From Sulfuriferula multivorans (GTDB lineage: Bacteria; Pseudomonadota; Gammaproteobacteria; Burkholderiales; Sulfuriferulaceae), in assembly GCF_003851125.1 (NCBI RefSeq), contig NZ_BGOW01000044.1, positions 1-37,211 on the forward strand: a DNA stretch of 37,211 bases, read 5' to 3'. Position 1 is the stretch's first letter. Each line of letters opens with the position of its first letter. The translations under genes were made by a program, and so were the position numbers. Below are positions 1 to 37,211 of this stretch, in pieces. The notes below the pieces were generated by a model. It worked only from the letters and a program-made list of their open reading frames with translations, was not told the origin of the DNA and ran no database searches.

Positions 1-29
1 CGGGCTGTACTACTTTGCGTTTGGTCATG
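1..29 (-). CDS. N-terminus of a gene leaving the left edge, possibly a transposase
   Basis: An ATG at 29 (minus strand) opens a reading frame beginning MTKRKVVQP that runs off the window. An AAAGGA Shine-Dalgarno-like sequence lies about 6 bases upstream, so the start is credible. Only nine residues are visible, which is too few to identify a protein. The basic start and the neighbouring repeat-like end at 66-95 fit a transposase of an IS256-type (mutator) element. That is inference from layout. Confidence 0.35.
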
Positions 30-95
30 GTTTTCCTTTGGAGGTGGCAGTCTCCTGCCTAATGACCGTTTACACAAAATTATTTACACCCTCGA
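1..95 (-). mobile_element. Possible end of an IS256-family insertion sequence
   Basis: Between the gene start at 29 and the stop of the next gene at 100 lies an AT-rich stretch (about 68-92) with two TTTACAC repeats, a pattern I associate with termini of IS256-family elements. The adjacent frame would be the transposase start. The other end, the second inverted repeat and any target duplication are outside the window, so the family is tentative. Confidence 0.35.
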
Positions 96-99
96 ATAG

Positions 100-960
100 T
101 CAAGGGCAGTGCATCATGCCGCCTATCTTCTGGCAGGCTCCAGATGGGCTAAAGTAAGTATTACCTGCACCTTTATTGTATCGATTACCAAGATTATCCC
201 AGCAGCCTCCAAGATCGCAGTTTGTAATAACCGAGGGCCTTGCTGCAGGAGTCTGAATATCGGGCCGAGGCATTGCTGAAGCACTATTCTGACCGCACGC
301 AGCTTGCATAACGGGAGCCATTGCGCGCAGCCGGTAACTTCGATTGTCTGGTATACCTTCATTCACAATTTTATTCACCCTAGCCGTAACAGCAATGCAA
401 TAGTCACGCTTCTCTTTATATCCTTGTAACGATCCATTATTTTGACCACACGCAGCTTGCATCATTGGCGCCATAGCGCCCAGTCGGTAACTCCAGTTAT
501 CTGGATTACCTTCATTCACAGAGCTCATTGCCCTGTCCATGACTGTATTGCAATAGTCAAGCAGCTCTTTATACCCTTTGCTGTGTGCCACTCCATTATT
601 TCTTTCGGAAGAATAATCGGCTGAATTGTCGTATAGCTTAATTTTTTCCGAATTTCCATTGCAAGGTGTTTGAGAATATACAATTCGATTATGGGTTTCT
701 TTGCATTTATACACCCCATCCAAAGAATATGCAGATGTGGAAAAAAACATTAAGGCACCCAACGAATAAAGTATCGCCAAGATCATAAAGCGCCTTTTGA
801 AAAATCCTGAGTCGAACAGTAATTGTGTCAAATCCACAGTATTGCCCTGGAAAGCAACCGTTGCCAGTTGCTTGGCCTCCAGTTCGGTCATGACGTATGC
901 CGGGAATCTGGCGCCAGCAAACCGAGAATGATTGCTGCAGAGATGGTCGATTTTTTTCAT
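100..960 (-). CDS. Secreted DUF4124-type protein with an internal tandem duplication
   Basis: The 286-residue product is not characterised. A hydrophobic segment (about residues 58-79) resembles a signal peptide. A DUF4124-like segment follows (GVYKC...IVYSQTPC, about 82-100). Two 45-residue repeats then occur at 130-174 and 181-225, identical at 31 of 45 positions, each with one Cys after the first Tyr-Lys-Glu and ending AACGQN. A Cys/Gly-rich C-terminal block (249-285) resembles tails of other betaproteobacterial DUF4124 proteins. The start at 960 has an AAGGAAG ribosome site 5 bases upstream, but it would put about 58 polar residues before the hydrophobic segment. The alternative start at Met59 (position 786) gives a normal signal peptide but a weaker ribosome site. 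Function is unknown; a periplasmic or surface role is inferred. Confidence 0.6.
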   Translation of the reverse strand: MKKIDHLCSNHSRFAGARFPAYVMTELEAKQLATVAFQGNTVDLTQLLFDSGFFKRRFMILAILYSLGALMFFSTSAYSLDGVYKCKETHNRIVYSQTPCNGNSEKIKLYDNSADYSSERNNGVAHSKGYKELLDYCNTVMDRAMSSVNEGNPDNWSYRLGAMAPMMQAACGQNNGSLQGYKEKRDYCIAVTARVNKIVNEGIPDNRSYRLRAMAPVMQAACGQNSASAMPRPDIQTPAARPSVITNCDLGGCWDNLGNRYNKGAGNTYFSPSGACQKIGGMMHCP

Positions 961-1019
961 GGATCTTCCTTAGATTATCAAAACACAATGAAGCGCCTGC
1001 TTCATGAACTGCCCAGCAC

Positions 1020-1108
1020 AGCGGGCACAATTGTTATTGCGCCGAAAGAAAACATCCGGTGCAATGCGCTTCGCTTATTGGCACCCTACATTACACCTTG
1101 CGCGGGTT
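1020..1108 (+). repeat. Dispersed 88-bp repeat, copy 1
   Basis: This stretch matches the reverse complement of 28892-28980 over about 88 bases with roughly 85% identity by eye. Its core is a hairpin: GGTGCAAT and ATTGGCACC flank a GCGCTTCGC inner palindrome. It sits between the DUF4124 gene and the ccdAB promoter and codes for nothing obvious. Confidence 0.7.
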
Positions 1109-1132
1109 ACATTCTCCAAGTCTGAAAAAGCG

Positions 1133-1168
1133 TTGACGCAAGGATAAAGATGCGTATGATCGTACGTA
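1133..1168 (+). promoter_or_regulatory. ccdAB promoter with overlapping palindrome
   Basis: A TTGACG -35 box (1133-1138) and a TATGAT -10 box (1155-1160) are 16 bases apart, about 30 bases before ccdA. A near-palindrome, CGTATGATCGTACG, overlaps the -10 box. Autorepression by the CcdA-CcdB complex at a site over the promoter is known for the family; that this palindrome is the operator is inference. Confidence 0.55.
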
Positions 1169-1192
1169 TCTTGTTCCCTGAGCGGATACGTC

Positions 1193-1444
1193 ATGCAAAC
1201 CTTTTACAACCCAACCGCCAAAAAAGGTCGCCTGTCCTTGTCGATCAATCAAGATCTGCTGGATCGCCTTGAGCCCTATAAGCAACAACTGAATTTTTCC
1301 GCGCAAGCCGAGCAGCTGCTTGCGCGCATGCTTGAAGAACTTGAGAGCCGCGCCTGGGCAGAACGCAACGCCGACGCGTTGGCCACACACGGCGTAGATA
1401 TCGCCGACACCGGGCTGGCGGGTGCTGAATTTGACCGGATTTAA
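1193..1444 (+). CDS. ccdA: CcdA-type antitoxin
   Basis: An 83-residue protein of the type II CcdA family. The N-terminal part (about 12-40: RLSLSINQDLLDRLEPYK) is a ribbon-helix-helix DNA-binding domain. The acidic, less structured tail would wrap and neutralise CcdB. It lies 3 bases before ccdB, the usual antitoxin-first order, and has its own promoter overlapped by a palindrome. The family protects DNA gyrase by binding CcdB and represses its own operon. No other copy of the pair is present in the window. Confidence 0.85.
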   Translation: MQTFYNPTAKKGRLSLSINQDLLDRLEPYKQQLNFSAQAEQLLARMLEELESRAWAERNADALATHGVDIADTGLAGAEFDRI

Positions 1445-1447
1445 ATC

Positions 1448-1759
1448 TTGGCTCAATTCGACATCTATCCCAATCCAGGCACAAAAAAAGCCGAAATACC
1501 GTATCTCGTTGCGATTCAGAATGACCATATCAGCAGCAAAACCGGCGCGACCGTTGTCATCCCCCTGCGCGCCAATGCCCTGCCCGTAGAGATCATGGCG
1601 CCACTGGTTGAAGTGGCGGGACAAGGGCAGTTTGTTTTATCGACCGACGAAATTTTCGCGATTGATTCAGCCAGACTCAAAGCGCCGTGCGCCATTCTCA
1701 GCAAACTTGATCGTGCAAAAATCAAACCCGCAATAGACAAAGTAATCGGCGAATACTGA
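1448..1759 (+). CDS. ccdB: CcdB-type gyrase toxin homologue
   Basis: A 103-residue CcdB family protein (begins MAQFDIYPNPG) starting at a TTG three bases after the ccdA stop, so it is probably translationally coupled and made at a low level. CcdB of plasmid F poisons DNA gyrase, and its last residues Trp99-Gly100-Ile101 are needed for killing. Here the C-terminus reads IDKVIGEY, so Trp-Gly-Ile is absent. The protein may be a weak toxin, bind gyrase differently, or act mainly as a co-repressor. The family assignment rests on length, N-terminal motif and position after ccdA. Confidence 0.85.
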   Translation: MAQFDIYPNPGTKKAEIPYLVAIQNDHISSKTGATVVIPLRANALPVEIMAPLVEVAGQGQFVLSTDEIFAIDSARLKAPCAILSKLDRAKIKPAIDKVIGEY

Positions 1760-1796
1760 TTGATCTGCGCCGCCGCAGTTGTCCGAGACCAGCCTA

Positions 1797-1838
1797 CGTG
1801 GAGCACAATCGTTACTGCGCCGAATGAAGACACCCGGT
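1797..1838 (+). repeat. Partial copy of the 88-bp dispersed repeat
   Basis: GCACAATCGTTACTGCGCCG followed by AATGAAGACACCCGGTG matches the first half of the repeat at 1020-1108 and 28892-28980. The second, hairpin half is missing. It lies in the ccdB-lipA gap. Confidence 0.5.
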
Positions 1839-1906
1839 GTCGCCGTGCGTGCCCAGAGGAGTGAGAGGATATGCCTCCTTTACGCCAACACCTGACTTCG
1901 CTGCGG

Positions 1907-1936
1907 TTGTTCGCAACCAGCCGAATACGGTATAGT
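1907..1936 (+). promoter_or_regulatory. Candidate promoter of the glycine-cleavage operon
   Basis: TTGTTC (1907-1912) and TATAGT (1931-1936) are 18 bases apart and lie about 20 bases before the first riboswitch aptamer, so a transcript would begin just ahead of it. A small hairpin, GGTTG-TTCG-CAACC (1905-1918), covers the -35 box; its meaning is unknown. Confidence 0.4.
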
Positions 1937-1954
1937 GCGCGCTTGTCCGCAGTC

Positions 1955-2147
1955 ATTGCGGGAGAGTGCGCGCCCGTCGCGCCGCCGAAGGCGTAATTCA
2001 CCCAGAACCGCTCAGGCTCCCGAACCGCAGTGAAAGCACGGGCATCTCTGGAGAGCGGCGCGCCAAAACACACGGCCAGCGCCCACCGAAGGGGCACACG
2101 GTGTTTCACTCACATCGTAATCTCTCAGGTAAACAGGACAGGGGGGT
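1955..2147 (+). ncRNA. Tandem glycine riboswitch (two aptamers)
   Basis: Two successive copies of the glycine-aptamer core are visible. The first has GCGGGAGAG (about 1958), CGCCGAAGGCG (about 1982-1992), CTCAGG (2011) and GAACCGC (2022). The second has TCTGGAGAGCGG (about 2046), CACCGAAGGGGC (2084-2095) and CTCTCAGGTAAACAGGACAG (2122-2141). These are the signature segments of the gcvT element. The first downstream genes encode lipoyl synthase and glycine-cleavage proteins, the classic target set. Glycine binding would be expected to turn on expression. Confidence 0.93.
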
Positions 2148-2197
2148 GACGGCTGAATCCGCTTGATGGAATTTAGCCAGTCGATATCCCTTTTTTT
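2148..2197 (+). terminator. Riboswitch expression platform: hairpin and T-tract
   Basis: GACGGCTGAATCC (2148-2160) pairs with GGAATTTAGCC plus GTC (2168-2182) with small bulges, making a 12-13 bp hairpin. Seven T residues follow at 2191-2197. It lies between the second aptamer and the ATG at 2211, as expected for a transcription-termination platform. The 8 bases between stem and T-tract make it imperfect. The hairpin also covers the alternative ATG at 2166. Confidence 0.5.
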
Positions 2198-2210
2198 ATT
2201 TACCGAGCCC

Positions 2211-3140
2211 ATGACACCAGACACCCTCACCATCCAGCCTGCACGCATTCCGAATACCGCGCGCATGCCGATCTGGATCCGCCAGAATCTCGGCAACGAC
2301 GTCCTCTACGGCAAAACCGGCGAGGCGGTGCATGGCAACCGCCTGCACACCGTCTGCGAGGAAGCACGCTGCCCGAATCGCGGCGAATGCTGGAGCCGCG
2401 GTACCGCCACCTTCATGCTGCTGGGCGATACCTGCACCCGTGCCTGCGGTTTTTGCTCGGTAAAAACCGGCAAACCCGCCTGGTTCGACGCCGATGAACC
2501 GCGCCGCGTAGCGGAGGCGGTGATGGCGTTGCGGCTGCAATACATCGTACTTACCTCGGTCAACCGCGATGACCTGCCCGATGGCGGCGCCGCGATTTTT
2601 TCCGAAACCTTGAAGCAACTGCGCCTGAGCGATGCGCAGATCGGCGTGGAATACCTGACCCCGGATTTCCGCGCCTGCCAGGATGAGGCTGTCGCCACCA
2701 TCATCAACACACTGACGAATCTGCCCGCAGGCACGCGCCGCGACCTGGTGTGGGGACACAACGTGGAAACCGTACCGCGCCTGTATAAAACGGCGCGCAA
2801 AGGTTCCCAATACGCACGCTCGCTCACGTTGCTGAACAAGGCCGCGCAGCAACCCGGCGTGGAAGCCAAATCCGCGCTGATGCTGGGGCTGGGAGAAACC
2901 CGCACGGAAGTGCTGGGCGTGTTGCAGGATTTACGCGACGCCGGCGTGGTGCGGGTATCGCTGGGACAATATTTGCGTCCGTCGCTGGATAACTTGCCGG
3001 TGGTCGAATATATCCACCCCGATATGTTTGCCGAATACGAAAACGACGCGCGTGCGTTGGGCTTTGCTTGGGTCAAGGCCGGCCCCCTGGTGCGCAGCAG
3101 TTATTACGCCGAACAACAACAAGGACGCAGTCATGCTTAA
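2211..3140 (+). CDS. lipA: Lipoyl synthase
   Basis: LipA is a radical SAM enzyme that inserts two sulfurs into protein-bound octanoyl groups, here presumably on GcvH. From the ATG at 2211 it is 309 residues, normal for LipA. The auxiliary cluster Cys are C49, C54 and C60 (CX4CX5C). The radical SAM Cys are C75, C79 and C82 (CX3CX2C). The family motifs [18 protein letters not shown] and the C-terminal RSSYYA are present. An in-frame ATG at 2166 would add 15 residues but lies inside the riboswitch hairpin, so 2211 is preferred despite a weak ribosome site. The stop overlaps gcvT by 8 bases. As first gene after the glycine riboswitch it looks like a lipoylation enzyme dedicated to glycine cleavage; a second housekeeping lipA elsewhere is possible. 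Confidence 0.93.
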
Positions 3141-4206
3141 ACAAACCCCGCTCAACGCTGCACACCGCGCCATGGGCGCCAGGATGGTGGATTTCGGCGG
3201 CTGGGACATGCCGGTCAACTACGGCTCGCAGATTGAGGAGCACCATCAGGTGCGCACCGATGCCGGCATGTTCGATGTGTGCCACATGCTGGTGGTGGAT
3301 GTGAAAGGCGCCAACGTGCGCGGCTTCCTGCGCAAACTGGTCGCCAACAATGTGGACAAGCTCAAGCTGCCAGGCAAGGCGCTGTACTCATGCATGCTAA
3401 ACCCTGAGGGCGGTGTGATCGACGACCTCATCATTTATTTTCTGACGGAAGACTGGTTCCGCATCGTGGTCAATGCCGGTACCGCAGAAAAAGATGTGGC
3501 ATGGATGCAAAAACAGGCAGAGGGTCGCGGCCTCGCCATCACTCCGCGCCGTGACCTCGCGATGATCGCGGTGCAGGGACCCAATGCCCGTGCCCGCGTG
3601 TGGACGGCGATCCCCGGTACACAAGCCGAGACCGAAGAGCTCAAGCCGTTTAACGCAGTTGCATTCCGGCAATATTTCATTGCCCGTACCGGTTATACCG
3701 GCGAGGATGGCTTCGAGGTGATCCTGCCGGCGAACGAGGCCGAGGCTTTCTGGCACCTGCTCGCCACGCTGGGTGTCAAGCCGATCGGCCTGGGTGCACG
3801 CGACACGCTGCGCCTGGAAGCAGGCATGAATCTGTATGGTCAGGATATGGATGAAACCACCAACCCGCTGGAATCCGGTCTGGCGTGGACGGTTGATCTG
3901 CACAGCGAGCGCGACTTCATCGGAAAATCCGCGTTGCAATCACGCGACATCCATCAACAATTAGTCGGTCTGGTGCTGCTGGATAAAGGCGTACTGCGCG
4001 CGCATCAGCAAGTTCATACCGCAAACGGTATCGGCGAAATCACCAGCGGCAGCTTCTCGCCCACGCTGCAGCAATCCATCGCGCTGGCTCGCATCCCGCT
4101 GGGCATCGCTCCAGGTGCGGAAGTCGAAGTCGAAATCCGCGACAAAAAACTCAAGGCGAAAGTCGTCAACTACCCTTTCGCTCGCAATGGTAAAGCTTTG
4201 GTTTAA
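3133..4206 (+). CDS. gcvT: Glycine cleavage system T protein (aminomethyltransferase)
   Basis: A 357-residue GcvT, which transfers the methylene group from aminomethyl-lipoyl-GcvH to tetrahydrofolate and releases ammonia. The ATG at 3133 overlaps the lipA stop and has AAGGAC 6-7 bases upstream. Family segments are [28 protein letters not shown] (with the conserved Asp pair) and [13 protein letters not shown]. The usual DVSHM reads DVCHM here, a Ser-to-Cys change at a non-catalytic position. An upstream in-frame extension to 3028 lies wholly inside lipA and is rejected. It is second in the riboswitch operon; gcvH follows after 28 bases. Confidence 0.95.
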
Positions 4207-4234
4207 ATATTCGACATTTCTCCAGGAGAGCACA

Positions 4235-4624
4235 ATGAACATTCCCGCCGATCTGAAATACACCAAGTCCCACGAATGGGCCAAACTCAATACCGACGGC
4301 ACAGTAACCGTTGGTATTACCGAACACGCTCAGGATTTGCTGGGCGACATGGTGTTTGTGGAAAATCCTGCGGTAGGCCGCAAACTTGCTGCAGGCGAAG
4401 AATGCGCGGTGGTGGAATCGGTGAAGGCCGCTTCCGACGTGTATGCACCCATCGCCGGTGAAGTCGTTGCCGCCAACGCCGAGGTCGAAGCCGCTCCGGA
4501 AGCGATCAACAAGGACGCGCACGCCGCCTGGATGTTCACCCTCAAGCCGGATAATGCCGCCGATATCGACAGCCTGCTCGACGCTGCCGCCTATCAGGCG
4601 CTGGTGGAATCCGAGGCGCATTAA
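4235..4624 (+). CDS. gcvH: Glycine cleavage system H protein
   Basis: A 129-residue lipoyl carrier protein that shuttles the aminomethyl group between P, T and L proteins. The lipoylated lysine is K64 within ESVKAASD. The opening segment [14 protein letters not shown] is typical. The ATG at 4235 has CAGGAGAG 5-8 bases upstream. It is the likely substrate of the LipA encoded two genes upstream. The L protein (dihydrolipoamide dehydrogenase) is not in this window and is probably shared with 2-oxoacid dehydrogenases elsewhere. Confidence 0.96.
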
Positions 4625-4662
4625 AAAATCCGGCGCACTCAACCGAATCAGCAGGACACATC

Positions 4663-6042
4663 ATGCCCTTCATCCCGCACACTGAACACGACATCCAGGC
4701 CATGCTGGCCGCGATCGGCGCGCCTTCCATCGACGCGCTGTTCGACGAAATTCCCGCAGCACTGCGTAACGGCAAGCTCACCAAGGTACCCACTGCGCTG
4801 AGCGAAATGGAAATCAACCGCCTGATGCAGGAACGTGCCGAGGCCGACGGCCGCTATCTCAACTTCATCGGTGCAGGCGCCTACGAGCACCACATCCCGG
4901 CAGCCGTGTGGCAGATTACGACGCGCGGCGAATTCTATTCGGCCTACACGCCTTATCAGGCCGAGGCTTCGCAAGGCACGCTGCAACTGATTTATGAGTA
5001 CCAGACCATGATGGCCTCGCTGACCGGTCTGGATGTGTCCAACGCCTCGCTCTACGACGGCGGTTCGGGTCTGGCCGAAGCAGTGCTGATGGCGGTACGC
5101 GCACACAAGGGTGCTGCGCGCGTACTGATGCCCCGTACGGTATCCCCGGTGTATCGAGCGGTAGTACGTGGCATCGTTAAAAATCAGCTCATCGAAATCA
5201 TCGAGTTGGACTACGACCCGGCGACCGGCACCACCCCCGTGCCGACTGCGGATATGGGCGACTTCGCCGCGCTGGTGGTGTCGCAGCCCAATTTCTTCGG
5301 CGCGCTGGAGGAAGTCGATACACTTACCGACTGGGCGCACGCGCACGGCGCTCGCGTCATCGCGCTGGTCAACCCGACTTCGCTGGCATTGCTGAAAGCG
5401 CCGGGCCAATGGGGTGCCAAAGGCGCGGACATCGCCGTGGGTGAAGGCCAGCCATTGGGTGCGCCACTGTCCAGCGGCGGCCCCTATTACGGATTCATGA
5501 CCTGCAAACAGGAACTGGTGCGCCAGATGCCCGGCCGCATCGTCGGGCGTACTGTGGATCTGGACGGAAAACCCGGCTTTGCCTTGACCCTGCAAGCGCG
5601 CGAACAGCACATCCGCCGTTCCAAGGCCACTTCCAACATCTGCACCAATCAGGGTCTGGTGGTCACCGCCTCCACCATCTACATGAGCCTGCTGGGGCCG
5701 GAAGGCCTGAAACGCGTCGCTGCTGCCAGCCACGCCAATACCCGCGTCCTGCTGGAAAAACTGAGCGCCATTGCCGGCGTGAAGCGCGTATTCAGCGCAC
5801 ACTGCTTCCATGAGGCCGTGATCCAGATCGACGCGCCAGCGGGCGAAGTACTGCGTGCATTGCAAGCGCAAGGCATTCTGGGCGGCTATGATTTAAGCGG
5901 GCATTACCCGGAGCTGGGCAACGCCATCCTGGTCTGCGCGACCGAAACCAAAACCGCCGCCGACCTCGATCTATATGCGCAACAACTGGCACGCATACTG
6001 TCAAAACGGCGCGAAGCCCCGCCTTGCGCCTACAAATCCTGA
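4663..6042 (+). CDS. gcvPA: Glycine dehydrogenase (decarboxylating) subunit 1
   Basis: A 459-residue N-terminal half of the split P protein, which decarboxylates glycine using pyridoxal phosphate and loads GcvH. It has the PLP-fold segments of the subunit ([16 protein letters not shown] near 66-81; [13 protein letters not shown] in the middle; SNICTNQGL near 325-333) but no PLP lysine, which is in subunit 2. Many proteobacteria have one fused GcvP of about 950 residues; the split form is used here. The two halves are separated by tpx and a repeat rather than adjacent. Expression should follow the glycine riboswitch. Confidence 0.95.
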
Positions 6043-6069
6043 TTTATCACCCACCAAGGAGACATGACC

Positions 6070-6570
6070 ATGAGTACAGTAACCCTAGGCGGCACCCCCA
6101 TCCAGGTTGCAGGCACTTTTCCTAAAACCGGCGATTCTGCGCCAGATTTCAAACTGACCAACAAGGATCTGGCCGATGTCGGCCTGGCCGAGTTTGCCGG
6201 CAAGCGCAAGGTGCTGAATATCGTGCCTTCGCTGGATACCCCGGTGTGTGCCGAATCCACACGCAAATTCAATGCGAAAGCAGGCAGCCTGACCAACACC
6301 GTGGTGCTGGTGATCTCCGCCGATCTGCCGTTCGCGCAAGGGCGCTTTTGCAGCACCGAGGGACTGGACAATGTGGTAACCCTGTCCACCTTGCGCGATG
6401 GCGATTTCATGCAGGCCTACGGCGTGAAAATCACCGACGGCCCGCTGGCTGGCGTCACCGCCCGTGCCGTGGTGGTGCTGGATGAAGCCAACAAGGTCAT
6501 CCACGCTCAACTGGTTCCGGAGATCAAGATCGAACCCGACTACGACGCCGCTTTGGCGGTTTTGCAATAA
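6070..6570 (+). CDS. tpx: Thiol peroxidase (Tpx)
   Basis: An atypical 2-Cys peroxiredoxin that reduces hydroperoxides with thioredoxin. From the ATG at 6070 it is 166 residues, the usual length. The peroxidatic Cys is C60 in [11 protein letters not shown] and the resolving Cys is C94 in GRFCSTEGL. Two in-frame ATGs exist; AAGGAG at 6056-6061 is 8 bases from 6070 but only 2 from 6064, so 6070 is chosen. It sits between gcvPA and gcvPB with only 27 bases after gcvPA, so it should be co-transcribed with glycine cleavage. The reason is not visible; protecting the dithiol chemistry of lipoylated GcvH is one guess. Confidence 0.93.
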
Positions 6571-6578
6571 AACCCATA

Positions 6579-6629
6579 GCCACAGAGAACACAGAGGGCT
6601 CAGAGGAAAATCTTTGTGTTCTCCGTGGC
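6579..6629 (+). repeat. CACAGAG-type inverted repeat, copy 1
   Basis: GCCACAGAGAACACAGAG (from 6579) and CTTTGTGTTCTCCGTGGC (ending 6629) form an 18-bp stem with two positions that can pair as G-U. It is the first of three related repeats here (also 8129-8214 and 34063-34232). It lies between tpx and gcvPB, inside the operon, without T-run, so its effect may be RNA stabilisation or attenuation. Confidence 0.8.
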
Positions 6630-6668
6630 GCAAATGGTTTTTTATCAAGTACATCATTAGGCTAGACC

Positions 6669-8114
6669 ATGCTGATATTCGAACACTCCCGCCCGGGCCG
6701 TGCCGCACACGCGCAGATGCCGGAACATGCCGCCGATGTGAGCGACTTGCCCGCGCATCTGATGCGCACCGATGCGCCCAGGTTGCCCGAAGCTTCGGAA
6801 ATGGACGTGGTGCGCCACTACACGCGCCTGTCGCAGAAGAATTTCTCCATCGACACCCAGTTCTACCCGCTGGGTTCATGCACCATGAAATACAATCCGC
6901 GCGCCTGCAACTCGCTGGCGATGCTGCCGCAATTCCTGGCGCGCCACCCGCATGCCCCGGCCGAAACCGGGCAGGGTTTCCTCGCCTCGATGTATGAACT
7001 GCAGGAAATACTCAAAGACGTCACCGGAATGGCCGGCGTGTCGATGGCGCCGATGGCCGGCGCGCAGGGCGAATTCGCCGGCGTGTCGATGATTCGCGCC
7101 TACCACGATGCGCGCAACGACCACGCGCGGCGCGAGATCATCGTTCCCAATGCCGCGCATGGCACCAATCCAGCCACTGCTGTGATGTGCGGCTACACAG
7201 TGCGCGAGATACCCACCGACCGCGAAGGCGATGTCGATCTGGAGGCGTTGCGTGCCGCCGTCGGCCCGCACACTGCCGGACTGATGCTCACCAATCCGTC
7301 CACGCTGGGCGTGTTCGAGAAAAAAATCCAGGACATCCAGAAAATCGTGCACGATGCCGGCGGCCTGCTGTATTACGACGGCGCCAACCTCAATGCCATT
7401 CTGGGGCGCGTCAAACCCGGCGACATGGGTTTCGACGTGATCCACATGAACCTGCACAAAACCTTCTCCACCCCGCATGGCGGCGGCGGACCGGGTGCCG
7501 GCCCGGTGGGTGTTTCGGAACGTTTGCTGCCGTTCATGCCGGTACCCGTAGTTACCCATGACAAGGGGCGTTACCGCCTGCTGGTGGAAGCCGACATCCC
7601 GCAATCCATCGGCCGCATGAGCGCCAACAACGGCAACGCAGGAGTACTGCTGCGCGCCTACATCTACGCGCGCATGCTGGGCGCGGAAGGCATGCACCGT
7701 GTGGCAGACTTCGCCACGCTCAATGCCAACTACCTGCTGGCCGAGTTGAAAAAAGCCGGTTTCGATATTGCCTTCCCCACGCGCCGCGCCAGCCACGAGT
7801 TCATCATCACGCTGAAAAAACTCAAGGACGAAACCGGTGTGACCGCGATGGATTTTGCCAAGCGTCTACTCGACTATGGCTACCATGCCCCCACCACCTA
7901 TTTCCCGCTGCTGGTGCCGGAATGCCTGCTGATCGAGCCGACCGAAACCGAATCCATGGAAACCCTGGACGGCTTCATCACAGCCATGAAGACCATCCTG
8001 GCAGAGGCGCGCAGTAACCCCGATCTGGTCAAGGGCGCGCCGTATACCCAGCCGGTGCGACGGCTCGATGACGTCAAAGCAGCACGCGAACTGGATCTTG
8101 TCTGGAAGCGTTAA
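6669..8114 (+). CDS. gcvPB: Glycine dehydrogenase (decarboxylating) subunit 2
   Basis: A 481-residue C-terminal half of the split P protein, carrying the pyridoxal-phosphate lysine: K264 in [20 protein letters not shown], the canonical P-protein motif. Other family segments are [35 protein letters not shown] and HAPTTYFPL near the end. The ATG at 6669 lacks a strong ribosome site. It is separated from tpx by the CACAGAG hairpin and from dgkA by a second copy. With GcvPA it forms the heterotetrameric P protein. It is the last clear gene of the glycine-cleavage operon. Confidence 0.96.
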
Positions 8115-8128
8115 TTCAGAAAGCGTTT

Positions 8129-8214
8129 GCCACAGAGGGCAGAGAACACAGAGAAGAACGGGGGGCAGCACCAGTACACCGATTTTTCTCTGTGTTCTCT
8201 GTGAACTCTGTGGC
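8129..8214 (+). repeat. CACAGAG-type inverted repeat, copy 2
   Basis: GCCACAGAGGGCAGAGAACA (from 8129) continues as CAGAGAA and pairs with a right arm at 8186-8214 with a small asymmetry. The loop of about 30 bases differs from copy 1. It lies just after gcvPB and before dgkA. Confidence 0.8.
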
Positions 8215-8243
8215 TGGATTTGTTTTTACAGAGAAATTTACAC

Positions 8244-8290
8244 GGACACGGTAGCGCCGTGTCTACGTTTTCATTAGGCTGGCGCTTTTT
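8244..8290 (+). terminator. Two overlapping hairpins ahead of dgkA, possible terminator
   Basis: GACACGG-TAGCG-CCGTGTC (8245-8263) is a 7-bp perfect stem. An alternative pairing joins AGCGCC (8253-8258) with GGCGCT (8281-8286), followed at once by TTTT and GTTT. The two cannot form together because they share 8253-8258. This resembles either a simple weak terminator after gcvPB or an attenuator-like switch before dgkA. Confidence 0.35.
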
Positions 8291-8306
8291 GTTTGAGGCA
8301 GGCTCC

Positions 8307-8678
8307 ATGCAAGAATCCCCGTTCAAAGGCAAAACCGGCGTCAAACGCGTGTTCAACGCGTTTTTTTACTCGCTCGACGGTCTCAAAGCCGCCATCAAGC
8401 ACGAAGACGCGTTCCGTCAGGAAATGCTGCTCGCCATCATCCTCATCCCGCTGGCACTATACCTGGAGCCGGGCGCGATTGGCCGGGCACTGATGATCGC
8501 ATCGGTGCTGCTGGTACTCATCGTCGAGTTGCTGAATTCAGCCGTAGAAGCTGCTGTCGACCGCATCTCGCTGGAAAATCACCACCTCATCAAGCGTGCC
8601 AAGGATATGGGCAGCGCTGCGGTACTGATTGCGCTGATCAACGTCGCGGTGATCTGGCTGCTGGTGCTGACTCAGTAG
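8307..8678 (+). CDS. dgkA: Diacylglycerol kinase (DgkA family)
   Basis: A 123-residue inner-membrane kinase that phosphorylates diacylglycerol (or undecaprenol in some bacteria) to recycle lipid. It has three membrane segments and the family motif ELLNSAVEAAVDRI, with the catalytic Glu and Asn, followed by HHLIKRAKDMGSAAV. The ATG at 8307 gives the usual length; longer in-frame starts from 8220 cross the repeat and hairpins and are rejected. It converges with the histidine kinase gene, overlapping by 7 bases. It may be read with the glycine operon or from its own promoter. Confidence 0.93.
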   Translation: MQESPFKGKTGVKRVFNAFFYSLDGLKAAIKHEDAFRQEMLLAIILIPLALYLEPGAIGRALMIASVLLVLIVELLNSAVEAAVDRISLENHHLIKRAKDMGSAAVLIALINVAVIWLLVLTQ

Positions 8679-10090
8679 CTGCTATCCGCCGGCGCAAACC
8701 TTAATTCGAACAGCGTCTCCCCATTTTTACCATTTTCCACGTGCACCGTACCGCCGTGCAACCCCATCACCGCCTTGACGATAGCCAGTCCCAGCCCGGA
8801 AGCTGCTTCGGAACCCGCACGCGCGCTGTCCGCTCGATAGAAGCGGTCAAATAACCGGCTCAAATGTTCAGGCGCAATACCCGCGCCGGGATTGACGACC
8901 TGGATGCCGTAGCCTCCACCTGGAAGAGGCTGGGCGCTGACTCTGATCACTGCACCGCGCGGGGTGTAACGGATGGCATTGGCGATCAGATTGCTCAAGG
9001 CCCGGTTGAGCAGCACCGGATCGGCGTTAAGCGTGCCCGCGGCGTCCACCGCCAGCGTCACCCCGGCCTCTTCCGCCACGCCTTCGAAGTATTCCGCAAT
9101 ACGGCGCAGTTCGCGCTCCATGTCCAGGTGTTCCCGGCGCAACGCGATCTGCGTGTTGTCGGCCCGCGCCAGAAACAGCATGCTCTCGGCCATCCGCGCC
9201 AGCCGTTCGTACTCCTCGATATTGGAAGCCAGCAGCGCCTGGTATTCCTCCACGGAACGGGGGCGCGCCAGAACCACTTGGCTCTGCACCATCAAATTGC
9301 TGATCGGCGTACGCAGGTCATGGGCGAGATCGGCAGAAAATTGACTCAGCCGCTCGTAGCCATCCTGCAGGCGGTCCAGCATGTGGTTGAAGGCGCGCGC
9401 CAGATCGGCGATTTCTGCCGGTGCCTTGGCAATGTCGAGACGTTGATCCAGTTGGCTCGGGCTAATGCCGCCTGCCGCGGCAGTGACCCGGCCCAGCGGC
9501 GCCAGGCCGCGCCGCGCCACGGCGAAGCCAAGCAGGGCCATGACGGCCACGCCGCCCCCCAGCGCAATCAGCAGTCTGGTTCGGTAGTTCTGCAGTAAGG
9601 CCATGCGCTGTGGGCTTTCCCGCGCCAGCACCACCAGCACCCGGGGGCCCTGAGCATTGGCCCCGAGATGCGCCCACGCCGCCAGCACGCGCCCGTGGCC
9701 GCCATCGCTCATGCGCCAGTCGCGTATTGCGTCTGGCGCAGGCAGATCCGCAGCCGTGGCCGCTGCAGGCAAGGGCAGGCCCGGCACGTCTCCCACACCG
9801 GCCACCATCCGGCCATCTTCATCCAGGATGCGCAGGCGCAGCCCCTCGGTGCCTATGGTCACATCGTGAAACCGGTGCGGGTCCGCCCGGATAGCAGCCG
9901 TATCGGGCACTTCCGACAACAGGTGACGCAATTGCTGCAGCTTGCCGAGCAGCTCCACATCGTTGCGGATTTCCAGTTGCCGGGCCAGCGCCTGATACAG
10001 GTAGAAACCGGTGACCGAAAATACCAGCGCGGTCGCCCCGGCAAACAGCAGGGTCAGCCGCTGGGTCAGGGAAAGGCCGCGCCACAACAT
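8672..10090 (-). CDS. Heavy-metal sensor histidine kinase (CusS/IrlS type)
   Basis: A 472-residue membrane sensor kinase. The first membrane segment is about 11-33, a periplasmic sensor region spans about 35-170, and the second membrane segment is about 173-192, followed by a HAMP region. The H-box is SADLAHDLRTPISNL with phosphorylated H257. The N-box has N371 (LIANAIRYTP), and the G boxes are NPGAGI (400-405) and GLGLAI (432-437). These motifs are those of the CusS/CopS/IrlS metal-sensing group. Its ATG shares one base with the regulator stop (TGATG), so the two are translationally coupled. The neighbours on the other side are copper-type periplasmic proteins, so copper or silver is the likely signal. 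Its gene ends over the dgkA stop. Confidence 0.92.
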   Translation of the reverse strand: MLWRGLSLTQRLTLLFAGATALVFSVTGFYLYQALARQLEIRNDVELLGKLQQLRHLLSEVPDTAAIRADPHRFHDVTIGTEGLRLRILDEDGRMVAGVGDVPGLPLPAAATAADLPAPDAIRDWRMSDGGHGRVLAAWAHLGANAQGPRVLVVLARESPQRMALLQNYRTRLLIALGGGVAVMALLGFAVARRGLAPLGRVTAAAGGISPSQLDQRLDIAKAPAEIADLARAFNHMLDRLQDGYERLSQFSADLAHDLRTPISNLMVQSQVVLARPRSVEEYQALLASNIEEYERLARMAESMLFLARADNTQIALRREHLDMERELRRIAEYFEGVAEEAGVTLAVDAAGTLNADPVLLNRALSNLIANAIRYTPRGAVIRVSAQPLPGGGYGIQVVNPGAGIAPEHLSRLFDRFYRADSARAGSEAASGLGLAIVKAVMGLHGGTVHVENGKNGETLFELRFAPADSSY

Positions 10091-10761
10091 CACGGCCGCG
10101 CTTCCAGCACATAGCCCATGCCGCGCAGGGTGTGGATCAGTTTGTGCGGATAGGGGTCGTCCACCTTGGCACGCAGCCGTCGTATCGCCACGTCGACCAC
10201 GTTGGTGTCGCTGTCGAAATTCATGTCCCATACCTGGGAGGCGATCAGCGAGCGCGACAGCACTTCGCCCTGTCGCTCCATCAGCAGTTGCAGCAACAGG
10301 TATTCCTTGGCGGTGAGATCGATGCGCTGACCGTCCCGGCTCGCGCGATGCTTGATGCGATCCAGTTCCAGATCGGCCACACGCAGCGTCTCCGGCATCT
10401 GCCGTACGCCGCGCCGCAACAGGCTGCGGATGCGCGCCAGCAGTTCGGCAAAAGCAAACGGCTTGGGCAGGTAATCGTCGGCGCCCAGCTCCAGCCCGCG
10501 CACCCGGTCCTCCACCGTATCGCGCGCACTCAGGAACAGCACCGGCACCGGTTTTGTCCTGCGGATGCTTTGCAGAACCTGCCAGCCGTCCATGCCCGGC
10601 AGCATCACGTCCAGCACAATGAGGTCATACTCATCGGACAGCGCAAATAGTTCGCCGTCGGTCCCGGTGCGCGCCAGATCCACGGTGAAACCGGATTCGG
10701 TGAGGCCTTTGCGCAGGTAATCGCCGGTCTTGGGTTCGTCCTCGACCACCAGAATTTTCAA
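10090..10761 (-). CDS. Heavy-metal response regulator (CusR/IrlR type)
   Basis: A 223-residue OmpR-family regulator. Its receiver domain begins [16 protein letters not shown], the phosphorylated Asp is D51 in [13 protein letters not shown], and the conserved Lys is in LPKPF. A C-terminal winged helix (about 125-220) ends in [11 protein letters not shown]. The start is a TTG at 10761 with GGGAG about 7 bases upstream; an ATG at 10815 would add 18 unlikely residues and begins inside the palindromic operator. It is transcribed away from the Met-rich protein gene and cytochrome, with a perfect inverted repeat at 10814-10829 between them. It probably activates both sides in response to copper or another metal. 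Confidence 0.92.
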
Positions 10762-10813
10762 TTTCGTCTCCCAATGATCCTGTTGATTATGCCCGCTGAC
10801 CCCGGAATACAAC

Positions 10814-10829
10814 ATTACATAAATGTAAT
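10814..10829. promoter_or_regulatory. Inverted-repeat operator in the divergent metal-response region
   Basis: ATTACAT-AA-ATGTAAT is a perfect 7-bp inverted repeat with a 2-base centre. It lies 53 bases from the regulator start and 157 bases from the Met-rich protein gene. OmpR-family metal regulators such as CusR and CopR bind inverted or direct repeats of this size in divergent promoters. Assignment to this regulator is inference from position. Confidence 0.6.
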
Positions 10830-10985
10830 CCGGGCGTCAGATTGATGTCATGGCCAGCGGTCTACTGTCCATATCTGATCCATTCGCTGCCTTCCGGAAA
10901 AAACATTGATTAACTCCGGCGAGAAATCCTGCGATGCGAAGGCAATTAAAACCGGGGAATGTCCCCGTTAACCGAGGAGTAAATC

Positions 10986-11402
10986 ATGAAACATGCAATT
11001 TCAGGAAAAGTTGGCGCGTTATTGCTTGTCGCAGGCACGGCATTTGCGGTACCGGTCTTTGCGGAAAGTCACACCGGGCAGGACGGTCATGGCCATGCGG
11101 GGATGGGAATGATGGAGGGCAGGGGCGGGATGGACATGCAACCAATGTCCGGACTGATGAACGACATGTCGAGCGAGATGAAGGATATGTCGGGCATGAT
11201 GGACAGTGGCAGCATGAACCCCGAGACCATGAAGAAGATGTCGAAACAGATGAAACAGATGGGTGACATGATGAACGAAATGGCAGGCGTGATGGGCAAG
11301 GGCAAGGCCATGGATGCCGGCACCAAAAAGAAAATGGGACAGATGCGCAAACAGATGGAGCAGATGCGTGAGGATATGCCTGCCACACCCGCGAAGAAGT
11401 GA
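10986..11402 (+). CDS. Methionine-rich periplasmic protein, probable copper binder
   Basis: A 138-residue protein with a clear signal peptide (1-26, ending AVPVFA). The mature part is very rich in Met (28 Met in all, many in MxxM or MM spacing) and has a His/Gly stretch near its start. Charged Lys/Glu residues between the Mets suggest a helical or disordered chain. Such Met/His-rich periplasmic proteins bind Cu(I) or Ag(I) in other systems; I do not recognise a named family. A GAGGAG ribosome site lies about 6 bases upstream. It is the first gene on the right of the CusR-like operator, and a hairpin terminator follows at once. It may be a copper sponge or chaperone made in bulk when the sensor fires. 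Confidence 0.8.
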   Translation: MKHAISGKVGALLLVAGTAFAVPVFAESHTGQDGHGHAGMGMMEGRGGMDMQPMSGLMNDMSSEMKDMSGMMDSGSMNPETMKKMSKQMKQMGDMMNEMAGVMGKGKAMDAGTKKKMGQMRKQMEQMREDMPATPAKK

Positions 11403-11410
11403 GCATGCCA

Positions 11411-11439
11411 AAAACCAGGTGGGCAATCCGCCTGGTTTT
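11411..11439 (+). terminator. Hairpin terminator after the Met-rich protein gene
   Basis: AAAACCAGGTGG-GCAAT-CCGCCTGGTTTT is a 12-bp stem with one G-U pair, ending in TTTT, 8 bases after the stop. It is a convincing intrinsic terminator, so the cytochrome gene downstream probably has its own promoter or depends on read-through. Confidence 0.75.
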
Positions 11440-11782
11440 CCCGGAGGCGAGATGGATGTCATCACCATTACGGCGAAAGCTCTATGCACTGTAATCGCAG
11501 GAAAAACGAAGCCGGGCGCCTGCGGATTCCGTGCCGCGTACGTTTCACGAAAGACTGCGCCAACCTTGTCCAAAAGTTCGGCATCTGGCTTTCGCGGAAT
11601 TGGGTCGCAGGCGATGAAATCGCATTCCGGAAACAGCCAACGACAGTAGTGTTACATGCAATTTTTCAACACAAAGATGGCAAACCGGCATAGAAAACGT
11701 GGCGAGATGTGAACCTGTACCGCCCGGCGCACATAGAAAACAACTCGTTATCCCTGAATCAATAATCGGAGCAGAAGGATTC
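11440..11782. other. 343-base gap with no recognised gene
   Basis: Small open frames exist on both strands (the longest near 11484-11693, 69 codons), but none has a convincing ribosome site, a family motif or suitable composition. The stretch is less GC-rich than its neighbours. A promoter for the cytochrome gene may lie in it, but no good pair of boxes stands out. Confidence 0.4.
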
Positions 11783-12373
11783 ATGAAAATTGCACAAATC
11801 GTCCTGGCGACACTACTGGCGCTCGTGCTGGGCGCCGGCGTATTCGTATGGTCGGGCATATATAACCCGGGCGCCGACAGCCCGCACTGGAAAATTACCT
11901 ACGCGCTGATGCAAGCCACGCGTGCACGCTCTGTCGAACAACACGCTTCGGCAATCCGGTTGCCAGCCAATCTCGACGACCCGCAACTGATCCTGAAAGG
12001 CGCCGGCCAGTACGCTGCAATGTGCACCAGCTGCCATCTGGCGCCCGGGATGAAGGATTCCGAGTTGCGTCCGAGGCTGTACCCCCAGCCGCCCAATCTG
12101 AGCGAGGTGAGCGTGAATCCGCGCGAAGCGTTCTGGGTAATCAAGCACGGCATGAAGATGAGCGCGATGCCTGCCTGGGGACCGAGCCATGACGACGCGA
12201 CGATCTGGAGCATGGTCGCCTTCCTGCAGAAACTACCTGCCATGACGCCTGCGCAGTATAAGGAAATTGTCGCCAAGGCGCCGCCGGACGAAGACATGGG
12301 TCCGATGGACGGTGCAACCATGCCGGCCGCACAGGGTCACAGCCATGACAGCAACTCGCATTCCGGCCATTAG
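11783..12373 (+). CDS. Membrane-anchored cytochrome c with His-rich tail
   Basis: A 196-residue c-type cytochrome. An uncleaved N-terminal anchor (about 3-25) leads to a periplasmic domain with one haem site, CTSCH at 81-85, and a likely axial Met129 in MSAMPAWG. The tail (about 175-196) is rich in His, Asp and Met and looks metal-binding. The ATG at 11783 has an AGAAGG-type ribosome site; a longer frame from 11699 is rejected. It lies between the Met-rich protein and the CusF-like protein, so it may link copper handling to electron transfer, for example by oxidising Cu(I) or serving as a reductase partner. That role is inference. Confidence 0.85.
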   Translation: MKIAQIVLATLLALVLGAGVFVWSGIYNPGADSPHWKITYALMQATRARSVEQHASAIRLPANLDDPQLILKGAGQYAAMCTSCHLAPGMKDSELRPRLYPQPPNLSEVSVNPREAFWVIKHGMKMSAMPAWGPSHDDATIWSMVAFLQKLPAMTPAQYKEIVAKAPPDEDMGPMDGATMPAAQGHSHDSNSHSGH

Positions 12374-12422
12374 CCCTGACGGCAATTCAATTATTTACCC
12401 CTGTTATGTAAGGAGAACCGAT

Positions 12423-12788
12423 ATGTTGCTGAAACTTTCCGCTGCCCTGATTTTACTGCTCGCATTGAACGGCACCGCCGTTGCCGACTCTGCGCATCAC
12501 GCCGGGGCTGCCAAACTTGCCGGTACGGAAGCGAACCTGCCGCTCATTGACGGCGAAGTGAAAAAAGTGGACAAGGACACGGGCAAACTGACCATCAAAC
12601 ACGGTCCCATCACCAACCTCGGCATGCCGGCCATGACCATGGTATTCCGGGTCAACGACCCCGCCATGCTCGACAAGGTGAAAAGCGGAGACAAAATCCG
12701 TTTTGCCGCAGACAAGGTCAGTGGCGTGCTAACGGTAATGCGAGTGGAACCGGCGAGTGCAGCGGGCGGGAATCCCCAAGCCGAATGA
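12423..12788 (+). CDS. CusF-like periplasmic copper-binding protein
   Basis: A 121-residue protein with a signal peptide (1-22) and an OB-fold CusF domain (about 40-112). In E. coli CusF the Cu(I)/Ag(I) site is H36, W44, M47 and M49. Aligned by spacing, this protein has H60, M68, M71 and M73 in HGPITNLGMPAMTM, so the capping Trp is replaced by Met. The other ligands are kept, so copper binding is likely, but with a different cap. A strong AAGGAG ribosome site precedes it. It is 49 bases after the cytochrome gene and probably co-transcribed. CusF normally hands metal to the CusCBA pump, which is not in this window. Confidence 0.9.
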   Translation: MLLKLSAALILLLALNGTAVADSAHHAGAAKLAGTEANLPLIDGEVKKVDKDTGKLTIKHGPITNLGMPAMTMVFRVNDPAMLDKVKSGDKIRFAADKVSGVLTVMRVEPASAAGGNPQAE

Positions 12789-12916
12789 CATCGGCTGCCC
12801 GCAAGGGAATTCTTCGGACAAAATCCGCTGCTGAGCTATAGTACTATTCCATCAATGCACAATCATTGCTCCGGCCATGATCGTGCTCAAATTAACGCTA
12901 TTTAGGAGATTTCCTC

Positions 12917-13306
12917 ATGTATGGTTTCAGCATCCAGCTCGACATGCCGTTTGACACCGCAGTAGAAAAAACCATCGAAGGCCTGAAGCAGGAGGGCTTT
13001 GGTGTGCTCACCGACATCGACGTCAAGGCCACCCTGAAGGCCAAGCTTAATCTCGACAAACGCCCTTACCGCATCCTCGGCGCCTGCAACCCCCCGCTGG
13101 CCAATCGCGCCATCGAAGCGGAAGCCGACATTGGCCTATTGCTGCCCTGCAACGTGGTGGTACGTGAAGAAGCCGACGGCAAAATCACCGTTGCCTTTCT
13201 GGATCCCGACATCATGGTCCAACTCGTCAGCAACCCGGAAGTCAGAGCGGTTGCCCAGGAAGCGCGTGCCCGCCTGGAACGAGTACGCGATGGGCTGAAA
13301 ACATAA
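12917..13306 (+). CDS. DUF302 family protein
   Basis: A 129-residue DUF302 protein of unknown biochemical role. It begins with the typical [19 protein letters not shown] segment and has [29 protein letters not shown], with the conserved Cys pair of the family. There is no signal peptide, so it should be cytoplasmic. A TAGGAG ribosome site is 9 bases upstream. It lies 128 bases after the CusF-like gene and 44 before the SHOCT protein; DUF302 genes often occur next to metal or sulfur genes. Confidence 0.88.
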
Positions 13307-13350
13307 TCCATATCATTCCAACTGCAACAATATAATGAAAGGAATGCAAC

Positions 13351-13620
13351 ATGTATGGATGGGATCACGGTGGCTGGATGTTCGGTAACGGTGGCGGCTG
13401 GATGATTTTCGGCTGGTTCTGGATGGCGCTCATCGGGCTGGTGCCCATCCTGCTGTTGTTTGCGCTCGTCAAATATCTGTTCGGTAACCGGGAATCGGGT
13501 GCCAATTCCAAGCTAGAAATGCGCCGGACAGCGCTGGATATTCTGGATGAGTCCTACGCGCGCGGAGATTTGACGCGTGAAGCCTATTTGCAAAAACGCG
13601 AAGATTTGAACAAAAAATAG
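13351..13620 (+). CDS. Small membrane protein with C-terminal SHOCT domain
   Basis: An 89-residue protein. The N-terminus is rich in Gly, Trp and Met; one membrane segment follows (about 25-46). The end (about 59-88: LDILDESYARGDLTREAYLQKREDL) is a SHOCT domain, a short helical oligomerisation module. GAAAGGA lies about 8 bases upstream of the ATG. Such proteins are common beside copper genes in betaproteobacteria, but their function is unknown. It closes the metal block; no terminator is obvious. Confidence 0.85.
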   Translation: MYGWDHGGWMFGNGGGWMIFGWFWMALIGLVPILLLFALVKYLFGNRESGANSKLEMRRTALDILDESYARGDLTREAYLQKREDLNKK

Positions 13621-13731
13621 GTTCACGGTTACTGAATAGCAGAGCATCTCTTCCGCATCAAACCCAAGGCATTCCCTTAGTGTTCGGGTAGATACGCCAA
13701 ATCTTCAAATTATTGTCACAAAATTGTCGCC

Positions 13732-14979
13732 ATGAGTCGCGAAACTGGCAGCATGGACAATGACGACTTGTTATTACAGACGCTTTCCTCCCGGCCGTTG
13801 CCATTGCGGATTGCATTGGTCACCGAGACCTACCCTCCGGAAATTAATGGCGTAGCCATGACGCTGGGCCGGCAGGTGGCGGATCTGCAACAGCGCGGCC
13901 ACCAGATTCAGCTGGTGCGTCCGCGCCAGAGCGCGAATGAACTGGCAGCATCCAGCGCCAGCCTGGAAGAAGTGCTGAAACCCGGTATGACAATCCCGCG
14001 TTACGCCGGACTGAAAATGGGCTTGCCCGCTAAGTCAGCACTGACCCGGCTATGGAGCCTGAAACGGCCTGACTTGGTACACATCGCCACGGAAGGCCCC
14101 CTGGGCTGGTCGGCGCTGGCCGCAGCCAACAAGTTGCGCATCCCGGTCAGCACGGATTTCCATACCAATTTCCACAGCTACAGCCAGCACTATGGCATCG
14201 GCTGGTTGCGCCGCCCCATTCTGGCGTATCTGCGCAAATTTCATAACAAGTCCTGTGTGACACTGGTCCCCACCGAGGGCATCCGGCGCGAATTGCAGGT
14301 ACATGGCTACGGCAATCTGGAAGTCGTGGCGCGCGGCGTGGATACCGAACTGTTTTCCCCGGCGCACCGCGATGCCGATTTGCGCGCCAGTTGGGGCGTG
14401 GATGAGACCACTCAGGTCGTGCTGTACGTGGGCCGTCTGGCGCCGGAAAAAAATCTGAAGCTGGTCTTCGCCGCCTTCTCTGCGATGCACCAATGCAATC
14501 CACATACACGTCTGGTACTGGTGGGCGACGGCCCGGATCGGGCTGTCTTGCAGGCAGCGTATCCGCAGGCGATATTTTGCGGAATGCGCAGCGGCGAGGA
14601 TTTGTCACGTCACTATGCCTCAGCTGACGTGTTCCTGTTCCCCAGCCTGACTGAAACCTTTGGCAACGTAACCATCGAGGCCATGGCCAGCGGCCTGACG
14701 GTGGTGGCATACGACTATGCGGCGGCGGAGGAACTGATCCGCCACAACGAAAACGGGGTGATGGCCGCTTACGATGATGCGGAGGCTTTTATGGCTCAGG
14801 CGGTGCGTCTGGCGGCTGACCCGGCGCTGGCACAACGCATGGCACTGGCAGCCCGACATACCGCCCAGAAAATGAGCTGGGGCAGTATTCACGACCGTTT
14901 TGAGCAGGTGTTATATGCAATCGTGGAGAAGGAGGAATACGATGATACGACTCGACTGGCACTGGCAAACACTCGGTGA
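13732..14979 (+). CDS. GT4-family glycosyltransferase
   Basis: A 415-residue GT-B fold glycosyltransferase. The N-terminal acceptor domain has ALVTETYPPEINGVAMTL, and the C-terminal donor domain has LYVGRLAPEKNLK and ETFGNVTIEAMASG, with the conserved Glu pair (EX7E). The family uses nucleotide sugars on lipids or polysaccharides. Its end overlaps the PAP2 phosphatase gene by 38 bases, so both are made together. The pairing suggests a membrane glycolipid or lipid-linked sugar, with the phosphatase acting on a lipid phosphate. The first ATG (13732) is used; no strong ribosome site is visible, and Met8 (13753) is an alternative. Confidence 0.88.
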   Translation: MSRETGSMDNDDLLLQTLSSRPLPLRIALVTETYPPEINGVAMTLGRQVADLQQRGHQIQLVRPRQSANELAASSASLEEVLKPGMTIPRYAGLKMGLPAKSALTRLWSLKRPDLVHIATEGPLGWSALAAANKLRIPVSTDFHTNFHSYSQHYGIGWLRRPILAYLRKFHNKSCVTLVPTEGIRRELQVHGYGNLEVVARGVDTELFSPAHRDADLRASWGVDETTQVVLYVGRLAPEKNLKLVFAAFSAMHQCNPHTRLVLVGDGPDRAVLQAAYPQAIFCGMRSGEDLSRHYASADVFLFPSLTETFGNVTIEAMASGLTVVAYDYAAAEELIRHNENGVMAAYDDAEAFMAQAVRLAADPALAQRMALAARHTAQKMSWGSIHDRFEQVLYAIVEKEEYDDTTRLALANTR

Positions 14980-15472
14980 GTGGGAGGCGCCACTGGCCGC
15001 GCGCTTCAATCGGGCGCGGCGGTTTCGCGGGGTGGTCGGCGCGTTCCGCCTGATCAGCCGCCTGGGTAACGGGGTATTCTGGTACACGCTGATGCTGGCA
15101 CTGCTGGCCTGGGATGGTTATGCAGCAATTCCCGCAGTTCTCAACATGGTGGGTGCCGGGCTGGCCGCAACGCTGATCTACAAGTGGTTGAAGGGCAAGA
15201 CCTTGCGCCCGCGCCCATTCCAGCAATTTGGCGATATCTTGTGCCTGACCGCGCCGCTCGACCGCTTCAGCTTCCCGTCCGGGCACACCCTGCATGCCGT
15301 GGCATTCAGCCTGGTGGTGATCCACTATTATCCTGGCCTGATCTGGCTGGTATTGCCGTTTACCGCACTGGTTGCCGTCTCGCGCCTGATCCTGGGTCTG
15401 CACTATCCTACCGATGTACTGGCCGGCATCGCGCTGGGCGGTATCGTGGCCATGGCTTCGCTGATGCTGTAA
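14942..15472 (+). CDS. PAP2-family membrane lipid phosphatase
   Basis: A 176-residue integral membrane phosphatase. The three family motifs are present in order: KX6RP as KGKTLRPRP, PSGHT, and SRX5HX3D as SRLILGLHYPTD. The membrane segments surround them. The start at 14942 lies inside the glycosyltransferase gene, with a strong GGAGG ribosome site 6-8 bases upstream. Substrates of the family include phosphatidate, undecaprenyl diphosphate and lipid A phosphates; which applies here is unknown. Its 3' end overlaps the converging phospholipase-like gene by 70 bases. Confidence 0.92.
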   Translation: MIRLDWHWQTLGEWEAPLAARFNRARRFRGVVGAFRLISRLGNGVFWYTLMLALLAWDGYAAIPAVLNMVGAGLAATLIYKWLKGKTLRPRPFQQFGDILCLTAPLDRFSFPSGHTLHAVAFSLVVIHYYPGLIWLVLPFTALVAVSRLILGLHYPTDVLAGIALGGIVAMASLML

Positions 15473-16305
15473 AAGCAATCGCCCGGCAGCGGCTGGCCGC
15501 GCCGGATTTGCCCGATGGTGAAATAGGCAAGCCTGTCCCTGGCAATCGCAGGGCAGCCGCCGTTGGCATCGGCCAGCGGGCTGAACCCTTCGCTCAACTG
15601 ATTGATTTCACCCAACCTGCGCGTGGTCTGTGCCACGAAATAATCGAAGCGCCGGGACAAACGCCTATCCAGCCGGGCGGAACTTCGATACAACAATTGC
15701 GGCAGGCGACTGCCGCGCAATAGGCCGTCAGCGCGCGCCAGCAGCTTCAACGCGCGCTGTGCTGTGGCGATATCCACCTCAAAATGCCGGGCAATATGCT
15801 GGCTGATCTCGTCCCGGCAGTCGTGCAGCAGGGTAGCCGGGGTCGCCAGCAAATGCGGTTGTATATGCGCATCCATTGCCCACTCGGAAGCCGCATGGGT
15901 GAGCACCGGCAGGTTTATCCACAAATGTTCATGGGCAGGCACAAAATGATGGTGCGCAATCACGTCCACCAGCAGATGGCTTTGGTAACCCAGCGCCAGC
16001 GCGCGCTGCACATCGGTATCCGCTTCGCGCATCATGCGCAGCGCGCCATCCCAGTCATGCGTATCGTTAAAAGCCTGCGTACCGACATGCTTGCCGACCA
16101 GCGCAAGATCGGGCAGGCACGCTCCGGCCATCACCAGCTTGGGATAACGCAATGCTGCGCGGCGTAATTTGGAGTCCAGCAGCGGCACGCCCCACATCAG
16201 CCACTGCGCAAAAAATACGTGGGTGTAAAGCCCCCATGCCAGTACATCGTGTGACTGGCATAGCAGCGGGATACTCCACAACAGCACGCGCAGGGCCTTA
16301 TTCAT
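15403..16305 (-). CDS. Zinc-dependent phospholipase C-like secreted protein
   Basis: A 300-residue protein of the zinc-dependent phospholipase C superfamily (PF00882-like). A signal peptide is predicted to end at Ala23, so mature Trp24 would be residue 1, as in Bacillus cereus phospholipase C, where Trp1 is a zinc ligand. Other likely zinc ligands are H29, D66 (ACLPDLALVG), H83 (DTHDWDG), H110 and D114 (GYQSHLLVD) and H118. Bacterial relatives with this set are mostly uncharacterised. The last 23 residues lie over the PAP2 gene on the other strand, so the C-terminus is constrained by both. No strong ribosome site is visible before 16305. Confidence 0.75.
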   Translation of the reverse strand: MNKALRVLLWSIPLLCQSHDVLAWGLYTHVFFAQWLMWGVPLLDSKLRRAALRYPKLVMAGACLPDLALVGKHVGTQAFNDTHDWDGALRMMREADTDVQRALALGYQSHLLVDVIAHHHFVPAHEHLWINLPVLTHAASEWAMDAHIQPHLLATPATLLHDCRDEISQHIARHFEVDIATAQRALKLLARADGLLRGSRLPQLLYRSSARLDRRLSRRFDYFVAQTTRRLGEINQLSEGFSPLADANGGCPAIARDRLAYFTIGQIRRGQPLPGDCFYSISEAMATIPPSAMPASTSVG

Positions 16306-16387
16306 ATTCAGCAGACTAAGGCGCGCTTACGACAGCATGGTTAACACTGGGTGAAGCTTTGATGAAAGCAGGACAGGCGGGCGCTGT

Positions 16388-16393
16388 TATAAT
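16388..16393 (+). promoter_or_regulatory. -10 box ahead of the PfkB kinase gene
   Basis: A perfect TATAAT lies 32 bases before the ATG at 16426. No good -35 box is seen at 16-18 bases (TTGATG at 16359 is too far), so this may be an activator-dependent promoter or chance. Confidence 0.3.
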
Positions 16394-16425
16394 CCGCGCA
16401 TTATTTCACTGCCACGGACCATCCA

Positions 16426-17361
16426 ATGTCTGCTCTGATTTGCGGCTCGCTCGCGTTTGATTCCATCATGGTGTTTCAGGATCACTTCAAAAACCATATC
16501 CTGCCGGAGAAAATCCATATCCTGAACGTGTCGTTCCTGGTGCCGGAAATGCGCCGCGAGTACGGCGGCTGCGCGGGCAATATTGCTTACAACCTCAAAC
16601 TGCTCGGCGGCGACCCGCTGATCATGGCGACCTGCGGTGATGATTTCGCGCCTTACGCAACCCGTCTGGATGGCCTGGACATCGCCCGGACCCATATCCG
16701 TTCGGTGCCCGGCAGCTTTACCGCACAGGCCTTCATCACCACCGACCTGTCGGATAACCAGATCACCGCGTTCCATCCCGGCGCAATGAATCAATCGCAC
16801 CTGAATCAGGTAACGGATGCCACGGGTGTGACGCTGGGTATCATCTCGCCGGATGGTCGCGACGGCATGCTCCAGCACGCAGAGCAATTTCATGCCGCGC
16901 AGATTCCATTCATTTTCGATCCCGGCCAAGGGATGCCGATGTTCAATGGTGAAGAACTGGCTCATTTTGTCGAGCTGGCCGATTACGTCACTCTCAACGA
17001 CTACGAAGCCGAGCTTCTGCAAACGCGCACCGGAAAGTCTCTGGACGAGCTGGCCGGACAGGTGCGCGCGCTCATCGTAACGCGCGGCGAACAGGGCTCC
17101 AGCATCCATGCCGACGGCGGCGTAATCGAGATTCCGTGTGCCAGGCCAGCGGCCGTGGTAGACCCCACCGGCTGCGGTGACGCCTACCGCGCCGGGCTGC
17201 TATACGGTATTGAGAAGGGCATGGACTGGGCCACCACCGGACGGCTCGCCAGCCTGATGGGGGCGCTCAAGATTGCGCAGCAGGGCGCACAGAACCACCA
17301 GCACAGCCATGATGAAATCAGCGATTTATTTCGCATGCAGTTTGGCTATGCGATGAGTTAA
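16426..17361 (+). CDS. PfkB-family carbohydrate/nucleoside kinase
   Basis: A 311-residue ribokinase-fold kinase. The N-terminal signature is YGGCAGNIAYNLKLLGG (about 46-62). The C-terminal signature is VVDPTGCGDAYRAGLL, with catalytic base D252 in the anion hole GCGD. The overall pattern resembles adenosine-kinase-like members common in betaproteobacteria, but sugar kinases cannot be excluded. The usual Ala of GAGD is Cys here. It stands alone between a converging gene and the lipoprotein, with a TATAAT box 32 bases upstream. Confidence 0.88.
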   Translation: MSALICGSLAFDSIMVFQDHFKNHILPEKIHILNVSFLVPEMRREYGGCAGNIAYNLKLLGGDPLIMATCGDDFAPYATRLDGLDIARTHIRSVPGSFTAQAFITTDLSDNQITAFHPGAMNQSHLNQVTDATGVTLGIISPDGRDGMLQHAEQFHAAQIPFIFDPGQGMPMFNGEELAHFVELADYVTLNDYEAELLQTRTGKSLDELAGQVRALIVTRGEQGSSIHADGGVIEIPCARPAAVVDPTGCGDAYRAGLLYGIEKGMDWATTGRLASLMGALKIAQQGAQNHQHSHDEISDLFRMQFGYAMS

Positions 17362-17414
17362 GAACTAAGCTTGTAGCGGGTTGTCTGTATGCATGTTAAT
17401 CCGGGAGACACATC

Positions 17415-17870
17415 ATGAATTTACTCAAATTAATCACGCTCGGTCTGCTTGCCGCGCTCACTCTGACCGGTTGCGCTGGTGGACTCGGCAGCGGCGACTA
17501 CAGCCGCAGCCAGGCGCGCAGTGTACAGGAAGTGCAAACGGGCGTAGTCGTGGCGGTACGCAACGTCAGGATTGAAGGCACCAAGACCCCGATTGGCACC
17601 GGCGCAGGCGCGGTGGTCGGCGGCCTCGCAGGTAGCGAGGTCGGCGGCGGCAGAGGTAGCGTGGTCGGCGCGGTGGTCGGCGCCGTAGCAGGCGGCTTGG
17701 CAGGGTCGGCAATAGAAGAGGGCGTCACCCGCCAAAACGGCCTGGAAATCACTGTCAGGCTGGATTCCGGCCGTACCATTGCTGTCACCCAGGGGGCCGA
17801 TGAATATTTTCGCCCCGGCGACCGCGTGCGTGTGCTGAGCGGGGACGGCATCACCCGTGTCACGCGCTGA
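17415..17870 (+). CDS. SlyB-like glycine-zipper outer-membrane lipoprotein
   Basis: A 151-residue lipoprotein. The signal peptide ends in a lipobox LTGC, with lipidated C20. The middle (about 55-100) is a double glycine zipper of repeated GxxxG with Ala and Val, as in SlyB/Pcp. The C-terminal domain (about 103-150: ITVRLDSGRTIAVTQ, RPGDRVRVLSGDGITRV) is the usual small beta fold. SlyB-type proteins stabilise the outer membrane under stress. GGGAGA lies about 8 bases upstream. A perfect hairpin follows at 17901-17923. Confidence 0.9.
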   Translation: MNLLKLITLGLLAALTLTGCAGGLGSGDYSRSQARSVQEVQTGVVVAVRNVRIEGTKTPIGTGAGAVVGGLAGSEVGGGRGSVVGAVVGAVAGGLAGSAIEEGVTRQNGLEITVRLDSGRTIAVTQGADEYFRPGDRVRVLSGDGITRVTR

Positions 17871-17900
17871 TCGGCGCAGCTGATATTCCCCGCTAACTTG

Positions 17901-17923
17901 AGGGCAGGATTTTTTCCTGCCCT
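17901..17923 (+). terminator. Hairpin after the lipoprotein gene
   Basis: AGGGCAGGA-TTTTT-TCCTGCCCT is a perfect 9-bp stem with a 5-base loop, 30 bases after the stop. No T-run follows it, so it may end transcription weakly, protect the 3' end of the mRNA, or both. Confidence 0.5.
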
Positions 17924-17975
17924 GCGTCACCGAATTTTCATTTAGCCGTAATTTCAGCGTAACGTGTGCTGCTTA

Positions 17976-18011
17976 CTGTGCATTCCATTGACACCAAAAT
18001 GGAGTGCACAG
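17976..18011 (+). promoter_or_regulatory. Long hairpin covering the olsB ribosome-binding site
   Basis: CTGTGCATTCCATT (17976-17989) and AATGGAGTGCACAG (17998-18011) pair over 14 positions, with a single G-U, around an 8-base loop. The GGAG ribosome site (18001-18004) is in the stem, and the ATG is at 18013. In RNA it would mask translation initiation; at the DNA level it could be a repressor operator. Confidence 0.6.
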
Positions 18012-18012
18012 C

Positions 18013-18765
18013 ATGCTCGACCCCCAAATCCACTCGCAAGCCCGCAGCAAACCGCGCCTGTGCGTATCGCTGGCGCGCGATATCGGCGAAGTACGCGAAG
18101 CCCAGCGCCTGCGCTACAAGGTTTTTGCCGAAGAAATGGGCGCACAGTTGACTTCGCGTGAGGCCGGACTCGATCAGGATATATTCGACGACTTTTGCGA
18201 CCATTTACTGGTACGCGACAACAGCAGCGGCGAGGTCATCGGCACTTATCGCATCCTGGCGCCGCATCGCGCCAAGCAGATCGGCGGTTATTATTCCGAG
18301 CTGGAGTTCGACTTGACGCGCCTGTCACACTTGCGCCCCGGCATGGTCGAGATCGGCCGTTCCTGCGTACACCCGGATTATCGTGGTGGCGCCGTCATCA
18401 CCCTGCTGTGGTCGGGGCTGGCGGATTATCTGCGCGCGCGCAATTATAGCTATCTGATTGGCTGCGCCAGCATAAGCATGGATGACGGCGGCCATACTGC
18501 GGCCAGCCTGTACAACACGCTGGCGCAAACCCGTCTGGCGCCAGTGGAATGGCATGTGTTTCCGCGCCATCCGCTGGCGCTCGACCAGCTTGACGGCAAC
18601 CGGCCGGTAATTACACCGCCGCTCATCAAGGGTTATCTGCGAGTGGGTGCGTATTTATGTGGCGAACCAGCCTGGGACGCAGATTTCAATACCGCCGATC
18701 TGATGCTGTTGTTGTCCATTAAACAGATGAATCAGGTTTACGCACGCCACTTCATGAGTAAATAA
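18013..18765 (+). CDS. olsB: Ornithine lipid N-acyltransferase (OlsB-like, GNAT fold)
   Basis: A 250-residue acyltransferase of the OlsB/hemolysin-like GNAT group. OlsB transfers a 3-hydroxyacyl chain from ACP to the alpha-amino group of ornithine to make lyso-ornithine lipid. Family segments are RLRYKVFAEEMGA, VIGTYRIL, EIGRSCVHPDYRGGAVI, LIGCASISM and LIKGYLRVGAYLCGEPAWD. An ATG at 18013 with GGAG 8 bases upstream is chosen over a GTG at 18004. A PlsC-type gene (OlsA-like) follows after 57 bases, which supports ornithine-lipid synthesis. Such genes often respond to phosphate limitation; no clear Pho box is seen. The ribosome site sits inside a strong hairpin. Confidence 0.8.
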   Translation: MLDPQIHSQARSKPRLCVSLARDIGEVREAQRLRYKVFAEEMGAQLTSREAGLDQDIFDDFCDHLLVRDNSSGEVIGTYRILAPHRAKQIGGYYSELEFDLTRLSHLRPGMVEIGRSCVHPDYRGGAVITLLWSGLADYLRARNYSYLIGCASISMDDGGHTAASLYNTLAQTRLAPVEWHVFPRHPLALDQLDGNRPVITPPLIKGYLRVGAYLCGEPAWDADFNTADLMLLLSIKQMNQVYARHFMSK

Positions 18766-18822
18766 GCTGCAATCACGCGCCGCTCCGGGCACAATTGGAT
18801 TTTCGCTTGATGGAAACGGCTA

Positions 18823-19605
18823 ATGCTGCGTGTATTGCGCCTGGGTGGCGCCGTTGTAGTGGTCTTGATGGGGCTGTTGATACTGGTCGGGGTATTCCCG
18901 TGGGCAAGTCGCACGCTTCGCCAGGCTTTGACGATGCGCTGGTCGCGCGCATTACTCGCCACTTTGGGCATCCGTTTGCGCGTATCCGGTGTCCCACCGG
19001 AGGTGGCCGGTGGGGTGATGTTTGCCGCCAACCATCTGTCCTGGCTGGATCCGTTCCTGGTGCTGGCAAATTGTCCGGCACACTTTGTCGCCAAATCCGA
19101 AGTGCGCAACTGGCCGGTGCTGGGCTGGCTGGCGGCACAATCCGGCACGCTGTTTATCGAGCGTGAACGCCGCCATGATGTGGGGCGGATTAGCGCCAGT
19201 TTTACCGAACTGTTACGCGCCGGGAATAACGTCGCCTTGTTTCCCGAGTCCACCACGGGCGACGGCGCGGCCCTCAACCCATTCAAACCTGCACTGCTCC
19301 AGGCCGCATGCGCCAGCAATGCACACCTGTGCCCGGTGGCAATTCGTTATGTCAATCAAGCGGGCCGTCCGCATGCAGCGCCGGTCTGGGTAGGCGATAT
19401 GAACTTTGCGGATTCCATCCTGCGCATCACCGCCGCACGCGGCATCGTCGCTGAACTGATTTTTTGCCCGCACATCGCGGGAGCGTACCAGACCCGCCGC
19501 GCGCTGGCACTACAGGCCGAGACGGCTATTGCCATTGCGTTGTCCCTGCCTGTCCGGCGCACTCCACCTGAAACACCTGACGGTCCTCCAGACGCAGCGC
19601 AGTGA
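18823..19605 (+). CDS. olsA: PlsC-family 1-acyl-glycerol-type acyltransferase (OlsA-like)
   Basis: A 260-residue membrane acyltransferase. A hydrophobic N-terminus (about 8-26) anchors it. The HX4D catalytic motif is NHLSWLD (H71, D76). Block III reads FPEST (140-144) where FPEGT is usual, so the Gly is Ser. Following olsB, it probably adds the second acyl chain to lyso-ornithine lipid; some relatives also acylate lysophosphatidate. Its last 80 bases overlap the converging apaH gene, so the proline-rich tail is constrained by that overlap. No terminator separates them. Confidence 0.8.
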   Translation: MLRVLRLGGAVVVVLMGLLILVGVFPWASRTLRQALTMRWSRALLATLGIRLRVSGVPPEVAGGVMFAANHLSWLDPFLVLANCPAHFVAKSEVRNWPVLGWLAAQSGTLFIERERRHDVGRISASFTELLRAGNNVALFPESTTGDGAALNPFKPALLQAACASNAHLCPVAIRYVNQAGRPHAAPVWVGDMNFADSILRITAARGIVAELIFCPHIAGAYQTRRALALQAETAIAIALSLPVRRTPPETPDGPPDAAQ

Positions 19606-20353
19606 GGCGTCCACCCCACAGGCAGCCGGTATCCAGCGCCATGCAGTCGGTTTCCACGCGCAGCCCCAACGCCGACCAATGGCCGAATACGATAGGGCTG
19701 CCTGCACTGGCGCGCCCTGGCACCTGAAACCAAGGCAAACACCCCGGTGGCGGTTGCTCCGGACTGCCCTTGGTCTTGAATTCCATGGTCCCGTCCGGGG
19801 TGCAGAAGCGCAAGCGGGTCATAGCGTTGGTAATCAGGCGCAGGCGCTCTATCCCCTGTAGATTCTCATCCCAGCGATCCGGATGGTTGCCATACATGTG
19901 TGCCAGGAACCCCCGGTAATTGGGCGCCTGCAAGCGTTCCTGCACCTCGGCCGCCAGCATCAGCGCCTGTGCCGTGGTCCAGGGCGGCAACAGCCCGGCA
20001 TGCACCATAAAATAGCCTTCCGCGGCGTGCGCCAGCGGCCGGTGGCGCAGCCAGGCGAGCAGTTCGTCGCGGTCGGGCGCGGTGAGAATGCCGCCCAGCG
20101 TGTCGTTGCGATGCGGCTTTACAAATCCCTCAGCGACTGCCAGCAAATGCAGATCGTGATTACCCAGCACAGCCGTCACCCTCTCACCCATGGCGTAGCC
20201 CCAACGCAGCACAGCGAGCGAATCGGCGCCACGGTTGACCAGATCGCCCACCAGCCAGATATGGTCATGTGCAGGATCGAAGCGAATCTTGTCCAGCAAT
20301 AACTCCAGGGCCTGAAAACAACCCTGCAAATCGCCGATGGCATAGGTGCTCAT
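19526..20353 (-). CDS. apaH: Symmetrical diadenosine tetraphosphatase
   Basis: A 275-residue metallophosphatase that cleaves Ap4A to two ADP and can remove Np4 caps from RNA. The metal-binding motifs are GDLQG (7-11), GDLVNRG (36-42) and GNHD (64-67); VHAGLLPPW and FGHWSALG supply the later His ligands. GDLVNRG carries Asn where many phosphatases have Asp, as is normal for ApaH. It is divergent from the rep-type helicase with 35 bases between the starts. The 3' end overlaps the acyltransferase gene by 80 bases. Confidence 0.95.
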   Translation of the reverse strand: MSTYAIGDLQGCFQALELLLDKIRFDPAHDHIWLVGDLVNRGADSLAVLRWGYAMGERVTAVLGNHDLHLLAVAEGFVKPHRNDTLGGILTAPDRDELLAWLRHRPLAHAAEGYFMVHAGLLPPWTTAQALMLAAEVQERLQAPNYRGFLAHMYGNHPDRWDENLQGIERLRLITNAMTRLRFCTPDGTMEFKTKGSPEQPPPGCLPWFQVPGRASAGSPIVFGHWSALGLRVETDCMALDTGCLWGGRLTALRLEDRQVFQVECAGQAGTTQWQ

Positions 20354-20388
20354 GTTAGAATTGCCGGCCTGTTCTGTTGTGGTTTCTC

Positions 20389-22377
20389 ATGCTGTCCCAT
20401 CTCAATCCCCCCCAGCGCGAAGCGGTCAAATATCTGGATGGCCCGCTGCTGGTGCTGGCCGGTGCCGGCTCGGGCAAGACCCGTGTCATCACCCAGAAAA
20501 TCGTCTATCTCATCGAAGAATGCGGTTACGCGCCGCAGCACATCGCCGCCATCACTTTCACCAACAAGGCTGCGCGCGAAATGCAGGAACGCGTCGCCAA
20601 GCTGCTGCAGGGCAAACCCGCCAAGGGATTGACGGTATGCACCTTTCACGCACTCGGCGTTCAAATCATGCGCCAAGAGGCGGGACGGCTCGGTTACAAG
20701 CCGCAATTCTCCATTCTCGATTCTGCAGATGCGATGCAGATTGTAAACGAGATACTGAAAACTACCGACAAACAGGAAATCCGCCGCGCGCAATGGCGCA
20801 TCTCGGCGTGGAAAAATGCGCTGGTTTCGCCCACTGCCGCACTGGACACCGCCGCCACCGATATCGATGCCACCTACGCCAAGGTTTATCTGCGCTATCA
20901 GGACACCCTCAAAGCCTATCAGGCGATGGATTTCGATGATCTGATCCGGCTGCCGGCCGAATTATTCGCCAGCGACGCCGAGGTGCTGGAAAAATGGCGC
21001 AAAAAACTGCGCTATCTGCTGATGGACGAATACCAGGACACCAACGCCTGTCAGTATCAGATTGTCAAATTGCTCACCGACGTGTCCGGCGCTTTCACGG
21101 CGGTGGGCGACGACGACCAAGCGATCTACGGCTGGCGCGGCGCGGACGTTAAAAACCTGCACCAGCTGCATGAAGATTATCCGCGCCTGAAAGTCATCCA
21201 GCTGACCCAGAACTATCGTTCCACGATACGCATCCTGCGTGCCGCCAACAGCGTCATCGCCAACAACACACGGCTCTACGACAAGCAGTTGTGGAGCGAG
21301 CACGGCCACGGCGACCCGCTGCACGTCATGGCCGCCAAGGACGAGGAAGAAGAGGCGCAGAACGTAGTGATGCGCCTGCTGGCGCACAAGTTCGAGCACC
21401 GCACACGCTATGGCGACTACGCCATTCTGTACCGCGGCAACTATCAGGCGCGGCCGTTCGAACAGTTTTTGCGCAATGAAAAAGTGCCGTATGTGATGTC
21501 CGGCGGACAGTCATTTTTCGAGAAGGCCGAGATCAAGGACATCACCGCTTACATGCGTCTGCTGGCCAACAGTGACGACGATCCGGCCTTCATCCGCGCC
21601 ATCACCACGCCGAGGCGCGGGGTGGGCGCGGCGACGCTGGAAAAGCTCGGCGAGTATGCCGGCCAGCGCCATGTCAGCCTGTTCGAAGCGGCCTTCGAGG
21701 CGGGCTTCCAGAGCCAGCTTCCGGCCCGCCAGATGGAACCCTTGATCGAGTTCTGCAATTTCATCAATGCGCTGGAATTCCGCGTGCGCAAGACACCTGC
21801 TGCCGAGATCATGGCTGACCTGCTGAAAGCGATAAACTACGAAGCCTATCTGTTTGACAGCGAGGAAACCCGCAGCGCCCAGAGCAAATGGAACAATGTG
21901 TTGGAGTTCGTCGGCTGGCTCGGCAAGAAAGGCGAGGAGGACGGCAAGGATGTCATCGCGCTGACCCAGACCATCGCCCTCATCACGCTGCTGGAGAACC
22001 GCGACGACGCCGAGGTCGATGCGGTACGCATGTCCACCATCCACGCTGCCAAAGGGCTGGAATTCGGGCATGTATTTCTGGTCGGCGCCGAAGAAGACAT
22101 TCTGCCGCACCGCGACGCAGTGGAAAACGGCACGCTGGAGGAAGAGCGGCGTCTGATGTACGTCGCCATCACTCGTGCCGAGCGCTCGCTGACCATCAGT
22201 TTTTGCAAGAAGCGCAAACGCGCCGGAGAATTTCAGAGTTGCGAACCTTCACGCTTCATCAGCGAGGTTTCACAGGAAGATGTGCGCAAGACCGGGCAGG
22301 ACGCCGACCCTGCAGAACAGCGTCAGCAGGGTAATGCACGTCTGGCGCAGCTTAAGGCGATGCTGGCGGCGAAGTAG
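20389..22377 (+). CDS. rep: Rep-type ATP-dependent DNA helicase
   Basis: A 662-residue superfamily 1A 3'-5' helicase (UvrD/Rep/PcrA). Motif I is AGAGSGKT (24-31), motif Ia has TFTNKAAREM, and motif II is LLMDEYQDTN. Motif III is GDDDQAIYGWRGA, motif IV has LTQNYRST, motif V is MSTIHAAKGLEF and motif VI is EERRLMYVAITRAE. The length and the lack of a long C-terminal extension favour Rep over UvrD. Rep helps replication forks pass bound proteins. The ATG at 20389 is preferred over a TTG four codons upstream. It overlaps the converging Sel1 gene by 26 bases. Confidence 0.93.
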   Translation: MLSHLNPPQREAVKYLDGPLLVLAGAGSGKTRVITQKIVYLIEECGYAPQHIAAITFTNKAAREMQERVAKLLQGKPAKGLTVCTFHALGVQIMRQEAGRLGYKPQFSILDSADAMQIVNEILKTTDKQEIRRAQWRISAWKNALVSPTAALDTAATDIDATYAKVYLRYQDTLKAYQAMDFDDLIRLPAELFASDAEVLEKWRKKLRYLLMDEYQDTNACQYQIVKLLTDVSGAFTAVGDDDQAIYGWRGADVKNLHQLHEDYPRLKVIQLTQNYRSTIRILRAANSVIANNTRLYDKQLWSEHGHGDPLHVMAAKDEEEEAQNVVMRLLAHKFEHRTRYGDYAILYRGNYQARPFEQFLRNEKVPYVMSGGQSFFEKAEIKDITAYMRLLANSDDDPAFIRAITTPRRGVGAATLEKLGEYAGQRHVSLFEAAFEAGFQSQLPARQMEPLIEFCNFINALEFRVRKTPAAEIMADLLKAINYEAYLFDSEETRSAQSKWNNVLEFVGWLGKKGEEDGKDVIALTQTIALITLLENRDDAEVDAVRMSTIHAAKGLEFGHVFLVGAEEDILPHRDAVENGTLEEERRLMYVAITRAERSLTISFCKKRKRAGEFQSCEPSRFISEVSQEDVRKTGQDADPAEQRQQGNARLAQLKAMLAAK

Positions 22378-23143
22378 TGGCGTTCTTGGCAGCGTCGGTC
22401 TTAGGAAGCATTTGCTCGTTGATTTGGTGCGCATCTGCCTGTGCCCGGGCAATTTCCTCCGGCTTCAATTGCCCCACCACACTTTCGCGCGCCCTGGCAG
22501 CCTCGTCCATACCCTGAGCGGCAGCCAGATTGAACCACATATAGGCTTTCACCTTGTCCACCGGCGTACCGATGCCGAAACGGTACATCTGGCCCAGCCG
22601 GTATTGCGCCTGTGGATTGCCACGCCGGGCCGGCATCTCGATCCATTTCAGGGCGGCCTGGTAATCCTGCACGACACCGCGGCCATCAAGCAGCGCAGAG
22701 GCATACAGAAACTGTGCTTCGGCATTGCCCTGATGCGCGGCCTTATCAAACCACTGGGCAGCCTTGGTCACATCCACGATCACGCCTTCACCATTGGCGT
22801 ACATTTTTCCAAGCCGCAGTTGCGCTTCGGCATCGCCCTTGAGTGCCTGGGCTGACAACCTGGCGAACTGTTTGTCGGCAGCCGCAAGGTCGCTTGTAGC
22901 GGAGATGGGAGCCGGATGCAGCTGGTCGCGCACCAGCCAAAACGCCATTCCCAGCAATAACACGCTGAGCAGGACGATTTTGACCGGGCTGTAAATCCAG
23001 AAACGTGACCGGCATTCACGACAGCGCAGCGGTGTACAGACTAAGCGTTGAACCAGCGTATCGCCCGTGCGGATGGACGACCCGCGCAGTCTGGCGCTTC
23101 CGCATTCAGGACAGCCCTTGTTCATAAGCGCTGTGCCGGACAC
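22352..23143 (-). CDS. Zinc-ribbon membrane protein with Sel1-like repeats
   Basis: A 263-residue protein. An N-terminal zinc ribbon uses CPEC (11-14) and CREC (41-44). A membrane segment follows (about 52-70). Then come several Sel1-like repeats (about 95-225) with the AxxxLGxMYxxGxGV pattern. A Pro/Thr/Ala-rich tail ends it. Sel1 repeats hold protein partners; the layout suggests a cytoplasmic zinc ribbon and a periplasmic repeat domain. The GTG at 23143 has AGAGG upstream; an ATG at 23125 lacks one but would also keep the ribbon. Function unknown. Confidence 0.8.
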   Translation of the reverse strand: MSGTALMNKGCPECGSARLRGSSIRTGDTLVQRLVCTPLRCRECRSRFWIYSPVKIVLLSVLLLGMAFWLVRDQLHPAPISATSDLAAADKQFARLSAQALKGDAEAQLRLGKMYANGEGVIVDVTKAAQWFDKAAHQGNAEAQFLYASALLDGRGVVQDYQAALKWIEMPARRGNPQAQYRLGQMYRFGIGTPVDKVKAYMWFNLAAAQGMDEAARARESVVGQLKPEEIARAQADAHQINEQMLPKTDAAKNATTSPPASP

Positions 23144-23189
23144 GTCAGCCTCTGCACGGATGCTTAACCATCACTCGATGGCCGGACGA

Positions 23190-23804
23190 TTATTTTCCTG
23201 CGGCCGGTTTGGCAGCAGTTGGAGTTGCACCTGCAGGAGCGGGGGCTGCTCCGGCAGCTGCAGGCGCTGGCGCAGCACCCGGGGCGGCTGCGGGGGCAGC
23301 AGCCGGTGCCTCGGGCGGGGTAAATTTAGCCCCGGCATCATCCGCCATATAAGCCACGGCACGGGCGATTTCGATATCGGACAGGTCCGGGTTGCCGCCG
23401 CGCGGCGGCATCTGGCGAATACCCTGCTCCGCGTGCTGAATCAAGGTTGCGTAACCTTGCTTGATGCGCGGCGCCCAGTCAGCCTTGTTGCCGAACTTGG
23501 GTGCGCCCAGCGCACCAGGTGTGTGGCAAGCGGTACAAACTTCGTCAAATACCTGCTTGCCTTCTTTTTCCACACGCGGCGCACTGGCATCGACAATGTT
23601 CAACTGGCCCACCGGTTGGATGCGCGCCAGCGTAGCCTTGCTATTGTATTCAAGCGAATCTTTCTCACCATGGCTACCCTGAATCTTGGCTATCAAACCA
23701 AGTATGAGTGCAATGGCAATAATGGGCGCGAACATCCCCGCCCAGAGCGCAACAAAAAATTGTTGCGGCGTTGTTTTGGTCATCTTGGCGTGATCGTCGC
23801 TCAT
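23190..23804 (-). CDS. Membrane-anchored cytochrome c5
   Basis: A 204-residue c5-type monohaem cytochrome. An N-terminal anchor (about 17-40) is followed by the haem site CTACH (90-94) and axial Met133 in IRQMPPRGGNPDLSD, both typical of c5. The last 40 residues are almost only Ala, Pro and Gly, a flexible tail of unknown role. An AAGGAAG ribosome site precedes the ATG. Cytochromes of this type carry electrons from the bc1 complex to terminal oxidases. It lies upstream of the Sel1 gene on the same strand, 46 bases apart, so both may share a transcript. Confidence 0.92.
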   Translation of the reverse strand: MSDDHAKMTKTTPQQFFVALWAGMFAPIIAIALILGLIAKIQGSHGEKDSLEYNSKATLARIQPVGQLNIVDASAPRVEKEGKQVFDEVCTACHTPGALGAPKFGNKADWAPRIKQGYATLIQHAEQGIRQMPPRGGNPDLSDIEIARAVAYMADDAGAKFTPPEAPAAAPAAAPGAAPAPAAAGAAPAPAGATPTAAKPAAGK

Positions 23805-23927
23805 GCTTGCTTCCTTAACTTTGGCGGGAAAATAGTTTAGAACGCGGATTATAGCGGCAAAAGGCAGCTTGGCAAAAGCACCTGATATAGACGCTGGGTG
23901 CGAAAATCGCTATTCTTGCCAGCTCTC

Positions 23928-24004
23928 GCGCCCATAGCTCAGATGGATAGAGTATTGGTTTCCGAAGCCAAGGGTCGCAGGTTCGAATCCTGCTGGGCGC
24001 ACCA
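23928..24004 (+). tRNA. tRNA-Arg (anticodon CCG)
   Basis: A complete 77-base tRNA with encoded CCA. The acceptor stem is GCGCCCA/TGGGCGC. The D stem is GCTC/GAGT. The anticodon stem TTGGT/GCCAA encloses loop TTCCGAA, giving anticodon CCG, which reads CGG (Arg). The T arm is GCAGG-TTCGAAT-CCTGC. It is 30 bases upstream of the DUF971 gene. Confidence 0.97.
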
Positions 24005-24034
24005 CCCCTTGCAATCCCATCCGGCGGAGCTCAC

Positions 24035-24442
24035 ATGGCAGGACTGGACAAAAACACCCCGCAACCCACTGAAATCAAGCTGCACCAGAAATCGCGGGTG
24101 ATGGAAATCGCCTTCGCTGACGGCAGCCGATTCCATTTGCCTTATGAATTCCTGCGCGTGTATTCGCCCTCCGCAGAAGTGCGTGGGCACGGCCATGGCC
24201 AGGAAGTATTGCAGGTTGGCAAGCTGAATGTCGAAATCTCCGGCATCGAGCCGGTCGGCAGTTATGCCGTGCAGCCTATTTTCTCGGACGGCCACGATAC
24301 CGGAATTTTTTCCTGGGATTACCTTTACGAACTGGGCCAAAATCAGGATGCGCTGTGGGAACGCTACCTGCAAAACATGACGAATGCAGGTGCCTCACGC
24401 GAGCCCATCGCCGGTTTTGAAGAGCGTCCCAAGACCAAATAA
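24035..24442 (+). CDS. DUF971 protein
   Basis: A 135-residue DUF971 protein, related to the N-terminal domain of gamma-butyrobetaine hydroxylase. Segments seen are PTEIKLHQKSRVMEIAFADG, LPYEFLRVYSPSAEV and GTGIFSWDYLYELG-like text at the end (here DTGIFSWDYLYELG). The family is widespread in proteobacteria, often near ubiquinone or Fe-S genes, and is thought to bind metal; its role is not settled. The radical SAM gene begins 2 bases after its stop, so the two may be co-translated. Confidence 0.88.
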   Translation: MAGLDKNTPQPTEIKLHQKSRVMEIAFADGSRFHLPYEFLRVYSPSAEVRGHGHGQEVLQVGKLNVEISGIEPVGSYAVQPIFSDGHDTGIFSWDYLYELGQNQDALWERYLQNMTNAGASREPIAGFEERPKTK

Positions 24443-24444
24443 TC

Positions 24445-25881
24445 ATGAATGACTATTTCGCCGTAGACTGGGGCGAAACCGGTACAGCCACAGCAGCTTT
24501 CAAAGTCGTGCTGATCAATCCCTACGAACTCGGTCGCCAGTCCTTTAACCTGACCGCCCCCGCCGCGTTGTTGAAAGCTGCCGGGTGCGAGGTCGCCTGT
24601 CTCGACCTGACACTGCAAAAACTGGAGCCCGACACCCTGCGCGACGCCGGACTGGTGGCCATCCATCTGGGCATGCACACTGCCACCCGCATCGCCATCG
24701 CCGCACTGCCGAAAATCCGCGAACTGGCACCCAGCGCGCACCTCGCCATGTACGGCCTGTACGCGCCGATGAACGCCGACCTGCTGCGCGGGCTGGGCGT
24801 ACATACCCTGCTCGGCGGCGAATCCGAGCCGGACCTGGTGGCGCTGGCGGAACGCTTGCGCGATGGCGATATCAGCGCGCAAAACACGCCGATGGTGCAG
24901 CTCGCGCAAGTGAAATTTCTGCCGCCGGATCGCAGCGGATTGCCCAAACTCACCCGCTACGCCCACCTCAACCTGCCCGACGGCGGCAAAAAAATCGTCG
25001 GCTTTACCGAGACCACGCGCGGCTGCAAGCACCTGTGCCGGCATTGCCCGGTGGTGCCGGTGTATCAGGGCAAGTTCCGCACGGTACAGGTGGACGTGGT
25101 GCTGGCCGACATCGAACAGCAGGTGGTGGCGGGCGCGCAGCACATCTCCTTCGGCGACCCGGATTTTTTCAACGGCCCCACCCACGCGCTGCGCGTGCTG
25201 GAGGCCATGCACCAGCGCTTCCCCAATCTCAGTTTCGACGCCACCATCAAGATCCAGCACCTGCTCGACCACGCCGGCCTGCTGCCGCAATTGCGCGGCT
25301 ACGGTTGCCTGTTCATCACCAGCGCGGTGGAGTCGGTGGACGATGCGGTGCTTGAATATCTGGACAAAAATCACACCCGCGCCGGTTTCGAACGCGCACT
25401 CGGCCTGTGCCGTGCGAACGGCATTTTTCTCGCGCCCACCTTCGTGCCGTTCAACCCGTGGACCACGCTGACCGGCTACATCGACCTGCTCGGCGAACTG
25501 CTGCGCCTGAAACTGGTGCAAGCGGTGCCGCCGGTGCAACTCGCCATCCGCCTGCTGGTGCCGCAGGGCTCCTATCTGCTGCAACTGCCCGGCTTCATTG
25601 AGCAGATCGAGGCTTTCGACCCGGCGTTGCTGGGCTATCCCTGGCATCATGCCGACCCGCGTGTGGACGCCCTGCAGCAACAGATCATGAGCACCGCGAT
25701 GCAGATGGAAAACGCGCCGCGCAGCGAGGTGTTCCGCGCCATCTGGCAACTCGCTCATGACGCCGCCGGGCTACCCGCGCCGACGCTGGAGCACGCCGAC
25801 TTCGGCGCGGCCATCGCCCATCTGTCCGAACCGTGGTACTGCTGCGCCGAGCCCACCGACCAGCAATTGCAATCGTTTTAA
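24445..25881 (+). CDS. CCAEP-tail radical SAM protein with B12-binding-like domain
   Basis: A 478-residue radical SAM enzyme. The N-terminal part (about 19-150) resembles a cobalamin-binding domain (VVLINPYELG, GGESEPD). The Fe-S motif is C194, C198 and C201 in TTRGCKHLCRHCP. The C-terminus has WYCCAEPTDQQ, with C466-C467-A-E-P: the CCAEP tail. From memory, a family is named for CUAEP/CCAEP tails, with U selenocysteine in many members; here position 467 is TGC (Cys), so no selenium is needed. The ATP-grasp gene starts 3 bases later. Substrate and product are unknown; methylation or rearrangement of an amino-acid-like compound is possible. The start is the first ATG after the DUF971 stop. Confidence 0.85.
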   Translation: MNDYFAVDWGETGTATAAFKVVLINPYELGRQSFNLTAPAALLKAAGCEVACLDLTLQKLEPDTLRDAGLVAIHLGMHTATRIAIAALPKIRELAPSAHLAMYGLYAPMNADLLRGLGVHTLLGGESEPDLVALAERLRDGDISAQNTPMVQLAQVKFLPPDRSGLPKLTRYAHLNLPDGGKKIVGFTETTRGCKHLCRHCPVVPVYQGKFRTVQVDVVLADIEQQVVAGAQHISFGDPDFFNGPTHALRVLEAMHQRFPNLSFDATIKIQHLLDHAGLLPQLRGYGCLFITSAVESVDDAVLEYLDKNHTRAGFERALGLCRANGIFLAPTFVPFNPWTTLTGYIDLLGELLRLKLVQAVPPVQLAIRLLVPQGSYLLQLPGFIEQIEAFDPALLGYPWHHADPRVDALQQQIMSTAMQMENAPRSEVFRAIWQLAHDAAGLPAPTLEHADFGAAIAHLSEPWYCCAEPTDQQLQSF

Positions 25882-25884
25882 GCC

Positions 25885-27132
25885 ATGCTGCGCGTCCTGC
25901 TGTTGCTCCCCATCGCCAGTTACCGCAATCAGGATTTCCTCGATGCCGCGCACAAACTGGGCGTGGAAGTGGTCAGTGCCGCCGACCATTGCCATCAGCT
26001 CGCCCCGCAGCGCGGGCTGAGCCCGATCCTGTCTTTGCATTTCGACCAGCCCGAGGCCGCCGCTGCGCAAGTGCTGGCATCGCTGGGACGACGCGTGGAT
26101 GCGGTACTTGCCGTGGACGATGCGGGCGTCGAACTGGCCGCCGTGCTGCGCGAAAAACTCGGCCTGCCCGGCAATGCGCCCGAGGCGGTACGCCCCACCC
26201 GCGACAAACTCGCTTTCCGCCGGCTGTTGCAGCAAAACGGCCTCAACTGTCCGGCGTTTTACCACCTCGCCGGCGCAGCAGAAGCACGCATACTTGCCGC
26301 GCAATTGCATTATCCGGTGGTGGTCAAAGCACGCCGATTGTCTGCCAGCCGTGGTGTGATTCGCGCCGATGATGCGCAGGATTTATTGCAGCAAGTGCGT
26401 CGGGTCAGCCGCATCCAGTCGAGCGCCGACCGCGATGCCAGTGAATTGGGCCTGATCGTCGAAAGCTTCATCCCCGGCAGCGAACACGCCCTCGAGGGCC
26501 TGCTGAAAAACGGCCAGCTGCGCGTGCTGGCCCTGTTCGACAAGCCCGACCCGCTGGACGGCCCGTATTTCGAAGAAAGCATTTACGTCACGCCGTCGCG
26601 TCTGTCCGGTGAGCTGCAGGCCGCCATCGCCGACAGCGTGCAACGCGCCTGCGCAGCCGCCGGGCTCAGCCACGGCGCCATTCACGCCGAAATGCGCGTG
26701 AACGACGCCGGCGTGTGGTTGCTCGAAATCGCTGCGCGCTCCATCGGCGGCCTGTGCGGGCGCATGTTGCGCTGGCGCCTGGGCATGACGCTGGAAGAAC
26801 TCATCCTGCGCCATGCACTGGGGCTGCCGATTGTCCAGCCGGAGCCTAGCGACGCCAGTGGCGTGATGATGATTCCGGTACCCGGGCGCGGCATTTATCA
26901 AAGCGTGGCTGGGCTGGAAGCCGCACGTGCGGTGCCGCACATCGATGACATCCGCATCACCACCGTCCCCGGCCAGCGTATCGCACCCGCCCCGGAAGGC
27001 GCCAGTTACCTCGGCTTCATCTTCAGCCGCGCCGCCACTCCCGCAGCAGCCGAAGCCGCGCTGCGCAGCGCCCATGCCGAGCTGGTTTTTGATATCCGGC
27101 CCGACGTGGTGCTGGCCAAAAGCACCGCCTGA
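25885..27132 (+). CDS. ATP-grasp ligase
   Basis: A 415-residue ATP-grasp protein. The N-terminal domain (1-100) is Rossmann-like; a central lid and ATP-binding region includes YPVVVKARRLSASRGV. The metal and substrate segment is AEMRVNDAGVWLLEIAARSIGG. A C-terminal domain (about 310-410) resembles that of L-amino-acid ligases. Such enzymes join a carboxylate to an amine through an acyl phosphate. It begins 3 bases after the radical SAM stop and its own stop overlaps the kinase start as TGATG. The radical SAM enzyme, ligase and kinase therefore look like a single pathway whose product I do not know. Confidence 0.83.
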   Translation: MLRVLLLLPIASYRNQDFLDAAHKLGVEVVSAADHCHQLAPQRGLSPILSLHFDQPEAAAAQVLASLGRRVDAVLAVDDAGVELAAVLREKLGLPGNAPEAVRPTRDKLAFRRLLQQNGLNCPAFYHLAGAAEARILAAQLHYPVVVKARRLSASRGVIRADDAQDLLQQVRRVSRIQSSADRDASELGLIVESFIPGSEHALEGLLKNGQLRVLALFDKPDPLDGPYFEESIYVTPSRLSGELQAAIADSVQRACAAAGLSHGAIHAEMRVNDAGVWLLEIAARSIGGLCGRMLRWRLGMTLEELILRHALGLPIVQPEPSDASGVMMIPVPGRGIYQSVAGLEAARAVPHIDDIRITTVPGQRIAPAPEGASYLGFIFSRAATPAAAEAALRSAHAELVFDIRPDVVLAKSTA

Positions 27133-28009
27133 TGAGCCTGTGGCAATGCGTAGCCCAGAGCATCCAGGCCGCCCCGGCGCAGCATTCCCTATCCAGCGCA
27201 CCACCCCGGTCGGCGGCGGCTGCATTAACGCCGCCTGGTGCATCGAGAGCGGCACAACGCGTTATTTCGTTAAAACCAACAGCGCTGCCAAACTGCCCTT
27301 GTTCGAGGCGGAAGCAGCTGGTCTCGCCGCACTCGCCGCCAGTCACACCCTGCGCGTGCCGCATCCCGTCACCAGCGGCGTGACGGGTAACGAAGCATTT
27401 CTGGTGCTGGAATGGCTGGATCTGGGCGGCCACGGCAGCGCCGCACAATTTGGCCAACAACTCGCCGCCCTGCACCGGACGACCGCGCCGCGCTTCGGCT
27501 TCGCGTCCGACAACACCATCGGTGCCACCCCTCAGAGCAATCCCTGGACCGACAACTGGATAGACTTCTGGCGCGACCAGCGCCTGGGATTTCAACTCGA
27601 ACTGGCCGCACGCAACGGTTTTGGCGGCAGCCTGCAAACCCGCGGCGAACGCCTGATGGGAAAACTCAACGGCCTGTTCGACGGCTACCAGCCGCAACCC
27701 TCGCTACTGCACGGCGACCTGTGGAGCGGCAACTACGGCTATACCCAGGCGGGCGAGCCGGTCATTTTCGACCCCGCCGTCTACTACGGCGACCGCGAAG
27801 CGGATATCGCCATGACCGAACTGTTCGGCGGCTTCCCGGCGGATTTCTACTCAACTTATCAAGAGGCTTGGCCACTGGATGCAGGTTATTCGGTACGCAA
27901 AACTCTTTACAACCTGTACCACATCCTCAACCACGCCAATCTGTTCGGCGGCAGTTACCCGCGACAGGCGGAGGGGATGATGGAGCGGCTGTTGAGAGAA
28001 TTAGCTTAG
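27132..28009 (+). CDS. Fructosamine-kinase-family protein, frameshifted near its start
   Basis: The main frame has fructosamine/ketosamine-3-kinase motifs: TTPVGGGCINAAWC, FLVLEWL, LHGDLWSGN (catalytic Asp) and VIFDPAVYYGDREADIAM. The expected start is ATG at 27132, overlapping the ATP-grasp stop (TGATG), and it encodes the typical MSLWQCVAQSIQAA. That frame is off by one from the rest; the correct reading would need one more base near 27170-27185 (a CCGCCCCGG run). As it stands, the body can be translated only from ATG 27146, giving 287 residues with an altered N-terminus. It is a recent frameshift, a sequencing error, or recoding. Family members phosphorylate sugar amines bound to protein or small molecules; in this operon a pathway role is possible. 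Confidence 0.8.
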
Positions 28010-28033
28010 GCAGCACAGCCCGGAATCCCTTTC

Positions 28034-28105
28034 TGCGCCGCTTCGTCTGACCGGTTCAGACGAAGGTATCCCGAAGGGGCGGCGCAGCGGGGTGGCCTTC
28101 TCTTT
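28034..28105 (+). repeat. GC-rich cruciform repeat, copy 1
   Basis: CTTCGTCTGA-CCGGT-TCAGACGAAG (28041-28065) is a perfect 10-bp stem nested within an outer TGCGCCG (28034) and CGGCGCA (28080-28086). The following GGGGTGGCCTTC recurs at 30455-30467. A fragment, TGCGCCGCTTCGTCTGA, also appears near 28853. It fills the gap between the kinase and brnA. Confidence 0.75.
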
Positions 28106-28120
28106 GATGCTTCTGGTGGC

Positions 28121-28372
28121 CTACGCCGCCGCGTGTAATTCCTCACGCAACACCTTGCGCAGCGTATCCAGCGTAAGTGGCGCATCACCTGCCTGCATCG
28201 ATATTTTTAGTGCCTCGTTGATAAGCGTCTGGTAGCCGCGACCTTCGGCTTCGGCACGTGCGCGAAACGCCGCCAGCACCTCGTCGTCAATATAAATTGT
28301 GATGCGTGTCTTGCCCGCAGGTTCAATCACCGCACCGCGCTTGGCCTTGGAAAAATCGTATTCAGCTTTCAT
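28121..28372 (-). CDS. brnA: BrnA-type antitoxin
   Basis: An 83-residue protein. KTRITIYIDDEVLAAFRARAEAEGRGYQTLINEALK (about 21-56) is a ribbon-helix-helix domain of the BrnA kind, followed by an acidic tail. BrnA neutralises BrnT and represses the pair. Its GAGG ribosome site lies within the terminal repeat of an inserted element; the ATG itself is part of the duplicated target. The insertion therefore separates it from brnT yet leaves it a start signal. Because brnT is frameshifted, BrnA may now be an orphan. Confidence 0.82.
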   Translation of the reverse strand: MKAEYDFSKAKRGAVIEPAGKTRITIYIDDEVLAAFRARAEAEGRGYQTLINEALKISMQAGDAPLTLDTLRKVLREELHAAA

Positions 28373-28375
28373 AAG

Positions 28376-28514
28376 GGTACCTCTATAAATTCAAAATCCT
28401 AAGCGAGGCAAGGCGCGAAAGTAATTTTAGCGCGTAGCATATGTTTGATATGTAAGCGATAAAATTTCTTGAGCAACGCAGTATCGCGACGGAGTGTGGA
28501 TTTATAGAGGTGCC
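28376..28514 (-). mobile_element. Small inverted-repeat (MITE-like) element at the brnT-brnA junction
   Basis: Termini GGTACCTCTATAAAT (28376-28390) and ATTTATAGAGGTGCC (28500-28514) are 15-bp inverted repeats with one mismatch. They are flanked by CATAAG at 28370-28375 and 28515-28520, a 6-bp target duplication (or, with 16-bp ends, a 4-bp ATAA duplication of a 141-bp element). No open frame of its own is seen. The inside contains short palindromes. It is a non-autonomous element that would need a transposase in trans. Confidence 0.8.
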
Positions 28515-28772
28515 CATAAGTCCTCCGTTCATGGCTGGTCGCCAAGGTGCTGAAATCAGGCGAATTGTGTTTCCACGTTGCGTCCATACCACCGTCAACA
28601 CCCGATTTTGCGCACCTACGCCCACTGTTACAAACCGCGCCTCTCCATGCGTCGCATCGTCTTCATTCGTCAGCGCCATTGGGTCATATAACACCAGTTC
28701 GGCATCCGAAAACGAAATCCCGTGTTTCTTCAGGCTGGCAGCGGCTTTTGTCGGGCCGAATTCAACATGCAT
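28383..28772 (-). pseudogene. brnT: BrnT-type RNase toxin, frameshifted and cut by an element
   Basis: Residues 1-74 match BrnT: a short fold with FGPTKAAASLKKHGISFSDAELVLYDP and VVWTQRGNTIRLISA. BrnT is a ribosome-independent RNase toxin of about 90-95 residues. After Ala74 the frame goes off into 55 unrelated residues. The next frame carries the expected end, LATSHERRTY, and joining that to the sequence beyond the inserted element would read Glu-Ser-stop across the brnA ATG, as in other brnTA pairs. So the gene has lost one base near 28550 and its last codons were displaced by the 139-bp element. The toxin is probably inactive unless the shift is a sequencing error. Confidence 0.78.
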
Positions 28773-28778
28773 GGGCTA

Positions 28779-28803
28779 ATTATGCATATATAGTATGCAT
28801 AAT
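28779..28803. promoter_or_regulatory. Palindromic brnTA operator
   Basis: ATTATGCATA-TATAG-TATGCATAAT is a perfect 10-bp inverted repeat with a 5-base centre, 7 bases before the brnT start at 28772. Its position and AT-rich content fit the site where BrnA represses the operon and where the -10 region should lie. Confidence 0.65.
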
Positions 28804-28852
28804 GCAAAAACATCGTTTGACGACCGGGCGGGCGCAGGCGCAATTCCCCTGC

Positions 28853-28870
28853 TGCGCCGCTTCGTCTGAG
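28853..28870 (+). repeat. Fragment of the GC-rich cruciform repeat
   Basis: TGCGCCGCTTCGTCTGA matches the left half of the repeat at 28034-28105. It abuts the 88-bp repeat, so the two families are joined here. Confidence 0.5.
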
Positions 28871-28891
28871 TTGGTCGGGCGGGAGATTCAA

Positions 28892-28980
28892 CCCGCGTAA
28901 GGCGTAATGTAGGGTGCCAATAAGCGAAGCGCATTGCACCGGAGTCTTCATTCGGCGCAATAACGATTGCGCCCTACCGG
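28892..28980 (-). repeat. Dispersed 88-bp repeat, copy 2
   Basis: On the minus strand this matches 1020-1108 over its whole length, including the GGTGCAAT...ATTGGCACC hairpin and the flanking CGTTATTGCGCCG. It lies between brnT and the HEPN gene. The opposite orientation to copy 1 means recombination between them would invert the 28 kb between. Confidence 0.75.
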
Positions 28981-29035
28981 GCTGACCCTGGCATTCCTCT
29001 TTGACCCCGTGCCATTTTTTGCCCTTTTTCAGTTA

Positions 29036-29590
29036 TCAGGCTTGGGCTATTGCACATAGATAAACCTTTGCGTGATTCAGTGAATCCCAAACGAACGAGT
29101 CAGCAATGATTACCAACGAACCCGAGGCGGTAATGCCCGGAACTTGCTCGAGCTTGATACGTTGTTGCTCATCCTTAATGTGACCGCCATTGTGAATATC
29201 GCAATTCCGAACCATGCGAAGATTGTCCAAGTGGTCATAGCTCGGTTGTGCATTTTGAAGCGAGAGTGCCGCGACCTTCGTTAAGTACTTGTGGTACGCA
29301 TTGAGGTCGCTTGCGCCTTTTATGTCTTTATAGCTGAGGACGAGATTGCTTTTGCGCTTGTGGAAACTGCAAAGTTGCGGGAGCCAAAAATCGACAAGGC
29401 TATAGACATTGCAAACCATATCAGGGCGAATGAAAGCAGTTACGTTATGAGCGATAAAGCTCTCGGATTCCTCGCTCATGGCAACCATTGAGGACTCTTG
29501 AAGAGAGACTTCCGTTGCCATCGTGAAGAGTTTGCGGAAGTAGGCATCCAAGCACTTCACATCGTACTCAATTCGTTCGGTGATCGTCAT
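29036..29590 (-). CDS. Hypothetical protein with a HEPN-type RX4H motif
   Basis: A 184-residue, mainly helical, soluble protein I do not recognise by name. Residues 128-133 read RNCDIH, an RX4H motif with Asn after the Arg, as in many HEPN RNases; HNGGH follows. HEPN domains cut RNA in toxin, phage-defence and CRISPR-linked systems. No partner (MNT, NTPase or antitoxin) is next to it. The base composition is more AT-rich than the core genes, so acquisition by transfer is likely. The ATG at 29590 has only a weak ribosome site and lies 18 bases from an inverted-repeat element that may carry its promoter. Confidence 0.6.
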   Translation of the reverse strand: MTITERIEYDVKCLDAYFRKLFTMATEVSLQESSMVAMSEESESFIAHNVTAFIRPDMVCNVYSLVDFWLPQLCSFHKRKSNLVLSYKDIKGASDLNAYHKYLTKVAALSLQNAQPSYDHLDNLRMVRNCDIHNGGHIKDEQQRIKLEQVPGITASGSLVIIADSFVWDSLNHAKVYLCAIAQA

Positions 29591-29607
29591 TAATTGGCCT
29601 AACGAGA

Positions 29608-29757
29608 CTGTAGAAAAACTACTTGAGGGTCAGGCAAACCGGTATTCGGGGGTCACTTGGCCCTTCCCCAGTCCACGATCGTTGAATACAGCGCATTATG
29701 AGAGGTCGATTTTTATTCATTGCTGGTCCGATTTTTCGTCAGAGGGTTTTTCTACAG
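29608..29757. mobile_element. 150-bp element bounded by inverted repeats
   Basis: CTGTAGAAAAAC (29608-29619) and GTTTTTCTACAG (29746-29757) are perfect 12-bp inverted repeats, extending to about 14 of 16 positions outward. No coding frame or clear target duplication is seen. It looks like a decayed insertion sequence or a MITE; the parent family is not recognised. It occupies most of the 323-base gap after the HEPN gene. Confidence 0.55.
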
Positions 29758-29779
29758 CGTCAACGGTGAAGGTCAGGAG

Positions 29780-29797
29780 CCGCCCACTTTTGGGCGG
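29780..29797 (+). repeat. Short GC-rich hairpin
   Basis: CCGCCCA-CTTT-TGGGCGG is a perfect 7-bp stem with a 4-base loop, 23 bases after the inverted-repeat element. No T-run follows on either strand, so its role as a terminator is doubtful. From here to 29913 nothing else is recognised. Confidence 0.45.
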
Positions 29798-29913
29798 TCA
29801 CCTGCACCATGGGGTTAGAGATGGAACTAATGGATAAGATACAACTCTTTTGTTTGGCTTGGGCGCTGGCTTGGATAAGTGGAGTGCTTTTTGGCATTGG
29901 ACTTGAACGTAAA

Positions 29914-30327
29914 TTATTTGAGCGCAAGAACCGCAATATACAAACCGAGAATAGCAATGATTGTGCTCCAAACCCACTGCCAATGCCGAAGATAGAAGCC
30001 GACAATGGCACGGGCGATCTTAGCCGACCAGTGATACTTGGTATAGGGCAGCGGCATGATGGCAATTAGGCTAGCTGGATCGTTTTCAAACACGTGCAAC
30101 TTTGACTCCCCGTCATACCAGCGTTTTATGCGCGAGAACACGATAATCCCTAGCGAATGAAAGGGGCTTCCCCGCCCCACGGGTGCGGCGAAGTAGCCGC
30201 GAACGGCATCAAAAGTGCCATGATGGAAATTGTCGATTTCATCAAACCAGCAGGAAGGGGAAGTCATGAGTATTATCATGATAGGCATTGATCTTGCCAA
30301 GAGCATTTTTGCGGAGCATGGCGTCAA
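29914..30327 (-). CDS. Hypothetical membrane protein, start uncertain
   Basis: The frame codes for up to 137 residues. The C-terminal half looks like a real protein: a soluble part (LGIIVFSRIKRWYDGESKLH) and a membrane segment near the end (about 112-135, WQWVWSTIIAILGLYIAVLAL). The first 20 residues are antisense to an IS110 remnant, so the native start has probably been lost or lies further in, for example Met21. It may be the tail of a longer gene cut by the insertion. A competing frame on the plus strand (29809-30069) overlaps its end. Function unknown. Confidence 0.35.
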   Translation of the reverse strand: MTPCSAKMLLARSMPIMIILMTSPSCWFDEIDNFHHGTFDAVRGYFAAPVGRGSPFHSLGIIVFSRIKRWYDGESKLHVFENDPASLIAIMPLPYTKYHWSAKIARAIVGFYLRHWQWVWSTIIAILGLYIAVLALK

Positions 30328-30408
30328 TGAAAACGGCCATGCAAACTGGTCAAACCCAAGGTAGTGCGGGAGCAGTTGTTAGCGCGTGACTCTGCGTTCT
30401 TTGAATCC
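30266..30408 (+). pseudogene. IS110-family transposase, 5' remnant
   Basis: From ATG 30266 the frame reads MSIIMIGIDLAKSIFAEHG, the start of IS110-type transposases, with the first catalytic Asp in IGIDLAK. A frameshift near 30342 moves the continuation (KLVKPKVVREQLLARDSAFF) to the next frame. After about 47 codons the match stops at the cruciform repeat near 30408. At least 85% of the gene is missing, so it is inactive. Confidence 0.75.
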
Positions 30409-30410
30409 CC

Positions 30411-30507
30411 CACCTGACCGGCTCGGACGAAGGTATCCCGAAGGGACGGCGCAGTGGGGTGGCCTTCATTTGGGTTACCTTTTCTTGGCCAAACAAGAAA
30501 AGGTAAC
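30411..30507 (+). repeat. GC-rich cruciform repeat, copy 2, with a long perfect hairpin
   Basis: Bases 30413-30467 match 28047-28101 (CTGACCGG, then GACGAAGGTATCCCGAAGGG, then GGCGCAG and GGGGTGGCCTTC), but the left arm is truncated. GTTACCTTTTCTTG-GCCAAA-CAAGAAAAGGTAAC (30474-30507) follows, a perfect 14-bp stem. The break at about 30408 coincides with the end of the IS110 remnant. Confidence 0.75.
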
Positions 30508-30605
30508 TAGCTGCCGGGCTACCCCCGGCAAACTATGTTCAAGCGATACACGTCGAATAAGCGCGTCAATTAGCTAATGATATGTGTTTAGACCACATGA
30601 CTGGT

Positions 30606-30932
30606 TTAGTGGGATTGCTTTTGCACTTCACAATCATGCTCAAAAGTTGACTTGACCACATCGGGATCTAGATTGGACAAGTAGGGGCGTTTGTAAATCT
30701 CATTGATGATCTGGGCCAAGACCTTTTCAGTTGATTTGAAGTCACCGCCAGAGAGGGAATTGTGCATCCCATCAAGTGCCTCCTTAAGTGTTACCCCATC
30801 TTTCATTTGTTTTTGATACATCACTGATTGTGCGAATCCTCCGATCTCCACACACGACATGCCACTACCGGTGTAGTTAATGGCATACGCGCTAGAGCAG
30901 AACGCCAGCAGGAAAATAGCAATAACTCGCAT
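30606..30932 (-). CDS. Small secreted protein of unknown function
   Basis: A 108-residue protein with a signal peptide (1-17, ending SSAYA). The mature protein has two Cys (near 27 and near 102) that could form a disulfide, and is otherwise polar and helical. The ATG at 30932 has GGAGA 8 bases upstream, while a longer frame from 31013 has no signal. I do not recognise the family. It stands alone in the accessory island. Confidence 0.6.
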   Translation of the reverse strand: MRVIAIFLLAFCSSAYAINYTGSGMSCVEIGGFAQSVMYQKQMKDGVTLKEALDGMHNSLSGGDFKSTEKVLAQIINEIYKRPYLSNLDPDVVKSTFEHDCEVQKQSH

Positions 30933-31029
30933 TGTAGATCTCCGAGTAACTGTCAGGTTATGCCTTAGCCATCGAAGCCAGTTGTTGCTGAAGATTAGAT
31001 ATTTCACAGTCAAACTCCTTGAAAAGCCT

Positions 31030-31130
31030 TACGGAAACCCCAGGGTCAGACACGATATTCTATCTCCGCATAAGGCTGCAATGGCGAGACTGCCGGACGC
31101 GAGGGGGCTCAGGGTCAGTCTTGCATCATC
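31030..31130 (+). other. Possible remnant of a REP-associated transposase
   Basis: ATGGCGAGACTGCC at 31080 would encode MARLP, the usual start of REP-associated tyrosine transposases. The sequence then changes within a few codons to an unrelated stretch, and AGGGTCAG occurs on both sides (31041 and 31109). This would fit an internally deleted element. The match is very short, so it is only a possibility. Confidence 0.2.
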
Positions 31131-31144
31131 ACATTTTGCATACA

Positions 31145-31399
31145 TCATGCAGCCGCTTTATCGGCATGCGTGCGGTCACCAACGCCCAATAACAAATACT
31201 CCACGCTGATATCTTCATCCAGCTCATCCCAGTGCAGGCCTGTGCCGCCGCCGCTGATCTCGTAACGCGGCAATTGTTCCGGTGCGGCACTGAGCAAGCG
31301 TGGAAAATAAGCCAATGGCACACCCAGTTTCCGCCCGTCAAGCAGATCGACCCACATCATGTCTTTATCGAAATTTACTGATTTAGCCAAAGAACTCAT
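31145..31399 (-). CDS. DUF2442 protein
   Basis: An 84-residue DUF2442 protein. It has the segments VNFDKDMMWVDLLDGRKLGVPLAYFPRLL and the end HWDELDEDISVEYLLLG typical of the family. It overlaps the upstream DUF4160 gene by 17 bases. The two families occur together widely and are thought to form toxin-antitoxin-like pairs, with DUF2442 as the partner protein; direct evidence is limited. Gly/His segments suggest a compact beta fold. It sits at the edge of the accessory island. Confidence 0.88.
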   Translation of the reverse strand: MSSLAKSVNFDKDMMWVDLLDGRKLGVPLAYFPRLLSAAPEQLPRYEISGGGTGLHWDELDEDISVEYLLLGVGDRTHADKAAA

Positions 31400-31625
31400 T
31401 CCAAGCCCTTTCTATTATTTCCCGATTATTGTGCACAAACTGTGCAATGTCGTTTAGCTCGGTTGCTGACAAGCCATAGCTGCTCGCAAGGCTTACATCT
31501 TGCGCAATCCAGAATTTTGCTACCGATTCACCTTTGCGTACGTGGATATGCAGTGGCTCCAGCGGATTGCCTTCGTTGGAGTAGAAAAATAGCTTGTAGC
31601 CTTTGTAACGCAGAATTACCGGCAT
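31383..31625 (-). CDS. DUF4160 protein
   Basis: An 80-residue DUF4160 protein. The family pattern PVILRYKGYKLFFYSNEGNPLEPLHIHVRKG is complete, with the HIHV motif; FWIAQDVSLASSYGLSATELNDI and REIIERAWNEFF follow. It is first of the overlapping DUF4160-DUF2442 pair. The ATG at 31625 is preferred over a TTG two codons upstream. The family is often called a possible toxin, but no activity is established. Confidence 0.88.
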   Translation of the reverse strand: MPVILRYKGYKLFFYSNEGNPLEPLHIHVRKGESVAKFWIAQDVSLASSYGLSATELNDIAQFVHNNREIIERAWNEFFG

Positions 31626-31887
31626 AGTCAATTCACCATGGCTTACTCAACAACAAAACATAATCCGAGTTACGCAGTCATTGTTGCGTCGAGAATAATC
31701 ATCCAGTGAAAAAAGCAAAAGGGACCGGATTCTGCACCCTGGGCCTTTCGCGTGGTTTGGCTTGGCGTTGCTGTCCGGTCATTTGCTCTATTGTATCCAA
31801 ACCGAATAATCGGAAACCACGGTTTCTATGCCACAAATCCAGAACCAGCGTCAAAACAAAACCGCCGAGCCCGCCATGAACAGCTCA

Positions 31888-32940
31888 TCAAAACCAAACC
31901 CGCACCACCGTCTGCGCCTCGCCCTCGCTACGCGCGCGGATCTCCCCGATCCGGTAAACCGTCTCCCCCGCCGCAGCCAGGTTCTGCATCGCCGCCTCGG
32001 CGTGTTCTGCGGCCACCACCACCACCATGCCGATGCCGCAGTTGAAGGTGCGGTGCATCTCGCTGTCCGCCACGCCGCCGTGTTTCTGCATCCAGTGGAA
32101 TAGCGGCGGCATGTCCCACGACTGGACGTCGATATCCGCCATCAGGTGTTCGGGCAGGATGCGCGGCACGTTGCCGGTGAGTCCGCCGCCGGTGATGTGC
32201 GCCATGCCTTTAACCGGCATGGCCTGCATCAGGGCCAGCAGCGGCTTGACGTAGATGCGGGTGGGGGTCATCAGCACATCGCCCAAGGGGCGGCCATGGA
32301 AATCGGCGTCCACGTCGGCGCCGCTGATTTCGAGGATTTTGCGGATCAGCGAGTAGCCGTTGGAGTGGGCGCCGCTGGAGGCCAGCCCGAGCACCGCGTC
32401 GCCGGGGCAGATGGTGCTGCCGTCGATCACCGCTTCACGTTCCACCACGCCCACCGCGAAGCCCGCCAGGTCGTATTCGCCGGCCGGGTACATGCCCGGC
32501 ATTTCCGCGGTCTCGCCGCCGATCAGCGCGCAACCGGCCTGCTCGCAGCCCTGCGCGATACCCTTGATGACCTGTTCCGCCACGTCCACGTCGAGCTTGC
32601 CGCAGGCGAAGTAGTCGAGGAAGAACAGTGGCTCGGCGCCCTGCACCAGGATGTCGTTGACGCTCATGCCGACCAGGTCGATGCCGACGGTGTCGTGCCG
32701 GTTCAGCATGAAGGCGAGCTTGAGCTTGGTGCCGACGCCGTCGGTGCCGGATACCAGCACCGGGTTTTTGTATCGGGCGGGCAGGCCCATCAGTGCGCCG
32801 AAACCGCCGATGCCGCCCAGCACTTCCGGGCGCATGGTGCGCTTTGCCCAGGGTTTGATGCGGTCTACCAGGGCATCGCCGGCGTCGATGTCCACGCCTG
32901 CGTCACGATAGGAAAGGGAGGGTTTGTTGGGAGAAGTCAC
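31888..32940 (-). CDS. purM: Phosphoribosylformylglycinamidine cyclo-ligase (AIR synthetase)
   Basis: A 350-residue PurM, which makes aminoimidazole ribotide from FGAM with ATP in purine synthesis. The family segments [54 protein letters not shown] and [13 protein letters not shown] are present. The GTG at 32940 is the start. It is divergent from the AI-2E permease gene, 46 bases apart, an arrangement common in betaproteobacteria. Between its 3' end and the DUF4160 gene lie 262 bases where I see no gene. Confidence 0.96.
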
Positions 32941-32986
32941 GGCGAGCTCGCGTTTTGTTTGGAAAATTCATGCTATTTTACCGCAA

Positions 32987-34045
32987 ATGAACGCTACCCA
33001 ACCGAACCGCGACTTTGCCTGGATACTCGCCGCCGTGCTTGTCACGGGCGGGCTGCTGTATCTGCTTTCCCCCATTCTTACGCCATTTCTGCTGGCGGCG
33101 ATTCTGGCCTATATCTGCCACCCGCTGGCCGATCGGCTGGAGCGCATGAAACTGCCGCGCGGGGCGGCGGCAGGCATCGTGATCATCGTGCTGGGGCTGG
33201 TGTTTTTCCTGCTGGCATTGATCCTGTTGCCGATGATACAGACCGAGACCAGCCATTTCATTGCCAGCCTGCCGAGATATGTGGACTGGCTGCAAAACAG
33301 CGCTGCACCATGGTTGCAGGAGCATCTGGGCGTCACCTTGCCCGATGCCGAGGGACTCAAGCAGCTGCTGTCCGATCACCTGCAAGGTGCGGGCAGCGCC
33401 GCCGGCAGTGCCGCAGTCTGGCTGAAAACCGGCACGCTGGGCATCGTCAGCCTGGTCGCCAACCTGGTGCTGATCCCGGTGGTGTTCTTTTATCTGCTGC
33501 GCGACTGGGATGTGATGATTGACTGGGCAGATGGACTGGTGCCACGGCGCTGGCACTCCAAAGTCCGCCAGCTGGCGACGGAAATCGATGCGGTATTGTC
33601 GGAGTTCTTGCGCGGCCAGCTCTCGGTCATGCTCATCATGGCGGTGTTCTACACCACAGGGTTGTGGATCGCCGGGCTGGATTACGCCCTGCCGATCGGC
33701 ATCCTGGCCGGACTGCTGGTGTTCGTGCCGTATATGGGCGCGATCTCGGGCATGGCGCTGGCCACGCTGGCCGGACTGGTGCAGTTCTCCAGCCTGTCGG
33801 GAATGATTCCGGTATGGGTGGTATTCGGCATCGGCCAGCTGGTGGAAGGCTATGTGGTGGTGCCGCGCCTGGTCGGCGAACGCATCGGCCTGCACCCGGT
33901 GATGGTGATTTTTGCGCTGCTGGCGTTCGGCGAAGTGTTCGGTTTTTTCGGCGTGCTGCTGGCATTGCCCATCTCCGCCATGCTGCTGGTGGCACTGCGC
34001 CACATCCGGGCGGCTTATCAGCACAGCAGTCTGTATCAGGACTGA
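32987..34045 (+). CDS. AI-2E family (PerM-like) membrane permease
   Basis: A 352-residue integral membrane protein of the AI-2E/PerM family, with about seven to eight membrane segments. The two N-terminal segments (about 10-60) and the C-terminal block of five are typical. A loop region (about 95-200) lies between. Motifs include LVFVPYMGAISGM, VVVPRLVGERIGLHPVMVIFALLAFGEVFGFFGVLLALP. Family roles include signal export and Na+/H+ exchange; for this member the role is unknown. The ATG at 32987 is chosen; a longer frame from 32924 runs into purM. Confidence 0.9.
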   Translation: MNATQPNRDFAWILAAVLVTGGLLYLLSPILTPFLLAAILAYICHPLADRLERMKLPRGAAAGIVIIVLGLVFFLLALILLPMIQTETSHFIASLPRYVDWLQNSAAPWLQEHLGVTLPDAEGLKQLLSDHLQGAGSAAGSAAVWLKTGTLGIVSLVANLVLIPVVFFYLLRDWDVMIDWADGLVPRRWHSKVRQLATEIDAVLSEFLRGQLSVMLIMAVFYTTGLWIAGLDYALPIGILAGLLVFVPYMGAISGMALATLAGLVQFSSLSGMIPVWVVFGIGQLVEGYVVVPRLVGERIGLHPVMVIFALLAFGEVFGFFGVLLALPISAMLLVALRHIRAAYQHSSLYQD

Positions 34046-34062
34046 ACCTGAAAACTGCTTTG

Positions 34063-34232
34063 GCCACAAAGTTCACAGAGGACACGGAGATGAAACGGGT
34101 TCCACATATTTTTCTGTTCACCTGACGGGTGAAGTCAATATTTACGACAACCAATTATTTTTGCGCGTTGGGCGGCGGGTCGCCCATCCCTGCGAACCCC
34201 GTTGCCTCCGTGAACTCTGAGTTCTCCGTGGC
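34063..34232 (+). repeat. CACAGAG-type inverted repeat, copy 3
   Basis: GCCACAAAGTTCACAGAGGA (from 34063) pairs with a right arm ending at 34232 (GTTCTCCGTGGC). It is the same family as 6579-6629 and 8129-8214, but the loop is about 116 bases and holds two further small hairpins (TTCACC-TGAC-GGGTGAA; GGGCG-GCGGGT-CGCCC). It occupies the AI-2E permease-purC gap. Confidence 0.75.
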
Positions 34233-34260
34233 TACAAATGCTTCTGTCTAAGCTGAACGG

Positions 34261-34266
34261 TATAAT
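34261..34266 (+). promoter_or_regulatory. purC -10 box
   Basis: A perfect TATAAT 27 bases before the purC ATG. No strong -35 box is seen at the right distance. It follows directly after the CACAGAG repeat. Confidence 0.4.
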
Positions 34267-34293
34267 GCGGGTTTTGCCACGACTGCTACCGCC

Positions 34294-35175
34294 ATGACCA
34301 CGCCGCTGCTCGAATCCGCCATTCCCTCCCTGCAATTGCTGTCGCGCGGCAAGGTGCGCGATGTTTACGCGGTAGACGACCGGCGCCTGCTGATTGTCGC
34401 CAGCGACCGCCTGTCCGCCTTCGATGTGGTGCTGCCCACGCCGATCCCGGGCAAGGGCGCGATGCTGACGGAAATTTCGCATTTCTGGTTCGGCAAGCTG
34501 GGGCACATCATCCCCAATCATCTGACTGGCGACACACCGGAATCGGTGGTGGCGGAAAACGAGCGCGATCAGGTGGCAGGCCGCGCCATGGTGGTGAAGC
34601 GCCTGCAACCGCTGCCGGTGGAAGCCATTGTGCGCGGTTATCTGGTCGGTTCAGGCTGGAAGGAATATCAGAGCCATGGCAGCGTATGCGGCATCGCGCT
34701 GCCCGCCGGCCTGCAACAGGCGGGCAAACTGCCAAAGCCGATTTTCACCCCCTCCACCAAGGCGGCGATGGGCGCACACGACGAAAACATCGATTTCGCC
34801 CGCGCCGAACAACTGCTGGGTGCCGGCATCGCCGCCCAGGTGCGTGACGCCAGCATCGCCCTGTATACCCAGGCGGCGGAGTATGCGCTTACCCGCGGCA
34901 TCATCATTGCCGACACCAAGTTCGAGTTTGGTCTGGATGCAGCGGGCAAGCTGTACCTGATCGACGAAGTGCTGACCCCGGATTCTTCCCGCTTCTGGCC
35001 GGCCGATCAGTACCAGCCCGGCAGCAATCCGCCCAGCTACGACAAGCAGTTCGTACGTGACTGGCTGGAGGCTTCCGGCTGGAACAAGCAGGCGCCTGCG
35101 CCGGAATTACCGGTTGAAGTCGCTGCAAAAACCGCAGAGAAATACCGCGAAGCAGTCGCGCGACTGACTACTTGA
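34294..35175 (+). CDS. purC: Phosphoribosylaminoimidazole-succinocarboxamide synthase
   Basis: A 293-residue PurC of the long form, which joins CAIR and aspartate using ATP in purine synthesis. Family segments are [63 protein letters not shown] and [14 protein letters not shown]. The ATG at 34294 is preceded by a TATAAT box but no strong ribosome site. It is in the same neighbourhood as purM but not in an operon with it. Its end overlaps the converging hydrolase gene by 8 bases. Confidence 0.96.
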
Positions 35176-35908
35176 ACTGCTGGTTCAGGTAGGTCGCCAC
35201 GATATCCACCAGCTGGGTATCCATATCGGTGAAAAAATGGTCCGCACGCGCCACCTGCATCTGCTCCGAGCCCGGTTTGCCCTGCAGTGTCGCTTTGCGT
35301 GCCGCCGCATTGTTCAGCACGTCGGGCAGATCGTTCTGGCCGTATAAGTCCAGCACCGGCATGTTGACCTTGCGGTAATCCGCGCGGATCGGTATACCGA
35401 TGGCCACCCATGCTTTGACCGCCGGGTCAGGCCGGCCAGACAGATATTCATAACTCATGCGCGACCCCATGCTGTGCGAAACAAAACCGATTTTGGCGTA
35501 ACCTTTGGCCTTGAGAAAATCCACGGCCAGTTTCAGGCGTTGCGCCGCTTCAGGTAGCGTGGCCGTGTAGGCTGCTGCTTTGGCGGCATTATCCAGCACC
35601 GGCATCTGCACCGACAGCGTGGTGTAGCCGCGGTCCGGCAACTGGCTGCGCAATACGCCGATCAGGCCCCAGTCGGGATGGATACCCATCCCATGCACGA
35701 TCACCAGCGCCGCTCTGGCATCCTTGGCCGGGGTGTAGAGCGTTAAAAACTTGTGCCCGTTGGGCTGTTCCAGATAGACCGGATCGCCCACCACCACACC
35801 CGGAACAACCTCGTCCGCCCATTTTTTCTCGCGCGCATAATCCGACGCATCCGCCGCAAAGGCGCTGCTGGTCATCATTAACAACACAATCATCCACAAT
35901 GTGCGCAT
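35168..35908 (-). CDS. Secreted alpha/beta hydrolase, DUF3530-like
   Basis: A 246-residue protein with a signal peptide (1-18). An alpha/beta-hydrolase fold follows: oxyanion segment VIVHGMG, nucleophile SHSMG where GxSxG is usual (first Gly replaced by Ser), likely catalytic Asp in YGQNDLP and His in ADHFFTDM. The family (DUF3530) has no defined substrate. GAGGGG lies about 7 bases before the ATG. It is 28 bases after the TauE/SafE permease gene on the same strand, so the three genes here (111-residue protein, permease, hydrolase) are probably one transcript. Confidence 0.83.
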
Positions 35909-35936
35909 ATCATTCCCCTCGCTGCTTTGGTTGGAC

Positions 35937-36734
35937 TCAGGTCAGACTCAACATCATCTTGATACCCAGACTATAGAGCAATACGGCGAAAATTTTCTTA
36001 AGGGTCGCAACCGGAAGTTTATGCGCAGCCCGTGCGCCCAGCGGCGCGGTAAAAATGCTCGCCAGCGCCACCAGCACCAGTGCCGGCAGGTAGACATAGT
36101 CCAGGCTATGGGCGGGCATGGCCGTGGCGTTCCAGCCGGACAAAATATAGCCCAGCGTGCCGGCCAGTGCGATGGGAAAACCGATCGCCGCGGAAGTGCC
36201 GATGGCTTCGTGCATTTTGGCATTGCACCACAGCATGAATGGCACCGACAGCGTACCGCCGCCGATGCCCACCCAGCTCGACACCATGCCGATCACATTG
36301 CCCACGGCAAACATCGCCGCAGTGCCGGGCAAGCCGCGATGAGCCTGCGGCTTGATGTTGAGCAACATCTGGGTGGCGGCGTAAAACAGGAATGCAACGA
36401 AGAAATACTTGAGAAACGTGGCGGGCAGCAAGGTGGCAAGCCAGGCGCCAACCAGCGTGCCAGTCACGATTCCCGGACTGATGCGGCGCATCGCAACCCA
36501 GTTGACCGCCCGGTGCGCATGATGCGCGCGCACGCTGGAGAGCGAAGTGAAGGCGATGATCGCCAGCGAGGTGGCCAGCGCGAACAGCAGCACGCGGTCG
36601 GCGGGAAATCCCTCGGCGCTGAAAATAAACACCAGCACCGGCACCATCAGCAAGCCGCCACCCACGCCCAGCAAACCCGCCACAAAACCCGACACCAGAC
36701 CCAACGCAAGGTAGTGCGGAAGGTAATGAGTCAC
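35937..36734 (-). CDS. TauE/SafE-family membrane permease
   Basis: A 265-residue integral membrane protein with about eight membrane segments and the internal two-fold pattern of the family: GFVAGLLGVGGGLLMVPVL near the start and SSWVGIGGGTLSVPFML in the second half, each with the glycine-rich turn. Members export or import sulfite, sulfoacetate or other organic anions. The GTG at 36734 has AGGGG about 6 bases upstream. It begins 8 bases after the stop of the 111-residue protein gene, which points to co-translation. The substrate cannot be told from sequence. Confidence 0.9.
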   Translation of the reverse strand: MTHYLPHYLALGLVSGFVAGLLGVGGGLLMVPVLVFIFSAEGFPADRVLLFALATSLAIIAFTSLSSVRAHHAHRAVNWVAMRRISPGIVTGTLVGAWLATLLPATFLKYFFVAFLFYAATQMLLNIKPQAHRGLPGTAAMFAVGNVIGMVSSWVGIGGGTLSVPFMLWCNAKMHEAIGTSAAIGFPIALAGTLGYILSGWNATAMPAHSLDYVYLPALVLVALASIFTAPLGARAAHKLPVATLKKIFAVLLYSLGIKMMLSLT

Positions 36735-36742
36735 GCCAACCC

Positions 36743-37078
36743 CTAGATTTGCGCCTTCAGGCGCATGGCTTCTTCATTGAAGGCGCCGTCAATCTTGTGC
36801 ACGACGTCTTCCACCATGCGGAATCCTTCCACCGGGGCGTCGTCTTTCATGTAGAACAGCCGGATCGGCCCCAGTGTCTTGATGGCCTGGGCGCGCTCGA
36901 TGGCGTCCGCAGGGGTGGCCAGGCCGCTATTCTGGTACATGTCGGCGATGACTTTGCCTGCCACCGGATTTTTGTGCGAACCGTTGCGCGCCGCCGCCAG
37001 GGTAGCTTCTGCATCACCATCCATGATGTCGTATTTGGAATGGCTGCCAACATAGGTCAAAAGTTCGATAAACGTCAT
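36743..37078 (-). CDS. Unrecognised 111-residue protein
   Basis: A soluble, helical 111-residue protein with no signal peptide and no Cys. I do not recognise a family. The ATG at 37078 has a perfect AAGGAG ribosome site about 7 bases upstream, so it is a real gene. Segments such as GDAEATLAAARNGSHKNPVAGKVIAD and RLFYMKDDAPVEGFRMVEDVVHKID look well folded. It is first of a probable three-gene transcript with the TauE/SafE permease and the hydrolase. The 133 bases after it to the window end hold nothing I recognise. Confidence 0.7.
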   Translation of the reverse strand: MTFIELLTYVGSHSKYDIMDGDAEATLAAARNGSHKNPVAGKVIADMYQNSGLATPADAIERAQAIKTLGPIRLFYMKDDAPVEGFRMVEDVVHKIDGAFNEEAMRLKAQI

Positions 37079-37211
37079 GTGTAGCTCCTTAGATAGTGTC
37101 GTCACGAGATAGCGAGTCAAAGCACCAAGCAGCGTATGCGGACTGCGGCCAGGAATGAGGAAGCGTTTTTAACGTAGCGCGTAGCGATGCCCCGCCAGCG
37201 TTTGAGATGCA

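Follow-up and report, generated by a model that had tools for sequence, protein, structure and literature searches.

A CCAEP-tail radical SAM gene paired with an ATP-grasp ligase gene in Sulfuriferula multivorans: a candidate two-enzyme pathway

The closest named relative of the radical SAM enzyme considered here is ArsL (NF040542), which makes an arsenic-containing amino acid. On plasmids, 16 genes of the RCCLKC/ArsL kind were found against one gene of the CUAEP/CCAEP family (NF040546), that of Thermomicrobium roseum. An ATP-grasp gene is present in all four ArsL plasmid loci examined (4 of the 16 listed), and each of the four also carries annotated ars genes, with arsM in three and an ArsR-type regulator in three. 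A search with the ligase from one of these loci returned 3vot, the L-amino acid ligase BL00235, as the best solved relative. A listing in PMC4302092 gives BL00235 as a Met-Ala producer; on that listing, the enzyme takes a gamma-substituted amino acid. The CUAEP/CCAEP family itself carries a name that, as shown, gives no function, and neither CUAEP nor CCAEP is named in any paper of the literature searched.

The window is the whole stretch of S. multivorans DNA that was analysed (37,211 nucleotides), and the locus lies on its forward strand. A DUF971 gene (GBBH-like_N; PF06155, 105.8 bits, cut-off 22.8) occupies positions 24035-24442 and is followed after 2 bases by the gene for the radical SAM enzyme (24445-25881, 478 aa), which in turn is separated by 3 bases from the gene for an ATP-grasp ligase (25885-27132, 415 aa). 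The latter two genes form the putative core. A fructosamine-kinase-family gene, a lineage-limited neighbour, runs from 27140 to 28009. The initial annotation gave both spacings as found here and also described a TGATG overlap of the ligase and kinase genes. The TGATG is present at 27130-27134, but its ATG is out of the kinase frame, and the in-frame starts are GTG at 27140 or ATG at 27146. The window is 1 base shorter than its close relative L036 within the first kinase codons. Sixteen other maps show both genes side by side; the gene caller placed a 4-base overlap in 14, the exceptions being L039 (2-base gap) and L110 (77 bases). The genes of the locus are real. The locus is also more than a chance arrangement: the radical SAM protein scores 90 bits above the curated cut-off of its family and the pair recurs far outside the genus. 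A virus origin of the radical SAM gene was rejected, as no relative is encoded at any of the 34 places in viral contigs where the patterns matched.

The assignment to the CUAEP/CCAEP family, originally suggested by the tail, was borne out by a profile search: the protein matches NF040546 at 590.5 bits (cut-off 500) over profile positions 1-467 of 468, and PF04055 at 44.2 bits. ArsL ranks second at 251.3 bits and the third family reaches 37.8 bits. The AlphaFold model has a mean pLDDT of 89.7; among solved folds, AprD4, a 1,2-diol dehydratase, matches it best. A CxxxCxxC motif (C194, C198, C201; 25024 to 25047), predicted to hold the expected [4Fe-4S] cluster, is invariant across 55 aligned sequences, the window included. 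The protein had been described as ending in CCAEP. The motif is indeed present at residues 466-470 (25840-25854), but TDQQLQSF follows it, so it lies near the end only; the tail reads WYCCAEPTDQQLQSF. Residue 467, the position read as selenocysteine (Sec, TGA) in T. roseum, is encoded by TGC, as the initial reading of Cys in place of Sec requires, and the in-frame TGA that marks the selenoprotein form at the second tail position is thus absent from the window. The tail is kept as C(C/U)AEP in the window and seven relatives found by profile. In 86 loci, mostly from the best 80 of 341, it reads CCAEP in 82 and CCSEP in three, and one contig ends after CC; this conservation is partly built in for the pattern-found loci because they were retrieved with the patterns EPWYCCA and MHTATRIA.

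The ligase has the ATP-grasp fold together with the LAL_C2 domain that characterizes L-amino acid ligases, both domains being above their cut-offs (PF13535, 96.1 bits; PF18603, 58.6 bits). Among solved structures the closest to it, by sequence (E 5.3e-41) and by fold (E 1.6e-34), is that of BL00235 (3vot), an L-amino acid ligase that makes dipeptides. Among the 25 NCBIfam matches listed, no ligase model reached its own cut-off.

Do the two core genes occur together? Comparison across genomes shows that they do, and the pairing is well supported. Of 61 relatives, counting the own genome, 8 have both genes and none has one alone, with the radical SAM gene counted above the profile cut-off and the ligase at E 1e-30; the eight were found by profile, not pattern. 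This agrees with the dedicated pair that had been proposed, as does its recurrence far outside the genus. Linkage to ATP-grasp genes in other genomes had been set beforehand as a test, and it was passed: among the 78 loci whose downstream sequence extends for 1200 bp or more (mostly from the best 80 of 341), the ligase lies at most 300 bp downstream on the same strand in 55, within 2400 bp downstream in 59, and anywhere in the stretch in 63. The fetched stretch held no ligase in 19 of the 86 loci (again mostly from the best 80 of 341), and for 15 of these 19, G050 among them, a ligase was found elsewhere in the genome. The genome-wide search covered 24 genomes, 18 without a ligase in the fetched stretch (14 positive) and six with one nearby. 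Despite a radical SAM gene, the ligase was not found in genomes G492, G496, G497, and G498; in all of these but G492, a contig end is at most 351 bp away from the radical SAM gene. A 398-genome phylum sample, searched at E limits of 1e-30 and 1e-60 with the best 3-4 candidates per genome scored, gave hits to either gene in the own genome only and to neither in the remaining 397.

The breadth of the sample bears on these counts. The pattern-found loci are nearly all labelled Beta-, Gamma- or Proteobacteria, with one Acidobacteria (L057) and one 'Bacterium' (L080), and phyla beyond those labels are represented by T. roseum alone. Many of the sampled genomes are metagenome-assembled (MAGs). L034 and L037 duplicate L039 and L038 and were removed before loci were counted, whereas both of the near-twins L040 and L041 were kept in the counts.

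The pair stays together in varied settings: after DUF971, after ubiE and before Tim44, beside YggX, or after a gene whose copy in L059 is thioredoxin-like. Six loci have another gene upstream of the pair, and in L105 a MetE-like gene lies 2 bp past the radical SAM gene. DUF971 had been counted as a pathway member. It occurs in 57 of 61 relatives, with or without the radical SAM gene, and 28 of the 33 radical-SAM-positive genomes searched have a single copy; it is probably a housekeeping neighbour outside the pathway. The kinase matches PF03881 at 377.8 bits (cut-off 22.4). The earlier suggestion that it performs a core step is weak: it is linked in only 20 of 86 loci (mostly from the best 80 of 341), all of this genus or of Thiobacillus type. 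The fructosamine-kinase family occurs in 19 of 61 relatives and also unlinked, whether or not a genome has the radical SAM gene. The kinase is an ordinary member of its family; its part in the pathway would be optional tailoring at best, and it may have none. In many other lineages an extra gene for YggX (Fe/Fe-S repair) is present at the locus, joined in gammaproteobacteria by an IscA-like gene, and these adjoin the ligase or radical SAM gene. The 28 genomes used for YggX were picked as gammaproteobacterial type (assigned by record title and gene map) or as betaproteobacterial with a nearby YggX, a choice that favours YggX. The betaproteobacterial and gammaproteobacterial YggX genes at the locus appear to be separate recruitments. 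In an unselected comparison, the eight radical-SAM-positive relatives, own genome included, have a single YggX.

What might the two enzymes make? Their near-constant co-occurrence, together with a nearest named relative that makes an arsenic-containing amino acid, indicates that they probably produce an undescribed small molecule. The chemistry we infer is an ArsL-like aminocarboxypropyl transfer to a tail-held atom followed by amide formation, a dedicated two-enzyme pathway for which we regard the balance as about even. The radical SAM enzyme would cleave SAM at the C-gamma-S bond via its [4Fe-4S] cluster, as proposed for ArsL, and deliver the released 3-amino-3-carboxypropyl group to X, an atom that the C-terminal Cys-Cys tail (probably Cys-Sec in T. 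roseum) would hold. The tail had first been read as probably redox-active or as a metal or cofactor site; comparison with ArsL gives that proposal a more specific form, both families having a vicinal Cys pair at this end. The product would be 2-amino-4-X-butanoate, an analogue of methionine or glutamate, which the ligase would then couple to a second amino acid via an amide bond. In other lineages, the role of the extra YggX and IscA-type proteins is probably to load the iron-sulfur cluster, or to repair it, in cells that live aerobically.

One possibility, somewhat less probable than this transfer, is that, within the same two-enzyme pathway, the radical SAM enzyme acts on a small organic molecule by canonical 5'-deoxyadenosyl radical chemistry, with the tail as a redox arm feeding electrons or hydrogen. 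AprD4, the best fold match, has canonical chemistry and is not known for the ArsL-type (aminocarboxypropyl) kind; Cys-Sec pairs act as redox sites, for example in the C-terminal arm of thioredoxin reductases. However, by sequence ArsL is the next family, leading the third by over 200 bits, and it also has a tail Cys pair. It is very unlikely that the pair modifies a protein or peptide, with YggX or an IscA-like protein as carrier or substrate, instead of a free metabolite: these genes do adjoin the pair in other lineages, but the single YggX of the eight positive relatives indicates that no such carrier is required.

If aminocarboxypropyl transfer is preferred, which element is X? Arsenic, with an arsinothricin-like amino acid or dipeptide as product, is suggested by the kinship to ArsL, and As(III) is bound by vicinal thiols. 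In one locus, L085, the region upstream of the YggX gene holds, at a distance of 1.5 kb, a gene for an arsenite methyltransferase (NF008823, 373.6 bits, cut-off 263). Thirteen query proteins from ArsL loci (ArsR, ArsN, ArsH, ArsB, and ArsM among them; tblastn, E 1e-6) matched nothing in the whole window, and in the 86 loci (mostly from the best 80 of 341; 42 with at least 5 kb on both sides) only the two ArsM queries matched, both in L085. This single ArsM contrasts with the ars genes of the ArsL loci themselves and makes arsenic unlikely. Selenium, supplied as selenophosphate or selenide, is more doubtful still. The NF040546 family includes a Sec form, and selD is above cut-off in 41 of 54 radical-SAM-positive genomes. 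But 13 of the 54 (many of them incomplete MAGs) have no selD above cut-off, 11 of these being of gammaproteobacterial type, and among the relatives selD occurs in 7 of 8 that have the radical SAM gene versus 41 of 53 that lack it; neither the 54 genomes nor the 61 relatives gave a co-occurrence signal. The T. roseum tail reads FC-TGA-AEP, and a hairpin after this TGA was discarded as support because 501 of 1000 mononucleotide shuffles were at or below it, so the Sec reading there rests on the family name and the in-frame AEP. A search of the T. roseum plasmid at E 1e-25 gave no ligase, and none turned up in the vicinity of the radical SAM gene there.

A wider and more tentative proposal, which we hold rather doubtful, is that the transfer pathway is widespread and undescribed in aerobic bacteria of the iron, sulfur, and nitrogen cycles. 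It would form a new carbon-heteroatom bond between the SAM aminocarboxypropyl group and an atom held by Cys-Cys or Cys-Sec (not arsenic and not simply selenium), turn the product into a dipeptide, and have repeatedly recruited dedicated Fe/Fe-S handling paralogues; the product might itself bind iron, or some other element, as a ligand. If the inferred transfer is right, carbon-heteroatom bond formation of the ArsL kind would be no rarity of arsenic resistance and would be matched by a sister pathway in bacteria that live in groundwater or oxidise iron and sulfur. The two genes would offer a short, testable route to a new natural product. The Cys/Sec swap marks tail residues worth testing, and repeated YggX recruitment (with the IscA-like gene in gammaproteobacteria) gives a handle on how a radical SAM enzyme is kept active in aerobes.

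Set against known systems, the kinase is a near full-length match to the fructosamine kinase family, found in this operon in two lineages only. The ligase resembles BL00235 with a query-normalised TM of 0.81-0.84 and 27% identity, and it is remote from the ArsL-locus ligases (the closest of four, 27% over 244 residues). The radical SAM protein is a near full-length member of NF040546 with the tail present, as Cys-Cys and not Cys-Sec. ArsL is its nearest other named family (E 1.9e-74), but the protein falls below the ArsL cut-off (251.3 vs 450 bits), lacks the RCCLKC tail, and has ~40 more residues before its own. What they share is the CxxxCxxC motif, found in all four ArsL proteins compared, and a vicinal Cys pair near the C-terminus. 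Of the 189 CUAEP positions with conservation of 90% or more, 66 carry the identical residue in all four, general radical SAM residues among them; C466 and C467 are included, lining up with the ArsL tail cysteines only across the ~40-residue gap set by the aligner.

The radical SAM gene of the locus (24445-25881, + strand) was found by the ORF listing and NCBIfam to encode a member of the CUAEP/CCAEP-tail family, in which the second tail position is selenocysteine (U) or cysteine (C). The CCAEP-tail assignment of the initial annotation was borne out by a 590.5-bit match to this family (NF040546), ahead of ArsL (NF040542) with 251.3 bits in second place and a further family with 37.8 bits in third. 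The gene lies 2 bases after a DUF971 (GBBH-like_N) gene (24035-24442) and 3 bases before an ATP-grasp gene (ATP-grasp_4 with LAL_C2; 25885-27132), all on the + strand, and ORFs, Pfam domains and the DNA itself agreed with the layout first described. A tRNA-Arg (CCG) gene (23928-24004, + strand) ends 30 bases ahead of DUF971. The fructosamine kinase gene (ORF listing, Pfam) ends at 28009 on the same strand and has an in-frame start at GTG 27140 or ATG 27146. The TGATG through which ligase and kinase were said to overlap is present at 27130-27134, but its ATG is out of the kinase frame. The window is one base shorter than its closest relative in this region (27130-27146), and the missing base may reflect an error of the assembly or a genuine change of frame.

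The tail, which had been expected to be conserved, is identical from C466 to P470 in the window and seven relatives found by profile. Among 86 loci, mostly from the best 80 of 341 matches to the patterns EPWYCCA and MHTATRIA, which partly contain the tail, it reads CCAEP in 82 and CCSEP in three, and one is cut by a contig end after CC. Thermomicrobium roseum carries TGA at the second tail position and its reading frame continues as AEP, a sequence that fits a selenocysteine form. The annotated end of this gene (9935-11443 in its fetched locus) is that TGA; because the frame runs on with AEP to the next stop, the annotation is probably too short. A hairpin 3' of the TGA was no stronger than those of shuffled sequences. 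The literature searched, with subscription journals largely outside it, gave no mention of CUAEP/CCAEP, and a word search did not find CUAEP in a review from 2026 on the selenoproteome of prokaryotes (PMC13188914).

Linkage of the radical SAM gene to an ATP-grasp partner in other genomes had been named beforehand as a test of the pathway, and it was found. The radical SAM family exceeded its cut-off in eight of 61 relatives (own genome counted), and these eight were also the ones with the ATP-grasp family (E 1e-30 or better). Neither gene occurred outside the own genome in a sample of 398 genomes from the phylum, where the best three or four candidates per genome were scored (E limits 1e-30 and 1e-60). 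Of the 86 loci, 78 have at least 1200 bp downstream. A same-strand ligase followed at up to 300 bp in 55 of these and at up to 2400 bp in 59, and 63 had a ligase anywhere in the fetched stretch. The stretch held no ligase at 19 of the 86 loci. Whole-genome searches located the family elsewhere in 14 of 18 of these genomes, and in the nineteenth (G050) it lies on a different contig. Those searches did not find it in G492, G496, G497 and G498; the radical SAM gene of the last three is no more than 351 bp from the end of its contig. The pair is kept while its neighbours vary by lineage: DUF971; ubiE and Tim44; a gene with a TlpA/ResA-like copy; YggX or MutY. Because the genes co-occur and the pair stays constant in changing surroundings, we conclude from genome comparison that the two proteins are likely to work together. 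No paper on radical SAM, ATP-grasp and Sideroxydans was found in the literature searched, subscription journals again largely excepted.

Several loci showed other features. In six (L059, L061, L062, L071, L082, L101) the radical SAM gene is immediately preceded by a gene of 157-172 aa; the L059 copy, the sole one read, is TlpA/ResA-like at scores below cut-offs. A MetE-like (PF01717) gene (L105, 11413-12555) lies 2 bp 3' of a CUAEP radical SAM gene whose genome has the ligase elsewhere. The locus also occurs in two MAG records titled Bordetella parapertussis (L044, L083), titles that may be wrong; their proteins are 64-69% identical to that of the window.

DUF971 and the kinase, the latter initially counted with the pathway, are not core parts of it. 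DUF971 is present in 57 of 61 relatives and is single-copy in 28 of 33 radical-SAM-positive genomes searched. The same domain occurs in HCF101, an Fe-S scaffold protein, and its function is described as elusive (PMC7980591). The kinase family occurs in 19 of 61 relatives. Within the window's genus it is found in 4/4 genomes with the radical SAM gene and 0/14 without; in other families it is unlinked, in three genomes with the gene and 12 without. Linkage was seen in 20 of 86 loci, each belonging either to the window's genus or to the Thiobacillus type, and by the kinase tree the linked kinases may be one recruitment or two.

Iron-handling genes accompany the pair in other lineages. YggX (PF04362) was found in 60 of 61 relatives and is single-copy in every one of these, also in the eight radical-SAM-positive ones. 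Two copies occur in 26 of 28 radical-SAM-positive genomes chosen as gammaproteobacterial type (our grouping from record titles and gene maps) or as betaproteobacterial with the radical SAM gene close to YggX. Of the 16 two-copy gammaproteobacterial genomes, 15 have the lower-scoring copy no more than 850 bp from the ligase (exception G477). A tree of 40 rows included 12 ligase-adjacent copies, which formed one group (support 100/99) apart from ordinary YggX, whereas betaproteobacterial copies next to the radical SAM gene were placed among ordinary YggX. Since these placements differ, the extra YggX is read as having been recruited separately in the two kinds of loci. An IscA-like gene is directly upstream in 16 of 18 gammaproteobacterial ligase loci, and a YggX gene is at most 900 bp away in 17, an ordinary copy in one of them (L185). 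One IscA-like protein was scanned: it scores above the cut-off of the general TIGR00049 model and below those of ErpA, SufA and IscA; three loci (L181, L183, L184) have a second, ordinary-looking IscA. YggX has been described as putatively donating iron when clusters are repaired (PMC4982691). The simplest reading is that the extra genes help to maintain the cluster of the radical SAM enzyme in air. Near the locus, the window's genus is without them.

What might the pair make? Likeness to ArsL, ATP-grasp genes at ArsL loci and the relation of the ligase to an L-amino acid ligase suggest that the radical SAM enzyme would transfer the aminocarboxypropyl group of SAM to an atom held by the tail, and that a peptide bond would then be formed. 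Arsenic as this acceptor, as in ArsL, is not supported by the neighbourhoods, since one arsenite methyltransferase was the sole ars-type neighbour found in the 86 loci. That gene (L085, 102-914; NF008823, 373.6 bits) precedes the YggX, radical SAM and ligase genes by 1.5 kb. Selenium, an alternative acceptor, likewise gains no backing from selD co-occurrence.

The comparison with ArsL is as follows. The ArsL paper (PMC8552651) proposes that this enzyme cuts SAM at C-gamma and that As(III) receives the 3-amino-3-carboxypropyl group, and cells expressing arsL alone produced hydroxyarsinothricin; 'ATP-grasp' is absent from its main text, and no paper joining arsinothricin with ATP-grasp was found in the literature searched, largely outside subscription journals. 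CUAEP and ArsL have 66 of 189 conserved CUAEP positions in common, among them the Cys residues of the cluster motif and the two tail cysteines; these positions include general radical SAM residues, and the tail pair is aligned across a ~40-residue gap. The radical SAM model (pLDDT 89.7) has AprD4 as its first fold match, which counts as general evidence only. The ligase model (pLDDT 89.2) has 3vot first, in agreement with sequence. All four ArsL-type plasmid loci opened (L119-L122, of 16 listed) carry an ATP-grasp gene, which may point to peptides that contain arsinothricin; arsM is annotated in three of the four. The ligase of the window is 27% like that of the Alicyclobacillus ArsL locus over 244 residues, and the best solved relative of both is the L-amino acid ligase BL00235 (3vot).
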